Assembly: GCA_003140855.1 (NCBI GenBank)
Contig: PLLF01000070.1
Location: 1-64,000, forward strand
Length of the DNA stretch: 64,000 nt
Source: Vulcanimicrobiota bacterium
GTDB taxonomy: Bacteria > Vulcanimicrobiota > Vulcanimicrobiia > Vulcanimicrobiales > Vulcanimicrobiaceae
Reading direction: 5' to 3'
Shown: piece after piece, positions 1 to 64,000 of the stretch
Layout: every line of letters starts with the position of its first letter
Position numbering within the stretch: the first letter of the stretch is position 1
Translations under genes and position numbers: made by a program
Notes under the pieces: model-generated
The model's input: only the letters and a program-made list of their open reading frames with translations
What the model was told of the DNA's origin: nothing
The model's database searches: none

Positions 1-83
1 ATTACCTCGAACCGTTGCCCATTGCCGTTCCGAAAATCGATCAGGGCGGCCATGATGTCGGCGTTGGTGTACCTGCGTGCCAT
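1..83 (-). CDS. N-terminal fragment of unknown protein (MARRYTNADIMAALIDFRNGNGQRFEV...), cut by the window edge
   Basis: Open minus-strand frame from ATG (cat at 81-83) to the window edge; too short to assign. Confidence 0.35.
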   Translation of the reverse strand, partial: MARRYTNADIMAALIDFRNGNGQRFEV

Positions 84-129
84 AATGGAGAGAGTACGAT
101 GCTATTGTTGCCGGCCTGTTTCCTTTTTG

Positions 130-1068
130 TTAAGGCCAGTTGCCATCGATTTCGGCCATGAGCGTACGATCCGGGGTTGCGGTGAAGCCCGGCAACTTGT
201 AATGCAGCACGTTGTCGAAAGGCTTTGAATAGATCGGGCCGATCGGCCCGTCGGCAAAACCGATCGTCAGGTCGTAACTGAGCGCGTCATCGAGCACGAA
301 CGGAAACCAAATGTCGACCGTTGTCCCGGGTTGAAAGGTTACGGGCGCCGACCCATCGAGCGTGAGATCGAAATACAGAACTGCGGTCGAAATAAAATGC
401 AGTGTGGTTGGATACGGGATGATCTCAGCCTCCGTCGGCGGCCGCGCATACAGGGGCTCGGCGGAAGTACCGGTTCGGGCGTCATTTTTGCTGTAAGCAA
501 TTGTGATATCGTAGCCGGAAGTATAGCTGGGAATTTGCCAGAGCGTGCCTCCGGTGGAATCGATGCTGCCCAGCAGCTGACCGCAGCGGCGATCCACCAT
601 GGCGGTTTTGCGCACCGGCTTTGACTGCAGCAAGCCGGCGCTATGCAAAAGTGCTGCGGCGACGAGTTCTCGCGGTAACCCGTCTTCCAGCAGCGCGGCG
701 GTATTTGGCAAGGCTTGCGCAACCAGGGAGCATTTTTGCGGCAATGGATAGGACGCCGAGTCAATCCAGCCGTCGATCTCGCGTCTGTATTCCAGCGCGT
801 CCCACCAGCGGTCGTATTGCCGGATCAGCCCCATGAGGCCATGATTGCCGCCGATGCCCCACGACAGAAGAGCGGCGTCCTTGACCACGACGACGTCGGA
901 TATCCGCGTGTTGTCAGGGTCGGCTTTCCATCCCCGTGCAGTGTGTGCGAGCAATCTTTGTGCGGCGAATCGCACTTCGCGGACATCGGCGCGGGGGCCG
1001 AAATCATCGGCGCAAGCCAAACGACTTGCAGCCGCAACTAAAGCTACAGTGAGGAGAAGACGTCTAAT
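130..1068 (-). CDS. Secreted protein of unknown function (signal peptide RRLLLTVALVAAASRLACA)
   Basis: 348 aa ORF; the hydrophobic signal peptide begins right after the enoyl-CoA hydratase stop. Start shown is the ATT at 1068 preceded by GGAG; upstream ATGs would overlap the hydratase gene by >60 nt. Confidence 0.6.
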   Translation of the reverse strand: MRRLLLTVALVAAASRLACADDFGPRADVREVRFAAQRLLAHTARGWKADPDNTRISDVVVVKDAALLSWGIGGNHGLMGLIRQYDRWWDALEYRREIDGWIDSASYPLPQKCSLVAQALPNTAALLEDGLPRELVAAALLHSAGLLQSKPVRKTAMVDRRCGQLLGSIDSTGGTLWQIPSYTSGYDITIAYSKNDARTGTSAEPLYARPPTEAEIIPYPTTLHFISTAVLYFDLTLDGSAPVTFQPGTTVDIWFPFVLDDALSYDLTIGFADGPIGPIYSKPFDNVLHYKLPGFTATPDRTLMAEIDGNWP

Positions 1069-1858
1069 TGCCGCTCCAATTCGGTTTGCGTTTTTCAAGA
1101 AACGCGCTCGTGCCTTCCTTAAAGTCATTGGTGTCGACCAGTGTGCCGAACTCAACCGATTCCAATTCGAGCGCATCGCCGATCGAAAGGTGCGCTCCCG
1201 AGTTTATGGCCCGCTTGCAGCCTTCGATTGCGAGCGGCGCTTTGCCGGCGATCGTATTTGCGATTCGTTTTGCTTCTTCGAGCAGTTGTGCTTGCGGGAC
1301 CACCTTTTGCACCAGGCCGATGCGCAGCGCTTCCGGCGCGTCGATCGTCTCGCCGGTCAAGCACAGATACATCGCCATGCCTTTTCCAACGAGCCGCGTC
1401 GTGCGCTGTGACCCGCCGTAGCCGGGAATGAGGCCGAGGTTTACCTCGGGCTGGCCAAACTTCGCATTGTCGCTCGCAATGATGATGTCGCCGGCCATCG
1501 CGAGTTCGCATCCGCCGCCGAGGGCAAATCCGTTCACCGCCATGACGACGGGTTTCTTTAGGCGCTCGATCTGCAAGGTAACGGCCTGTCCGCTACGCGC
1601 TTTCGAGGCGCCTTGAAACGCGCTGCGCAGAGCGTTGATCTCGCTGATGTCAGCACCGGCTGCGAAAGCTTTGGTTCCCGATCCGGTGATGACGATCGCT
1701 CGCACCGCCGCCTCGGAATCGAGCTCTTTGAGCACGCGCGAAAGTTTCTCGAGCAACTCCGCATTGAGCGCGTTGAGCACTTGTGGACGATTGAGAGTAA
1801 CGACAGCGACCGCACCGTCGCGCTCGACGGCAACCGGTTCGGCGGTTTCGGGATGCAC
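1064..1858 (-). CDS. Enoyl-CoA hydratase/isomerase (crotonase family)
   Basis: 264 aa; AFAAGADISEI, GFALGGGCELAMAGDIIIAS and GQPEVNLGLIPGYGGSQR motifs. Confidence 0.93.
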   Translation of the reverse strand: MHPETAEPVAVERDGAVAVVTLNRPQVLNALNAELLEKLSRVLKELDSEAAVRAIVITGSGTKAFAAGADISEINALRSAFQGASKARSGQAVTLQIERLKKPVVMAVNGFALGGGCELAMAGDIIIASDNAKFGQPEVNLGLIPGYGGSQRTTRLVGKGMAMYLCLTGETIDAPEALRIGLVQKVVPQAQLLEEAKRIANTIAGKAPLAIEGCKRAINSGAHLSIGDALELESVEFGTLVDTNDFKEGTSAFLEKRKPNWSGN

Positions 1859-1912
1859 GGCCTTGAAAATTGTCTAATTGCGTGCGGGGAACCTTGCGGC
1901 TATACTGTAAAG

Positions 1913-2548
1913 ATGCGTACCGCATATCACGAGGCGCTTGAATCAACGCGGCTCGACGTCGTCCGCCTCGGTGCTTTAGCCGGCGATGCCATTCGCGTTG
2001 CGGTCGAAGCACTGGAGAAGCGCGACACCTCCGCAGCAGCGCGCGTTATAGCAGGCGACGATGCGATCGACGATCTGCGCCGTAAGATCGAAGCTTCGTG
2101 CATCGAGCTGATTTGGCGGCAACAGCCCGTCGCCGGCGAGCTGCGTGAAATCGCCGCGATGTTGGAAATCGCGACCGACTTGGAACGCATCGGCGATTAT
2201 GGCGTGGATATCGCCAAGCATGCGATCAAGCTGGCCGACGTTCCGCTGCGCCCCGTACGCGTCGAGATCGATCGCATTGCCGAGCTCGCAATCGCGACCC
2301 TGGTGGGTGCGATGCGCGCTTACACGGAGCGAGACGCGGAATTGGCCTCGCGCGTCATCGACGAAGACGACGAAGTCGACCGTCAATACAAACTCAGCGT
2401 TCGCGCTTTGGAACAGGAAATGCAGGCCGATCCGGAAATGGTGCCGGCCGGCGCACGCATCCTGTTCGTGCTCGCGGAGCTCGAACGCGTCGGCGACCGT
2501 GCCAACAACATCGCTTGGCACACGAAGGAAATGATCGGCGACGCTTGA
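1913..2548 (+). CDS. phoU: Phosphate transport/signal regulator PhoU
   Basis: LERIGDYGVDIAKHA and LERVGDRANNIAWHTKEM repeats typical of PhoU; ATG at 1913 inside the longer ORF 1613..2548. Confidence 0.88.
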   Translation: MRTAYHEALESTRLDVVRLGALAGDAIRVAVEALEKRDTSAAARVIAGDDAIDDLRRKIEASCIELIWRQQPVAGELREIAAMLEIATDLERIGDYGVDIAKHAIKLADVPLRPVRVEIDRIAELAIATLVGAMRAYTERDAELASRVIDEDDEVDRQYKLSVRALEQEMQADPEMVPAGARILFVLAELERVGDRANNIAWHTKEMIGDA

Positions 2549-3684
2549 CGACCCCGCTGCCTCGCGACCTGTTCGCCGTAACTCAATCCTATAAGTATTT
2601 CAATCACGCCGCAGTCGGCGTTCTTCCGCGACCCACGCAAGTAGCGCTGCAAGAATTCGTGGCCGCTCACGCGCAGGCGGGCGTCCTGGGAACGTGGCCT
2701 TACGAGCGAAACATGGGCGACTACCGCGCGCGCATCGCGCGATTCATCGGCGCGCAGCCCGGTGAGATCGCTGTTCTGCGCAACACGGGCGACGGGGCCA
2801 ACGTCATCAGTGCGGGTTTCCCGTGGAAGGACGGCGACGAGCTCGTTTTGCCGGACAACGAGTTCCCGGCCAACGTTCAGCCGTGGCTGCGCCTGCGAAA
2901 GCGCGGCGTGTCCATCCGCTTCGTAGACTCGCGCCGCGCACGGCTTACGCCCGACGTCTTACGCGAACACATAACGCCGCGCACGCGGGTCGTGACGGTA
3001 TCGTGGGTTTCTTTCGAGGACGGCTACCGCCACGATTTGGAGGGGCTGGCGCAAGTTGCGCACGAGGCGGGTGCGCTCTTTTGCGTCGATGCGATTCAAG
3101 GTTTGGGAGCGTTTCCGCTCGACGTCGAGGCCAGTGGTATCGATGCGCTATACGCGGGCGGCGCAAAGTGGCTGCTCGCATTGCAAGGCGTAAGTTTTCT
3201 GTACGTGCGCGCGGATCTGATCGATCGCCTCGAACTTGCCTCGCCCGGCTGGCGATCGCCGGCGGATATGTGGAATTTTCTGGACTACGAGCAGCCTTTC
3301 GTGGCCGATGCGACCCGTTTTGAAGGCGGAACGCCAAATTTCATCGGCGCGCTCTCGCTAGCAGAGTCCATCGCCGTGATCGATGCGGCCGGAACTTCGC
3401 GTATTGGTGCGCACGTTCTGGAACTGACGGATCGCCTTGTGGATGGTCTCAACCGGGCCGGCGCACAAGTCGCGAGCGTTCGCAGTGCGGCGGAATCCTC
3501 GGGCATCGTTATATTTACGATCCCCGGCGTGGACTCGGTCGCGCTCGGAAAGCATCTCCAGCGCGAAGGTTTCATTACCACTTACCGCCCCAATGGCATT
3601 CGCGTTGCGCCGCACGGTTACAACGCACCGGAAGAAATCGATGCATTGCTCGATTCGCTCGGCGCGTATAGAAAGGAAGCTTGA
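2545..3684 (+). CDS. Class V aminotransferase / cysteine desulfurase-like PLP enzyme
   Basis: YFNHAAVGVLPRPT, SFEDGYRHDLEGLA, CVDAIQGLGAFPLDVEASGIDALYAGGAKWLLALQGVSFLYV; TTG start at 2545. Confidence 0.85.
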   Translation: MTTPLPRDLFAVTQSYKYFNHAAVGVLPRPTQVALQEFVAAHAQAGVLGTWPYERNMGDYRARIARFIGAQPGEIAVLRNTGDGANVISAGFPWKDGDELVLPDNEFPANVQPWLRLRKRGVSIRFVDSRRARLTPDVLREHITPRTRVVTVSWVSFEDGYRHDLEGLAQVAHEAGALFCVDAIQGLGAFPLDVEASGIDALYAGGAKWLLALQGVSFLYVRADLIDRLELASPGWRSPADMWNFLDYEQPFVADATRFEGGTPNFIGALSLAESIAVIDAAGTSRIGAHVLELTDRLVDGLNRAGAQVASVRSAAESSGIVIFTIPGVDSVALGKHLQREGFITTYRPNGIRVAPHGYNAPEEIDALLDSLGAYRKEA

Positions 3685-4340
3685 TGTTCGCATTCGTGTT
3701 CTTGGCGGTCGCGGCGACGGCGCCCATGACCCCGGCGGACGGTTCCTATACCTACGGCATTTCCGTGGCGGGAAGCGCGGCCGGAAAAACGACCATCACG
3801 CTCATCCACACGGCGGGCGGCATTCAACTTACAGAGTCCGGTGTCGCCAGTTACGGCGGAACGGATTATGCCGGCACGGCAACGCTCAATCTCGACGGCG
3901 CGCTAGCGCCCGCGCGTTATGCGGCCGTTTACAGTCCGCCGGGACGGACGATCCATGCCGCGCTCGCCTTTAACGGCAACAGCGCGACCGAAACCGGCGA
4001 CAACGGCGGCATGACGTTTAATCTGGATGCGAGCACGAAGCATTTCGCCGTACTCGACGGCGTTCTGTTTTCGGGGTTCTTTATTTTGCCGTCGCAATTG
4101 CGCGCTTGGAACGCGCAGGCGTTTACCGCGGTCTCGCCTATGCTCGGACACGGCGGAGCGATTGCGCTCGACGCGGCGCTCAAAGCCGATCGTCCTAAGG
4201 GCGTTCCGGCGGGCGACCTGCCGGTCTCGGTCAGCGACCCGTTGGCCTTTACGGTTTGGTACGATCCGGTTACGCTCGTTGTCGACGAACTTGACGTTCC
4301 GGCGCAAGCCCTGTCGGTTGTGCGCACCCGGCAGGAGTAA
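3681..4340 (+). CDS. Secreted hypothetical protein
   Basis: 219 aa ORF with N-terminal signal-like segment, overlapping the previous stop by 4 nt. Confidence 0.65.
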   Translation: MMFAFVFLAVAATAPMTPADGSYTYGISVAGSAAGKTTITLIHTAGGIQLTESGVASYGGTDYAGTATLNLDGALAPARYAAVYSPPGRTIHAALAFNGNSATETGDNGGMTFNLDASTKHFAVLDGVLFSGFFILPSQLRAWNAQAFTAVSPMLGHGGAIALDAALKADRPKGVPAGDLPVSVSDPLAFTVWYDPVTLVVDELDVPAQALSVVRTRQE

Positions 4341-4358
4341 CCGCCCGACCTCACCGAT

Positions 4359-4883
4359 TTGAACGGTATGAAGAAACCGTTCATAGCCTTGGCAGTTTGT
4401 TTGGCGTTTGCGCTCGGCGTCTTTGTTTCGAAAGTGCAACTGAACGTTGCGTCGGCGTCGCCGGCCGGAATACCGTCGGCGGGCTGGACGCTGCACATCG
4501 ACGCGCAAAAACACTTCGGCGTGGCCAACTCGACGCAAATCGCGCACCATTGGTGTAAGGGCGGCCTAACCGGTGGAATACTCGAGTGCCAGATCTACGA
4601 TTCAGACGCGCCGAATGCGCGCCTGGTCGAAGTCGAAACGATCGTGCCCACTAAAGTCTGGCAGACGTTCCCGAAATCCGAACAGGCGCTCTGGCATTAC
4701 CACAGGGTGGAAATTCCATTGGTCCATGCCACCCTTCCCGGAATGCCGGCGGCGCAACAGAAAAAAGTTGTTGCGTCATTGTTGGATACTTACGGCAAAA
4801 TTTGGATGCTGTGGAACCCAGCCAACACTTCAGGCGGCTGGCCGATCGGCAAACCGTCGATCGTCATCCTGCCTACGCACTAA
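4359..4883 (+). CDS. Exported DUF1264 (OBAP-like) protein
   Basis: Signal anchor, then HHWCKGGLTGGILECQIYDSDAPNARLVEVE...LWHYHRVEI...TYGKIWMLW, resembling the DUF1264 family. Confidence 0.65.
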   Translation: MNGMKKPFIALAVCLAFALGVFVSKVQLNVASASPAGIPSAGWTLHIDAQKHFGVANSTQIAHHWCKGGLTGGILECQIYDSDAPNARLVEVETIVPTKVWQTFPKSEQALWHYHRVEIPLVHATLPGMPAAQQKKVVASLLDTYGKIWMLWNPANTSGGWPIGKPSIVILPTH

Positions 4884-4887
4884 CGGC

Positions 4888-6321
4888 TTAGTTGCCGTGG
4901 GGCGTGACGATACTCGGGGCCATGACCGCGTCGGTCATGCCGTGAATTAAGCGTTTGTCCGCGGGCGCCACCGTTGCGAGGACGCCGCCCAAACGCATTT
5001 GACCGTCCACGACGAAAAAGTAGGGACAAAGGCGCACGCGCCCGTCGAACGTGCGAATCTCGTCCGCGGCGCGATCGAGGTAGGATTGACGCACGCGCTT
5101 TCCTTTATAAAAGCGCTGTAAGATGCGGGGCGTCCGGTCGAATTCGCGTACCGCTTCCTGCAGCGTGGCGGTCCATTCGTCTTTGGTGAGATCGTTTGCA
5201 ACGCGTACGCCGCGCGAGCCCCACGCCAGCTCGGAGAATCCCGACGGCTTGATCACGTACTCGCGTTCGGTCTTCGTGAGTTCCGCGAGCTGCATCCAGT
5301 CCGAAACCGGCGTGCCGTTGGCTTCGAGCCCGGCGATGACTGCCTGCGGCGGAAGCGGGCGCGGATCGACGACCCAGGTTTCCGGAAAGAGCTGCTTGAG
5401 GTGATCGTAGACGCCGTTGCCGAGCTCGGCTTTCCAAAGCTTTGCGAGCAAAGGATGATGGAAGAGCGCAAATGTCAGCTTTTCTTCGAGCTGCGCCTTT
5501 GGGGGCGGCGTCATCGTTACGCGGTTGTGGCGCGCCGAGTAAAGCATCAGCTCTTGCTTGGGCACGTTGAGCAGATCGAAAAGCTCGAAGTTCCGGTAGA
5601 GGACGTCGATTTTCTCTTCGCGTCCGTCCGGCAACCGCACGAACAGCGCATCCTCGGTGAAGTAGATGTCCTGCGGCTTGCACATGTATGCGCCGAGATT
5701 TGAGACGCGTACCAGCGCTTCGGCCATCCATTTCATCTCGGGGCGATAGTCACCCGACTCATCCGAGACGACGATCGCGACCGTCGGTTTCTCTTTTCCG
5801 CTTGCCGACGCGATCATCGCCGCGAAGGATTGCACGATTCCGTCTGCGCCGCCGATGCTTTCCATGCCGAGTTTGCAATATGCCTCGGACATCGCGCCCA
5901 GAAAGCCCATGCCGCCGGGAACGCTGTCGAGCTCGCTCGCAATGAATCCGTCGTCGGTGAGGATCAAATCCGGACGGATAACACCGGGGAGGTCTTGCCG
6001 GAAACGGTTTTGCCGCGATAGCCTAACGATATGTTCGGGCTTTCCACGATCGAGATACTCTGCGATGAATGGCGGCGCCGTGCCGCGGGCGCTGCGATTA
6101 TAGAGATTGTTGAGCGCGCGATAAAACAGGAGAAGATTTGCGCCGATGGTTTCGATCCGCTCCAGCGTGCGGGCGGACAATGCAAACGGCTCGGGGCTGA
6201 TGCGCCACGGGATCCGTTCGTCTGCGGTTTCGACCTTGAACAGTCCGGAAGGGATCGCGTCGTAGAGAAAATGCGCTTGCTCGCGAGCCGTGAGATTGGG
6301 CGCGTATGCCGTACACGCCAT
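4888..6321 (-). CDS. Conserved hypothetical protein, possible ATP-grasp-like enzyme
   Basis: 477 aa; ELDSVPGGMGFLGAMSEAYCKLG and YVIKPSGFSELAWGSRGVRV segments suggest an ATP-grasp-like fold. Confidence 0.6.
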   Translation of the reverse strand: MACTAYAPNLTAREQAHFLYDAIPSGLFKVETADERIPWRISPEPFALSARTLERIETIGANLLLFYRALNNLYNRSARGTAPPFIAEYLDRGKPEHIVRLSRQNRFRQDLPGVIRPDLILTDDGFIASELDSVPGGMGFLGAMSEAYCKLGMESIGGADGIVQSFAAMIASASGKEKPTVAIVVSDESGDYRPEMKWMAEALVRVSNLGAYMCKPQDIYFTEDALFVRLPDGREEKIDVLYRNFELFDLLNVPKQELMLYSARHNRVTMTPPPKAQLEEKLTFALFHHPLLAKLWKAELGNGVYDHLKQLFPETWVVDPRPLPPQAVIAGLEANGTPVSDWMQLAELTKTEREYVIKPSGFSELAWGSRGVRVANDLTKDEWTATLQEAVREFDRTPRILQRFYKGKRVRQSYLDRAADEIRTFDGRVRLCPYFFVVDGQMRLGGVLATVAPADKRLIHGMTDAVMAPSIVTPHGN

Positions 6322-6449
6322 TAGAAACTCCCCGAGCCTCGACAGCCGTCGGGAATCTTAGACATGCCGAACGCAATATATCGTCGTCGCCGCATCAGAG
6401 ATTAAAATACCACATTTGGCCGGTTAGGTTGCGGGCCGGGCCTAGGAGC

Positions 6450-6845
6450 CTATTTTATGGTGATGGCGCCCGGGGTGAGGAGGGCGCTTTCGACCTGGAC
6501 GAGGCCGCCCCGGTAGACCAGCGTCAGATGCAGGGTACCTTCCAGGCCGACACGGTTCAGCGCAACGTCCTCGATGACGCGTGAGGCAGTCTCACCGGAG
6601 ATGAACTGCAGCGTGTTTTGCTGGGTGAAGGAGCCGCGGCCGGTACTGTAGCTTTCAGTGACTTGCACGGGCAAATCGTGCCCGGCGGCTGCCGAATTTT
6701 CGGCCGCGACGCAGTAGCTTACGGTCAGCGCAGTGCCCTTTACGGGAAGCGTCTCGCGCGTACAGCGGTTGCCTTGCGCGTCCGCACCGCCGCCGGCGAA
6801 AAGCGCCAGGAGCAGAGCCAGAAACGTGCGGCTATAGATTTTCAT
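6450..6845 (-). CDS. Small secreted hypothetical protein
   Basis: 131 aa with signal peptide MKIYSRTFLALLLALFAGGGADA. Confidence 0.6.
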   Translation of the reverse strand: MKIYSRTFLALLLALFAGGGADAQGNRCTRETLPVKGTALTVSYCVAAENSAAAGHDLPVQVTESYSTGRGSFTQQNTLQFISGETASRVIEDVALNRVGLEGTLHLTLVYRGGLVQVESALLTPGAITIK

Positions 6846-6927
6846 GCCTTATCGAAGCAACGTTCGGTGCCGCCTGAAAGGTTGCATTGGGGTGCCGGTA
6901 GGGCTGCCGTTTGACGAAGGGTATATC

Positions 6928-7755
6928 ATGGAGCCGATGCGGTTTGACTTGATCGCGCTCGACCTCGATGGAACGCTCTTGGATTCGCAAGAGCGGGTTT
7001 CGCCGCGCAACCGCGCCGCCATCGAAGCTGCGCTGGCGGCGGGAATTCGCATCGTGCTCGTGACCGGGCGCGGCGTGGACATGCCGATCCGCGTCAGCAG
7101 CGAGCTCGGGCTAAACCTACCGGTGATCTGCTGTCACGGCGCGCTGACCAAAGACTTCGGCGCGAATCGCACGCTCGGCCACATTCCGGTGCCGCTGCAA
7201 TATGCCAAGCCGATGATCGAGTTTTCAGAACGTGAAGGTCTTTCGATTGCGATTTACGCCGAAGAGTTTTTCTATCGCCTCGAAGGATCGAAATTGCACA
7301 TGGACGACATGCGCGGTCCCGCATGGCGCGAAGTAAAGACCTTCGGCGAAGTTTTGCATACGGCGCCGACCTTCATTCGCTTTCTGGGGCAAGAGTCCGT
7401 CGCAGCCATGGAGCGAGAGTTTTGCGATCTGCCGCTGCATTTCAAGTATGAAAGCTGGCTGAACTTCGTCGAATGCGCCGTTACGAGCCGGGAAGCTACG
7501 AAGCAGCGCGCGCTCGCGCGCCTCTGCGCGGATTTTCAAATACCGTCGGAACGCGCGCTTGCGATCGGCGACTCGCGTAACGACGTGCCGATGTTGCGGT
7601 GGGCCGGCGTAGGCGTTGCGATGGCGAACGCGCTTCCCGAAGTGCGCGAAGCGGTCCGGTACGTGACGGCCAGCAACGAAGAAGACGGAGTCGCGCTCGC
7701 AATCGAACGTTTCGCTTTGAGTCCGCATCCGCAAAAAAGCACGCGCATCGCGTGA
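6928..7755 (+). CDS. Cof-type HAD-superfamily hydrolase
   Basis: DLIALDLDGTLLDSQERVSPRN, VLVTGR, AIGDSRNDVPMLRWAGVGVAMANA; ATG at 6928. Confidence 0.92.
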   Translation: MEPMRFDLIALDLDGTLLDSQERVSPRNRAAIEAALAAGIRIVLVTGRGVDMPIRVSSELGLNLPVICCHGALTKDFGANRTLGHIPVPLQYAKPMIEFSEREGLSIAIYAEEFFYRLEGSKLHMDDMRGPAWREVKTFGEVLHTAPTFIRFLGQESVAAMEREFCDLPLHFKYESWLNFVECAVTSREATKQRALARLCADFQIPSERALAIGDSRNDVPMLRWAGVGVAMANALPEVREAVRYVTASNEEDGVALAIERFALSPHPQKSTRIA

Positions 7756-7994
7756 AGGTCCGCGTGCTGGCATTTGCGCGCGTGCGCGAACTGCTCGGAT
7801 CGGCACGCGAGGTCGAACTCCCGGCCGGATCGACTGCCGCGGCGCTATGGGATGAACTGGCGAAAACGTGCACCGGTCTACCAGCGCTGGCGAAATCTAC
7901 CCGCATCGCTCGTAATGGTCACGTGGTGAATCGCGCCGAAATTCTGCACGAAGGCGACGAGATCGCCTTGCTGCCGCCCGCCGGAGGTGGCTAA
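7752..7994 (+). CDS. moaD: Molybdopterin synthase small subunit MoaD
   Basis: VKVRVLAFARVRELLG...EGDEIALLPPAGGG with C-terminal GG; adjacent to moaE; GTG start. Confidence 0.9.
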   Translation: MKVRVLAFARVRELLGSAREVELPAGSTAAALWDELAKTCTGLPALAKSTRIARNGHVVNRAEILHEGDEIALLPPAGGG

Positions 7995-8425
7995 TGTTTG
8001 CGGTCGTAAGCGAACCAATAGACGTCGCTGCCATCGCGCGTGAAGTCCGGACCGACGCGTGCGGCGCCGTCGTTACGTTTGCCGGCGTCGTGCGCGAACG
8101 TTCCGACGACGATCGTCCCGTAACCGGCCTCTCGTACGAAGCGCATGAAAACATGGCGGCCGAGGAATTCGAACGAATCGCAGCCGAGGCTCGCGAGCGT
8201 TTCGGTTCCTGCGCGATTTCGGTCGTGCACCGCATCGGCGATCTCGCGGTGGGTGACGTCTCGGTCGCGGTAGCAGTCGCCGCGCCGCATCGCAGCGCTG
8301 CGTTTGCCGCGTGCGAATATGCCATCCACGAATTGAAACGCCGCGCTCCGATTTGGAAGAAGGAGCATTACACGCGCGGTGACAGCGAGTGGAAAACGAA
8401 CCCCGATCGCGCGAATTCGCCGTGA
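7994..8425 (+). CDS. moaE: Molybdopterin synthase catalytic subunit MoaE
   Basis: GAVVTFAGVVRERSDDRPVTGLSYEAHENMAAEEF, HRIGDLAVGDVSVAVAVAAPHR, PIWKKEHY. Confidence 0.93.
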   Translation: MFAVVSEPIDVAAIAREVRTDACGAVVTFAGVVRERSDDDRPVTGLSYEAHENMAAEEFERIAAEARERFGSCAISVVHRIGDLAVGDVSVAVAVAAPHRSAAFAACEYAIHELKRRAPIWKKEHYTRGDSEWKTNPDRANSP

Positions 8426-9138
8426 AGCTCGACCTTTTTCGCGTGAGAGGCGAACGCAACGAGATCGCGGTGCTTCGTTATGAACCAAAGCGCGCGCGAG
8501 ATGTCTGGATCGTGGCCGGGCACGGATATTCGAGCTCGAAACAAAATCTCGATTTTCTTTGCTATTTTTTGGCAAGCCACGGTTACGGCGCGCTGAGCCT
8601 CGATTTTCCCGGGCACAAGCTCGGCGCCAGCGGCGGACGGCTTGAGAGCGTCGACGATCTGCTCGATGCGATGGGCAGCGTCATCGCGCATGCGCGCGAA
8701 ACGCAGCCGGGGCCACTCTATGCCATGGGCCACAGCATGGGAGCGATGACGGCGCTCTTTACCGCAGCGCGCGATCCGGGCATCGCCGGAACGATTGCCA
8801 TTACGACCGGCTTCGGGAGACCCCCGGCGCTGGATGCGTTGCGCGAAAAGGGCGTAACGGACTTTCGAGCTGCGTACGTCCACGGGCTGCCGCTGCCCGA
8901 ACTCGTGCGCGGCGTCGACGAGATGTTCCAGCAAGCGCTGCCGAAGCTCGCCGGCCGGCCGCAGCTTTACATTGCTGCCGAGCGCGATGCGATGGTCAGC
9001 CGCAAGAGTGTCGAAGAATTATATAACCGTGCGCACGAGCCAAAAACTTTCGTCACCATTGCGAGTGACCACACATCTGCGGCCGAGAACGCGCGCGGCG
9101 AAGTACTGCAATGGCTAAACAAACTGCATCCCCGATAG
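8422..9138 (+). CDS. Alpha/beta hydrolase
   Basis: VAGHGYSSSK and AMGHSMGAMTALF nucleophile elbow; GTG start at 8422 overlapping the moaE stop. Confidence 0.82.
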   Translation: MKLDLFRVRGERNEIAVLRYEPKRARDVWIVAGHGYSSSKQNLDFLCYFLASHGYGALSLDFPGHKLGASGGRLESVDDLLDAMGSVIAHARETQPGPLYAMGHSMGAMTALFTAARDPGIAGTIAITTGFGRPPALDALREKGVTDFRAAYVHGLPLPELVRGVDEMFQQALPKLAGRPQLYIAAERDAMVSRKSVEELYNRAHEPKTFVTIASDHTSAAENARGEVLQWLNKLHPR

Positions 9139-9144
9139 ACCCCA

Positions 9145-9232
9145 AATCGCGAAAGCGATTCGGGGGCCCCTAAAGAGTTGAAAAGCACTCCGGCGCAAGC
9201 GCCTCCGCGCCCCCATGCGCAAAGCGCATGGG
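9145..9232. repeat. Cluster of three short perfect hairpins (AATCGC-GAAA-GCGATT; GGCGC-AA-GCGCC; CCCATGCGC-AAA-GCGCATGGG) separated by G/C runs
   Basis: Inverted repeats read directly at 9145-9160, 9192-9203 and 9212-9232. Confidence 0.75.
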
Positions 9233-10329
9233 TCCCCCAAGGGCTGCGGCGTTACAGCCGCCACCTGCTCATTCCCGAAGTCGGCGTGGCGGGGCAAGAG
9301 CGTTTAGCGCGTGCGCGCGTGCTGTGCGTCGGCGCGGGCGGATTGGGATCGCCCGCCTTACAGTATTTGGCTGCCGCCGGCGTCGGACGGATCGGGATCG
9401 TCGACGACGACGTCGTGGACGAGAGCAATCTCCAGCGCCAAACCCTGTATGCGACCGGTGATATCGGGAAGCGCAAAGCGGAGATTGCGGCACAGCGGGT
9501 GCGCGAGCTCAATCCGCTCACCGCGGCCGACGCAATCGCCGTTCGCTTCGATGCATCTAACGCGCGCGAACTCGTTCGATTGTATGACGTCGTGCTGGAT
9601 TGTACCGATCGTTTCGAAACGCGGTATATCGTGAATGACGCGTCCTGGCTGGAAGGCAAGCCGGACGTGTATGCTTCGATTTTTCGCTTTGACGGACAAG
9701 TCAGCGTTTTTTGGCGTGACCACGGACCGTGTTACCGCTGTTTGTTTTCGCAAGCTCCCCCCGCGGGCAGCGTGCCGACGTGCGCCGAGGGCGGAGTGCT
9801 CGGCGTGTTGGCCGGCATCACCGGAGCGTTTCAAGCCAACGAAGCGCTGAAGGTCGTGCTCGGAATCGGAGAACCGCTGTTGGCAAGGCTGCTGCTGATC
9901 GACGCGCTCGGCGCGCGCACGCGCGAAGTCGGCTTCGGTCGCGAACCGGACTGCGCGTTGTGCGGCGAGCGGCCGAGCGTTACCGAAGTGGCAGCCGAAG
10001 TCGCGGACGTTTCAGCGCCGGAGTTCGAAGAGATTGATTCCGCGCAACTGGACGAAGCGCTGCGTGACGCCGTTTTACTGGACGTTCGCGAACCGCACGA
10101 AGTGGTCTTCGGCGTTTTGGAGGGCGCGCTGCACATGCCCGCTTCGGATTTGCCGGAACGTCTGCACGAGCTCGATTCGGCCAAGTCCTATGTGGTGGCT
10201 TGCCGCATCGGCCAGAAATCGGCTTGGGCGACGCGCTTTTTGCGCGACGCCGGTTTCCGGCGCGTGCAGCATTTACGCGACGGGCTGCTGGCCTACGCGG
10301 CGCTGCATCCCGACTTCGAGTTTTTCTAG
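9178..10329 (+). CDS. moeB: ThiF/MoeB-type adenylyltransferase with C-terminal rhodanese domain
   Basis: RYSRHLLIPEVGVAGQERL, VGAGGLGSPALQYLAAAGVG, CxxC pairs, LLDVREPHE...YVVACRIGQKSAWATRFLRDAGF. TTG start at 9178 lies in repeat DNA, so the true start is uncertain. Confidence 0.88.
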   Translation: MKSTPAQAPPRPHAQSAWVPQGLRRYSRHLLIPEVGVAGQERLARARVLCVGAGGLGSPALQYLAAAGVGRIGIVDDDVVDESNLQRQTLYATGDIGKRKAEIAAQRVRELNPLTAADAIAVRFDASNARELVRLYDVVLDCTDRFETRYIVNDASWLEGKPDVYASIFRFDGQVSVFWRDHGPCYRCLFSQAPPAGSVPTCAEGGVLGVLAGITGAFQANEALKVVLGIGEPLLARLLLIDALGARTREVGFGREPDCALCGERPSVTEVAAEVADVSAPEFEEIDSAQLDEALRDAVLLDVREPHEVVFGVLEGALHMPASDLPERLHELDSAKSYVVACRIGQKSAWATRFLRDAGFRRVQHLRDGLLAYAALHPDFEFF

Positions 10330-11195
10330 AAGTTAAACCGGCCTTCGCCCATGAGGATCGTTTGCCCGCCAACGTCGATATTCGGCGGCTCATTGCCTTC
10401 GATGCGCACGTGCAGGACGCTGCGCCGGCCCAGCTTCACGCCTTGTTCGCTGATGAAAGACTTGCGTTCCATGTCGATGGCGCCGTATTTTCGCAGGTAG
10501 GCAAAAAGCGGTCCGGTAGCGCTGCCGGTTGCAGGGTCTTCGGCGATGCCGCTCATCGGCGCGAACATGCGCGCGTACGTGCCGTTCTCGGCGAGGCAAA
10601 AGACGAACACGCCGGTAATGCGCGCTTCGATTGCGTCGCCGAGACGCGCGAGCGGAAACAATGCGCGATCGACGGCCGCGCGATCTTTGAGCGCGATGTA
10701 AAGAAACGGATTGCCGGCCGAAACAAGTTGCGGCGGCAGAGTTTCGTGCAGATCGGTTTGTTCCAGACCGATGGCGGCGGCGCAGCGCGCGCGATCGAGC
10801 TCTTGTTCGAAGGTGACCGGCGGGGTTCGCAGCCAGGCAAAGAGATTGCCGTCTTTGCGTTCCACGCGAACGGCAACGTCGCCGACGCGTTCCCCGAGCG
10901 CGAAGTGTTCCTGCGCCGGCGGAACCCATTTCAGAACCTCGGCGATTGCGAACGTCGCGCCAATCGTCGGATGGCCTGCAAACGCCATCTCCTGGCGAGG
11001 CGTAAAGATCCGCAGCTCGGCCGGGCGATTTGGATCGCTCGTGCGCTGCAAGAAAACCGTCTCGGCTACGTTCAGTTCGTTTGCGATCGTTTGCATGGTC
11101 CGGTCGTCCAGATGCTGCGAAACGACGGCCAGTTGATTTCCCGCAAACGCCTGCTCGGCAAAAACATCGAAAAGCAGATATGAAATCTGCGGCAT
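10326..11195 (-). CDS. PhzF family isomerase/epimerase
   Basis: YLLFDVFAEQAFAGNQLAVV...NVAETVFL...PTIGATFAI...EDPATGSATGPLFAYL. Confidence 0.9.
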   Translation of the reverse strand: MPQISYLLFDVFAEQAFAGNQLAVVSQHLDDRTMQTIANELNVAETVFLQRTSDPNRPAELRIFTPRQEMAFAGHPTIGATFAIAEVLKWVPPAQEHFALGERVGDVAVRVERKDGNLFAWLRTPPVTFEQELDRARCAAAIGLEQTDLHETLPPQLVSAGNPFLYIALKDRAAVDRALFPLARLGDAIEARITGVFVFCLAENGTYARMFAPMSGIAEDPATGSATGPLFAYLRKYGAIDMERKSFISEQGVKLGRRSVLHVRIEGNEPPNIDVGGQTILMGEGRFNF

Positions 11196-11209
11196 AAAGA
11201 GAAGCCTCC

Positions 11210-12061
11210 TTGGTGATCCGCAAACCATTTGGCGGCGCCGGCGTTGCGGTCCCCGTCATCGGCCAAGGCACGTGGGACTTGCCCGAAAGCGGCCGCGACC
11301 GCGCCGAGGCGATGCGCGCGCTGCGCCGCGGTATCGAGTTGGGAATGACCCACATCGACACGGCAGAGATGTACGGCGCGGGTGCGGTCGAGGAGATGCT
11401 CCGCGAAGCGCTCTCGGGGATTCCGCGCGCGTCGCTCTTCATAACGAGCAAAGTTCTTCCGGAAAACGCCTCATATAAAGGAACGATGGCGGCGTGCGAT
11501 CGCACGCTCCGGCGGCTGCGCACGGACTACGTCGACCTGTATCTCTTGCACTGGCCGGGATCGCATCCGATCGCGGAGACGATGCGCGGACTCGAAGAGC
11601 TCGTCGCGCAGGGCAAAGCGCGTTACGTCGGCGTTAGTAATTTCGACGTTGAAGACGTGCGCGAAGCTCAGGCCGCATTGCGCAACGTCAAACTCGCTGC
11701 CAACGAAATATTCTATAGCTTGGTGGAACGCGGACCGGAGGTCCGGCTGATTCCATATTGCTTCGAGCACGGCATCGCCGTTATCGGTTACACGCCGTTC
11801 GGGCGCGGACGCGTGCTTAGGAAAGGCTCGCCGGGTGAGGCCGCGCTGCGGGAAATCGCTGAGAAGCACCGCAAGACTCCAAGGCAAGTCGTGCTGAATT
11901 TCTTGACGCGCGAACCCAGCCTCTTCGCGATCCCGAAAGCTTCCAATGTTGCACACGCCGAGGAGAATGCGGGCGGCGCCGGCTGGCAACTCGATCAAAC
12001 GGACCTCGAGCAGATCGATGCGGTCTTTCCAGTAGTGGAGGGACCGCTTGCGACGGTATGA
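11210..12061 (+). CDS. Aldo/keto reductase
   Basis: THIDTAEMYGAGAVEEMLREAL, DYVDLYLLHWPGSHPIAETMRGLEELVAQGKARYVGVSNF. Confidence 0.93.
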   Translation: MVIRKPFGGAGVAVPVIGQGTWDLPESGRDRAEAMRALRRGIELGMTHIDTAEMYGAGAVEEMLREALSGIPRASLFITSKVLPENASYKGTMAACDRTLRRLRTDYVDLYLLHWPGSHPIAETMRGLEELVAQGKARYVGVSNFDVEDVREAQAALRNVKLAANEIFYSLVERGPEVRLIPYCFEHGIAVIGYTPFGRGRVLRKGSPGEAALREIAEKHRKTPRQVVLNFLTREPSLFAIPKASNVAHAEENAGGAGWQLDQTDLEQIDAVFPVVEGPLATV

Positions 12062-13178
12062 CCCGGCTGCGATAAAACAGCTCGCGCGCAATGCGGCGCT
12101 GAACCTCGGAGCGACCGACGTGCGCATAGCGGCCGCCGCGGACGCGGGCGAAGTACGCCGGGCGCTGCACGAATCGTTTACGCGAGGCGATCTGGCGACA
12201 TGGCCATACGACGACGCGTATGCGGCGAAAGCCGCGGATCCGTCACACGTGCTCGCCGGGGCGCGCAGCGTGATCTGCATAGCGATTCTATACGAGGCGC
12301 ACGTGCCTGAAGTGCGTCCTAACGAAGGCCGCGTTTCAAATTACGTCGGGTCCGGCGATTATCACCACCGCGTGAAAAAGCTCTTGCGGGACGTCGCGGA
12401 TCGGATCGATTCGGAGGCCGGCGAAAGCGTCACGGCGATCGCCTGTGACACGAAGCCGATTGCCGAGCGCGCGTTTGCAGCGCGGGCGGGCTTAGGGTGG
12501 ATCGGCAAACACACCAACCTCATATCCCCGGTGTCGGGTTCGTTTGTTTTCTTAGGCGAGATTGTGACCACGCTCGATCTCCCGCCCGATCCTCCGCTGC
12601 GCAAATCATGCGGCTCGTGCACGCGCTGCATCCCCGCGTGTCCGACCGGTGCGCTACGCGGCGACTACACGATCGATGCTACGCGCTGCATAGCGGATCT
12701 GACGCAGCGCACCGATGCGATTCCGCGCGCGATGCGTCCGCTGATCGGCACCTGGGTATGGGGCTGCGATCTGTGCCAGCTGGCGTGCCCGCCGAACAGC
12801 GTCGTGGTGAGTTCGTCGAAGGCCTCAAAAGAAACGCCCACGCCTGAACTCGTACGTTTGTTGCGTTTGCGCAGCGGCGAGTTCAAGAAGAAGTACGCGC
12901 GCTCGGCGATGGGCTGGCGCGGCGGCGCGATACTGCGGCGAAATGCCGCGGTAGCTCTGGGCAACGCGCTCGATCGTTCGGCGGTCCCCGCGCTTGCCGA
13001 ATCATTGAACCGCGATCCGCATGCGCTCGTCCGCTCTCACGCTGCCTGGGCGCTCGGCCGCATCGGGTCCCCTTCGGCGCTCTCGGAATTACGGGCGCGC
13101 GGCACAATTGAAGCCGACGCGGCGGTCCGGGAAGAGATCGCGGCCGCGCTGGAACCGTTTGCGAAGGCGCGGCGTTAG
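12048..13178 (+). CDS. queG: Epoxyqueuosine reductase QueG with C-terminal HEAT-like repeats
   Basis: GWIGKHTNLI, two ferredoxin-like clusters SCGSCTRCIPACPTGAL and GCDLCQLACPPN, HEAT-like C-terminus. Confidence 0.93.
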   Translation: MRRYDPAAIKQLARNAALNLGATDVRIAAAADAGEVRRALHESFTRGDLATWPYDDAYAAKAADPSHVLAGARSVICIAILYEAHVPEVRPNEGRVSNYVGSGDYHHRVKKLLRDVADRIDSEAGESVTAIACDTKPIAERAFAARAGLGWIGKHTNLISPVSGSFVFLGEIVTTLDLPPDPPLRKSCGSCTRCIPACPTGALRGDYTIDATRCIADLTQRTDAIPRAMRPLIGTWVWGCDLCQLACPPNSVVVSSSKASKETPTPELVRLLRLRSGEFKKKYARSAMGWRGGAILRRNAAVALGNALDRSAVPALAESLNRDPHALVRSHAAWALGRIGSPSALSELRARGTIEADAAVREEIAAALEPFAKARR

Positions 13179-13185
13179 AGCTGGC

Positions 13186-13827
13186 GTGTCTATTGCACGC
13201 CTATCCACCGCCTTTGCCGCAGCTACGGCGCTCTTGCTTGTAGCGGCCCCCTCGGGACGAGCCGCGACGCCTTCGAGCCAAGTGCTGCAGCGTCTTATCG
13301 CGCTAAATGCAGGTTTGCGCAGCTACACGGCCAGTATCGGCGCCGACGTCGTCATGCATTCGTTTCCTTATTTGAGCGCGTCTGTAAGCGGGATGTACTA
13401 CCATAAGGAGCCGAGCAAAGACAAGGTGGTCTTTACCAGCGGTCTGCCGTTTATCGCCAAACAGTTCAGCAACGTGTATCCGCACGTCGAAAGCCCCGCG
13501 CGCTGGAACGACGTCTACGTCATGTCGGTCGAACGCGACGACGGAACATACACCACCTTCAAGCTCGTTCCGCGCTCACCCGGGCGGATCGATCATATCG
13601 ATGCGAAGATCGCCGACAAAACCGGCGAACTCGCGCAACTGCGCTGGAATTACATCGACAACAGCTATGCGGCGCTCAACCAAACCTACGGAAAGGTCGG
13701 CCCTTTTCGGCTAGTCACGCATGAAAGCGGCCACTTCGAAGATCCGAACTATAACGCCGATCTCACCTCGACGTTCAGCAACTTTAAACTGAACGCGCCG
13801 ATCCCGGACTCGACCTTTAGCAGTTAG
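13186..13827 (+). CDS. Secreted protein, LolA-like outer-membrane lipoprotein carrier fold
   Basis: Signal peptide, then LNAGLRSYTASIGADV...SGMYYHKEPSKDKVVF; GTG start at 13186. Confidence 0.55.
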   Translation: MSIARLSTAFAAATALLLVAAPSGRAATPSSQVLQRLIALNAGLRSYTASIGADVVMHSFPYLSASVSGMYYHKEPSKDKVVFTSGLPFIAKQFSNVYPHVESPARWNDVYVMSVERDDGTYTTFKLVPRSPGRIDHIDAKIADKTGELAQLRWNYIDNSYAALNQTYGKVGPFRLVTHESGHFEDPNYNADLTSTFSNFKLNAPIPDSTFSS

Positions 13828-13879
13828 CTTTAGACTGGCGGCTGGCCAGCCGTCAGCCCAAGTTAGTCAAGCAAGTCGA

Positions 13880-13908
13880 GGGTCCGCCGCGCACGCGGGG
13901 AATGACAC
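13880..13908. repeat. REP-like palindrome remnant, reverse complement of GTGTCATTCCCCGCGTGCGCGGCGGACCC
   Basis: gggtccgccgcgcacgcggggaatgacac; resembles the widespread GTCATTCCCGCG...GCGGGAATCC intergenic element. Confidence 0.45.
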
Positions 13909-13911
13909 TGC

Positions 13912-14928
13912 GTGGCCCTGACGACCATCGATCTGATTCAAGCACCGCTGGCCGATCAATTCAACCGGCCGATTACGTATTTGCGCATTTCGGTGACCGA
14001 CAAGTGCAACTTGCGGTGCGTGTATTGCATGCCCGAGACCGGGTTGCAATGGCTGCCGAAAGGCGAGATTCTAACCTACGAGGAGATCGCGGAGCTGGTT
14101 CGCGCCGCGGCGTCGGCCGGCGTGCGCAGCATCCGCCTGACCGGCGGCGAGCCGCTGATCCGGCGCGACTTGCACCGCTTGGTCGCGGCGATAAACGCAG
14201 TCGAAGGCATCGAGGACATCTCGCTTTCCACCAACGGATTGCTGCTGGCGGAACAAATCGAAGCACTAAAGTCAGCGGGACTGCGCCGCGTGAACGTCTC
14301 GCTGGACACGCTTCGGCCCGACCGTTTCGAAGCGATCGCGCGGCGGCCGGGTTTGGATCGCGTCCTGGCCGGAATCGATGCTGCCATCGCTCATGACATG
14401 GCGCCGGTAAAAATAAACGTGGTCGTAATGCGCGGGCAAAACGACGATGAAATCGCGGACCTTGCGGAATGGACGAAGCGGCAGCCCGTCTTCGTGCGCT
14501 TCATCGAAGTGATGCCGGTGCATGAAAACGTTGGCCTGCAGCGTGATTCATATGTGAGCTCGGACGAAATCCTGGAGCGCATTGGAGCGATCGGAGATTT
14601 GCACCCGTCGATCGGCCCGGGCGGAAATGGCCCGGCGCGATATTTCTCGTTCGACGGTGCGCCGGGCGCGCTCGGCGTTATCAGCCCGCTCTCGCACGAT
14701 TACTGCGAGCGCTGCAATCGCGTGCGCCTTACGGCCGACGGCCGCTTGCGCCTTTGCCTCTTCGGCGACCATGAGATCGACTTGCGGACGCCGCTCCGCA
14801 ACGGCGCTTCGACCGAAGGCCTCGTCGACATTCTGCGCTCCGCGATGCTCATCAAACCCGAACGGCATCATCTACGCCTGGGCGAGACGTCCTCGCGGAT
14901 GCGGGCTTTTTCCGAAATCGGCGGCTAG
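13912..14928 (+). CDS. moaA: GTP 3',8-cyclase MoaA (radical SAM)
   Basis: ISVTDKCNLRCVYCMPE, RLTGGEPLIRRDL, C-terminal cluster CERCNRVRLTADGRLRLCLF. Confidence 0.95.
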   Translation: MALTTIDLIQAPLADQFNRPITYLRISVTDKCNLRCVYCMPETGLQWLPKGEILTYEEIAELVRAAASAGVRSIRLTGGEPLIRRDLHRLVAAINAVEGIEDISLSTNGLLLAEQIEALKSAGLRRVNVSLDTLRPDRFEAIARRPGLDRVLAGIDAAIAHDMAPVKINVVVMRGQNDDEIADLAEWTKRQPVFVRFIEVMPVHENVGLQRDSYVSSDEILERIGAIGDLHPSIGPGGNGPARYFSFDGAPGALGVISPLSHDYCERCNRVRLTADGRLRLCLFGDHEIDLRTPLRNGASTEGLVDILRSAMLIKPERHHLRLGETSSRMRAFSEIGG

Positions 14929-14930
14929 AG

Positions 14931-14953
14931 CCTGTCCTGAGCCTGGCGAAGGG
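14931..14953. repeat. Dispersed intergenic repeat remnant CCTGTCCTGAGCCTGGCGAAGGG
   Basis: Direct reading; resembles the CTGTCCTGAGC...GAAGG repeat seen in many bacterial genomes. Confidence 0.4.
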
Positions 14954-15007
14954 AAGGGTCACAACCGGCCCAAGCCGGACGTTACCAGCCAAAGGGGGCC
15001 CTGAAGC

Positions 15008-15526
15008 ATGGAGCAGGTCTACCTCGTCGCCGGCACGTCGGCCGCGCAAAGCCGAGTCGAAGCGCTCGTTCGCGAGCATCAGACCAAGCTCGCGCGTTAC
15101 GTGCGCCGGATGGTCGGAGATGCGGACGTCGCGCTCGACATAGCACAGGACGTTTTCTTCAGCGCGTACCGCACGCTCCAACGCGAGCCGGAACGTCCGC
15201 TAACCGCGGGCTGGCTCTACAAGACCGCGACGAATACGGCCATCTCTTATCTGCGCAGGAAGAAGATCTTGCGCTTCATGTCCCTCGATCGGGAACACGA
15301 CGTGCGCTCGCTGCGCATCGACGAACGCAGCGCGGCCTCGATCGATCTGCAAGCGGCGATGCGCCGCCTGCCGGCGGAACAAGCCGCCGCGATTATGTTG
15401 ACGAGCTACGCCGGGTACTCGTCGCAGGAAGCTGCGGCGATCCTCGGGACGAGCGCGGATGCGATCCGCCAGCGCGTTTGCCGCGCGCTGCGAACGCTGC
15501 GCGCCGTGATGATGGAAAACGCGTAA
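15008..15526 (+). CDS. ECF-family RNA polymerase sigma factor
   Basis: DVALDIAQDVFFSAYRTL (region 2) and RLPAEQAAAIMLTSYAGYSSQEAAAILGTSADAIRQRVCRALRTLR (region 4). Confidence 0.92.
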   Translation: MEQVYLVAGTSAAQSRVEALVREHQTKLARYVRRMVGDADVALDIAQDVFFSAYRTLQREPERPLTAGWLYKTATNTAISYLRRKKILRFMSLDREHDVRSLRIDERSAASIDLQAAMRRLPAEQAAAIMLTSYAGYSSQEAAAILGTSADAIRQRVCRALRTLRAVMMENA

Positions 15527-15536
15527 GGAGAATCTG

Positions 15537-16541
15537 CTGCACAAAGCAATCGAGATCATAGCCGGTGCGATCGCGCTTGGTGAAGCAACCGATGCGGACA
15601 GCCGGAAGTATCGCGAACACATCGCGCTCTGCGCGGAGTGCTTGAGCGAGCTCGGCGGCGAGCACGAGCTCACACGCACCGCTGCGGGCATCGGATCGGC
15701 TCGCGAGAGCGAAGTTTGGAATCCGGAATTGGGGAATGTGTTCCGTCGCCGCGCGCGTGGTCTTTCGCCGGTTGTGCGCTTTGCGGCCGCTTTTGCCGTA
15801 ACGTTCGCGTGTGCTGCCGCCACGCTGCATTATTTCACGCTACCGGTGCGCACTGCCCCCGAGGCTGTAACCGTTGCCACGGCGAGCGCAACCGCGCACC
15901 GCGCAAACGGACCGGCGGCGCCGCAAGGCCAGCGTAAGCTGGTCGTTTACCACAACGTTGTGCAGATCGCGCGCGGTCCGCTCAGCGCCGCGGAATCGGC
16001 GCGCACGGATAATTCACAAGCCCCCGCCAAGCCGTCGGAGATCGCGGCGGTAACCGTATATCCGCAAATCGCGCCGCCGAGCAAGAATCGCGCGAGCATA
16101 CCCGTGTGGCGCGACCCGGTGTGGCGGACCGTATCGAGGATGACGACGACGTCGCTCAGCGAAACCGCGCCGCAACGCGTCAGCAGCGCTGAATCGCTGC
16201 AACTCGGTTCGCAACTCCAGTCGGCAACGACCGACGCCGGCCCGCTCGGCGGTGAGACGGCGATCAATCCGCAGCCGCCGATGATTGCATATTCCGAAGG
16301 CGCCGAAGGCACGACCGCATTCGAAGTATTGATCGACGAACGCGGCACGCCCACGAAGTGCGTCATCACGAAGCCTGCGGGCTACCGCTTTCTTGACGAA
16401 GCGGTTTGCAAGGCTGCAATGAAAGCACGCTATTCGCCCAAGACCGTCGACGGCCGAGCCGTCCCCGGTGTATACCGCGATGCGTTCACTTTCCGCATAA
16501 GTTCCGACGCCAGCGACGGACTGCCCAAACCCATTCATTAG
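15537..16541 (+). CDS. Predicted anti-sigma factor (Hx3Cx2C) with one TM helix and C-terminal TonB-like domain; probable CTG start
   Basis: Frame upstream of the TTG at 15642 reads LLHKAIEIIAGAIALGEATDADSRKYREHIALCAECLSEL (Hx3Cx2C); AAGGAG at 15525-15530; TonB-like GTTAFEVLIDERGTPTKCVITKPAGYRFLDEAVCKAAMKARYSP. Confidence 0.75.
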   Translation: MHKAIEIIAGAIALGEATDADSRKYREHIALCAECLSELGGEHELTRTAAGIGSARESEVWNPELGNVFRRRARGLSPVVRFAAAFAVTFACAAATLHYFTLPVRTAPEAVTVATASATAHRANGPAAPQGQRKLVVYHNVVQIARGPLSAAESARTDNSQAPAKPSEIAAVTVYPQIAPPSKNRASIPVWRDPVWRTVSRMTTTSLSETAPQRVSSAESLQLGSQLQSATTDAGPLGGETAINPQPPMIAYSEGAEGTTAFEVLIDERGTPTKCVITKPAGYRFLDEAVCKAAMKARYSPKTVDGRAVPGVYRDAFTFRISSDASDGLPKPIH

Positions 16542-16585
16542 CGCGACCCGGGAGAACGCTCGCATTTAGCAAAAACCGCGACGCA

Positions 16586-16933
16586 ATGCGCTCCTGTTTT
16601 GCGTTCATGCTCGGTGTTCTACTGCTGGCAGGACTGCCCGCATGTAATCACGCGAGCCGGACGCAACTGCATACGGCCGCCGCGCAGACTGACATGCCTG
16701 CAAATGTCGGGCGCGGACGAGCGATCTATCAAGCGCAATGCGCCGCCTGTCACGGCCGGGACGGCACGGGAGGGCAAGTCGGGCCCGCGTTGCGCAACGA
16801 AAGCTTAAGACGCCCGGCGGCAGCCGTACGCGCGATTATTCTTCAGCCCGAACCGCCGATGCCGAAGCTGTTTCCCGCCCGGCTGAGCGCAAACGATGTG
16901 CGCGATGTCTCAGCTTACGTAGAAACGCTCTGA
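16586..16933 (+). CDS. Cytochrome c family (lipo)protein
   Basis: Signal/lipobox LLLAGLPAC, CAACHGRDGTGGQVGPAL heme motif, VRDVSAYVETL C-terminus. Confidence 0.85.
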   Translation: MRSCFAFMLGVLLLAGLPACNHASRTQLHTAAAQTDMPANVGRGRAIYQAQCAACHGRDGTGGQVGPALRNESLRRPAAAVRAIILQPEPPMPKLFPARLSANDVRDVSAYVETL

Positions 16934-18378
16934 TGTCCGTCGCAGTCTACCGCTTTGCGCGCGATCTCCGCTTGGACGACCACGCGGGTTTGAGCGCCGC
17001 GGCATCGCACGGGGATGTGCTGCCGGTGCTGATAATCGATCGCGACTTGGAGAAACGCCTGCGTTCGTCACCGCGCCGCGCCGCGTTTTACTGCGGTGCG
17101 GTTGCCGCGCTCGACGGCGCGTTGCGCGAGCGGGGCTCCGCGCTGATCGTCCGTCGCGGCGAACCCGCCGGCATCTTGGGGCCGCTCGTGCGACAGGCAG
17201 GCGCCTCAGCTGTCGCATGGAGCGCGAGTTATGACGGTGCCGGTGCGGCTGACGATGCCAAGCTGCAAGCGGCGCTCGAAGAAAGCGGAACGCGCGCGAC
17301 CGCGGTGCACGACTCACCGGCGATTCCGCCGGAGGAAAGCACCGCAGCTCGCAGTTCGGGCGGCGAAGGTTATAAGGCCTTCGCTCCTTATTACGAAGTC
17401 TGGCGCGAGCTCGAACCGGGCTCGTATGAAGCGCCGCTGTTGCTGTCATTTGCGCGCGCGGACGTGCCGAACGAACCGCTCCCGCAGCCCAAGGAATTTG
17501 GATCGGCTGATGAGCCGGCCGACGCCAGTTCCGCGCGGGCGCGTGAAAAACTGGACGCATTCTTGCGCGGCCCTGCGTTGCAGTACTCGATTGCGCTCAA
17601 CGTGCCGGCGGACGATCGCACGTCGCACTTGAGCGCCGACCTCACGTTTGGGACGATCGCGGCGCGAACGATAGTCCGTGAAACGCGCCGCCGGCTCGAC
17701 GATCCGTTTCTTCTTTCGGAGGAGCGCGCCTCACTGCGCTTATTTCAGCGATCGGTTGCCATGCGCGACTTTTTTTTGCAACTGGCCTGGTATAATCCGC
17801 GCACATCGCAGGAGACGCTGCAGGAGAAGATGCGCAAATTTCCGTTTGCGGATTCGCACCCGCAGCTCTTGGCTTGGCGTGAAGGGCGCACCGGATATCC
17901 GATCGTCGATGCGGGAGTTCGCCAGCTGCACGCGACCGGCTGGATGCACCCGCGCGTTCGCGCGATTGCAGCATCCTTCTTATGTTTCGACCTCAATGTT
18001 GATTGGCGCGTGGGCATGGCCGAATGGGAGCGGTACCTGATAGAGGACGATCCCGCGATAGCGGTCGGAAATTGGCAATGGATTGCGGGCGTCGGCGCAG
18101 ACCTCGCCGCTTATCCGCGCATTTACAATCCGCGCAAACAGGAGCGCCGTTTCGACCCGGCAGGTCTGTATGCGCGTAAGTGGATTGCGGAGCTCGCGCA
18201 TGCGCCCGGGGGCGGCTTCGGCGCCGCGCGCTCAGCGACGGCGCAGATCCAGCTTCCGCTGGGAGGCGCACAGGAGTATCCGCGGGCGGTCGTCGATCAC
18301 GATCGCGCGGCGCGCGATTTTCTAAAGCGCTATCAGCAGTTCGTTACGCCGGCAGCCGGTCGTCGATCCAATCGCTGA
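16933..18378 (+). CDS. phr: Deoxyribodipyrimidine photolyase
   Basis: VYRFARDLRLDDHAGL, REFFLQ-like FFLQLAWYNPR, GYPIVDAGVRQLHATGWMHPRVR, GNWQWIAGVGADLAAYPRIYNP. Confidence 0.93.
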   Translation: MSVAVYRFARDLRLDDHAGLSAAASHGDVLPVLIIDRDLEKRLRSSPRRAAFYCGAVAALDGALRERGSALIVRRGEPAGILGPLVRQAGASAVAWSASYDGAGAADDAKLQAALEESGTRATAVHDSPAIPPEESTAARSSGGEGYKAFAPYYEVWRELEPGSYEAPLLLSFARADVPNEPLPQPKEFGSADEPADASSARAREKLDAFLRGPALQYSIALNVPADDRTSHLSADLTFGTIAARTIVRETRRRLDDPFLLSEERASLRLFQRSVAMRDFFLQLAWYNPRTSQETLQEKMRKFPFADSHPQLLAWREGRTGYPIVDAGVRQLHATGWMHPRVRAIAASFLCFDLNVDWRVGMAEWERYLIEDDPAIAVGNWQWIAGVGADLAAYPRIYNPRKQERRFDPAGLYARKWIAELAHAPGGGFGAARSATAQIQLPLGGAQEYPRAVVDHDRAARDFLKRYQQFVTPAAGRRSNR

Positions 18379-18970
18379 CGATCGGAACGCGCACGTCGTC
18401 GCCGTGCCAAGCCTTAATCCCATAGAAAACGCTCATGATCATGAAGATCGGCAACATGATGCCCAGCAAAACGTCCGCACTCCATCCTAAGGGCGTCCAA
18501 TTGATAAGCGGCAGCTTCAATATCAGGCCAAGCAGCGCGTAGAGCCCGTACATTCCAAAATTGAATCCGAGCGCCTGATATGCGTGCTTGCGCAGCCGGC
18601 GGGATTGTTTGCGATCGAACAGCGAGATGAGCGCGAGCGGCCAAAGCGGGTACCCGAGCGCAACCAGCGCGCGTGACTCGGCCGGATCGGACGGGTCCGC
18701 GACGGATGCACGGGCCTGCGGCGCGGGTTGCTGCTGTGCGCCATGCCACCACTGTTGCGACCTAGGAGGGACTTTCCCGGCGACCGATTTGCGCACCGCA
18801 TTCGCGGAATCGATTTTGGCCGCCAGCCGGCAACTCGGGCACCAGCCCGCTTCGTCGCGGCAGGTAACGCAGATCGCTTTCGTACAGTCCGTGCAACGCG
18901 CGACCGATGGAACGTTGGCATGAAAATAGCAGTCCACTGATATCCCCCAATCGAGTCTTTTCGTTTTCAT
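18344..18970 (-). CDS. Zinc-finger (B-box-like) N-terminus fused to DUF4870-like membrane domain
   Basis: CYFHANVPSVARCTDCTKAICVTCRDEAGWCPSC followed by RRLRKHAYQALGFNFGMYGLYALLGLI; 3' overlap with photolyase. Confidence 0.7.
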   Translation of the reverse strand: MKTKRLDWGISVDCYFHANVPSVARCTDCTKAICVTCRDEAGWCPSCRLAAKIDSANAVRKSVAGKVPPRSQQWWHGAQQQPAPQARASVADPSDPAESRALVALGYPLWPLALISLFDRKQSRRLRKHAYQALGFNFGMYGLYALLGLILKLPLINWTPLGWSADVLLGIMLPIFMIMSVFYGIKAWHGDDVRVPIVSDWIDDRLPA

Positions 18971-19026
18971 CTACTCCTCATGGTGACTAGAGGTTTCGCC
19001 CCTCCGGGGCGTCAAGGCAATCGCGG

Positions 19027-20760
19027 ATGACGCGTCCACGCACGTTCGCGCGACTAGCGTCCGACGCGCGGCCCTATCTGCCGAGCATCGTCGCCGCCGT
19101 CGTCCTCGGCACGATCGGCGGTCTGCTAGCGCTCGTCCCGCCTTTGGGCCTGGGCCGACTCCTGAACCGCGTCGTGATCGCGCACCCGCCCAACATGCAA
19201 GAGCTCTACGTGGTGCTGGCGATCATATGGGGCTCGCTGATCGTGGCTGCGGTCACGAACTACGGCTCGAGTTACCTGCTGGCGTCCAGCGGACAATCGC
19301 TGATCACGCGGTTGCGCGTCCGCGTGTTTTCGCGGCTGCTGCATTTGCCGCTCGGCGAGTTCGACAAGTGGCGCCCCGGAGAACTGATCTCCCGCTTCGG
19401 CACCGACATGCAGATGATGACCGATGCCGTGACGATCTCGCTGCCGCAGCTCATCACGACGTCCGTTACCTTCCTATCCTCGTTCGCCGCGATGCTTTAC
19501 CTGGACTGGCTGCTGACGTGCTCGCTGATCATCATTGCGCCGCTCGTCTCGCTCGCCGTCTCGCGGTTTCAACTTTTGATTTCGGGCGCCACCACGCGCG
19601 CGCAACAGCGTATCGCCGATCTTTCCGCGAATTTGACCGAAGTTCTCAGCGGGCAGCGCGTCATCAAAGCGTTCGGCCGCGAGCAGTACGAAACTCAGCG
19701 TTTTTCGAGCCGCAACGAGCAGTACTTCGAAACCTACATGAAGCTGACGCAGTTCATTCAGACGCAGCCCGTCGTCATCTCGACGCTGATGTCGAGCGCG
19801 GCCGCCGTCATCATCTGGCTTTCGATTCGCGAAGTGGTGCTCGGCCGGCTCAACGCGGGCAACTTGCTGACGTACTGGCTGCTTCTCGTGAATTTGGTCA
19901 ATCCGATCAATCGCTTTGCAGCGTACATGGGCGAGCTGAGCAAGGCGGTCGTAGGTTCCGGCCGCGTCTACGAACTGCTCGATCTGCCGGTGGAACGCGC
20001 CGATAAACCGGGTGCGGTGGCGCTCGAGAGCGTGCGCGGCCGCATTGTGTTCGAGAATGTACATTTTTCATACGAACCGGGGTCGCCCGTGCTGGCGAAT
20101 TTCAGCGCGGCGATCGAGACGGGCGAAGTGATCGCGCTGGTCGGCCCGTCCGGAGCCGGTAAGACGACGATCGTGAATCTCGTGCCCCGCTTCTACGAGC
20201 CGCAGGCGGGCCGCATAACGCTGGACGGAATCGATCTGGCCGGCGTGCGGCTGCGCGATCTGCGGGACGCGATCGCCATCGTGCCGCAAGAGGCGCAACT
20301 CTTTCGCGGGAGCATCGCAGATAATATACGCTACGGCCGTTTGGACGCAACCGACGCGGAAGTGCTGGCTGCGGCGCGCGAGGCCAACGTCGACGAATTC
20401 GTAGCCGGTTTCCCTGAAGGCTATGAGACCGAGGTCGGGGAGCGAGGATCCCGGTTGTCGGGAGGCCAGCGTCAGCGTGTTTCGATTGCGCGCGCGATTC
20501 TGCGCGATCCGCGCATCCTTATATTAGATGAAGCAACGAGCGCGCTCGACAGCCACTCCGAGGCGCTGATCGAGAGCGCGCTCGATCAGCTGCTCGCCGG
20601 ACGCACGACGCTGATTATCGCGCATCGCCTTTCGAGCATCCGCCGCGCGAACACCATCATGTATATCGAAGCCGGCCGCGTTATCGAAGTGGGTTCGCAC
20701 GAGTCGCTGCTGGCCAGCGGCGGCGCTTACGCCCGCCTGCACGCTACGCAGTTCGCTTGA
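19027..20760 (+). CDS. ABC transporter, fused permease-ATPase (MsbA/lipid exporter type)
   Basis: Six-TM N-terminus, Walker A GPSGAGKTT, signature RLSGGQRQRVSIARAIL, Walker B ILILDEATSALD. Confidence 0.93.
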   Translation: MTRPRTFARLASDARPYLPSIVAAVVLGTIGGLLALVPPLGLGRLLNRVVIAHPPNMQELYVVLAIIWGSLIVAAVTNYGSSYLLASSGQSLITRLRVRVFSRLLHLPLGEFDKWRPGELISRFGTDMQMMTDAVTISLPQLITTSVTFLSSFAAMLYLDWLLTCSLIIIAPLVSLAVSRFQLLISGATTRAQQRIADLSANLTEVLSGQRVIKAFGREQYETQRFSSRNEQYFETYMKLTQFIQTQPVVISTLMSSAAAVIIWLSIREVVLGRLNAGNLLTYWLLLVNLVNPINRFAAYMGELSKAVVGSGRVYELLDLPVERADKPGAVALESVRGRIVFENVHFSYEPGSPVLANFSAAIETGEVIALVGPSGAGKTTIVNLVPRFYEPQAGRITLDGIDLAGVRLRDLRDAIAIVPQEAQLFRGSIADNIRYGRLDATDAEVLAAAREANVDEFVAGFPEGYETEVGERGSRLSGGQRQRVSIARAILRDPRILILDEATSALDSHSEALIESALDQLLAGRTTLIIAHRLSSIRRANTIMYIEAGRVIEVGSHESLLASGGAYARLHATQFA

Positions 20761-22274
20761 AATATTCGCGAGCGGGCCTTTGGTGGGCGCTCGCCGCGCT
20801 CGTGGTTCATATACTGGGAAACGCGCACTACGGTTTTTTCCGCGACGAACTGTACTTTATCATCTGCGGGCAGCATCCGGCCCTAGGATATGTCGACCAG
20901 CCGCCGCTTACGCCGCTGCTGGCAGCTTTGTCGCAATCGTTCGGAATTTCGCTTTTTGCACTGCGCGTGATCCCGGCGATCTGCGCCGCGATTGCGACCT
21001 ACACAGCCTGCGTGCTGGCGTCCGAGTTTGAGGGCGGCGCGTTCGCGCAAAGCATTGCGGGCTTGGTGACGATCGTGGCGCCCGAAATGATGGCGCTGGG
21101 ATTCCGTCTTTCGCCCGACTCGATCGAGCTGTGCACGTGGCCTTTGATTGCGCTCTGGACGCTGCGTCTTACGCGCGGAGCCGATCCGCGCTGGTGGCTA
21201 GCCGTAGGCGGATTGACCGCGGTAGCGGCGTGGAGCAAATACACGGTCATCTTTTTTGCCGCCGCTCTGTTGGTGGCATTGCTGTTGACGCCCGAGCGGC
21301 GGGCTCTGCGTACGTGGTGGTTTCCGTCCGGAGCGGGTTTAGCAATAGTTTTGATTTTGCCGAATTTCATCTGGCAGCTCGACAACGGTTTTCCGATCCT
21401 GCAGTTGCTGCAAAAAGACTACGGCAAATTCTTGTTGAAAAATCCGCCGTTTCCGCTTCAGCAGATCATCATCATGAGTCCGCTGCTCTCGGTCGTTTGG
21501 CTCAGCGGATTGGCTTGGCTGCTCTACGTCCGCGGTACGCGGTTTTTAGGGATAGCCTATCTTGCGCTCATCGCGATCATGTGGGCGCTGGATGCGAAAA
21601 ATTATTATCCCGCGCCGGTCTACCCGTATCTGATTGCGGCCGGCGCGATTCCAATCGAACGCTGGACAGCCTCGCACAAGTCGTGGCGTATTGCAACCGT
21701 TGCTGCGATCGTCGTCTTCGCCGTTCCATCGGTGCCGTTTGTCTTGCCGGTGCTTCCGCTGCGAACGTTCGTCACGTATCAAGAGACGCTCGGCCGTCTT
21801 TTCAATCTGCGTTTTCACATCGATCGAAGGGCCGGCAACAGCGTGCCCGTCGAGCACTATGCCGACATGACCGGCTGGCCGGAATTAGCGGCTGCGGTCG
21901 CGGGCGTCTACCGGCGCCTGCCCGCCGCCGAGCGAGCGCAAGGCGCGATCTTCGCGCGCAACGCGGGTGAGGCCGCGGCCATCGATGTCTACGGAAAGCG
22001 CTACGGTTTGCCGCCGGCGTTGAGCGGTAACAACAACTATTGGCTATGGGGACCACGCGGCTTTACGGGAAATGTGCTGATCGACGTCAACGGCAATGTG
22101 CGCGACAATCGGGAGCGTTTTGAATCGGTGCAGCTCGTCACGATTTTTCGCAATCCGTATGCGATGCCGTACGAAAACAACGTTCCCATCTACGTCTGCC
22201 GCGGAATTCACCCGTCGCTCGCCGCGCTGTGGCCGGAGCTGCGAAACTATAGCTACGGCTTCGAAGGCTTATGA
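20757..22274 (+). CDS. GT39/ArnT-like glycosyltransferase (GT-C membrane protein)
   Basis: HYGFFRDELYFIICGQHPALGYVDQPPLTPLLAAL motif; multi-TM; TTG start. Confidence 0.85.
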   Translation: MKYSRAGLWWALAALVVHILGNAHYGFFRDELYFIICGQHPALGYVDQPPLTPLLAALSQSFGISLFALRVIPAICAAIATYTACVLASEFEGGAFAQSIAGLVTIVAPEMMALGFRLSPDSIELCTWPLIALWTLRLTRGADPRWWLAVGGLTAVAAWSKYTVIFFAAALLVALLLTPERRALRTWWFPSGAGLAIVLILPNFIWQLDNGFPILQLLQKDYGKFLLKNPPFPLQQIIIMSPLLSVVWLSGLAWLLYVRGTRFLGIAYLALIAIMWALDAKNYYPAPVYPYLIAAGAIPIERWTASHKSWRIATVAAIVVFAVPSVPFVLPVLPLRTFVTYQETLGRLFNLRFHIDRRAGNSVPVEHYADMTGWPELAAAVAGVYRRLPAAERAQGAIFARNAGEAAAIDVYGKRYGLPPALSGNNNYWLWGPRGFTGNVLIDVNGNVRDNRERFESVQLVTIFRNPYAMPYENNVPIYVCRGIHPSLAALWPELRNYSYGFEGL

Positions 22275-22289
22275 AGCAAGGAGGCTCGC

Positions 22290-22454
22290 ATGCTCGTGCT
22301 CACGCGCAAGGTTAACCAGTCGATCGTGATCGGCGAGAACGTCCGCATCGTGGTCGTGGCGATCGAGCGCGATCAGGTCAAGCTCGGCATCGAGGCGCCG
22401 CGCGACCTCACCGTAAACCGCTCCGAAGTCAGCGAAAAGGCCAAAAAGCCTTAG
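22290..22454 (+). CDS. csrA: Carbon storage regulator CsrA (54 aa; below the ORF-track length cut-off)
   Basis: [61 protein letters not shown] at 22278. Confidence 0.95.
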
Positions 22455-22479
22455 CTTATTCCCATGCGCGCGGCAGCCG

Positions 22480-22488
22480 TGCTATAAT
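22480..22488 (+). promoter_or_regulatory. Extended -10 promoter element TGCTATAAT upstream of rpsB
   Basis: tgctataat read directly; consensus -10 with TG extension. Confidence 0.6.
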
Positions 22489-22493
22489 CGCGC

Positions 22494-22603
22494 GGCTCCC
22501 TTCGAGGGAGCGACTACGACCCGGCACGGAGGCTGGGCGCGATGGCCTCACATCGACCGGAGCCAGGATGGCCGCCGGTCCGGGGTCAGAAAGGGTTCTT
22601 TCC
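22494..22603 (+). promoter_or_regulatory. Structured 5' leader of rpsB (candidate r-protein autoregulatory RNA)
   Basis: GCTCCCT-TCG-AGGGAGC stem, outer CCCGG...CCGGG and nested GACCGG...CCGGTC pairings between promoter and rpsB start. Confidence 0.4.
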
Positions 22604-23394
22604 TTGTCCGTTATTTCGATGCGGGCGCTGCTCGAAGCCGGAGTCCACTTCGGCCATCAGACGCGGCGCTGGAATCCAAAGATGAAGCCGTACATCTTCC
22701 AAGAGCGAAACGGCATCTACATCATCAATCTCACCCTTACCGTTCAGAAGCTGCGCCTCACGTACGATGCTGTGAAGCAGATGTCGCGTGAGGGCAAAGT
22801 CATTCTGTTCGTCGGCACCAAGAAGCAAGCGCAAGATGTCGTCCGCGAAGAAGCCGAACGCGCCGGGACCTACTATATCAATCAGCGCTGGCTCGGCGGC
22901 ACGCTCACAAATTTCGCGACGATTCAAAAACGCATCTCGCGGCTGCGCGAGCTCGAGGGCATGAAGCAGCAAGGCGACTTCGAGCGCCTTCCTAAGAAAG
23001 AAGTTGCGAAGCTCCAGGACGAGATGTCGAAGCTCGAGCGCTTTCTGGGCGGCATCAAAGATATGCACCGCCTGCCCGATGCGATCTTCATCGTCGATCC
23101 AAAGAAAGAGCGCATTGCCGTACTGGAAGCGCGCAAGTTAAAAATTCCGATCATCGCCGTGATCGATACCAACTGCGATCCCGACGAGATCGATTATCCG
23201 ATCCCGGGCAACGACGACGCGATCCGCGCCGTCAAGTTGATGGTCTCCAAAATTGCCGATGCGATCATCGAAGGCAAGACCGAAACGGAGAGCTCTCTCG
23301 ACGTGACCGAGTACAACGAAGGCGGCAGCGTCGACTATACGGGATACGAGGCGCCGGTTACCACGCTGGCCGACGCGGAAACGGAGGCAACCGT

Positions 23395-23398
<4 letters not shown>
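22604..23398 (+). CDS. rpsB: 30S ribosomal protein S2
   Basis: [27 protein letters not shown]...[13 protein letters not shown]; probable TTG start at 22604. Confidence 0.97.
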
Positions 23399-24756
<1,358 letters not shown>

Positions 24757-24757
<1 letters not shown>

Positions 24758-25311
24758 TGGCGGATAGCTTTAAGGAAGCCGAAGGCAAAATGAGCAAGTG
24801 CGTGGAGGCGGCACGCGGTGAATTTGCCTCGATTCGCACCGGCCGCGCGACACCCGCACTCTTGGACCGCCTGCATGTCGAGGCCTACGGTACGTCCGTG
24901 CCGCTCAAACAGGTCGCGACGGTCAGCGTGCCCGATCCCCGCTCGCTCATGATTGCGGCTTTCGACCGCAACACGGTTGGCGACATCCGCAAAGCGATCG
25001 AAAAAAGTGATTTGGGGCTGACGCCCAGCGTCGACGGTAATTCGATTCGCCTTTCGATACCGCCGCTGAACGAAGAGCGCCGTAAAGACCTCGTCAAGAT
25101 CGTCAAGAAGAAGGGCGAGGACGGCAAGATCGCCGTTCGCAACGTCCGTCACAAAGTGCACGACGATCTGCGCACGCAGCTCAAAGACCACGACATCACC
25201 GAAGACCAGAACAAACGGATGCAGGACCAGTTGCAAAAACTGACCGATCGATTCATCAAAGAGATCGATCAGCTGGTCGCTGCCAAAGAAAAAGAGATCA
25301 TGGAGGTATGA
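24757..25311 (+). CDS. frr: Ribosome recycling factor
   Basis: EFASIRTGRATPALLDRLHVEAYG...PPLNEERRKDLVKIVKKKGEDGKIAVRNVR. Confidence 0.97.
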
Positions 25312-25335
25312 GCGCTGCTTGACGAGCTCGTTCTC

Positions 25336-25509
25336 ATGCCCGAAACCGAAGCGCGCCGCCGGCTGAACGGACGCGTTGCGGCGTTTTCGGTTTTAGCGCC
25401 TGTGGGTTCGTTTGCCGGCAAGGGCGCGTTGCGCGTTCTGCGCGCGTCCGCCGTCGCGGACGCTGTCGAGCTGGTTTGCGGATACGAAGCCTACGAAAGG
25501 GCCAACTGA
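25336..25509 (+). CDS. Small conserved-looking protein (57 aa from ATG, longer if CTG 25315 is used) between frr and uppS
   Basis: MPETEARRRLNGRVAAFSVLAPVGSFAGKGALRVLRASAVADAVELVCGYEAYERAN; fills the gap and its TGA overlaps the uppS ATG; below ORF-track cut-off. Confidence 0.65.
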   Translation: MPETEARRRLNGRVAAFSVLAPVGSFAGKGALRVLRASAVADAVELVCGYEAYERAN

Positions 25510-26249
25510 TGGCCCGCGTGTTGCCCGCGCCGCAGGAAGCGCTCGATCTCGGGAAGCTTCCGCGCCACGTCGCAATCATTATGGACGGGAACCGGCGCTG
25601 GGCCAAAAATCGCGGACTGCCCGCCGTCGAAGGCCATCGCCGCGGCATGCTGGCGCTGCGTGAAGTTACCCGCGCCTGCAGCGATCTCGGGATCCCGATC
25701 CTGACCGTCTATGGTTTTTCGACCGAGAACTGGCGGCGCGATTCGACGGAGGTTTCGCTGTTGCTCGATCTCTGCGTATATTTTGCGCAGAACGAGATCA
25801 TCGAACTAAGCCGCAACAACGTGCGCGTCAACGTGATCGGCGCGTACCGCGCGCTTCCCGAACCTTCACGCAATTCACTCGAGCGTTTGATGGAAAGAAC
25901 CGCCGCCAACACGGGCCTGCTGCTGAACCTTGCCGTGAACTACAGCGCGCGTGCCGAGCTGCAGCGCGCGGTCAAAGCCATCGCCGACGATGTGGCTGCG
26001 GGAAAATTGCAAGCCGGCGATATCAGTGACGCGACGATTGCTTCGTATCTATATACCGCCGATCAACCCGACCCGGACATGCTGATCCGGCCCGGAGGCG
26101 AGCACCGGCTCTCAAATTTCCTCCTCTATCAAGTGGCCTACACCGAACTCGTGATGAGCGAAGTGTATTGGCCTGACTTCGGAAGGGACGAATTCCTGCG
26201 GACGCTGCTGGAGTTTCAAAAGCGGCAGCGACGCTTCGGAGGAACGTGA
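25509..26249 (+). CDS. uppS: Isoprenyl (undecaprenyl) diphosphate synthase
   Basis: HVAIIMDGNRRWAKNRGLPAVEGHRRGM, YGFSTENWRR, DMLIRPGGEHRLSNFLLYQVAYTEL. Confidence 0.97.
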   Translation: MARVLPAPQEALDLGKLPRHVAIIMDGNRRWAKNRGLPAVEGHRRGMLALREVTRACSDLGIPILTVYGFSTENWRRDSTEVSLLLDLCVYFAQNEIIELSRNNVRVNVIGAYRALPEPSRNSLERLMERTAANTGLLLNLAVNYSARAELQRAVKAIADDVAAGKLQAGDISDATIASYLYTADQPDPDMLIRPGGEHRLSNFLLYQVAYTELVMSEVYWPDFGRDEFLRTLLEFQKRQRRFGGT

Positions 26250-27091
26250 ACGCCGCTACGCCCGTAACCGCGGCGCAGGCTAAGCCGCTCACGACTCGCC
26301 GCGTCCTGGTCGGAATTGCGCTCGCAGTTATAGGTTTGGGATCGGTCTTTGAACCGGTTGCGTTTTACATCGTCATTCTGGCTGTAGGCGCGGTCAGCTT
26401 GTACGAACTCGCACGCCTCTGTGAAATAAAGGGAACGCCGCTCGAATATCACGTCGCGATTCCGGGTGTGCTGGCCTACATTTTACTCAGTATATTCGGC
26501 CTGCTTTCGCGCTGGGAAGGCGCGCTGCTGGCATCGGTCGTGCTCGTGGCGTTTTGGCTGGGCATGTATGGCGAACAGAAGGGCTACTTCGCGCGCACCG
26601 CTTACACGCTGCTCGCGGTCTTGTACATCGGAAAGCTGCTGACGTACTTCATTTTCATCCGTCAAGTTCCGTTGATGGGTTTGTATTGGACGCTCTTTGT
26701 GATCGTCCTGATTGCGTTGACGGACATCCTGGCAATGCTCGTCGGATCGTTCATCGGACGGACGAGCCTGACGAAAATTTCGCCGAAAAAGACGGTCGAG
26801 GGTGCGGCCGGAGCGCTCGTGTTGGTGACGGCAATCGGCGCGCTGCTCGGCACGACCCCATACCTGGGGATGCAGTGGTGGCAAGGTGCTGCGCTCGGCG
26901 CGGTCACCTGCCTTGCGGCGCAAGCCGGCGATTTGGTCGAATCGGCGCTCAAGCGTGACGCAGGCGTTAAAGATAGCGGAACCGTGATACAAGGCCACGG
27001 CGGCGTCCTCGATCGCTTTGATTCTTACTTGTTCGGTGGAATGGCATTTTACGGCATGCTGCACATCATAGGGTTGCTTCCCTTTGCGTAA
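26246..27091 (+). CDS. cdsA: Phosphatidate cytidylyltransferase
   Basis: DILAMLVGSFIGRTSLTKISPKKTVEGAAGAL...DLVESALKRDAGVKDSGTVIQGHGGVLDRFDSYLF. Confidence 0.96.
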   Translation: MNAATPVTAAQAKPLTTRRVLVGIALAVIGLGSVFEPVAFYIVILAVGAVSLYELARLCEIKGTPLEYHVAIPGVLAYILLSIFGLLSRWEGALLASVVLVAFWLGMYGEQKGYFARTAYTLLAVLYIGKLLTYFIFIRQVPLMGLYWTLFVIVLIALTDILAMLVGSFIGRTSLTKISPKKTVEGAAGALVLVTAIGALLGTTPYLGMQWWQGAALGAVTCLAAQAGDLVESALKRDAGVKDSGTVIQGHGGVLDRFDSYLFGGMAFYGMLHIIGLLPFA

Positions 27092-28223
27092 GCGCGTTGC
27101 AATTCTCGGCAGTACGGGATCGATCGGAACGCAGGCGCTCGACGTCATCGCGCGCCATCCGGATCGCTTTACGGTCGCAGGTCTGGCAGCTGGCAAGCAG
27201 ATCGACAAACTCCGCGAACAGGCGGAGCGCTTTGACGTCGAGGTCACTGCGTGCGCAGCTGACGGACCCACGGGATTGCTGCGCGTTGCGGTCGAGTCGA
27301 AGCCCGATATTCTGCTGGCCGCGACCGACGGCTTCGTCTCCTTCGATGCGGTCTTTGCGGCGGTCGAGCGCGGAATCGACGTTGCCCTTGCCAACAAAGA
27401 GCTGATCGTAGGAGCCGGCGAGCTGCTGATGGCGTCGGCGGCGCAGAGCGGATCGCAGATCGTTCCAGTCGATTCCGAACATTCCGCGATCTTCCAGTGC
27501 CTCACCGGTGAAAGCCGCGAGCGGGTGCAGGCGATCGTGCTGACGGCTTCCGGTGGTCCCTTTTGGCGCAAAACCGCGAGCGAGATCGAGAATGCATCGC
27601 TGGAAGCAGCGTTGGCTCATCCGACCTGGCAAATGGGCGTGAAGAATACGGTCGATTCCGCCAGCATGATGAACAAGGGATTGGAAGTGATCGAGGCCAG
27701 CCGGCTTTTCGGCCTGACCGGCGATCGCATCGGTATTCTGGTGCATCCGCAATCGATCGCGCACGGCATCGTAATCTTCACCGACGGAAACGTGAAAATT
27801 CAAGCCGCCCCACCCGATATGAGGCTACCGATCGGCTATGCCTTGGCGTATCCCGATCGCCTCGACGCTTCGGCGGCCGCCGGCGATCCGCTCGCCGCGA
27901 TCGGCGCGCATCCGGAGGCGTCGTCTCTCCGTTACGATTTCGAACGGGCCGATCTCGAACGGTTTCCGTGCGTGCGGCTGGCCTACGAGGCCCTGGCGCT
28001 AGGCGGTACGGTCCCCGCGGCGCTCTCGGCCGCAAACGAAATCGCCGTGGCCGCGTTTGTAGATGGGGAGATTCGCTTCGGTCAGATTCCGGCAGTTATC
28101 GAAGAAGCGCTCTCCGGCGCAACTCCACACGCGGTAAGTTTGAATTCGGTGCGCGACGCCGACCGGAAGGCTCGCGAAGATGCGCGGGCCGCCGTGAACG
28201 CGTTGCGCGGCGTAAAGGTGTAA
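27084..28223 (+). CDS. dxr: 1-deoxy-D-xylulose 5-phosphate reductoisomerase
   Basis: RVAILGSTGSIGTQALDVI, VDSEHSAIFQCL, TASGGPFW, GVKNTVDSASMMNKGLEVIEA. Confidence 0.97.
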   Translation: MRKRVAILGSTGSIGTQALDVIARHPDRFTVAGLAAGKQIDKLREQAERFDVEVTACAADGPTGLLRVAVESKPDILLAATDGFVSFDAVFAAVERGIDVALANKELIVGAGELLMASAAQSGSQIVPVDSEHSAIFQCLTGESRERVQAIVLTASGGPFWRKTASEIENASLEAALAHPTWQMGVKNTVDSASMMNKGLEVIEASRLFGLTGDRIGILVHPQSIAHGIVIFTDGNVKIQAAPPDMRLPIGYALAYPDRLDASAAAGDPLAAIGAHPEASSLRYDFERADLERFPCVRLAYEALALGGTVPAALSAANEIAVAAFVDGEIRFGQIPAVIEEALSGATPHAVSLNSVRDADRKAREDARAAVNALRGVKV

Positions 28224-28232
28224 CGAAGAGAC

Positions 28233-29366
28233 ATGACGATTCTGGCTGCAATTTCTCTGACGAGCATCGCGAAGATCGCGCTCTTCTTGCTCGTACTTTC
28301 CGTGCTCGTCGTGCTGCACGAATATGGGCACTTCGTGCTCGCGCGTTTGAACAAAGTGCGGGTGCTGGAATTTTCGGTCGGCTTCGGGCCGAAACTTGCA
28401 GGCTGGACGAGCAAACGCTCCGGGACCGCCTATTCGTTGCGGGCGCTTCCGCTTGGCGGATACTGCGCGATGCACGGTGAGGACAACAAGACCTCGGAAG
28501 CGGAATTGCAGCGCGAATTTCGCGAGGATGCGCCGGTTTACGAAGACGACAACTTCCAGGCCAAAAAGCCTTGGACGAGGCTGGCGATCATAGCGGCAGG
28601 TCCGATCGCAAATTTCATTCTCTGCCTCGCGATTCTCTTCGTCAGCGCAATCGCGTTCGGCGTGCAAAGCGACCGCTTTCAACCCCGTATCGGACCGCTC
28701 AGTCCGAACATGCCGGCGCAGCGCGCGGGCATGCATGCGGGCGATCGCATTCTGCAGATCGACGGGCGCTCGATTCAAGGCGGAGATCAGCTCGTGAATA
28801 CCATTCATGCTTCGCTCGGCAAGCCGTTGCGCGTGACGTTCGAGCACAACGGTGAAGTGCGTACGGTAAGCGTCACACCGGCGCGCTGCCCGGCGCCGCA
28901 AGAGAAGCAAGGCTGCTTGGGGTTCCAGCCGGTCGCGATGTTCGAGCGGGTGGGCCTTGCCGACGCCGCTCGCGCGTCGCTTGCGAACTTCGTGTTCATC
29001 GGGCGGCAGACTTTCGGTAGCCTTGCCCTCCTGGTCAGTCATCCACGGCAGTACGGCGGCCAGGTTTCGGGGGTGGTGGGCATGGGCCAGGCGGCGATGT
29101 CGATTCAGGATTTCGGCTGGGGACCATACATGTTTTTCGCGGCGCTTATCTCGTTTGCGCTCGGACTTTTCAACCTGTTGCCCCTGCCGGCGCTCGACGG
29201 GGGGAGGGGCGCCTTCATCATCGCCGAGCTCGTGCGCGGAAAACCCGTCGATCCGGAGAAAGAAGCCCTAGTGCACATCACGGGTTTCGCCGTGCTGATT
29301 GCGCTGTTGCTGGTCATCAACTTCTATAACGTTGTCCAGATCTATCAAGGGAAAGGGCCCTTTTGA
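28233..29366 (+). CDS. rseP: RIP metalloprotease RseP (M50, PDZ)
   Basis: VVLHEYGHFVLARL HExxH, GFGPKLAGW, PDZ MHAGDRILQIDGRSI, NLLPLPALDGGR. Confidence 0.94.
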   Translation: MTILAAISLTSIAKIALFLLVLSVLVVLHEYGHFVLARLNKVRVLEFSVGFGPKLAGWTSKRSGTAYSLRALPLGGYCAMHGEDNKTSEAELQREFREDAPVYEDDNFQAKKPWTRLAIIAAGPIANFILCLAILFVSAIAFGVQSDRFQPRIGPLSPNMPAQRAGMHAGDRILQIDGRSIQGGDQLVNTIHASLGKPLRVTFEHNGEVRTVSVTPARCPAPQEKQGCLGFQPVAMFERVGLADAARASLANFVFIGRQTFGSLALLVSHPRQYGGQVSGVVGMGQAAMSIQDFGWGPYMFFAALISFALGLFNLLPLPALDGGRGAFIIAELVRGKPVDPEKEALVHITGFAVLIALLLVINFYNVVQIYQGKGPF

Positions 29367-29384
29367 TTTTTCGGTTTAACGGGC

Positions 29385-29455
29385 GCATCCGCGCTGCGCG
29401 CTCCGCGCCCCCCGTCGGCGAAGCCGCCGAGGCCCCCGGCCTTCGGCCCGCCTGC
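29385..29455. repeat. Intergenic hairpin/C-run repeat sharing CTCCGCGCCCCC with the 9.2 kb locus
   Basis: GCGCTGCGCGCTCCGCGCCCCCC-GGCGAAGCC-GAGGCCCCC-GGCCTTCGGCC read directly. Confidence 0.6.
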
Positions 29456-29463
29456 CAATTACT

Positions 29464-30588
29464 ATGATTCGCCTACGACGTAAGAGTAAGCCGGTATTTC
29501 TACAGAATAAAACCGGCAAGGACGACGCGAAGTCTATTTGGATTGGCGGCGATCATCCGATCGTGGTGCAGACGATGACGACCACGGACACCGCCGACGC
29601 CGACGCGACGCTGGCGCAGATTTACGGTTTGGCCATGGAAGGCGCCGAGGTCGTACGCGTAACGGTTAAAGATCCGCCCGACGCCGCCGCCATGCCGGCA
29701 ATTGTCCAACGTTCACCCGTTCCGATCGTGGCCGACATCCATTTCGATCATCGCATGGCGCTCGCGGCCATCGAGGCCGGCGTCGCGAAATTGCGGCTCA
29801 ACCCGGGCAACATCCGCGATTACAACAAGACCAAGGAAGTCGTTGAGGCCGCGAAAGCACGCGGCATTCCAATTCGTATCGGGGTGAACATGGGCTCCCT
29901 GGCGCCCGATCTCGAGAAGACGCTCGGCCACACGCCCGAAGCGATGGTCGAATCGGCAATGCGCCACGTGGAGATCCTCGAAGGTCTGAATCACAACGAC
30001 ATCGTTATCTCGCTCAAGGCGCACGACGTGACGACCACCGTAGCGGCCTACCGGCTCATGGACAAACGGTTGCGCGAGCGCGATACGCCCTACGCATTGC
30101 ACTTAGGAATTACCGAAGCCGGCTTGCTGCGCGACGGCACGATCAAATCGTCCGTCGGGCTGGGCATCTTGCTGTTCGAAGGCATCGGCGACACGATCCG
30201 CATCTCGCTGGCCGCCGATCCGATCGAGGAAGTTCCGGCCTGCTGGAGTTTACTCAAGGCGCTCGGCCTTCGCGAAAAGGGTTTTGAGATTACGGCTTGT
30301 CCGTCGTGTGGACGCGCCGAGATCAGCGTGCTGGAACTGGGCGAAAGCGTCGAGGCGATCGCTAAGGAATATACTGCGCCGGTGAAAGTCGCCGTGATGG
30401 GCTGCGTCGTAAACGGTCCGGGTGAATCGAAGATGGCCGACGTCGGAGTCGCCGGCGGAAAAGGCAAAGGGGCGATCTATCGCGCGGGCGAGCTCGTCGG
30501 CACCTTTCCTGAAGACCAACTCTTAGGCGCCCTGCGTGCGGAGATCGAGAAAGTGATCCGCGAAAAGTATCCGGAGCATGCGGTATAA
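29464..30588 (+). CDS. ispG: (E)-4-hydroxy-3-methylbut-2-enyl diphosphate synthase
   Basis: VQTMTTTDTADADATLAQI, VADIHFDHRMAL, LRLNPGNI, CPSCGRAEISV, GCVVNGPGE. Confidence 0.97.
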   Translation: MIRLRRKSKPVFLQNKTGKDDAKSIWIGGDHPIVVQTMTTTDTADADATLAQIYGLAMEGAEVVRVTVKDPPDAAAMPAIVQRSPVPIVADIHFDHRMALAAIEAGVAKLRLNPGNIRDYNKTKEVVEAAKARGIPIRIGVNMGSLAPDLEKTLGHTPEAMVESAMRHVEILEGLNHNDIVISLKAHDVTTTVAAYRLMDKRLRERDTPYALHLGITEAGLLRDGTIKSSVGLGILLFEGIGDTIRISLAADPIEEVPACWSLLKALGLREKGFEITACPSCGRAEISVLELGESVEAIAKEYTAPVKVAVMGCVVNGPGESKMADVGVAGGKGKGAIYRAGELVGTFPEDQLLGALRAEIEKVIREKYPEHAV

Positions 30589-31033
30589 AGCGCCGGGTCG
30601 CGCTGCCGTAGCCGTCACCGCGGCAATTGCGGTCGCAGCTTCGCTTGCGTTCTCGCTCGCCAAGCCCGTTGAAGTGCGCGTCGACGGACAGCCGATGCTC
30701 ACCGATGTGCCGCCGGTGAGAACCGACGCCGAAACCGTTTTCGTACCGCTACGCGCGCTCAGCGACGCGCTCGGCGCCGAAACGCGCTACGAACAAAAAT
30801 CCGGCGAGATCTTCCTGACTCGCGGCGATCAGCTGTTGCATCTGAAGATCGGCGATCTGCACGCGACATTGAACGGCATGCCCATGACGCTCAAACATGC
30901 GCCCTTCCGCGTGCGCGGCCGCGCGATGATCGGTCTGCGTACGGTTCAGAGCGCTTTCGGCGTGCGCGTCAAGTTCGACAAGACCGCATCGCGCGTCGAC
31001 GTGAACACGCTGGGAACCGCCGCCGCTCCTTAA
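30578..31033 (+). CDS. Copper amine oxidase N-terminal-like domain protein, exported
   Basis: VRVDGQPMLTDVPPVRTDAETVFVPLRALSDALGAETRYEQKSGEIFLTRGDQLLHLKIG. Confidence 0.8.
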   Translation: MRYKAPGRAAVAVTAAIAVAASLAFSLAKPVEVRVDGQPMLTDVPPVRTDAETVFVPLRALSDALGAETRYEQKSGEIFLTRGDQLLHLKIGDLHATLNGMPMTLKHAPFRVRGRAMIGLRTVQSAFGVRVKFDKTASRVDVNTLGTAAAP

Positions 31034-31034
31034 C

Positions 31035-32555
31035 TTAAGGAACTTCCTGTAAGCCCTCCGGTTCGATGACCGGCACGACGTCGTCCGGATTGGACTTGCG
31101 GAAGCCGTAACTGAAGAAGAAGATCAAGCCGACGATCAGTGCGCCGCCAAACCAAACCCACGTTGTCCGAGACAATCCAAATATCGCCAAGAACAGCGAA
31201 CTGACGATGCCCGCCAGCGGGAACCATGGGGAGAACGGTACGCGGAAACTGCGCGGCATGTTGGGATTTCGCTTACGCAAATAGAGCACGCCCGCGCAAA
31301 CTACCGAGAAAGCGATGAGCGTGCCGATATTTACCAAGTTCAGGAGATTGACTAGCGGCACGATTAACGCCAGGATAGCGACCGCGATGCCGGTGCCTAG
31401 TGTCGTGATGATCGGTGTTTTGAAACGTGGATGTACCTTCGCGATCACGGGCGGCAGCATTTTATCGCGAGCCATGACATAAAAAATTCGGGATTGACCG
31501 AGCAGCGACGCCAACGCGACGCTCGTCGTTCCGGCCAGCACTCCGATGGTGATGATCCAACTCAGGAGTGGGATGTGCAAAGGGGCGAGGGCATGGACGA
31601 GCGGATTCTTAATCGGCACGTTCTGCCAAGGCCCAGATCCGACTAAGACCAAAGCGGTAGCGCAATATAATACCGTCCCGATCGCAAGTGCGCCGATAAC
31701 GCCCAGCGGCACGTCGCGCTGCGGGTTCTTGCACTCTTCGGCGGTGGTCGTCGCGGCATCGAATCCGATATAGGCGAAGAACACCCATGCCGAGATCGCG
31801 ATGATGCCGTACGGCTGTGAGGACTCCGCGGCGCCGCCGAAAGGCTGCAGCGCGCCCCACCCTTTCGGATTGAAATTGTGAAAATTGAACGCGTGTACGA
31901 GAAAAATTCCCGCAACGATAAAGACCAACAGTGCTCCAATTTTCAGCACAACGAAGATGTTGTTCGTGGTTGCCGTTTCGCGGATCCCGATCGATAGTAG
32001 AATGCTCAAGAGCAAAATGAAGACCGCGCTCACGATATCATATTGAGAGTGCAGCAAATCCCACCCCCAGAATTGCCACCAGGCGCCATGCATGAGAAAG
32101 TTCGACTGTTGCGCCCAAGCCGGCAGCACCATACCTAAGCTTTTCAAAATGTCTTGAATAGCGGCCGAGAACTGCTGTGCCACGGGAGCCGCGCTGATGC
32201 CATATTCGAAAATCAATGCGAATCCGATGATCCAGGCAAAGAGTTTGCCCATGGTCGCGTAGGCGTACGTGTAGGCGCTTCCGGCCACAGGAACCATGGC
32301 GCCGAGTTCTGCATAACAAAGCGCTGCAAAGAACGATGTCGCTCCCGCCAGCAAATACGAAATGATGACGGCCGGGCCGGCGCCTCGCACGGCAGTTCCG
32401 ACCGTGGTGAAGATGCCGCCGCCGATCATCGTGCCGAGGCCGATCGCGATGAGATCCCTAGCGGTTAGCGCTCGTCGCAAGATCTTGCGCCCGCCCAGCT
32501 CGCGCAGCCGCTCGGCGTTCGTCGTTTGGAAGAGTCGCGACGCGAACGAGCTCAT
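31035..32555 (-). CDS. Amino acid permease (APC family)
   Basis: DLIAIGLGTMIGGGIFTTVGTA...GPAVIISYLLAGATSFFAALCYAELGAMVPVAGSAYTYAYATMG. Confidence 0.92.
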   Translation of the reverse strand: MSSFASRLFQTTNAERLRELGGRKILRRALTARDLIAIGLGTMIGGGIFTTVGTAVRGAGPAVIISYLLAGATSFFAALCYAELGAMVPVAGSAYTYAYATMGKLFAWIIGFALIFEYGISAAPVAQQFSAAIQDILKSLGMVLPAWAQQSNFLMHGAWWQFWGWDLLHSQYDIVSAVFILLLSILLSIGIRETATTNNIFVVLKIGALLVFIVAGIFLVHAFNFHNFNPKGWGALQPFGGAAESSQPYGIIAISAWVFFAYIGFDAATTTAEECKNPQRDVPLGVIGALAIGTVLYCATALVLVGSGPWQNVPIKNPLVHALAPLHIPLLSWIITIGVLAGTTSVALASLLGQSRIFYVMARDKMLPPVIAKVHPRFKTPIITTLGTGIAVAILALIVPLVNLLNLVNIGTLIAFSVVCAGVLYLRKRNPNMPRSFRVPFSPWFPLAGIVSSLFLAIFGLSRTTWVWFGGALIVGLIFFFSYGFRKSNPDDVVPVIEPEGLQEVP

Positions 32556-33133
32556 TGGGAATCCGGAGGTTGCGATGCGGCGTTCCATTGCGCTTCCGCG
32601 ACGCCGGCGCGTTTATTGATGGCGCGGGCCCAAACGAAGAGCGCATCGGAAAGGCGATTCAAGAACCCAACGGTCTCGACCGAGATCTCCGGTTCCTGCT
32701 CGCGCAGCGAGATCAGCAGCCGCTCGGCGCGCCGGCATACCGTGCGCGCGTAATGCAGCTGCGCGCCGGCGACGCTTCCGCCGGGCAGGATAAAAGCGTG
32801 GAGCGGCTCGAGCAGAGCCTCGGTTTCGTCGATTGCTCGTTCGAGCGCCGCGATCTGCGATGCGCCAACCAGCGGCATGTCGGGCCAGCGGTGTTTGGAC
32901 GGAGTCGCAAGCTCGGCGCCCAGATTGAAGAGCATGTCTTGCGTCCATGCCAGCCATCCATCGATCCGATCGCCGCGCAGATGGGCTCGCACCACGCCGA
33001 TCGCGCTCGAAAGCTCGTCCACGGTCCCGTACGTTTCAATGCGCGCGCTGTTCTTGGAAACGCGCTCGCCGCCCACGAGTCCGGTGCTGCCGTTGTCGCC
33101 GGAGCGGGTGTAGATGCGCGTTCGCTTCGCCAT
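32552..33133 (-). CDS. Cob(I)yrinic acid a,c-diamide adenosyltransferase (PduO type)
   Basis: RIYTRSGDNGSTGLVGGERVSKNSARIETYGTVDELSSAIG...FILPGGSVAGAQLHYARTVCRRAER. Confidence 0.94.
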   Translation of the reverse strand: MAKRTRIYTRSGDNGSTGLVGGERVSKNSARIETYGTVDELSSAIGVVRAHLRGDRIDGWLAWTQDMLFNLGAELATPSKHRWPDMPLVGASQIAALERAIDETEALLEPLHAFILPGGSVAGAQLHYARTVCRRAERLLISLREQEPEISVETVGFLNRLSDALFVWARAINKRAGVAEAQWNAASQPPDSQ

Positions 33134-33213
33134 GCTGCTCCTTGCAACGTTCGCGGTTCCCAGGCCTTTTCGAGAAACGGAACCGCCGCCCGATGGCGAA
33201 CGTATGCCAGGGT

Positions 33214-34407
33214 ATGACCAAAAGAATCGAACGCCGCGCGTTTCTTGCGGCCTGCGCGGCCGCTTCCGCGACCGTGGCCTTGGGCAACGGCATCGCTTAC
33301 GGACAGCAACCCGGATTCGCCGCCGCAAATATTCAGCTCGACCCTTCGACTTCCGGCCGCCGCATGTTGGCGGAATTCATGGGATTGAGCTTCGAGGCTT
33401 CACTTATCCCGGGCAGTGTATTTTTTAACGGCGGCAATCGCGCGCTGATCGATTACGTGCGGGGCCTGGGCGGCCGCGGCATACTCCAATTCGGCGGCGC
33501 CAACCTCGATACGACCGCTTACGCGGCGGCAGATATCGCTAATCTCGCGCAGTTCGCGTCGGCGGTGAATTGGCGCATCGTTCTCGGCTTGAGCATGAGC
33601 GCGCCGGTTTTTAACGTGGCCGATCAAGCCGCCAAAGCCAGCCAAGCGTTGGGAGAGCAGCTTTTGGCGTTCGAGCTCGGCAGCGCGCCGGATCTGCGTT
33701 TCAAAGATTACGGCACATTCTTGTCGGCCTTTCGTGCGCGCGTCGCATCGGTGAGTGCCAACGATCCCGCGGCCATGTACGCCGGCCCGGCAACCGCCGA
33801 GCATGCGGATTGGGCTGCACGGTTTGCGCAAGACGAACGCCCGCAGCTCGTACTGCTCACGCAACAGTACGCCCATACCGGCGGTGAGTCGGCATTGCGC
33901 CTGGGCGTGCGCGATATTCCTAAAACAGCAGCGATGGTAGATTTGCCGTACCGCATCGAGCAGATCGTTTCGAACAGCAATAACGTGGCCAACGCGCTGT
34001 GGGCGCTGGATTTCTCACTCGAGCTCGCGGCTAGCGGAGCCGACGGCGCGAATTTCCACGACGACGCCGATGCGCAGCGCGGCCCGCTGTATCAGGCGCT
34101 GCTGCTCGTCAAGGAATCCGTCAATGCGCGCTTCGTGCCGGTGAAACTGCAAACTGCCAACAGCAATTTCACGGCCTACGCGGTCGAACGCGACGATGGA
34201 ACGCGCGTCGTAACGCTGATCAATCGCGATTCGAACGTGGGAGCTGCGGTCAACTTGAACGCGGGGCGTCCGCCGCGCAATCCGCGCGTCCGGCGGTTGA
34301 CCGCGCTGAGCATGGATACCACGCAAATCAACGTCGTGGATTGGCAGCCCGTGGATCCCGCGACGCTCGAAGTCCCACCGGCGTCGGCTGCGCTCGTCAC
34401 GCTCTAA
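33214..34407 (+). CDS. TAT-exported glycoside hydrolase, GH79-like
   Basis: RRAFLAACAAASATVALG TAT-like leader; FMGLSFEASLI... and C-terminal beta domain VERDDGTRVVTLINRDSN. Confidence 0.65.
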   Translation: MTKRIERRAFLAACAAASATVALGNGIAYGQQPGFAAANIQLDPSTSGRRMLAEFMGLSFEASLIPGSVFFNGGNRALIDYVRGLGGRGILQFGGANLDTTAYAAADIANLAQFASAVNWRIVLGLSMSAPVFNVADQAAKASQALGEQLLAFELGSAPDLRFKDYGTFLSAFRARVASVSANDPAAMYAGPATAEHADWAARFAQDERPQLVLLTQQYAHTGGESALRLGVRDIPKTAAMVDLPYRIEQIVSNSNNVANALWALDFSLELAASGADGANFHDDADAQRGPLYQALLLVKESVNARFVPVKLQTANSNFTAYAVERDDGTRVVTLINRDSNVGAAVNLNAGRPPRNPRVRRLTALSMDTTQINVVDWQPVDPATLEVPPASAALVTL

Positions 34408-35870
34408 TGCCCGAACTACCCGCACAGGAGCCGCTGGTCAAAGAGATCCCGCCCAAAGGCGCGGATCTCTCCGCATGGTACACCGCGGTCTGTTTAAAAG
34501 CCGAGCTCGTCTCGTACGCTCCGGTGCGCGGCTGCGTCGTTTTGCGCCCGTACGGGTTTGGTTTGTGGGAAAATCTGCAGCGCGAACTCGACGCCCGTTT
34601 CAAAGCGACGGGTCACGAGAACGCGTATTTTCCGCTGTTGATCCCCGAGAGCTTGCTGATCCGCGAGGCCGAGCACGTCGAAGGCTTTGCACCCGAAGTT
34701 GCGTGGGTGACCGAAGGCGGCCAGGAGAAACTCGAAGAGCGTTTGGCGATCCGGCCGACATCTGAAGCGATAATCGGCGTCATGTACGCGAAGTGGATTC
34801 AATCGCACCGCGATCTGCCGGTGCTGATCAACCAGTGGGCCAACGTCGTGCGGTGGGAGAAAGCGACGCGGCCGTTCTTGCGAACGATGGAATTTCTTTG
34901 GCAGGAAGGGCACACGGCGCACGCGACCGCCGAAGAAGCACGCGAGGAAACCGAGCGGATGCTGGACGTCTATCGCGATTTCGCCGAAAACGTCGCCGCG
35001 GTGCCGGTCTATGCGGGACTGAAGAGCGCGAGCGAGCGTTTTCCGGGCGCCGTGGAAACGTACTCGATCGAAGCGCTGATGCCCGACGGGAAAGCGCTGC
35101 AGTCCGCGACGTCGCACTATCTAGGACAGAACTTCAGCCGCGCCTACGACATTACGTTTTCGGACACCGATCAGCAAATGAAACACGTCTATACGACGTC
35201 GTGGGGAATGTCTTGGCGAATGCTCGGCGCCATGATCATGGTGCATGGCGACGACCGTGGATTGCGGGTTCCGCCGAAGATGGCACCGATCGAAGCGGTC
35301 ATCGTGCCGATCGTCAAGGGCGACGAAACGGCGCCTTTGGAGAAAGCGCGCGAGCTGGCTGCGGGCTTGCGGGCCGAAGGGTTTCGCGTCAGAGTGGACG
35401 ATCGCGATCGCTCGCCCGGCTTCAAATACAGCGATTGGGAAATGCGGGGCGTGCCGTTGCGGATTGAAATCGGTCCGCGCGACCTGCAAAGCGGTTCGGT
35501 CACGCTCGTCAGGCGCGACAAAGCGAAGGGCGAGGAAGACTCCAAAGTCTCGGCCGCTTTCGACGCACTGGGGACGACACTGCGCACTCAACTCGAGGCC
35601 GTGCAAGCATCGCTCTACGCTCAGGCCAAACTATTTCTCGAAAGTCACACGTTTGCCGTGAACGATCGCACCGTGTTTTTCGAACGCTGCAAAGATCGCT
35701 CGGGCATGATCGATATCCCATGGTGCAAGCGGGCCGATTGCGAGGCCATTCTGAAAAACCAAACGTCCGCAACGACACGCGTCATGCGCGAACTGCAGCA
35801 ACCCGGAGCCGTCTGCACGGCTTGCGGCGAGCCGGCCGTCGTCAACGCATACTTTGCTCAAAGTTATTAG
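34407..35870 (+). CDS. proS: Prolyl-tRNA synthetase, archaeal/eukaryotic-like type
   Basis: LSAWYTAVCLKAELVSYAPVRGCVVLRPYGFGLWENLQ...LAIRPTSEAIIG...RWEKATRPFLRTMEFLWQEGHTAHAT; ATG overlaps the previous TAA. Confidence 0.95.
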   Translation: MPELPAQEPLVKEIPPKGADLSAWYTAVCLKAELVSYAPVRGCVVLRPYGFGLWENLQRELDARFKATGHENAYFPLLIPESLLIREAEHVEGFAPEVAWVTEGGQEKLEERLAIRPTSEAIIGVMYAKWIQSHRDLPVLINQWANVVRWEKATRPFLRTMEFLWQEGHTAHATAEEAREETERMLDVYRDFAENVAAVPVYAGLKSASERFPGAVETYSIEALMPDGKALQSATSHYLGQNFSRAYDITFSDTDQQMKHVYTTSWGMSWRMLGAMIMVHGDDRGLRVPPKMAPIEAVIVPIVKGDETAPLEKARELAAGLRAEGFRVRVDDRDRSPGFKYSDWEMRGVPLRIEIGPRDLQSGSVTLVRRDKAKGEEDSKVSAAFDALGTTLRTQLEAVQASLYAQAKLFLESHTFAVNDRTVFFERCKDRSGMIDIPWCKRADCEAILKNQTSATTRVMRELQQPGAVCTACGEPAVVNAYFAQSY

Positions 35871-36369
35871 CGCCGCGATCCTCATCGCGCAGCTCTTTCC
35901 GACGGCGCCGCCGGGCGTAAACCGGCTCGATGCGAATGCCCGCGCGGCGGGCAACCGGAAAGCGATCGCGGTCGCCATCGGACGGGCGCTCTTCAAAACG
36001 CGCTGGCCGGCGCAGGTGTTGAACGTGTATGCGGACGGCTTCGGCGGCCACGACATCGCCGGGCTGCGCATCTCCGGCGAGCATTTCCACGGCGCCGTGA
36101 CGCGCGACCGTTTCGTCGAAGAGGTCGCGTCCTTGGTGCAAGAGGCCTTCGCGGCGTCACCCGTGGACGAAGTGGACGTTTGGGCCAGTATTCCGCTGCG
36201 CTTGGGTAAGGATGTCGTTGTGGCCGGCGATCTCGCGAAGCCCAGCTCCCGCACCGTCTTTACGGTGAGTATTCGTCGCGGCGAGCGCAGCGATGCGCTC
36301 ATTCGCCGCATGCGCGGGAGCGACGGAGTCTACTGGGACCAGGAGTGGGCCCATGCAGATTTAAAGTGA
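35854..36369 (+). CDS. Secreted hypothetical protein
   Basis: 171 aa with signal peptide MLKVISAAILIAQLFPTAPPG; between proS and the M16 gene. Confidence 0.6.
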   Translation: MLKVISAAILIAQLFPTAPPGVNRLDANARAAGNRKAIAVAIGRALFKTRWPAQVLNVYADGFGGHDIAGLRISGEHFHGAVTRDRFVEEVASLVQEAFAASPVDEVDVWASIPLRLGKDVVVAGDLAKPSSRTVFTVSIRRGERSDALIRRMRGSDGVYWDQEWAHADLK

Positions 36370-36379
36370 GGAGGCTCTA

Positions 36380-37636
36380 GTGTATCGCAAGAGCGTTCTC
36401 TCTAACGGTGTCCGGGTAATCAGTGAATCGATGCCCGGTTTTCGTTCTGTCTCGATCGGCATCTGGGCCGACGTCGGTTCCGCGGTCGAGCAGCCGCAGC
36501 TCCGCGGTGTTTCGCATATGGTGGAGCATATGCTCTTTAAAGGAACGGAGCGGCGCACGGCCCGCGAGATCGCCGAAGAAATGGACGGCGTCGGCGGAAA
36601 TCTGAACGCATTCACCGACAAAGAGGCGACCTGTTACTACGCTAAGGTCATGGACGTCCATCTGCCGCTGGCGATCGACGTGCTCTCCGACATGTTCTTG
36701 AATTCGCGCTTCGATCCGCCGGAGCTTGCCAAAGAGCAGAAGGTCGTGCTCGAAGAGATCAAGATGTACGACGATTCTCCCGACGAGCTGATCCACGATC
36801 TCTTCATTCAAACGATGTGGCGCGGAAGCAACTTGGGTTCGCCGACGATCGGCTTCGCCGACACGGTGACGAAGTTGACGCAGAACGATTTGCGGCAGCA
36901 CATGGCGCGTCATTACGCGCCGAACTCGGTGGTCGTCGCCGCGGCCGGCAACGTCGATCACGATGCGCTGGTGGACATGCTCGAGCGCGTGCTGGAGCCC
37001 TTCAAGGGAACGTGCGACCTGCCGGTGCCCGAAAACCCAGCGCCGACGCCGGCGTCGCTTTTCCGCCAGAAAGACAGCGAACAAGCCTACGTGGTAATGG
37101 GCACGACCGGACTGACGGTGCGCGATGAACGCCGCTACGTGCTGTCGGTGCTCGACACGATTTTGGGCGGTGGAATGTCGAGCCGCTTATTTCAGGAAAT
37201 CCGCGAGAAGCGCGGCCTCGTCTACACCGTGTATTCTTTTCAGGCCGCCTACCGGGGCGCCGGACTTTTTGCGGTCTATGCCGGCACGTCGCCGCAAACC
37301 GTCGGCGAGTGCGTTTCGGTCGTCGGCGATCAATTCGTGGAGATGCGCCGGATGAGCGTCGGTGACGCGGAGCTGAGGCTGGCAAAAGAACATATTAAAG
37401 GAAGCCTCTCGCTTTCGCTCGAGAGCACGTCCGGCCGCATGATCCGCCTGGGCCGCAGCGAGTTTTCGCTGGGCCGCGACCTTCCGATAGAAGAGATCGA
37501 AGCGAAAGTCGAGGCCGTCACCGCCAAAGAGATCCAAGATCTCGCGCAAGAGTTGCTGGGCGAGGAGAACCTCGGCTTGTGCGTGCTCGGCCCTGTCGAC
37601 GAATCTTCCGTCGCGTGGAATCGCAGCGCTGCATAG
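36380..37636 (+). CDS. M16 family zinc peptidase
   Basis: GVRVISESMPGFRSVSIGIWADVGS...HMVEHMLFKGTERR (HxxEH)...E-x-x-E region; GGGMSSRLFQEIREKRGLVYTVYSF. Confidence 0.95.
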   Translation: MYRKSVLSNGVRVISESMPGFRSVSIGIWADVGSAVEQPQLRGVSHMVEHMLFKGTERRTAREIAEEMDGVGGNLNAFTDKEATCYYAKVMDVHLPLAIDVLSDMFLNSRFDPPELAKEQKVVLEEIKMYDDSPDELIHDLFIQTMWRGSNLGSPTIGFADTVTKLTQNDLRQHMARHYAPNSVVVAAAGNVDHDALVDMLERVLEPFKGTCDLPVPENPAPTPASLFRQKDSEQAYVVMGTTGLTVRDERRYVLSVLDTILGGGMSSRLFQEIREKRGLVYTVYSFQAAYRGAGLFAVYAGTSPQTVGECVSVVGDQFVEMRRMSVGDAELRLAKEHIKGSLSLSLESTSGRMIRLGRSEFSLGRDLPIEEIEAKVEAVTAKEIQDLAQELLGEENLGLCVLGPVDESSVAWNRSAA

Positions 37637-37652
37637 TCACGGCGCCGTTGCG

Positions 37653-38522
37653 CTGATCCCGTTTTGGTCCTGGCAGCTCCTGGCCGCGCTGCTCATCAAT
37701 GTCGTCATACAAGCAATCCAAATAGGCGCTTACGCTGCCCGCCTTGCGGGAGTTCGCACGGGCCGGATTGCGACGTCAATTTCGCTCTTTAACTTGTTCG
37801 TCATGGCAAGCCGTTTAGCCACGCTTGTCTATACGTTGATGCTGGCGCCGATATCCGACAAAGCCGGCAATGCCGTCAAGGCGCTCATGCTGCACCATCC
37901 GGAGCCGCTGCCTGCAATCGGCGCCGTTCAACATATGTTCGAACTGCAGCTGCGCCTGATCGTCATCGCGGGAACCGTCGGAACGATCCTCGGGAGCCTG
38001 ATACTTCCGATGTTCACCTACCTCTATGTGCGTGGAGTGAGGTCGTTCGAACGAACGAAATCCGTGCCTCACTCGATGGTGCGGCTTTTTTATCCGCGTG
38101 TAATCTTTGACGTCGCTAGACATCTGCGGGTTCCCCACTATCGCGAGATTTTCGCGTTCTCGACGCGCAACATTCCCAGGCGCCTGCTGATTTTTAACGT
38201 CGTCGTGACGGCCGTGTATGCTATTGGCGTGGTTGCTGCCTACTATGCAAGCGTGATCGATGTAAACGTCGCGCGCACAGCCGTCGGCATTTCGGGCGTC
38301 ATAAACGGCATTGGTACGATCGCTTTTACATTTTTTGTCGATCCGACGTCCTCGTTAATTGTGGACGAAGCAGTCAAGGGTGAGCGGCCGCACGAGGAAG
38401 TCAAGTCGATGGTCTTCTATCTATCGCTTACAGCGATCGCGGGATGGCTGCTGTCTCAGCTGTTGCTCTGGCCGGCCGCCTGGCTCATTTCCGCGGTCGC
38501 GCATTTGGTGAATCTTGGCTAA
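37653..38522 (+). CDS. amj: Amj-family lipid II flippase; probable CTG start
   Basis: IPFWSWQLLAALLINVVIQAIQIGAYAARLAGVRTGRIATSISLFNLFVMASR... matches the Amj/YdaH pattern; no in-frame ATG/GTG/TTG before 37794. Confidence 0.8.
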   Translation: MIPFWSWQLLAALLINVVIQAIQIGAYAARLAGVRTGRIATSISLFNLFVMASRLATLVYTLMLAPISDKAGNAVKALMLHHPEPLPAIGAVQHMFELQLRLIVIAGTVGTILGSLILPMFTYLYVRGVRSFERTKSVPHSMVRLFYPRVIFDVARHLRVPHYREIFAFSTRNIPRRLLIFNVVVTAVYAIGVVAAYYASVIDVNVARTAVGISGVINGIGTIAFTFFVDPTSSLIVDEAVKGERPHEEVKSMVFYLSLTAIAGWLLSQLLLWPAAWLISAVAHLVNLG

Positions 38523-38525
38523 GGC

Positions 38526-39182
38526 ATGAAACTGGCTCGTGTGCTCGCCTTCGCAACCATAGTCGCTTTGGGCGCGAGCGGATGCGCCGCACCCGTCGAA
38601 CGCTGGATCGTGAACACGCGCATTCATCAAGGCGACACCGCCCTGGCGCGCGGAAGTTTGCACGAAGCCGCGACGGCTTACAGGCTCGCGTTACGCATTA
38701 GCCCGAACGACCCACGCGCGCGCGCCGGATTTTCAAATGCCGCCGCGAGCATTGCCGACGCCGACTTCCGCACGGGAAACTATGACGATGCATTAGCGAC
38801 CATCAACGCGGCGCAAAAATACGATCCGGCCAGCGTTCGCCTGCTGGCGCTGCGTTCCCAGATCGACGATGCCCGGCTAAAGCGCGCGATCGTGGTATCC
38901 AACTATCCGACATATCGCGCCGCTGCAGCCGAGATTCAGGCATCGTACAATGCCTTGCAGGCGCAAAATAGACTGATCGTCCATAGCCTTCACCGCTTTG
39001 CGTACACGTACGATACGCAAGACCTCACGCGCGCCATCGAGGATTCTTACGAACTGCAGCGCGAGATAGCTAGGGACACGAACAGGCTCATCGTGTACCG
39101 CCAACTCGTAGAATCCGGAGTGCCGGCCACCGAAAAGGCCGCCGCGACCGCGGTTTCAGGCTCGCTGCTCCCGCTGCCTTAA
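38526..39182 (+). CDS. TPR-containing lipoprotein
   Basis: Lipobox ALGASGCAA; TPR-like helices GDTALARGSLHEAATAYRLALRISPNDPRARAGF. Confidence 0.75.
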   Translation: MKLARVLAFATIVALGASGCAAPVERWIVNTRIHQGDTALARGSLHEAATAYRLALRISPNDPRARAGFSNAAASIADADFRTGNYDDALATINAAQKYDPASVRLLALRSQIDDARLKRAIVVSNYPTYRAAAAEIQASYNALQAQNRLIVHSLHRFAYTYDTQDLTRAIEDSYELQREIARDTNRLIVYRQLVESGVPATEKAAATAVSGSLLPLP

Positions 39183-39186
39183 GATT

Positions 39187-41205
39187 GTGAACGACGCGGC
39201 GCGCCTTTCACGGTGGCTGCCGGCCGCCGTTTTGGCGCTTGGGTTCATTGTGATTTCACCGGTTCTGTGGAGCGGCTGGACCGGCGACGACGCGTTTTAT
39301 TCCGCGCTGAACGGCATTCTCGGCGCGGACAGATTAACGCTGTGGCAAGCTATGGCGCATTCGTTCAACGTTTGGTTTTTCGGAAACGGGCGATTTTACC
39401 CGGGACTCATCCTCGAAAAGTATCTCGTGTTCGCCGTTCTCACGAACCTGGTAGCGTACAAGATGTTCTTGATAGTCGCGACGCTGGCAACGGTCGAGTT
39501 ATTTCGGCGATGCGTGGCGGCATACACGACCCCTGCGTTCGGCGCGCTGTCGGCGCTCGCGGCGGTAGCGTTGTTCCTCGTGCACGGTTACCAAGACGCG
39601 CTTATCGCCTACAACGGGATGCCGCAGGCCGTGGCCATCGCGATGCTCGGCTCGTTCATCGCGTTCCGCGCGTTTTTGGCGGGAGGCGGGCGCCGTATGG
39701 CGATTCTTTCCGTGCTTCTGTATGCAGCGGCGGCGCTCACTTATGAAGATGTGTATCTGCTCTGCTTGCTGTATCCGGTGCTGGCGCGGTACGTATGCGG
39801 CAGCTGGCGCGTCGCAATCCGTGTGGCATGGCCGCAGCTGACGATCGCAGCTACGCTCACCGTTTTCGAGCTGTTCCTTCACATGTGGGTGCGGCTGCCG
39901 GCCGGCACCCTGTATGCCATCGACCTGAATGCCGGCGCTTTTCTCATGACGGCGTTTTACCAGCTGACGGCGGCGTTTCCACTCGCGTATTGGGTGGCCA
40001 GTCCGCCGCGATTCGCCAGCGCGGGCGACATGCTCGTCGGCGCTCCGGCGTCTCCATTCATATTTGCAGGCTTTGCGCTCGTTTGCTGGGCCGCACTCGG
40101 CGGCGTTGTGCGGACGGAAAATAAACGTCTGCCGTATCTTACGGGGATTTTGCTGACGGTACTGCCGGCGCTGCCGGTCGCGCTGCTCGTCAAGTACCAG
40201 CAGGAGCTGCGGTTAGGCCTCGGTTATCTGCCCGAATTCTTTCAAACTTTCGGCGCGGCGTTGCTGCTGGCTGCGATCGCGACGGCGGCGGTGCGGCGTT
40301 TTGGCGTTGCGGCAAGAGCCGCTGCCGTCTTGTCGATCGGCGTATTGGCAGCCCTGACGTACGCGGCCAACGTTCAGCTCGTGAGGGCGGACGTGCCGGA
40401 GCGCTCGGCGCGGTTGTCGCTGCAAAACGAGCTCGCGCATGCGTCGATGGCGCCGGTGCCCGATGGCGCCGTCGTTTCAGTTCCAAAAACATTCAACTGG
40501 ATCGATTATGACAACCAAGGTCCCGACGGTATCTCCACACGCGGGCTTTTGTACATGTATGGGGGCCGCCGGATCGATCTCGAGCCGCCGGAAGATCCGC
40601 GCGCGAGTTTCGGCCTAGCCTACGATGCGAAGTCCGGATCGTGGACCATTCGCAAGCTGCAGACCGCACCGCAGTCGGGTTTGCCGCTTCCTTGCAACGT
40701 TTCGAGGATCGCAAACGGCGATTTTACGTTCGGCTTTCGTTGCTGGGCGCAAGTCGCGGTCGCGGCGGGCCGCATCGCCAGCTATCCGCAGTTTCGCATC
40801 GATGCGGCGGGCGCGTGCCTTCCGGCCGCGCAAGCCGGAAATCCGTTCGCGACGCTGGATGTTCCCGCAAACGCACAGGCATATATCGCCCAGACGTTTA
40901 TCTACCGGGGTACACCCACTAGCATGACGTTCCGCGCATGGGGAGCCGTCGATCCGGTTACGGTAAGTGCCGGCATTGTTTTTCCGGTCGGCACCGGCAT
41001 GGGCACGGAGCGAACGCTGGATACATTCGTTGCGCCGCCGCTCGAGCAGAAGAACGGAGCATGTTCCGGCCGGCAGCCGGTAAGGAAAGTCTACAGGTTT
41101 TCAGGTTATCCGCGCGGGGCGCAAATTCAACTGCGGCTGCATGCGACGTCGGCGGGAGCGGATGGTGCGATTGCGGCTTTCGACGACGTCACGTCGTCGC
41201 CTTAG
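39187..41205 (+). CDS. Large polytopic membrane protein, GT-C glycosyltransferase-like, with C-terminal soluble domain
   Basis: 672 aa; ISPVLWSGWTGDDAFYSALNGIL resembles the first luminal loop of GT-C enzymes; many TM segments. Confidence 0.6.
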   Translation: MNDAARLSRWLPAAVLALGFIVISPVLWSGWTGDDAFYSALNGILGADRLTLWQAMAHSFNVWFFGNGRFYPGLILEKYLVFAVLTNLVAYKMFLIVATLATVELFRRCVAAYTTPAFGALSALAAVALFLVHGYQDALIAYNGMPQAVAIAMLGSFIAFRAFLAGGGRRMAILSVLLYAAAALTYEDVYLLCLLYPVLARYVCGSWRVAIRVAWPQLTIAATLTVFELFLHMWVRLPAGTLYAIDLNAGAFLMTAFYQLTAAFPLAYWVASPPRFASAGDMLVGAPASPFIFAGFALVCWAALGGVVRTENKRLPYLTGILLTVLPALPVALLVKYQQELRLGLGYLPEFFQTFGAALLLAAIATAAVRRFGVAARAAAVLSIGVLAALTYAANVQLVRADVPERSARLSLQNELAHASMAPVPDGAVVSVPKTFNWIDYDNQGPDGISTRGLLYMYGGRRIDLEPPEDPRASFGLAYDAKSGSWTIRKLQTAPQSGLPLPCNVSRIANGDFTFGFRCWAQVAVAAGRIASYPQFRIDAAGACLPAAQAGNPFATLDVPANAQAYIAQTFIYRGTPTSMTFRAWGAVDPVTVSAGIVFPVGTGMGTERTLDTFVAPPLEQKNGACSGRQPVRKVYRFSGYPRGAQIQLRLHATSAGADGAIAAFDDVTSSP

Positions 41206-42829
41206 AGTTCGAACACACGCCATGCGCGGAAAGCCACTCGCGCGCGTGCCCCGCCTTTTCCGCGCTGCGAAACGCGCGCCATTGCGTTTCGGCCGCCGGT
41301 TTTACGAGTTTGGGATCGGTAACGTACACCGGCCACTGCGCTCCGATGCGCAGAAGCGGGAAGCGCTGCATCCACGCACACAGCTCGACGTTGCGGTAGA
41401 AGCGGTTCTTTTCGATGGCGATAAAATAACGGGCTCCCTTGCGGATGGCGCTCTGCTCGTCGAACGGAGTCCAGAGATAGGGGTCCTCTTCCCAGCCATA
41501 GCGCCCGATGTAATAGAGAACGGACGGATCGTAGTGTCCCATAACGACGAGCGCGTCTCGATCCAGCGTCCTGTCTAGCGCGATTGCATTGCGGTAGACG
41601 TTCTTCGAATAGGCGTAATAGGGTTTGACGATCGCCTGGTTTTGAAAGACCGCGGCCGCGAGCGCGGCCAGACCCAGCGCCGCGCATGCATATTTGAGTG
41701 CGGGCGCCACATCGATCTCCGCAATGGCCGCGATGAAGCGCGCCACAAAACCCGCGGCGCCGAGCGCCGCCAGCGGCAAGAGCAAGAACATATAGTAGTC
41801 GACGCGCTCTACGGTTACGACGGCGTACACATACGCGAGCCCGCCGGCGAGCCAAGCCCAGAGCAAGGAACGCGAACGAACGGAGGCCGGCGGCAGCAAG
41901 AATCCGAGAATCGCTGCGGCCGCAACGGCCGGACCGATCATGAAATACGCAAGCACTCCAAGCATCGACCGGAATTGAACGAGCTTGGCGAAAAAGGCGG
42001 GCGCGCTCTGAAACGAACCGCGTAAGGCCGGCAGAACGTGCAAGGCGAGAATGCCGCTCGCCCAGTGCCACTCCGCGTGCGATCCGACGATTTTATCGTA
42101 CGCGTAGAGGATCGCAAGCGGTAACACGACGAGCGCTGCCGAGGAAAGCAGCGGAAACGTTCTGCCCAAGCGTGCGCGTTCGGCGGTCAACACAATCACC
42201 GGCACGATCGCGACGATGGCCACCGGCTTAGCCAGCAGCGCCAGCGTCAACAAAACGCCGCACCAAAGAACGTGCCGCGGGCGCCAGCGTTCTTCGTCGA
42301 TCAGCAAACGCGCCGTTGCGTAAAGTGCGGCCGTCATGAAGAAGACCATTGCCGCATCGGGCGTGAACGTGCGCCCGTAATAAATGCCGCCGGGCATGAC
42401 CGCATAAAAGAGTCCGGCCAGCAGTCCGGCAGTCGCGCTTGCGAAAAGCCAGCGGCCGAAGAAGGCGAGCACGGCAACGGTTCCCAGGCTGAAGGCGATC
42501 GTGATAATCCGCCCCGCGATCTCGTGCACGCCGAACAGTTTATATACGGTTGCGGCCAGGAACGGCACGATCTGAAGCTCGAGCTCGACATAGTTGGGCG
42601 GCGGCCCATTGTAATTTGTCTGCGGATAGAAAATGTTATATTGCAGCGTTGCGAAGTTGCGCGCGATGGCGGCTTCGTCGCCCTGCCGCCAGCCCGGATG
42701 ATCCAGCAGCGGGTTGTGAATGCCTTTGAGCCGTAGGATGAGGGCGATCGCAACGACCACACAGACGCCCAGCGTCCAAAGCGCGCGGCGCGTTTGGTCG
42801 CCGCTTAGCTGACGTGCTTGAACGTCCAA
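41189..42829 (-). CDS. GT39/ArnT-like glycosyltransferase
   Basis: RLKGIHNPLLDHPGWRQGDEAAIARNF; multi-TM. Confidence 0.82.
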   Translation of the reverse strand: MDVQARQLSGDQTRRALWTLGVCVVVAIALILRLKGIHNPLLDHPGWRQGDEAAIARNFATLQYNIFYPQTNYNGPPPNYVELELQIVPFLAATVYKLFGVHEIAGRIITIAFSLGTVAVLAFFGRWLFASATAGLLAGLFYAVMPGGIYYGRTFTPDAAMVFFMTAALYATARLLIDEERWRPRHVLWCGVLLTLALLAKPVAIVAIVPVIVLTAERARLGRTFPLLSSAALVVLPLAILYAYDKIVGSHAEWHWASGILALHVLPALRGSFQSAPAFFAKLVQFRSMLGVLAYFMIGPAVAAAAILGFLLPPASVRSRSLLWAWLAGGLAYVYAVVTVERVDYYMFLLLPLAALGAAGFVARFIAAIAEIDVAPALKYACAALGLAALAAAVFQNQAIVKPYYAYSKNVYRNAIALDRTLDRDALVVMGHYDPSVLYYIGRYGWEEDPYLWTPFDEQSAIRKGARYFIAIEKNRFYRNVELCAWMQRFPLLRIGAQWPVYVTDPKLVKPAAETQWRAFRSAEKAGHAREWLSAHGVCSNSKATT

Positions 42830-43218
42830 TATTTGTTCAAAAAGAAGTTCACGACGATGCCTGCCAGCGTCGCGATGAACCAGGTTTTGTGGCCGTGGCC
42901 TAAATAGGGTGAGACGAGTGCGGAGACAACAAGGCCGACGGCTAGCGCAATCGCGGAGACCGTCAGGAATTGCGTGCCTTCGCGAAAAGCGTGTCCGGTC
43001 GAACGAAACGTCCAGACGCGATTGAAATAGTAGTTGGAGACGCCTCCGCTAAGAAAAGACGCGGAATAGATGATGTAATACTGTGTGGGCTGCTCGTGGT
43101 GCGGCACGAGGCGCTGCAGCACCGTAAACACGATGAGGTTGACGAAGAACCCCGAGAGGCCGACGATACCGAATTTTACGAATTGACGCACGCCGCGACG
43201 CTGCGTGACGTTATGCAA
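42805..43218 (-). CDS. GtrA family membrane protein
   Basis: FVKFGIVGLSGFFVNLIVFTVLQRL...NYYFNRVWTFRS...LNKYWTFKHVS. Confidence 0.92.
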   Translation of the reverse strand: MHNVTQRRGVRQFVKFGIVGLSGFFVNLIVFTVLQRLVPHHEQPTQYYIIYSASFLSGGVSNYYFNRVWTFRSTGHAFREGTQFLTVSAIALAVGLVVSALVSPYLGHGHKTWFIATLAGIVVNFFLNKYWTFKHVS

Positions 43219-44731
43219 CCCAGTACCAGTCGGCGAACAGGACGGTGAACAATCCTAGCAGAGGCAGCGACAGAGCGACGATCGCATTGTTGACTCTGGG
43301 CCGCCCTCCCCAAAGCGCCATGATTGCGAACATGGGGAACAGGACAAGCGCGAAGCGCGGCATGCTCATTAGGCTCGACGTGCAAAGCGGCATGAGGATC
43401 GAAAGCCCCATGTATGCCACGTACGACGCTTTGAGTTTGCGCCAGCCGCCGGCCAGTACGCCGATCATCAAAGCGGTGAAGACCAATTCCAGTATTTGCT
43501 GCGCGACGGTCTGAGGGCCAACCGCAGTGGCGATCTTATGGAATGAATTGCCGATCGACGTCCACGGCGCCGCGAGCTGCCGGTTCCAGTGCGATTGGAT
43601 GTGCGAAAAGTACAGCGGGTCGCCGTTGAGCACCCATAGGTAGCCCATGAAGAGCACCAGGCCCAGTGGAATCAAGAAGATCGGTACGAGATTTCGAGCG
43701 CCCGCACGGAGATTCTCGCGGTACGCGCTCCACCATTCGATTGCAAACGGAACGGCAAGCAGCACGCCCTCCACGCGCGTCAAGGACGCGAACAGGCCGA
43801 ATGCGCCCGCGAGCCACCAGCGCCGCTCCCGCATGTAATAGAACGAGGCAACCGTCAGCATCAAAAATAACGACTCGGTGTAGACGGCCGAGAAGAAGAC
43901 GGCGGTGGGAAAGATCGAGATGTAAAAGATGGCCCGGCGCGCGACGGCGCGGTCGAATTCGTGCTCCACCAGCTTATAAAGGAAGAGCAGCGCGAAAAAG
44001 AGCGCGACGTTGGAGATCACGAGGCCCGCGATCAAATGGTTGCCTATCAGGCTTCCTAAGAGGGCAATCAGCAGCGGCAAGAGCGGAAAGAACGCCAGAT
44101 CGGTGCCGTGATAGCCGTTGGTCGCGATGTCGAGATAGTGAACCGCGTCCCATCGTCCCCATACCGCGAGCAGCAGCGAACGCGACTCTTGGATGTGGGT
44201 GCCGGCTCGCTGGCCGATGATGACCGCTGCCAGCTCCGCTATCACGATGATCGCAAAACGCGTGACGATAAAATCGATCGAAACGTCGCGAACCGTTTCG
44301 TTAAAGCGCGCGGCGACTGCAAGTTTCGCGACGCAGAAGAACGCGGCGCAGTAAACAAAAAGCCGGACTCCGCCGTGTGTTAACCAGAGCGGCAGTAAGA
44401 ACGAGAGCCACAGCAACACGAAGACGGACCATGAAATGGCGTCGTACTGCAGCGAGCGTTGAAATTTTATTCCCGTGCGCGATGCGAAATAATCGCTGTA
44501 CGCTTGCCAGGCCCATATAACCACGGCTAGCGCGATCACCAGCAGAAGCGGTAAACCGGCCGCCGTTAATACTGCATCGTGCACCGGCAGAATAAAAGCG
44601 TACCAAAGAAAAAATCCGAGCGTCAGGCCGGAAGCGGCAACGCCGGCCAGCGGCGCCCACCCGGCCGCGAATAAGCCTTGCAGCGCGTTAGAGTGGATTG
44701 GAAAAGTGCGTTGCGATTCGTCCAGGTGCAT
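43211..44731 (-). CDS. PIG-V/mannosyltransferase-like GT-C membrane protein
   Basis: LLAVWGRWDAVHYLDIATNGYHGTDLAFFPLLPLLIALLG; ATG at 44731. Confidence 0.85.
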   Translation of the reverse strand: MHLDESQRTFPIHSNALQGLFAAGWAPLAGVAASGLTLGFFLWYAFILPVHDAVLTAAGLPLLLVIALAVVIWAWQAYSDYFASRTGIKFQRSLQYDAISWSVFVLLWLSFLLPLWLTHGGVRLFVYCAAFFCVAKLAVAARFNETVRDVSIDFIVTRFAIIVIAELAAVIIGQRAGTHIQESRSLLLAVWGRWDAVHYLDIATNGYHGTDLAFFPLLPLLIALLGSLIGNHLIAGLVISNVALFFALLFLYKLVEHEFDRAVARRAIFYISIFPTAVFFSAVYTESLFLMLTVASFYYMRERRWWLAGAFGLFASLTRVEGVLLAVPFAIEWWSAYRENLRAGARNLVPIFLIPLGLVLFMGYLWVLNGDPLYFSHIQSHWNRQLAAPWTSIGNSFHKIATAVGPQTVAQQILELVFTALMIGVLAGGWRKLKASYVAYMGLSILMPLCTSSLMSMPRFALVLFPMFAIMALWGGRPRVNNAIVALSLPLLGLFTVLFADWYWVA

Positions 44732-44787
44732 GGATACGTCGCAACTTCTAAAGGAATCGTCCCGCTTCCCTTGTAGCCTCAAGAAGT

Positions 44788-45771
44788 ATGGCAACGATGA
44801 TTGCGCGTACGTCCACGAGCCCCGTCAATACGCTGGATTTCGTGAAAGTCACGGAAAGCGCAGCGCTCGCGGCATCGCGCTGGATGGGCCGGGGCGAACG
44901 CGACAAAGCTGACGGCGCGGCGGTCGAACGCATGCGCGAGGCGCTCGGCGAGATGGAAATCTCGGGACGGATCGTCATCGGTGAAGGCGAGCGCGACAAA
45001 GCCCCCATGCTGTATATCGGCGAAGAACTCGGACGCGGCGGATTTGAAGTAGATATCGCCGTCGATCCGGTTGAAGGCACCAACCTGGTTGCCAATGGTC
45101 TGCCGAACTCGATCGCCGTCATGGCGATCGCCGAACGCGGGTGTCTGCTGAACGCGCCCGACACCTACATGAAAAAACTTGCGGTCGGCCCGAAGGCAGC
45201 TCCGTTTGTCCACCTCGACGCGCCGGTACGTGAAAACATCGAAGCCGTTGCCAATGCGCTGGAGAAACCGACCAGCGACATTACCGTCGTTATTCTCGAT
45301 CGGCCGCGCCACGCGGATCTCGTACAGCAATGCCGCGACGCCGGGGCGCGCATCAAGTTAATCTCCGACGGCGACGTCGATGCGTGTATCGCGACCGCGG
45401 TTCCCGGAACGGGGATCCACGTTGCGCTCGGCACGGGGGGCGCGCCGGAGGGCGTGCTGGCGGCGGCGGCGCTCAAATGTTTGGGCGGGATGTTCATGGG
45501 GAGGCTCGAGCCGCGCAATGAAGAGGAAGCCCGGCGCGCGCACGAGATGGGAATTCGCGATCTGTCGCAAGTGCTGACGATGAACGATCTCGTCAAGGGC
45601 GAGCATTTGGTGTTTTGCGCGACCGGCATCACCGACGGCGACCTGACTCGCGGCGTCCGGTTTTTCGGAAACAACGCCCGCACGCATTCGATCGTGATGC
45701 ACTCCGACGGCACGCTGCGTTTCATCGAATCCGTTCACCGTTTGGGAGCGCGGCCGCAGCATAACCTTTGA
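44788..45771 (+). CDS. glpX: Class II fructose-1,6-bisphosphatase
   Basis: IVIGEGERDKAPMLYIGEELG, DIAVDPVEGTNLVANGLPNSIAVMAIA, GTGGAPEGVLAAAALKCLGG. Confidence 0.96.
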   Translation: MATMIARTSTSPVNTLDFVKVTESAALAASRWMGRGERDKADGAAVERMREALGEMEISGRIVIGEGERDKAPMLYIGEELGRGGFEVDIAVDPVEGTNLVANGLPNSIAVMAIAERGCLLNAPDTYMKKLAVGPKAAPFVHLDAPVRENIEAVANALEKPTSDITVVILDRPRHADLVQQCRDAGARIKLISDGDVDACIATAVPGTGIHVALGTGGAPEGVLAAAALKCLGGMFMGRLEPRNEEEARRAHEMGIRDLSQVLTMNDLVKGEHLVFCATGITDGDLTRGVRFFGNNARTHSIVMHSDGTLRFIESVHRLGARPQHNL

Positions 45772-47204
45772 AAACTAGCAAACAGTACGATCTGGTGGTC
45801 GTGGGCGCCGGCTCGGGCGGCTTCGCCGCGGCGCGTACGGCTCGAGACCTTCAAGCTAACGTCGCGCTGATCGATCACGGACCGCTCGGCGGCCTGTGCA
45901 TCTTGCGCGGCTGCATGCCGAGTAAAACGCTGCTGGCCTCCAGCGATGCGATTACTGACATGCGCGAAGCGGTCGAGCTCGGCATTCACGCGGGCGATAT
46001 CACCATAGATTTTCCGCACATCATGCGGCGCAAGGCCGAGCTCATTGGGGGGTTCGCCGATTATCGCATCGAGGGATTGCGTCAGTTTCCGCTCTACGAA
46101 GGCCCGGCGCGGTTTCTCTCTGCGCACGAAGTCGAAGCAGCCGGCGAAGTACTTCAGGCGGACAAATTCATCATAGCGACCGGCAGTGTCGTGGCGCCGG
46201 CGGCGGTGCCCGGCCTGACCGAAACAGGATTCATCGACAGCGACGCGGCGCTGGAACTCGAGCGGTTGCCCGAATCGCTCGTCGTCTTAGGCGGCGGTTA
46301 CGTCGCGTGCGAGTTGGGGCAATTCTTTGCGCGCATGGGTGTGAAGACGTCGATCGTGTTGCGCAGTCCGCATCTGCTCTCGGGCGAGGATCACGACATC
46401 GGGGAAGCGCTGACGGAGTACTTCCGCGATGAAGGCATCGAAGTTCATACCGAGACGCAGATCGTGCGCGCGAGCAATCGCGACGGCAAGAAGATCGCGC
46501 ACGTCGTCCACAAGGGCGTCGACGGCGAGATCGAAGCCGACGAGTTGCTGTACTGCCTCGGCCGCGTTCCCAACTTCGAGGGGTTGAACCTCGATCTGGC
46601 CGGCGTACCGTGCCACAACATCACGGGTATTGAAACCGGCGAAACGATGATCACGTGCAATCCGGATTTCTACGCAATCGGCGACGTCGCCGGAAAACAC
46701 ATGCTGGTGCACGTCGCTATCTACGAGGGCGAAGTGGCGGCGCGCAATGCCATCGGCGCGCTTCGCAAATCAAAGCAACCCGCGGAAAAAGCAGATTATA
46801 CGATCACCGCGGCGCACACGGTCTTCAGCGACCCGCAAGTCGCTGTGGTCGGCAAAACCGAGCGCCAGCTGCAAGCCCAGGGCGTCGCTTACGTCAAAGG
46901 CGTGTACGATTTTGCCGAGCACGGAAAAGCGCAGTGCATCGGTAAGACGAAGGGGTTTGTGAAAATTCTAGCCGCAACCGGCGCTGGAAAAATCCTCGGA
47001 GCGGCGATTCTGGGCCCGCACGGCTCCGATCTGATCCACGAGATGATCGTCGCGATGCGCTACGACGCTACGGTCGCGCAATTCATGTGCATTCCGCATT
47101 TGCATCCGACGCTTGCGGAGATTTGGACGTATCCCGCTGAGGAATGCGCCGCCAAGCTGAAGATGGCGAGACCGGGGCAGCTCGCTCCCGAGGTAGCGCT
47201 GTGA
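45768..47204 (+). CDS. Dihydrolipoamide dehydrogenase / mercuric reductase-like flavoprotein
   Basis: LVVVGAGSGGFAAARTA, LCILRGCMPSKTLL (CxxxxC-like redox site), VVLGGGYVACELGQFFARMG, HLHPTLAEIW. Confidence 0.92.
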   Translation: MKTSKQYDLVVVGAGSGGFAAARTARDLQANVALIDHGPLGGLCILRGCMPSKTLLASSDAITDMREAVELGIHAGDITIDFPHIMRRKAELIGGFADYRIEGLRQFPLYEGPARFLSAHEVEAAGEVLQADKFIIATGSVVAPAAVPGLTETGFIDSDAALELERLPESLVVLGGGYVACELGQFFARMGVKTSIVLRSPHLLSGEDHDIGEALTEYFRDEGIEVHTETQIVRASNRDGKKIAHVVHKGVDGEIEADELLYCLGRVPNFEGLNLDLAGVPCHNITGIETGETMITCNPDFYAIGDVAGKHMLVHVAIYEGEVAARNAIGALRKSKQPAEKADYTITAAHTVFSDPQVAVVGKTERQLQAQGVAYVKGVYDFAEHGKAQCIGKTKGFVKILAATGAGKILGAAILGPHGSDLIHEMIVAMRYDATVAQFMCIPHLHPTLAEIWTYPAEECAAKLKMARPGQLAPEVAL

Positions 47205-48094
47205 ACGTCGCGATTGTTCAGACCAAACCGCGTAAAGGGAAGTACCGCGAAAACCTCCACGATCTGCGCGAAGTCTTTGCGCAGGTCGGCAGCGAGCCGG
47301 TCGATTTGATCGTGCTGCCGGAGGCGGCGCTTACCGGATATTTTCTGGAAGGCGCCGTGTATGAGCTGGCAATGGATGCGCCCGCTTTCGCGGACGACAT
47401 CGCGGCTGCCTGGCTGGAGGCGAACCCAAAAAAGGACGTCGACATCGTTTGCGGATTCTACGAAAACAGCGACGGTACGTACTACAACTCGGCGATGTAC
47501 TTGCAGATATCGAACCGCGAAGCGCACATTAAACACGTGCACCGCAAGATGTTCTTGCCGACGTACGGCGTTTTTGATGAAGAACGCTTTCTTTCGCGCG
47601 GCCGTCACCTGAAGACGTTCGATACTCGGTTCGGCCGGATGGCGATGCTTATCTGCGAGGACAGCTGGCATGCGATCATGCCCACGATCGCGGCCGTGAA
47701 AGGTGCGCGCATCCTCGTGATACCGAGCGCCGCGCCGGGCCGAGGCATCGAGGGCGGCGATGAACTCACAAGCATCGTGCGTTGGCGCGCTATCCTCGAA
47801 TCGATTGCGGCGGAGCACGGCGTGTTCTTGCTCTATGCCGGCCTGGCCGGTTTCGAAGGCGGTAAGGGCATGACGGGGTCGTCGCGCATCGTCGATCCGC
47901 GCGGCCGCACGATTGTTGAAGCGCCCCCGCTCGGCGCACACATCATCCGCGCGACCCTCGACTTGCACGAGATCGATCTGGCGCGCGCGACCTTACCGTT
48001 GCTCGGCGATCTGAACGCGGTCTTGCCGGATCTGCTGCTCGACGAAGAGCTGCCGCTGCCGCCAATGTTGCGGCAGCCACGCGACGAATCATGA
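47201..48094 (+). CDS. Carbon-nitrogen hydrolase (nitrilase superfamily)
   Basis: LIVLPEAALTGYFLEG, HRKMFLPTYGVFDEERF, MLICEDSWH; GTG start at 47201. Confidence 0.92.
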   Translation: MNVAIVQTKPRKGKYRENLHDLREVFAQVGSEPVDLIVLPEAALTGYFLEGAVYELAMDAPAFADDIAAAWLEANPKKDVDIVCGFYENSDGTYYNSAMYLQISNREAHIKHVHRKMFLPTYGVFDEERFLSRGRHLKTFDTRFGRMAMLICEDSWHAIMPTIAAVKGARILVIPSAAPGRGIEGGDELTSIVRWRAILESIAAEHGVFLLYAGLAGFEGGKGMTGSSRIVDPRGRTIVEAPPLGAHIIRATLDLHEIDLARATLPLLGDLNAVLPDLLLDEELPLPPMLRQPRDES

Positions 48095-48945
48095 CCCTTC
48101 CGATCATCGAGCCGCGCCAAACCGACTTCACGCAGCCGCCGGCGATAAATCCGGCGCTGACGGCACAATGGCTCGAAGCGTTCTTGAAGGACGAGCTCGT
48201 CGGCGGGCGCGGCATCCCGCGCGCGGTCGTCGGCCTTTCCGGCGGAGTCGATTCGGCGGTGACGGCCTACCTGTGCGCGCGCGCGCTTGGACCGAAGAAC
48301 GTCTTCGGTATTCGCATGCCGTATAAACACTCGAGTCCATCAAGTTTGACCGACGCGCACCTGGTCACCGAAGCGATCGGCATCAACGAATGCACGATCG
48401 AGATTACCGCAGCGGCCGATGGCTACTTACAGCTCGAACGTGACGCCGACGCTCGCCGACGCGGAAACGTGCTGGCGCGCGTGCGGATGCTCGTACTCTT
48501 CGATCAATCCGCCAAACTCAACGCTTTGCCGGTCGGCACCGGAAACAAAACCGAACGCTTGTTGGGATACTTCACGTGGCACGCCGACGACTCGCCGCCC
48601 GTCAATCCGATCGGCGACCTCTACAAATCGCAAGTATGGAAGCTGGCCGAGTACCTTGGCGTGCCGAAGCCGCTCGTCAAGAAAGCCCCGAGTGCGGACC
48701 TCGAGGCCGACCAGACCGACGAAGGCGATCTCGGCATAACGTACGCGAAGGCCGACGCGGTGCTGACGCGCATTCTGGAAGGGTACACCAACGACCAGCT
48801 CGTCGCGCGCGGCTTCGATCGCGGCGAAGTCGAGATCGTTCGCAAACGGCTCGACGGCACGCACTGGAAGCGCCACTTGCCCACCACCGCGATGCTGTCG
48901 AACACGGCGATCAATGAGTTCTATTTACGGCCCGTCGATTTTTGA
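48091..48945 (+). CDS. nadE: NAD(+) synthetase
   Basis: VVGLSGGVDSAVTAYLCARALG, GTGNKTERLLGYFTWHADDSPPVNPIGDLYKSQVWKLAEYLGVP. Confidence 0.96.
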   Translation: MTLPIIEPRQTDFTQPPAINPALTAQWLEAFLKDELVGGRGIPRAVVGLSGGVDSAVTAYLCARALGPKNVFGIRMPYKHSSPSSLTDAHLVTEAIGINECTIEITAAADGYLQLERDADARRRGNVLARVRMLVLFDQSAKLNALPVGTGNKTERLLGYFTWHADDSPPVNPIGDLYKSQVWKLAEYLGVPKPLVKKAPSADLEADQTDEGDLGITYAKADAVLTRILEGYTNDQLVARGFDRGEVEIVRKRLDGTHWKRHLPTTAMLSNTAINEFYLRPVDF

Positions 48946-48947
48946 GG

Positions 48948-49514
48948 ATGCATAACCCGTATTTGCCGGTCGGCCTGAATCTCAAAGGGCGCCGTTGCGT
49001 CGTGATCGGAAACGATCGCGAGGCGGAAGAGAAGAGCGCGACGTTGCGCGAGTGCGAGGCGGACGTTCGCCGCATAGAAGATGCGACGAAACTGCGCGAC
49101 GGGGACGTCGCGGACGCATTTCTCGTGATCTCCATGCCGCAAGACGAGGCGCTGTCGACGCGCTTGCGCGCGCTGGCGGACCGGAAACGCTTTCTGTTGT
49201 GCTGCATCGATCAGCCCAAGCACGGTTTCGTGGCGATGCTCGCGATCGCGAAGGCCGGTCCGGTGCGCGTCGCGATTTCGACGGCCGGGCTAGCGCCGCG
49301 CGTCGGTAAGCTTCTAAAGGAAGGTTTACAACGCGCCATGGACGGGCGCTTCGCGCGGTTCGTTGAGCACCTGGCGCACGAACGCGAGAAGACGAAGCAA
49401 GCGCATCCCGCGCCCGAAGAGTCGCCGGAGCGCCGGAGCGCCATGATCGAAGCCGCCCGCGGATTCGAAGCCGACGTCTCGTTTCGCTATCCCGGCTGGT
49501 TCGAAAAAGAATAG
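48948..49514 (+). CDS. Precorrin-2 dehydrogenase / CysG N-terminal-like
   Basis: YLPVGLNLKGRRCVVIGNDREAEEKSATL...VRVAISTAGLAPRVGKLLKEGLQ. Confidence 0.85.
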   Translation: MHNPYLPVGLNLKGRRCVVIGNDREAEEKSATLRECEADVRRIEDATKLRDGDVADAFLVISMPQDEALSTRLRALADRKRFLLCCIDQPKHGFVAMLAIAKAGPVRVAISTAGLAPRVGKLLKEGLQRAMDGRFARFVEHLAHEREKTKQAHPAPEESPERRSAMIEAARGFEADVSFRYPGWFEKE

Positions 49515-50785
49515 TGGCGTCGGTCGAAATCATCGCCGTCGGCACGGAGATGCTGCTCGGCCAGCTCGTCGACACGAACACTCCCTACATCGCGAGCAAG
49601 CTCGCAGAGAGCGGAGTCGATGTGTTTGCGACGCATGCGGTCGGCGATAACCGCGAACGCATTGCAGCCGCGATCCGCGCTTCGTTGGACCGCGCAGACG
49701 GCGTCATTACGACCGGCGGGCTAGGACCTACGGTCGACGATCTGACGAAGGAAGCTGTCTGCGATGCACTCGAGCTGGAGGCGGAGCTGCACGAGCCGTC
49801 GCTGCGCGCGATGGAAGAAGTCTTCGTGAAAAGCGGACGGCGCATGCGCGAGAACAACCGGAAGCAGGCGCTGATTCCACGCGGAGCAGTCGTGCTCGAG
49901 AATCACGAAGGTACGGCGCCGGGATTTATTGCGATCGCAAAAAATCGGAAGTTCGTCGCCAGCGTGCCGGGCGTTCCGCGCGAAATGAAACCGATGCTGA
50001 TTGAGGGCGTCCTGCCGTGGCTGCACCGGAGGTTTAACCTCTCGCAGCATATCCGCACGCGCACGCTGCACACGATCGGCATCGCCGAGTCGGAGATCGA
50101 TCATCGTATTGCGGACTTGTTCGCTACCCTCGAGAACCCGAAGATCGCAGTGCTCGCCCATCAATTTCGCTGCGACGTGAAGATTATGGCGAAAGCGGCT
50201 TCCGAAGATGAAGCGATCGCGTTGACCGCCCCGGTCGAGCACGAGCTGCTGCGGCGGCTCGATGGGCACGTCTACGGCGTCGACGATCAAACGCTGCCCG
50301 GCGCGATTGCGGTGTTGCTGCAGCAGACGCGGCGGACGCTCGCGGTTGCGGAGTCGTGCACGGGCGGTGCGATCGCGGCTGCGTTCACGAGCGTTCCGGG
50401 CGCATCGAAAAGCTTCATTGGCGGCGTCGTATCGTACGACAACGCAGTCAAGAGTTCGTTGCTCGGCGTGCGCGCGGACGAGCTCGCGCGTTCGGGCGCG
50501 GTTAGCGAGGCAGTCGCCGGGCAAATGGCATCGGGCGTTCGCGAGAAGTTGGGGTCTTCGATTGGCTTGTCGATCACCGGCATCGCGGGCCCTACGGGCG
50601 GCAGCCCGGAAAAGCCGATAGGATTAATGTGGCTCGCGATCGCCGATGCGGGCGGACTGCGCACGAGACGTTTGCAATTGAGCGGCGACCGCGAGGGAAT
50701 CCAGTCGCGAGCCACGACCGCCGCCCTCGGTTTTCTCTGGGAAGCCCTGAGCTCGGCGGAACCGCTGACCCCTTCCAAAGCGTAA
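49514..50785 (+). CDS. cinA: CinA family competence/damage-inducible protein
   Basis: EIIAVGTEMLLGQLVDTNTPYIASKLAESGVDVF, TTGGLGPTVDDLTKEA, AVAESCTGGAIAAAFTSVPGASKSFIGGVVSYDN. Confidence 0.96.
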   Translation: MASVEIIAVGTEMLLGQLVDTNTPYIASKLAESGVDVFATHAVGDNRERIAAAIRASLDRADGVITTGGLGPTVDDLTKEAVCDALELEAELHEPSLRAMEEVFVKSGRRMRENNRKQALIPRGAVVLENHEGTAPGFIAIAKNRKFVASVPGVPREMKPMLIEGVLPWLHRRFNLSQHIRTRTLHTIGIAESEIDHRIADLFATLENPKIAVLAHQFRCDVKIMAKAASEDEAIALTAPVEHELLRRLDGHVYGVDDQTLPGAIAVLLQQTRRTLAVAESCTGGAIAAAFTSVPGASKSFIGGVVSYDNAVKSSLLGVRADELARSGAVSEAVAGQMASGVREKLGSSIGLSITGIAGPTGGSPEKPIGLMWLAIADAGGLRTRRLQLSGDREGIQSRATTAALGFLWEALSSAEPLTPSKA

Positions 50786-50803
50786 AAGGGTAAGGGGAAG
50801 GAC

Positions 50804-52423
50804 GTGAAATTGAGAGCCCGCCTGGCCGCCGGCTTGACCATCCTGGGGATGTCTATTTTGGCCGCGTGCGGCGGCGGCGGTGGCGGGACGATACCCCCGG
50901 GCGGGGGCAGCGGTGGTGCGCCACCCACTCTGAGTCCGCCCGCAGGCCCGACCATCAGCCCCAATGCCAGCATTATATGCCGAAGCTCCGGCACGCCCCA
51001 ATCGATCGCGCAAGCCGCTGCTCCCGAATTTGTCGCGCACCGCATGCCCAGCTCCGCTCGCGGCAATCGAGTTGAGTATGCTCCCGGAATCATCGAGGTT
51101 GTGTATCAGCACCAGGTTTTGGCGTCACACCGGACTGAAGCGGCGCAATTAATCGAGCGCGTGCGCGGAGACGTTCGTTCGGAATTCGATTCGAGTTCGG
51201 ACCTGATCCAAATCGTGTCGGTCGCACCGGGCACGGAAGACGGGGCGATCAAGGAGCTCGGCTCGAGCGGGATCGTCAAGACTGCCGCGCGTTCGGCGAT
51301 TCGGCATCTCCAATCTACAACGGCTGCATCGCTAAACGATCCGTACTACAACGGGTTCGCGCCCAACAACGGCCCGCCGCTCTATGAGGGTGCCGCAAGC
51401 CGCGGACAGTGGGACATGCACGTGACCTGCGTGGGGAACGCTTGGGGCTACGGAAACGCAAACACGACCGGTTCGACGTTCGCGGGCGCACTCGGTGGAA
51501 CGGCGAAGATCGCAATCGTCGACACCGGGGCGGATCTCACCCATCCGGATCTTGCAAATCGCGTGGTCTTTGCCGAAAGCGTTTTGAATGGCGTGAGGAC
51601 TATCGGCGTAGCGAGTATGCACGACAATGACGGCCACGGCACAAACGTGGCGGGCATCGCCGGTGCCGCGGGCAACAACAGTTTTGGCTTTGCGGGCGTT
51701 GCTTATGGTGCGCCGCTGATGATCTTTAAAGTGTTTCCGGATCCGCCCTGTGGAACGGGCGGATGTGACGCTTCCGGCGCCGACGTTGGCATGGCGATCA
51801 GCGATGCGGTCGCGCAAGGTGCCAAAGTCATCAGTCTCAGTTTGGGAGCGAGCGGTCCCGACACGGCAGAAGAAACCGCCGTTGCGCAGGCGATTGCAAG
51901 CGGCGTTGTCGTCGTCGCCGCTTCCGGTAATGAAAGTACGGCTACCCTCGACTACCCGGCCGCGGACGCGGGCACGATTCCGGTTGGCGCATCTTCCATA
52001 GACGATTCGAATCCCGCGACGATCGCGGAATCCGTCGCCGGCTATTCTAACTACGACGCCGCCAATCCGACATGGGGTGTCGTGGCACCAGGCGGAGATC
52101 CATCGAGCAGCTTAGATCAAGACGGCTTGCATTGGATCGCCAACATCTATTCGAGTACGACGGGCGACGGAAACTTCTGCACGATCGATCGGGCGGGAGC
52201 GGCGGGCGACTGCCGCGTGCTTATCGCCGGAACGTCACAGGCGACGCCACACGTAGCGGGCGCCGCGGCGCTGATGTTGAGCGTGAATCCCGCACTGACG
52301 CCTGCGACCGTCAAATCGATCCTGTGCAGCACAGCCAGGCAGATCCCGAACGTGAAGCAGGGCTGCGGAAGGCTCGACGTGTACCGCGCGGTGGCGCGCT
52401 CCGTCAACGACCCAAATCCTTAG
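50804..52423 (+). CDS. Subtilisin-like serine protease (S8), lipoprotein
   Basis: Lipobox ILAAC, Gly-rich linker, catalytic motifs IVDTGADLTHPDL, DGHGTNVAGIAG, GTSQATPHVAGAAALM. Confidence 0.93.
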   Translation: MKLRARLAAGLTILGMSILAACGGGGGGTIPPGGGSGGAPPTLSPPAGPTISPNASIICRSSGTPQSIAQAAAPEFVAHRMPSSARGNRVEYAPGIIEVVYQHQVLASHRTEAAQLIERVRGDVRSEFDSSSDLIQIVSVAPGTEDGAIKELGSSGIVKTAARSAIRHLQSTTAASLNDPYYNGFAPNNGPPLYEGAASRGQWDMHVTCVGNAWGYGNANTTGSTFAGALGGTAKIAIVDTGADLTHPDLANRVVFAESVLNGVRTIGVASMHDNDGHGTNVAGIAGAAGNNSFGFAGVAYGAPLMIFKVFPDPPCGTGGCDASGADVGMAISDAVAQGAKVISLSLGASGPDTAEETAVAQAIASGVVVVAASGNESTATLDYPAADAGTIPVGASSIDDSNPATIAESVAGYSNYDAANPTWGVVAPGGDPSSSLDQDGLHWIANIYSSTTGDGNFCTIDRAGAAGDCRVLIAGTSQATPHVAGAAALMLSVNPALTPATVKSILCSTARQIPNVKQGCGRLDVYRAVARSVNDPNP

Positions 52424-52460
52424 GCGACCCCTAGACGCTGGGGATTTCTTGTGGTAGCAT

Positions 52461-52480
52461 TCACCTAAATCCTTAGGTGA
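52461..52480. promoter_or_regulatory. BlaI/MecI-type operator palindrome TCACCTAA-ATCC-TTAGGTGA
   Basis: Perfect 8-bp arms with 4-bp spacer, 15 nt upstream of the blaI-like GTG start. Confidence 0.7.
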
Positions 52481-52495
52481 ACTGCGGAGGTCGCG

Positions 52496-52882
52496 GTGCC
52501 CCGTCAAAAAGCCCCGAATTTAACTGAGGTTGAGCAGCGCCTAATGGAGGTGCTGTGGTCGACCGGCAGCGGAACGGTCGCCGAAGTGCTGGGCGCCGTC
52601 AAATCGCCCAAAGCCCCCGCTTTCAACACGGTCCAGACCACGCTGCGCATCCTAGAACAAAAAGGATACGTGCGTCACGTGGAAGAGGGCCGCGCGTTTC
52701 GCTACTATCCGAAAGTCGATCGCACGCAAGCATCGCGCTCGGCGCTACAGACAGTCGTGCGGCGATTCTTCGACGGCTCGCCCGGTGCATTGGCTGTGAA
52801 CTTGATTCAAAACGAGCGTTTGAGCGACGACGAGTTGGCCGACTTGCGCAAGATGCTGGCGCGCGCGGAGCAAAGCGAATGA
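52496..52882 (+). CDS. BlaI/MecI/CopY family transcriptional repressor
   Basis: LTEVEQRLMEVLWSTGSGTVAEVLGAV...FNTVQTTLRILEQKGYVRHVEEGRAFRYYPKV. Confidence 0.93.
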   Translation: MPRQKAPNLTEVEQRLMEVLWSTGSGTVAEVLGAVKSPKAPAFNTVQTTLRILEQKGYVRHVEEGRAFRYYPKVDRTQASRSALQTVVRRFFDGSPGALAVNLIQNERLSDDELADLRKMLARAEQSE

Positions 52883-53538
52883 ACGCGCCCGCGCTATTCA
52901 TGGCGCTCTTCAACGGCGCATGGCAAGGCGCGCTGCTTTGCCTGGTAGCCTTCGCTCTGTTGCGGGCTTTCCGGCGCCTCAACGCCGCTACGCGCTATAC
53001 CATTTGGTCGGCACTGCTGGTAATCTCATTGCTGCTGCCCGTAGCCAACTACGCGTTCTCCGTGAAAGCGGTCACGCACGTCGTAAAATTGCAGTCTGCC
53101 GGACACCTCGGTGCTGTGGCCAGAGCCCGGGTACCGTCCCCCTCGCTTTTTGGCTTGGTTAATCGCTCGGGGAACGGCACCCGAGCTCTGCCCACTAGCT
53201 CGTTGTCCGTCGCAACGCCGACTCTTTACGAGCGCGTCATTCCGGCCGTTGCGAAGCTCGCTGATTACGCAATATTTGCGTTGCTCGCGTTGTTGCTGGT
53301 CGCTCTGGCCCGGCTCGCGATCCTCTGGCGCGAAATTGTGCGGATGATCCGTGCGCGGCGGACCGTTCGCTTGGGCACATCGCAGTTCCTCAATGCGACG
53401 AACTTCTCGTTCGCGTTCTATAAGCGGATGCCGATGGCCGAGATTTACTTCGCGTACGGAAATCCGAATATGCTGAATACGCAGCACGATGTGATCTTAA
53501 AGCTCATCCAATACTTCGGAGCGGAGAAGGGAACGTAG
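52879..53538 (+). CDS. Truncated BlaR1/M56-type membrane protein (no HExxH)
   Basis: NAATRYTIWSALLVISLLLPVANYAFSV BlaR1-like N-terminus; no peptidase motif; unusual tail FLNATNFSFAFYKRMPMAEIYFAYGNPNMLNTQHDVILKLIQYFGAEKGT. Confidence 0.7.
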   Translation: MNAPALFMALFNGAWQGALLCLVAFALLRAFRRLNAATRYTIWSALLVISLLLPVANYAFSVKAVTHVVKLQSAGHLGAVARARVPSPSLFGLVNRSGNGTRALPTSSLSVATPTLYERVIPAVAKLADYAIFALLALLLVALARLAILWREIVRMIRARRTVRLGTSQFLNATNFSFAFYKRMPMAEIYFAYGNPNMLNTQHDVILKLIQYFGAEKGT

Positions 53539-53544
53539 GCCGGG

Positions 53545-54576
53545 TTAGCTGCCGTACCCGATCGAAGCGAGCACTTTCTGCGTCTCTACCGCCTCGGCAA
53601 ACGTGGGGACGATGCTCTCTCCCGTTTCGATCTCTTTGACGAATTCGTCCAGCAAATCCATGATCGGGGGCACGTGCGCATCGACGGCGCCGAAACGTGC
53701 GTTGGGCGAAGGTGCGCATTCGAGTTCCGACGTTTCTTCATCGTCGATGCTGAACAAGCGCATCGCGTGCAGGCCGCTGCCGCTGGCTACGGCGGTGCGG
53801 TTTTCGCCGTGTGCCGCCACGGTAAGTGAGTTGACCGCAGTTGTTCCGTCCACGCTCACGCGGGCGATCACGCCGTCGCCGTAGTCGATTAACGTAAACG
53901 CGCCGTCGTCAGCCGTGATAGTGAATGGACCGTTGGCGTCCTCGCGCCGCGGGTTCGCGGTGCGCATGAAGCCGGTGCTGCGCGCCGGAGCTTTGCCTGC
54001 CATCCAATTCGCACTGTCGATGAGGTGGGAGAGAAGCGCTCCGGCTATGCCGCCCCCTTTGGCGCGATCGAACCACCAGGTGTTCGGCCGTTTGTTTTCG
54101 CGGCGAAGCATCGGCGCGAGCTGCGTCAGCTCGAGCTCGCGCAGCGGCGCAATGTGCCCGTTGACGATCAATTCTTTGAGGGCGAAACGCTGCGGCACCC
54201 AGCGGAACTCGTGCATGACGGCCGCCGCGGTCTTGGCTCGCAGCGCTGCCGCGAGCATTTCTTCGGCCTGCTGCACGGAAAGAGCGAACGGTTTTTCGGC
54301 GATGACGTGCTTACCGGCGCCGAGTGAGGCCAGTACGTCATCGTGGTGCGCGAAGGGCGGGCTGGCGATCGAAACGACGTCGAGCTCGCAGCCGCGCAGC
54401 ATCGCCTCGGAACTGTCGAAAGCGTGCGGAATGTTGCGTTCTCTTGCAACGCTCTTCGCGCTGTGCGGTGAAGCGAGCGCGACGACTTCGAAGCGTTCGT
54501 GCGCGCTAAAAGCCGGCAGGTGGCCGCGCACGGCGAAGCCGCCGCCGACGATCCCAACTTTGTATTTTAGAGGCAT
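53545..54576 (-). CDS. Gfo/Idh/MocA family oxidoreductase
   Basis: KVGIVGGGFAVRGHLPAFSAH, LASLGAGKHVIAEKPFALSVQQAEEML. Confidence 0.93.
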   Translation of the reverse strand: MPLKYKVGIVGGGFAVRGHLPAFSAHERFEVVALASPHSAKSVARERNIPHAFDSSEAMLRGCELDVVSIASPPFAHHDDVLASLGAGKHVIAEKPFALSVQQAEEMLAAALRAKTAAAVMHEFRWVPQRFALKELIVNGHIAPLRELELTQLAPMLRRENKRPNTWWFDRAKGGGIAGALLSHLIDSANWMAGKAPARSTGFMRTANPRREDANGPFTITADDGAFTLIDYGDGVIARVSVDGTTAVNSLTVAAHGENRTAVASGSGLHAMRLFSIDDEETSELECAPSPNARFGAVDAHVPPIMDLLDEFVKEIETGESIVPTFAEAVETQKVLASIGYGS

Positions 54577-55820
54577 GCTTCGACCACGTCGATCGCGCGC
54601 ATGAGCTCGGTTTCAGAGATGACTAGGGGTGGCGTTAGCGACAGCACATTTCCCTCGGTGCCGGATTGCAGAATGATGACGCCTCCTTTTAAAGCTCGTT
54701 CGACTGCGGCCCGCGCCTGCGCCGCGTCGCGCAGCTCGATTCCCCACATGAGGCCCCGCCCGCGCACGTCGACCGCCTTTCCCGGCGAGCGCAGCGTACT
54801 CAGCCTGGCTCCGAGCATTTCACCCAGCGCGGCTGCGCGTTCCGGCAGACCGCGCCCTTCGATTTCCGCGATGTTCGCAAGCGCAGCGGCGCATCCCAGC
54901 GGATTGCCGAGATGCGTGGACGTGTGCAGCGATTCGCCTTCGGAAACGGGCCATGCATCCATGATCTCAGATGGAGCGATTGCCGCTGAAATGGGAAAGC
55001 CGTTGCCGAGAGCTTTTCCGAGGCAGAGAATATCGGGCACGACCCGTTCCTGGTCGCACGCGAACATCGTTCCGGTTCGCCCGAAGCCGGTGTAGATCTC
55101 GTCGGCGATGAATAGCATGCCGCGCTCGTGACAAACGTCGCGCAGTCCGGAAAGATAACCTGGCGGCGGGACGATACAGCCGCCGCGCCCCTGTATCGGT
55201 TCGACGATCACTGCCGCGAGGTCATAGCGCCGGGAGAAAGCTCGCCGTGCGTATTCCAGCGCTTGCTCTCCGCCGCGCGCGCGCGGATAGTCGAGCAAGA
55301 GCGTTCGCTCCGGCAGCCATGCCAAAAACGGTTCGCGAAATTTCTTGATCCCGGCGAGCTCGAGCGTGCCGATGCTCAACCCGTGATACGATCCGCGAAA
55401 TGCGGCGAATGCCGGTTTTGCGGTGGCTAGCGCCGCCGTTTTCATAGCAGCTTCGATCGCATCCGCGCCGCTGGAACCCAAGAACGTCTTCGCGAGATTG
55501 CCGGGCGCGATCGCGGCGAGCTTTTCGAGCAAGCGCGCTTTTATCTCGGCGGGATGAACGTCGCCCATCGCGTGCATCAACTGCGAGGCCTGCTTTTGCA
55601 GCGCGGCCGCAACGTTCGGATTGGCGTGACCGGAGTTTGCCACACCGAAGCCCGCCGTGAGGTCCAGGTAGGCGTTGCCGTCAACGTCGGTCACCGTTGC
55701 GTCCGCGGCGGATTCCCAGAAGATCGGAAAGTCGTCGCCGAGGTACGTAACGTTGCGCGATTCGTATTTACGCAGCAGGTGCGCGAGCTCGCGTGAGCGC
55801 GTTCCCGGAATGAACGTCAA
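54567..55820 (-). CDS. Class III PLP aminotransferase
   Basis: DVDGNAYLDLTAGFGVANSGHANP, FADEIYTGFGRTG-like LFIADEIYTGFGRTGTMFACDQE, CLGKALGNGFPISA (PLP lysine), TSTHLGNPLGCAAAL. Confidence 0.95.
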   Translation of the reverse strand: MTFIPGTRSRELAHLLRKYESRNVTYLGDDFPIFWESAADATVTDVDGNAYLDLTAGFGVANSGHANPNVAAALQKQASQLMHAMGDVHPAEIKARLLEKLAAIAPGNLAKTFLGSSGADAIEAAMKTAALATAKPAFAAFRGSYHGLSIGTLELAGIKKFREPFLAWLPERTLLLDYPRARGGEQALEYARRAFSRRYDLAAVIVEPIQGRGGCIVPPPGYLSGLRDVCHERGMLFIADEIYTGFGRTGTMFACDQERVVPDILCLGKALGNGFPISAAIAPSEIMDAWPVSEGESLHTSTHLGNPLGCAAALANIAEIEGRGLPERAAALGEMLGARLSTLRSPGKAVDVRGRGLMWGIELRDAAQARAAVERALKGGVIILQSGTEGNVLSLTPPLVISETELMRAIDVVEACL

Positions 55821-56998
55821 AACGTCCTATCGATCCATTTCACGAATTCGCCGATGCGTGGGCGTCCGCCGTGATTGCCGTGCAGCGGCGGGTCCTGTAA
55901 TTCACCAAAATTGCTCAAACGGACTGCGCCAGCGTTAACGCCCAGTGCGATGAGATCGAAACGATCGCCCGCGATCGCAAAGCCCTCGAGCGCAAGGCGG
56001 TGCCGCCGCACGTATTCGAGCGCTTCGGCCGGGTCGCGCACCACAACCACGTTGGCTAGTCGCGGCAAGAACGGCGGCGGGGCATCGAGTACGCCCGTGG
56101 CGCCCGTCGACTTGCGGAATGCCGTTAGAGCCCGGGCATGCGAAATATCGGCGGTTCGCCGTGCGGCGGCCGCGCCGCGAGGAAACTCGACGTCCGCAAT
56201 CGCTATTTCTTTGTCCAGAAGCGCCGCGAATTCGGCCGCACCCACGACGCCGCCGTTCTCGACGAACAGCACGTGCAGCGAGAGGCAGCCTTCTGTCTCG
56301 TACAAAATGATGTCGCGCGCAGCTTGTCTTGCGATATCTTTAGCAGGCGCAGTCGCGGAAAGCGCTTCGCGCGAAACATAGCCAGCGCTCGCGCGCGAAC
56401 CAAATGTGATGAAACGCGCCTCCGGTTGCAACGCATTCCGGATCGTCGCGAGCGTTTCGGTTTTCCCGAAGGCCACGACCGCGTCAAAAGATTCGAGCGC
56501 CGGTGCCGTTTCGTCGTGCGAGCTCCAGAGTTCCGCACGTGCACCCTCGCGAAATTCTGCGCGCTGTTCATGCAGCGTTTCGAAAAACGCAGAAATCAGG
56601 TAGTCCTCACGGTCTTTGACGAGCACGTCGCATTTGGCGCACAGCGCAAAAACTGCCGCGGGCAAGGCCACGCCGATCGTCGTACGGCTGGAAATCACGC
56701 AAACGCTGCCGATGGGCATCGCCCATGCATCGGTGCGGCCGGCGCGTGGACGAAAGTCATCGAGAATTTCGAGTTCTCCCAACTCGTCCGCAATTGCGGC
56801 GGCGAGCGCATCGAAAGCGATCGAGAAGAAGAGCCGGTCCAGGGCATACTCGACGACGGGAACGGAATAGCCCGTGCGCTCCGCAATGCGCCCGGTCGCA
56901 CGGACACGCGCCGGAAAATCGGCATCGCGCCAGCGATCGGCGGCGTCAGCAACAGCACGCGCGATCTCTTTTGCCGGGACCTTTGCGAGCGCGGTCAC
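55817..56998 (-). CDS. Acyl reductase, LuxC-like
   Basis: 393 aa; PIGSVCVISSRTTIGVALPAAVFALCAKCDVLVKDRED and catalytic-Cys region ILYETEGCLSLHVLFVENGG. Confidence 0.85.
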   Translation of the reverse strand: MTALAKVPAKEIARAVADAADRWRDADFPARVRATGRIAERTGYSVPVVEYALDRLFFSIAFDALAAAIADELGELEILDDFRPRAGRTDAWAMPIGSVCVISSRTTIGVALPAAVFALCAKCDVLVKDREDYLISAFFETLHEQRAEFREGARAELWSSHDETAPALESFDAVVAFGKTETLATIRNALQPEARFITFGSRASAGYVSREALSATAPAKDIARQAARDIILYETEGCLSLHVLFVENGGVVGAAEFAALLDKEIAIADVEFPRGAAAARRTADISHARALTAFRKSTGATGVLDAPPPFLPRLANVVVVRDPAEALEYVRRHRLALEGFAIAGDRFDLIALGVNAGAVRLSNFGELQDPPLHGNHGGRPRIGEFVKWIDRTF

Positions 56999-58089
56999 GA
57001 CGCGGCGGCGCGCGGCGATTCGGCGTCAAGCGAGCAGCCGCGCAATTCTGCTCTCTCCTCGCGTCCGATCAGAACGATTCCGCCGTCAATAATTGCTCCC
57101 AGATCTTCGGTTTGAATCGCAACGCAAGAAGACCGGTTAGCCAAATCCACATGCACCAGTGCGCCCACGACACCGGCCGGCAGTTTATTGCCGTTCTCAT
57201 CGACTGCGTAGGAACGCAGCCACGGTGGCGCAGATTTAACGCGGTTCGCTTGATGGTAATCCGAATCATAATACTGGCTGCTCAGCTCGGTCATTCCATA
57301 TTCACCGATAACATGGTTGGGTGGCAGGCTGAATGTATCGGCGAGGTGGCTGTAGAGTTCCCCGCGGTCGACGATCCGCGTGCGGCCCTTGAACCCGCCG
57401 GTTTCCATGATCCTCGATCCCGACGGGAGAGGCAGCGCGTGCGTTATTCGTCTCAGCTTGAGATCGTCAAGGAGTTTAACGAATGCGAATGCTGTTCCGG
57501 CGATGCAGACGGGGACGCCGGACTTGCGGATTTCGGCGATGTCTTCGACAAAACGTTCGGTCTGGAGCTCGTCGCCGCCAACATACCAAGACTCCGCACC
57601 ATCACCGAATGCCTTCGCGGCTCGATTCATCATATACGAAAGCGACGAGCGCGGGCTCTGCGCCGGGCTTGTTAGCAGCATGCAGTAGCGGAGCGGATCG
57701 GGAGCGTCCGTCACCACTCCATAGTCAAAACCCGCGAGCAGCGAAGCGTCGTAGAGACGCGCGTCTTCCATATAGTGGATGCCGCCGGAGCCCGTGGTGG
57801 TGCCACTGGTTTCGAATATGATCTCTGCGCGGGAAGGGTCGAACGTGCACAGCGCCGCTTCCTTGAACGCGGCTGCCGGAACCGGCGGAATCTCTCGCCA
57901 ATTGGTGGGCGAAGCGCAGATCGTTATTCCCAGACTCTCGCAATACCGCGCATACGGCTCGTTGTATCGCAGCTGATGCGCGAAGATGCGAAGGGCGAGA
58001 TCGTCGAAACTCTCGACGTGCCGGCGTGCGATGGCGCGCAATACTTCCGCATCGAGCGCGTCGGCCTCCGCGCGGTAGTCGTAGTTCAC
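56995..58089 (-). CDS. Acyl-protein synthetase, LuxE-like
   Basis: PPVPAAAFKEAALCTFDPSRAEIIFETSGTTTGSGGIHYMEDARLYDASLLAGFDY; VIGEYGMTELSSQYYDSDY. Confidence 0.88.
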   Translation of the reverse strand: MNYDYRAEADALDAEVLRAIARRHVESFDDLALRIFAHQLRYNEPYARYCESLGITICASPTNWREIPPVPAAAFKEAALCTFDPSRAEIIFETSGTTTGSGGIHYMEDARLYDASLLAGFDYGVVTDAPDPLRYCMLLTSPAQSPRSSLSYMMNRAAKAFGDGAESWYVGGDELQTERFVEDIAEIRKSGVPVCIAGTAFAFVKLLDDLKLRRITHALPLPSGSRIMETGGFKGRTRIVDRGELYSHLADTFSLPPNHVIGEYGMTELSSQYYDSDYHQANRVKSAPPWLRSYAVDENGNKLPAGVVGALVHVDLANRSSCVAIQTEDLGAIIDGGIVLIGREERAELRGCSLDAESPRAAAS

Positions 58090-58562
58090 GCGCGCCGGCG
58101 GCTCGTAATCAGTCCGCTGTTCAGCCCGTTGGTCGCCAAGCCCCCGTTGAAACGCGCCGACTCAACCTTCATGCAGCGGTCGACGACGACGTCGAGCCCC
58201 GCGGCGTCGGCGAGCTCGATCGCTTGCGGATTGATGACGCCGTACTGAAACCAGATCGCTTTCGCACCCGCCGCGATTGCTTCGCGCGCGAGCTCGGCGA
58301 CCTCACTGGGTTTCCGAAAGACGTCTACGATATCCGGCGCGCCGCGTTCGGCCGCATAGGCCGCGAGCGACGGATAGGCTTTGACGCCGTCGATCGCGGC
58401 GATCGTCGGATTGATCGGCGTCACCTCGAAGCGGCCCTGCGTACGCAAATAGCTGAAGACGGTGTAGCTCGGGCGCAATGGATTCGCGGACGCGCCGACC
58501 ATCGCGACGGTTTTGCTGCGGTCGAGCAACGCGCGCCGCTGCGCGGGCGTTTCTAAGATCAC
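58086..58562 (-). CDS. CoA-binding domain protein (YccU-like)
   Basis: TVAMVGASANPLRPSYTVFSYLRTQGRFEVTPINPTIAAIDGVKAYPSLA...VDVFRKPSEV...VVVDRCMKVE. Confidence 0.92.
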   Translation of the reverse strand: MILETPAQRRALLDRSKTVAMVGASANPLRPSYTVFSYLRTQGRFEVTPINPTIAAIDGVKAYPSLAAYAAERGAPDIVDVFRKPSEVAELAREAIAAGAKAIWFQYGVINPQAIELADAAGLDVVVDRCMKVESARFNGGLATNGLNSGLITSRRRA

Positions 58563-59866
58563 GCCGGAGCGTTTTCTGTAGCCCGAACCGCTGCTTTGAG
58601 AGCGTTATCCAAGTCCCACATAAGATCGTCGGCGTCTTCCAGCCCTACGGAGAGCCGAATGCTTTCGGGTGCGACGCCGGACTTGCGGAGCTCGTCGCCG
58701 TCGAGCTGCGAGTGCGTCGTCGACGCGGGATGAATGACGAGACTCTTCATGTCGCCGACGTTTGCGAGATGGCTCCACAGTTCGAGCGCATCTATGAAAC
58801 GGCGTGCAGCTTCGCGGCCCCCGCGAATGCCGAAAGTGAAAATCGAGCCTGCGCCGCGCGGAAGATACTTTTCTGCGAGCTTATGCTGGGGATGGGATGC
58901 GAATCCGGGATAGCTGACCCACTCCACTTCGGGCCGCTTGTCCAAGAATTCCGCCATCGCGCGCGCGTTGCGAACGTGCGCTTCCATGCGAATCGGAAGC
59001 GTTTCCAATCCCAGCAAGAGAAGCCAGGCATCCATCGGCGCCATCTGCGCGCCGACGTCGCGCAAAATTTCGGCGCGCGCGCGCATCAGGAACGCGTACT
59101 CGCCGAAGGTTTCGGTGAAAACTTTGTTGTGATAGCCCGGGCTCGCCTCCGAGAGTAGCGGAAAGCGTCCATTGTCCCACGGGAAGCGGCCGGATTCGAC
59201 CACCACGCCGCCGATGACGGTGCCATGACCGGAGATGAATTTCGTGGCCGAATGCGTGACGATGTCCGCGCCGTATTCGATCGGCCGGCAAAGGTATGGA
59301 GAAGCGAACGTGTTGTCGACGACCAGCGGAATGCCCGCGTCGTGGGCGATACCGGCCAAAGCTTTCAAATCGGCGATCGTTCCGGCTGGGTTGCCGATCG
59401 TTTCTGCAAACAACAATTTGGTTTCGGGTTTGACGGCCGCCGCGATGGCCGCATGGTCGTCGGCCGGCACGAAGGTCGTTTCAATTCCCAAACGTTTGAG
59501 CAGGACCGTAAACTGCGTGATCGTTCCGCCGTAAATATTCTGCGAACAGACCAGATGATCGCCGTTTTGTGCCAGCGATAAAACGACGCCGAGTTGTGCG
59601 GCCAGCCCGCTGGAAAAAGCGACGGCGCCAAGTCCGCCCTCCAGACTCGCCATGCGCTCTTCGAAAGCCGCGACGGTTGGGTTGCTGATCCGGCTGTAGA
59701 TGTGACCGTAGCTGCGCAGTTGGAAGAGCTCGGCCGCCTGCTCCGTGGAACCGAAGACATACGCCGCGGTTTGGTAGAGAGGCATGACGCGGGACCCCGT
59801 CACGGGGTCCGGGGGCGTGCCCGCATGAATGGCACGGGTCGCGAAGCCGAACTGGCGATCTTGCAT
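58559..59866 (-). CDS. metY: O-acetylhomoserine sulfhydrylase (Cys/Met metabolism PLP enzyme)
   Basis: FATRAIHAGTPPDPVTGSRVMPLYQTAAYVF, YSRISNPTVAAFEERMASLEGG, THSATKFISGHGTVIGG; start at ATG 59866 inside the longer ORF 58559..60778. Confidence 0.95.
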   Translation of the reverse strand: MQDRQFGFATRAIHAGTPPDPVTGSRVMPLYQTAAYVFGSTEQAAELFQLRSYGHIYSRISNPTVAAFEERMASLEGGLGAVAFSSGLAAQLGVVLSLAQNGDHLVCSQNIYGGTITQFTVLLKRLGIETTFVPADDHAAIAAAVKPETKLLFAETIGNPAGTIADLKALAGIAHDAGIPLVVDNTFASPYLCRPIEYGADIVTHSATKFISGHGTVIGGVVVESGRFPWDNGRFPLLSEASPGYHNKVFTETFGEYAFLMRARAEILRDVGAQMAPMDAWLLLLGLETLPIRMEAHVRNARAMAEFLDKRPEVEWVSYPGFASHPQHKLAEKYLPRGAGSIFTFGIRGGREAARRFIDALELWSHLANVGDMKSLVIHPASTTHSQLDGDELRKSGVAPESIRLSVGLEDADDLMWDLDNALKAAVRATENAPA

Positions 59867-59929
59867 GGTCACTTGTGCTTCGACCCGAACCTCCGGGGTA
59901 CCCCAGCGTAGTCGATAGGAGAGCGATCG

Positions 59930-61213
59930 ATGCCCATGACTTTGACGGAAAAGATCCTCGCGCGGCACGCCGCGCTCGACGCGGTCGAACCCGGACAGAT
60001 CATCAACGCGAAAGTCGATCTCGTGCTCGCCAACGAGCTCTCCGCGGCGGTCGCGATAGGCGTCATGCGCCAAATGAAAGGCGCGGATCGCGTTTTCGAC
60101 CGTGAAAAAATCGCGCTGGTGGAAGATCATTTCGTTCCGGCCAAAGACGCTCAGTCCGCCAAGATCGCGAAGTTGATGAAAGATTTTGCGATCGAGCAGA
60201 ACATCAAACATTTTTTCGACGTGGGCCGGGGCGGCATCGAACACGTCGTTCTTCCGGAAGAAGGGCTGGTTGCGCCGGGCGAGCTGATCGTCGGCGGCGA
60301 CTCGCACACGTGCACGTATGGCGCGTTCGGCGCGTTCGCGACCGGCATGGGGTCTACGGACATTGCGGCGGCTTTCGTACTCGGGGAAGTGTGGCTCAAG
60401 ATTCCGGCCAGCATCAAACTGATCTACAGCGGCAAGCCCGGCGAGATGGTGTTTGCCAAAGATATCATGCTCAAGACCGTCGGCACGCTCGGCATCGACG
60501 GCGCTACCTATCGCGCGATCGAATATCACGGCACCACGGTGGACGAGCTCTCGATTACCGGCCGCATCACGATGGCGAACATGGCGATCGAAGCCGGCGC
60601 GAAGAACGGCATCTTTCACGCCGACGCCAAGACGATTGCGTACGTCACGGAACGCACGGACCGCGATTTCATCGTCGAAAAAGCCGATCCCGACGCGCGC
60701 TACGAACGGAAGATAGAAATCGATATCGGGTCGCTGGAGCCGCAAGTCGCCTGCCCGCACACGCCCGACAACGTGCACTCGATCTCCGAAGTAACGCGCG
60801 ATGAGATTCTAGTGGACCAAGTCTTCATCGGTTCGTGCACCAACGGGTACATCGAAGATTTGCGCATCGTCGCCAAAATTCTCGACGGCAAGAAAATCGA
60901 TTCACGCCTGCGCGTCATTGTAAACCCGGGTTCGCAAAAAGTCTGGATGCAAGCCGCGGAAGAGGGAGTGCTCGGAAAACTGGCCGCCGCCGGATGCGTC
61001 GTGAATACGCCGGGCTGCGGCGCGTGTTTCGGCGGACACATGGGAACGCTGGGCGACGGCGAGCGATGCATCTCCACCACGAACCGCAATTACGTCGGCC
61101 GCATGGGTTCACCGAAGGCCGAAGTGTATCTGGCTTCGCCGGCGACGTGCGCCGTCTCGGCGCTGACCGGGCGGATCACCGATCCGCGCGTTGAAGCTGC
61201 GGTGACCGCCTAA
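59930..61213 (+). CDS. leuC: 3-isopropylmalate dehydratase large subunit
   Basis: MTLTEKILARHAALDAVEPGQIINAKVD, GGDSHTCTYGAFGAFATGMGSTDIA, FIGSCTNGYIEDLR, GCGACFGGHMGTLGDGERCISTTNRNYVGRMG. Confidence 0.95.
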   Translation: MPMTLTEKILARHAALDAVEPGQIINAKVDLVLANELSAAVAIGVMRQMKGADRVFDREKIALVEDHFVPAKDAQSAKIAKLMKDFAIEQNIKHFFDVGRGGIEHVVLPEEGLVAPGELIVGGDSHTCTYGAFGAFATGMGSTDIAAAFVLGEVWLKIPASIKLIYSGKPGEMVFAKDIMLKTVGTLGIDGATYRAIEYHGTTVDELSITGRITMANMAIEAGAKNGIFHADAKTIAYVTERTDRDFIVEKADPDARYERKIEIDIGSLEPQVACPHTPDNVHSISEVTRDEILVDQVFIGSCTNGYIEDLRIVAKILDGKKIDSRLRVIVNPGSQKVWMQAAEEGVLGKLAAAGCVVNTPGCGACFGGHMGTLGDGERCISTTNRNYVGRMGSPKAEVYLASPATCAVSALTGRITDPRVEAAVTA

Positions 61214-61719
61214 TGCAAGCTTCCCTGCGCGGCCACGCTCACAAATACGGCAAGAACGTCGACACGGACGTGATCATCCCGGGAAAGTATTGCAACATCA
61301 TCGATATTGCCGAGCTCGGTAAACACGCGATGGAAGGGTTAGATCCCGAGTATACATCCAGGATGAAACCCGGCGACGTGATCGTCGCCGATTCGAATTT
61401 CGGGTGCGGTTCGAGCCGCGAGGTCGCGCCGATCGCGATCAAGGGCTCCGGTACGTCGGCCGTGATCGCCAAGAGTTTTGCGCGGATATTCTACCGCAAC
61501 GCGCTCAACATCGGGTTGCCGATCTTCGAATCGCCCGAAGCGGTCGATGCCGTTGAAAGCGGCGACGAGCTGGAAATAGAACCCGCGGGCGGCGTGATCC
61601 GGAATCTTACGAAGAACGAAACCTACACTGCGGCGGCTTTTCCGCCCTTTATGCAGTCGCTCATCGACGCGGGCGGTTTGCAGCCGTACGTCGAGCGACG
61701 CTTAGCCGAAAAAGCTTAG
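61213..61719 (+). CDS. leuD: 3-isopropylmalate dehydratase small subunit
   Basis: KNVDTDVIIPGKYCNIIDIAELGKHAMEGLDPEY, ADSNFGCGSSREVAPIAIKGSGTSAVIAKSFARIFYRNALNIGLPI. Confidence 0.95.
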   Translation: MQASLRGHAHKYGKNVDTDVIIPGKYCNIIDIAELGKHAMEGLDPEYTSRMKPGDVIVADSNFGCGSSREVAPIAIKGSGTSAVIAKSFARIFYRNALNIGLPIFESPEAVDAVESGDELEIEPAGGVIRNLTKNETYTAAAFPPFMQSLIDAGGLQPYVERRLAEKA

Positions 61720-62219
61720 GGTACGCCCATCCCGCCGGCTCCCGGCGAAAGATTATCCAGCCAGTTGTATTTCGGGCGGTAAGCGGCGGTGAATGGGACG
61801 CTGTCGTTGCTCAACGCCAACATGCCGATCATGTCCGTAAACGAATCGTGCGCTCCGACGAAGGTGAGCGTTCCGCCGTTAGGCAGTGAAACGACCACGC
61901 GCACGTTCTTTCCATCGACAGAACCGAACAGCGGGTACTTCTTGCCGTCCTGATCCAGATACTCGCCGGTCAGCACGTTGTCTTTTTGGGTGATCTTGAA
62001 GTGCGTGTATGTTACGCCGGTGAGGCGCTGAATTTGGATTTCCCAAACGCCTGAGATGCCGACCCGCTGGACGTAGCTGTCTTTCGGTGGAGCGGGCGTG
62101 GCTTTCGTGGGGATCTTGACGCTCGCCGAAGCGGCCGGTGCCGGATGCGTGGCAGCGGGCCGCGGCGTGGGGGTTGCGGCGCTCGCAGCCAGCGTGACGA
62201 TCAATAGAAGAGGGTTCAC
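61716..62219 (-). CDS. Secreted hypothetical protein with Pro/Ala/Thr-rich N-terminus
   Basis: Signal peptide plus ATPTPRPAATHPAPAASASVKIPTKATPAPP; IQRLTGVTYTHFKITQKDNVLTGEYLDQDGKKYPLFGSVDG. Confidence 0.65.
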   Translation of the reverse strand: MNPLLLIVTLAASAATPTPRPAATHPAPAASASVKIPTKATPAPPKDSYVQRVGISGVWEIQIQRLTGVTYTHFKITQKDNVLTGEYLDQDGKKYPLFGSVDGKNVRVVVSLPNGGTLTFVGAHDSFTDMIGMLALSNDSVPFTAAYRPKYNWLDNLSPGAGGMGVP

Positions 62220-62342
62220 GGATGTCGGTACTCCTTCTGCTCCTTAACTACGCCCAGTGCCATTACGTTTCCGGGTAGAGGCCCGCTTGCTGGCCCCGCG
62301 GGGGAGGGCCCCCCTTGTCCCGGCTGATATAATGTTCTGGCT

Positions 62343-62615
62343 GTGAAAGAGAAGATTCATCCCAAATGGTATCCCGAGGCCCGCGTGCACTGCGCGTGCG
62401 GCAGCACCTTTACGACCGGATCGACGATTCCGGAGATCGCGGTTGAAATCTGCTCGGCCTGCCATCCGCTCTTCACCGGCCAGCAAAAATTCGTAGATAC
62501 CGCTGGCCGCGTTGACAAATTCCGTCAGCGCGAGCAGATCGCCAAGCGCAAGCAGGAAGAGGCCGCTGCGCGCAAAGCCAAGCGCGAGGCCGAAAAAGCC
62601 GCAGCCGAAGTTTAA
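62343..62615 (+). CDS. rpmE: 50S ribosomal protein L31
   Basis: [60 protein letters not shown]. Confidence 0.95.
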
Positions 62616-63701
62616 CTGAACCTCACAGATCGACTCGACGCGATAGCCAAGCGCTTCGACGAGATCGAAGGTGAGCTCGCGCACCCTTCTGAGACATTCG
62701 ATCAAGCGCGCTATACTGCGCTGGTAAAAGAACGCTCCGCCCTCGAAGAGACCGTCGAGGCTTATCGCGCGTATCGTAAGGTTGCCGAAGAGATCGCGGC
62801 CAACGACGAGTTGCTTAAGGATCGAAGTGACCCGGAGCTCGCGCAACTGGCCGAAGAAGAAGTCAAAGGGCTGCGCGAAAAAGGCAAAGAGCTCGAGGAC
62901 CGCCTGCAGCTCCTGCTCATCCCGAAAGATCCCGACGACGGAAAGGACGTGTTCATCGAAATTCGCGCCGGCGCGGGCGGCGACGAGGCGGCGATATTCG
63001 CGGGCGATCTCGCGCGCATGTACATGCGTTACGCGGAATCCCAAGGCATGCGCGTCGAATTTGTTTCGCAAAGCGAGAGCGACGCAGGCGGCTACAAAGA
63101 GATCGTTTTCGCCGTAAAAGGGCACTCTCCGTACCGGCACTTTAAACACGAATCGGGCGTTCACCGCGTGCAGCGCGTGCCCGTAACCGAAGCGCAAGGC
63201 CGCGTTCACACCAGCACGGCTACGGTCGCGGTGCTTCCTCAAGTGGACGACGATTTTCAGGTCGAGATAAAATCCTCCGATCTGCAGATCGATACGTACA
63301 AATCCAGTGGGGCCGGCGGCCAGTACGTCAACAAGACGGAATCGGCGATCCGCATAACGCACGTGCCGACCGGATTGATAGTGGCGTCGCAGCAAGAGCG
63401 CTCGCAGATTCAAAACCGCGAAAAAGCGATGGCGATGCTGCGCGCGATGCTGTACGATCGAAAGCGGCGCGAAGCCGAAGAAGCGGTCGGCTCGATGCGG
63501 CGTAGCCAAGTCGGCACGGGCGACCGTTCGGAGAAAATTCGCACGTACAACTATCCGCAAGATCGCATTACCGATCACCGGATCAACCAAAGCTTCGGCA
63601 ACCTGCGCGGCGTGATGGACGGCGCTATGGGACATATCGTGGACGAGCTGCTCAAGGACGAACGCACGCGGCTGCTCGCCGGGGAAGCGACGGTTGCCTG
63701 A
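62616..63701 (+). CDS. prfA: Peptide chain release factor 1; CTG start
   Basis: (L)NLTDRLDAIAKRFDEIEGELAHPSETFDQARYTALVKERSALEETVEAYRAYRKVAEEIAANDELLKD..., SSGAGGQYVNKTESAIRI (GGQ). First in-frame TTG is at 62811, inside the conserved domain. Confidence 0.93.
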   Translation: MNLTDRLDAIAKRFDEIEGELAHPSETFDQARYTALVKERSALEETVEAYRAYRKVAEEIAANDELLKDRSDPELAQLAEEEVKGLREKGKELEDRLQLLLIPKDPDDGKDVFIEIRAGAGGDEAAIFAGDLARMYMRYAESQGMRVEFVSQSESDAGGYKEIVFAVKGHSPYRHFKHESGVHRVQRVPVTEAQGRVHTSTATVAVLPQVDDDFQVEIKSSDLQIDTYKSSGAGGQYVNKTESAIRITHVPTGLIVASQQERSQIQNREKAMAMLRAMLYDRKRREAEEAVGSMRRSQVGTGDRSEKIRTYNYPQDRITDHRINQSFGNLRGVMDGAMGHIVDELLKDERTRLLAGEATVA

Positions 63702-64000
63702 CGATCGCGGGGGTGAGCCGGCAGCCTACATCACCGGTTATGCGGGCTTTTATAGACGGGAATTTAAGGTCGACGAACGCGTGCTGATCCCGCGCCCCGA
63801 GACGGAACATCTGATAGAAGATGCGCTGGAGTTCTTAGGCGCTAGAGGACCTGCGCGCGTGCTGGATGTGGGCACGGGCAGCGGCGCGATCGCGTGCACG
63901 ATCGCGTGCGAGATACGCGATGCGGTCATTGAGGCGACGGACATCAGCGCAGACGCGTTGTCGGTCGCGCGGGAAAACGCGGCTCGGCTCGGAGTCGCGG
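63694..64000 (+). CDS. prmC: Release-factor glutamine methyltransferase PrmC (HemK), cut by window edge; N-terminal domain absent
   Basis: EPAAYITGYAGFYRREFKVDERVLIPRPETEHLIEDALEFL...VLDVGTGSGAIACTIA; TTG start overlapping the prfA end. Confidence 0.9.
   Translation, partial: MPDDRGGEPAAYITGYAGFYRREFKVDERVLIPRPETEHLIEDALEFLGARGPARVLDVGTGSGAIACTIACEIRDAVIEATDISADALSVARENAARLGVA

Follow-up and report, generated by a model that had tools for sequence, protein, structure and literature searches.

The anti-sigma factor gene that follows an ECF sigma factor gene in the analyzed window, a stretch of 64,000 nucleotides, very probably starts at the CTG codon at position 15537, after a canonical start was lost in the ancestor of two sister species. 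These are the window genome, a draft of 116 contigs from Candidatus Eremiobacterota (G000), and the genome H17 (G003). In both species the canonical start is gone, and the Shine-Dalgarno sequence, the CTG and the encoded domain are conserved. From these sequences we infer initiation at CTG 15537 and its coupling to the sigma gene.

Direct reading of the junction agrees with the original prediction. The sigma gene ends in TAA at position 15526, overlapping an AAGGAG, which is followed by AAT CTG CTG CAC AAA with CTG codons at 15534 and 15537 (Table 1). The anti-sigma frame is open from position 15513 and contains no ATG, GTG or TTG between the stops at 15507-15512 and the TTG at 15642. As likewise predicted, the Hx3Cx2C motif (H 15618, C 15630, C 15639) lies upstream of this first canonical codon, and translation from the TTG would remove the motif completely and with it the putative sigma-binding domain. 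The absence of a canonical start is by itself weak evidence, since a run of 43 codons without ATG, GTG or TTG is expected about one time in ten, estimated from the ~5% of codons that these three account for in the N-terminal segments of sampled genes. The predicted RNA fold at this site was not more stable than that of shuffled sequence (z +0.86). The AAGGAG is able to pair fully, because three genomes of the genus, among them that of the sister species, have GGATCACCTCCTTTCT as their 16S 3' end; the anti-Shine-Dalgarno of the genus is ordinary. Two marks of a CUG start are found here: no ATG, GTG or TTG is able to yield the conserved protein, and the Shine-Dalgarno sequence lies at a functional distance.

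Table 1 Positions of the features discussed, as counted in the window.
Feature	Positions	Strand	Evidence or remark
ECF sigma factor gene, 172 aa	15008..15526	+	ATG start, TAA stop 15524-15526; Pfam Sigma70_r2 1.8e-13, Sigma70_r4_2 3e-12
TGA TGA, nearest in-frame stops upstream in the anti-sigma frame	15507..15512	+	Read from sequence
AAGGAG Shine-Dalgarno	15525..15530	+	Overlaps sigma TAA; complementary to CTCCTT of the 16S 3' end
First CTG, probably not the start	15534..15536	+	CAG in sister species; 3 nt from Shine-Dalgarno
CTG, inferred start codon	15537..15539	+	6 nt after AAGGAG; kept in sister species
Anti-sigma factor gene, 334 codons, putative CTG start to TAG	15537..16541	+	Orthologs and alignment
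Predicted anti-sigma N-terminal peptide from CTG 15537			(M)HK[AE]IEIIAGAIALGEATDADSR
Zinc motif HIALCAEC (Hx3Cx2C)	15618..15641	+	H 15618, C 15630, C 15639
TTG, first canonical codon of the anti-sigma frame	15642..15644	+	Leu codon of the domain just after the last Cys, probably not a start
Predicted membrane helix, residues 78-101	15768..15839	+	AlphaFold helix 78-100/101; hydrophobic stretch
TonB_C domain, C-terminus of anti-sigma factor	16272..16496	+	Pfam PF03544 3.7e-13; NCBIfam TIGR01352 2.9e-10
amj-like gene, no canonical start near N-terminus; tentative candidate CTG 37653	37653..38522	+	Pfam Amj 4.4e-71
rpmE-like gene	62343..62615	+	Identified by eye; TAA stop directly before prfA, same frame
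prfA (release factor 1), inferred CTG start right after TAA	62616..63701	+	Pfam PCRF 1.9e-71, RF-1 2e-41

Of 99 genomes of the family, 34 have an ortholog of the anti-sigma gene (E<=1e-25), and 29 of the junctions were readable at the level of codons. An ATG, GTG or TTG lies within -12 to 0 nt of the position of CTG 15534 in 27 of them (15 GTG, 7 ATG and 5 TTG if the candidate farthest upstream is taken), so that the candidate is a weak start, GTG or TTG, in 20 of these 27 relatives. In most of the 27 junctions the canonical start overlaps the sigma stop as NTGA. The only two junctions without a canonical start are those of the window genome and its sister species, whose anti-sigma proteins are 90% identical. 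That 27 of 29 orthologs have a canonical start at the same place and the other two have none lifts the observation above chance. The offset from the sigma to the anti-sigma frame is 2 in five other members of the genus (G001, G002, G004, G005 and G006) and 1 in G000 and G003. The alignment therefore suggests a one-base shift of the junction in the common ancestor of the two sister species, which would have taken the former overlapping start out of the reading frame.

The AAGGAG and CTG 15537 are identical in the sister species, and position 15534 is CAG there and CTG in the window genome. This refines the original prediction of a CTG start, which the orthologs support: the second of the two CTG codons is the likely start, because of the CAG in the sister species and because its spacing from the Shine-Dalgarno sequence is better. 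Initiation at some other near-cognate codon, either CTG 15534 or an ATC or ATA further in (15549, 15555, 15558), is very unlikely. All of these codons lie in frame in the same short interval, and other candidate genes of the genus look as if they start with ATT or GTA; however, 15534 sits only 3 nt from the Shine-Dalgarno sequence and is not kept in the sister species, and the ATC and ATA codons are at least 18 nt from it and would remove part of helix 1. A sequencing or assembly error in this metagenome-assembled genome is hardly conceivable, even though the genome is a draft whose infC copy contains Ns, because the sister species, an independent and separately assembled genome, has the same frame offset, Shine-Dalgarno sequence and CTG.

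The stretch from 15537 to 15641 behaves as translated protein, as supported by its conservation within the family. The pattern GAxALxEA...YRxHxxxC is kept in 29 of 29 orthologs with the motif histidine and first cysteine invariant, and the second cysteine is present in every translated ortholog. None of the 29 uses the position of TTG 15642 as a start. The ortholog comparison that had been proposed as a check thus favored the prediction on both counts, as all 29 keep the N-terminal domain. The two sister genomes differ in this stretch by neither a stop nor an indel. All 11 conserved N-terminal residues are unchanged between them, for which the chance without constraint is 0.002-0.03, depending on the dS used, and the N-terminal domain has accumulated 5 amino-acid changes, against an expectation of 10-17 for an unconstrained sequence (P 0.0005-0.07, depending on the synonymous rate used). 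For the N-terminal stretch alone, 5 nonsynonymous and 3 synonymous differences do not reject neutrality (binomial P 0.28), and the evidence for constraint from this pair is moderate, because the ratio of so short a stretch is not significant. Against the sister species, dN/dS is 0.07 for the sigma gene and 0.22 for the rest of the anti-sigma gene, indicating constraint on both. The absence of stops and indels and the retention of family-invariant residues also argue against the possibility, named beforehand as a route to refutation, that the frame between 15537 and 15642 is untranslated.

These data bear on translation from TTG 15642, by which the membrane protein of the two sister species would lack the sigma-binding domain and the upstream stretch would be a decaying relic. 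We consider this most improbable. In its favor, no canonical codon precedes this TTG in the frame, a GGAG lies a few bases upstream of it, and R22, nearly invariant in the family, is replaced in the window genome. Yet many relatives with a clear upstream start have TTG for the same leucine, neither species shows a stop or frameshift, all conserved domain residues have been kept since the split, and a sigma gene under strong constraint would lose its inhibitor.

A sigma/anti-sigma fusion, with no separate start, would result if ribosomes shifted by +1 close to the sigma stop (at GCG TAA or GCT TAA, upstream of the AAGGAG). The open anti-sigma frame could be entered by a shift just before the TAA, and a change of frame at a stop that is followed by a strong Shine-Dalgarno-like sequence is a known arrangement. 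Nonetheless, the two species share no slippery sequence at the stop (GCG TAA in one, GCT TAA in the other), and the Shine-Dalgarno sequence here lies downstream of the putative shift site, whereas known recoding stimulators lie upstream of it. All relatives, moreover, encode two separate proteins, and such a fusion appears highly improbable. Both a start at TTG 15642 and a frameshift fusion were rejected on the ortholog and conservation data.

Initiation at CTG 15537 could have arisen from the usual state in the family, in which an ATG, GTG or TTG start overlaps the sigma stop as NTGA. With such a 4-base overlap, ribosomes ending the sigma gene would restart on the anti-sigma gene, a mechanism suggested by the arrangement seen in the sequence. 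Following the one-base shift, initiation presumably moved ~15 bases downstream to the CTG, helped by an AAGGAG at an ideal distance. The sigma stop precedes this CTG by ten bases, with the strong Shine-Dalgarno sequence in between, and ribosomes terminating there probably maintain coupling by reinitiation. Initiation complexes on CUG are weaker than those on AUG, GUG or UUG (PMC11497404), and because of this lower stability a lower, IF3-sensitive output of the anti-sigma factor is expected; this might amount to a new setting of the sigma/anti-sigma ratio, or the CTG start might simply be tolerated. Tolerance may be partly lineage-wide, since other genes of the genus appear to have CTG starts.

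The initiation machinery of the genus was inspected for peculiarities. An altered initiator tRNA was rejected, as the GGGCTCATAACCC stem-loop is normal in five further genomes of the genus and G006 has a normal fMet tRNA; the copy in the window genome is masked or cut by Ns. Likewise, a missing or broken IF3 was rejected: the factor is present in the genus, and the stop in the window genome's copy comes from an assembly gap of Ns. This infC gene (L241, contig C28:10001-13500) is interrupted by the Ns, and a naive search reports the gap as a stop codon. With both the initiator tRNA and IF3 seemingly ordinary in the genus, no special machinery accounts for the use of CTG; this counts against a CTG start, as do the weakness of CUG complexes and the rarity of CUG switches.

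The product of the gene should be a membrane-anchored class I anti-sigma factor, whose zinc domain is predicted to hold the sigma factor. The gene lies directly behind that of an ECF sigma factor and encodes Hx3Cx2C in its N-terminal domain, two features of class I (ASDI/ZAS) proteins. The domain was described beforehand as ZAS-like. Of the orthologs, 29 of 29 match Pfam zf-HC2 at E<=1 (best 1.6e-6); this single protein scores 12.7-18.7 bits, with 18.7 for the first 38 residues, below the cut-off of 22.2. The class I fold is a three-helix bundle with a fourth helix; AlphaFold modeling of the first 102 residues predicts helices at 2-13, 19-38, 41-58 and 78-101, with a pLDDT of about 80-90 for the first 40 residues; the full-length model is poor (mean pLDDT 39.7). 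A Foldseek search with the N-terminal model gave no significant match; its top ranks (E 2-6, not significant) include 5wuq (RsiW), 8z6g and 6in7 (MucA) and 3hug (RslA). The best sequence match in the PDB is 3hug_B (RslA, E 0.17). Zinc binding and sigma inhibition by the N-terminal domain are predicted from sequence. The initial description as an anti-sigma factor was supported and is extended here by the transmembrane helix and the C-terminal TonB_C domain. The latter lies outside the predicted membrane helix and is conserved in orthologs; a targeted literature search found no paper in which TonB_C is combined with an anti-sigma factor.

To look at CTG starts elsewhere in the genus, we surveyed ~265 coding ortholog pairs, comparing 437 kb of the window genome with 1.6 Mb of G006, to find genes in which coding conservation extends beyond the first canonical start in the upstream direction. 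Many raw flags were shadow frames or overlaps with neighboring genes and were discarded by eye. CTG starts seem to recur in at least four sampled genes besides the anti-sigma gene. For prfA, the order rpmE, stop, CTG is found in all 7 genomes of the genus (TAA in six, TAG in one, never TGA), and the readable N-terminus contains no canonical start in any of the 7; at 23 of 23 loci from other genera, an ATG, TTG or GTG is available at that place. The rpmE-like gene and prfA share one frame and are separated by a single stop, which release factor 1 (RF1) itself reads. RF1 might be made by reinitiation at the CTG or by read-through of the rpmE stop, and since it reads the stop preceding its own gene, its production could be self-regulating.

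In phoH (contig C19:74831; L261:1501), GGGAG is followed by CTG in 6 of 6 genomes of the genus, and a CTG aligns at the same place in three other genera (G012, G007 and G017). A conserved gene on contig C49 shows TAAGGAG, a variable 6-base spacer and then CTG (6/6), and tmk has GTG in the window genome and CTG in G006. The evidence is weaker for CTG in lepB and amj, for ATT in a glycosyltransferase gene and for GTA in a glycolipid-synthase-like gene. The murI gene (contig C56:39561, minus strand, in L165), likewise a weaker candidate, has ATT in the window genome where G006 has GTG; a start at the following canonical codon would remove the FDSGLGG motif. The other readable zinc anti-sigma junctions of the window genome (L061, L065, L066) have canonical starts available, giving no sign of a sigma-linked CTG habit. 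Sites combining a Shine-Dalgarno sequence with CTG showed no codon-wide enrichment in N-terminal windows beyond the individual cases, and a control survey of another genus gave 0 flags in a small sample of only 26 gene pairs. That CTG serves as a regular fourth start codon in this genus of Eremiobacterota, perhaps in the whole family, alongside occasional ATT and GTA starts and with relaxed start discrimination, is a tentative reading that we find possible but somewhat doubtful; besides the anti-sigma gene, it would include the core genes prfA, phoH and tmk and possibly lepB and amj.

A recoding candidate came up on contig C49. A peroxiredoxin gene (C49:32941-32943; L163:12941-12943) has TGA at the position of the peroxidatic cysteine (KDDTPG-TGA-TSEGSQFRD) in both the window genome and G006. 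With the TGA read as cysteine, both halves fall into a single AhpC-TSA match (2.2e-34), and a stable hairpin lies 3' of the TGA (z -2.6). The gene is likely to encode a selenoprotein, for which it is a candidate from its sequence.

The series of orthologs around the two sister soil bacteria is a natural record in which a one-base shift probably cost a gene its start and a CTG next to a strong Shine-Dalgarno sequence took over. Because gene finders look for ATG, GTG and TTG, they would cut off the sigma-binding domain of the anti-sigma factor or leave out the N-terminal ends of RF1, PhoH and thymidylate kinase. If CTG does serve as a fourth start codon, the starts of a few percent of the genes in the phylum are misplaced by standard gene finders. 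Should CTG starts be as frequent in the phylum as our sample suggests, it would offer a system for studying the stringency of start-codon selection in bacteria, and the anti-sigma case poses the question of whether a weak start is used for tuning the sigma/anti-sigma ratio.

A natural ATT or ATC start is found in infC, the gene for IF3, which is autoregulated and encodes a translation fidelity factor with direct feedback. The present gene would resemble infC as a bacterial gene with a natural near-cognate start that is kept by selection, but differs from it in that no feedback is evident. In a survey of start-codon switches in prokaryotes (Belinky et al. 2017, PMC5622118), those to CUG are very rare, with 1 for 2,468 ancestral UUG starts and 4 in the total of about 69,000 starts that were reconstructed. 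As in those switches, a CUG appears to replace a canonical start within a lineage and a strong Shine-Dalgarno sequence is a possible compensation; compared with that handful of CUG starts, at least 5 genes in our small sample of one genus appear to be CTG-started. With the class I anti-sigma factors RsrA, ChrR, RslA and RsiW (Casas-Pastor et al. 2020, PMC7406223), the product shares an N-terminal helical Hx3Cx2C domain, a position behind an ECF sigma gene and one predicted membrane helix. Unlike them it carries a C-terminal TonB_C domain, and the word TonB is absent from the text of that survey (PMC7406223).

The closest parallel is the sigR-rsrA pair of Streptomyces, in which the GTC start of sigR was shown experimentally to be repressed by IF3 (Feeney et al. 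2017, PMC5472188). Both cases concern a noncanonical start in a cotranscribed pair of ECF sigma factor and zinc anti-sigma factor, although ours is read from sequence only. In sigR-rsrA the ratio of the two proteins depends on the strength of the start and on incomplete coupling, to which the present pair may be likened. There, the odd start lies on sigR and leaves the anti-sigma factor in excess (PMC5472188); here, in contrast, the sigma gene has an ATG and the anti-sigma gene a probable CTG, which would shift the balance toward the sigma factor instead.
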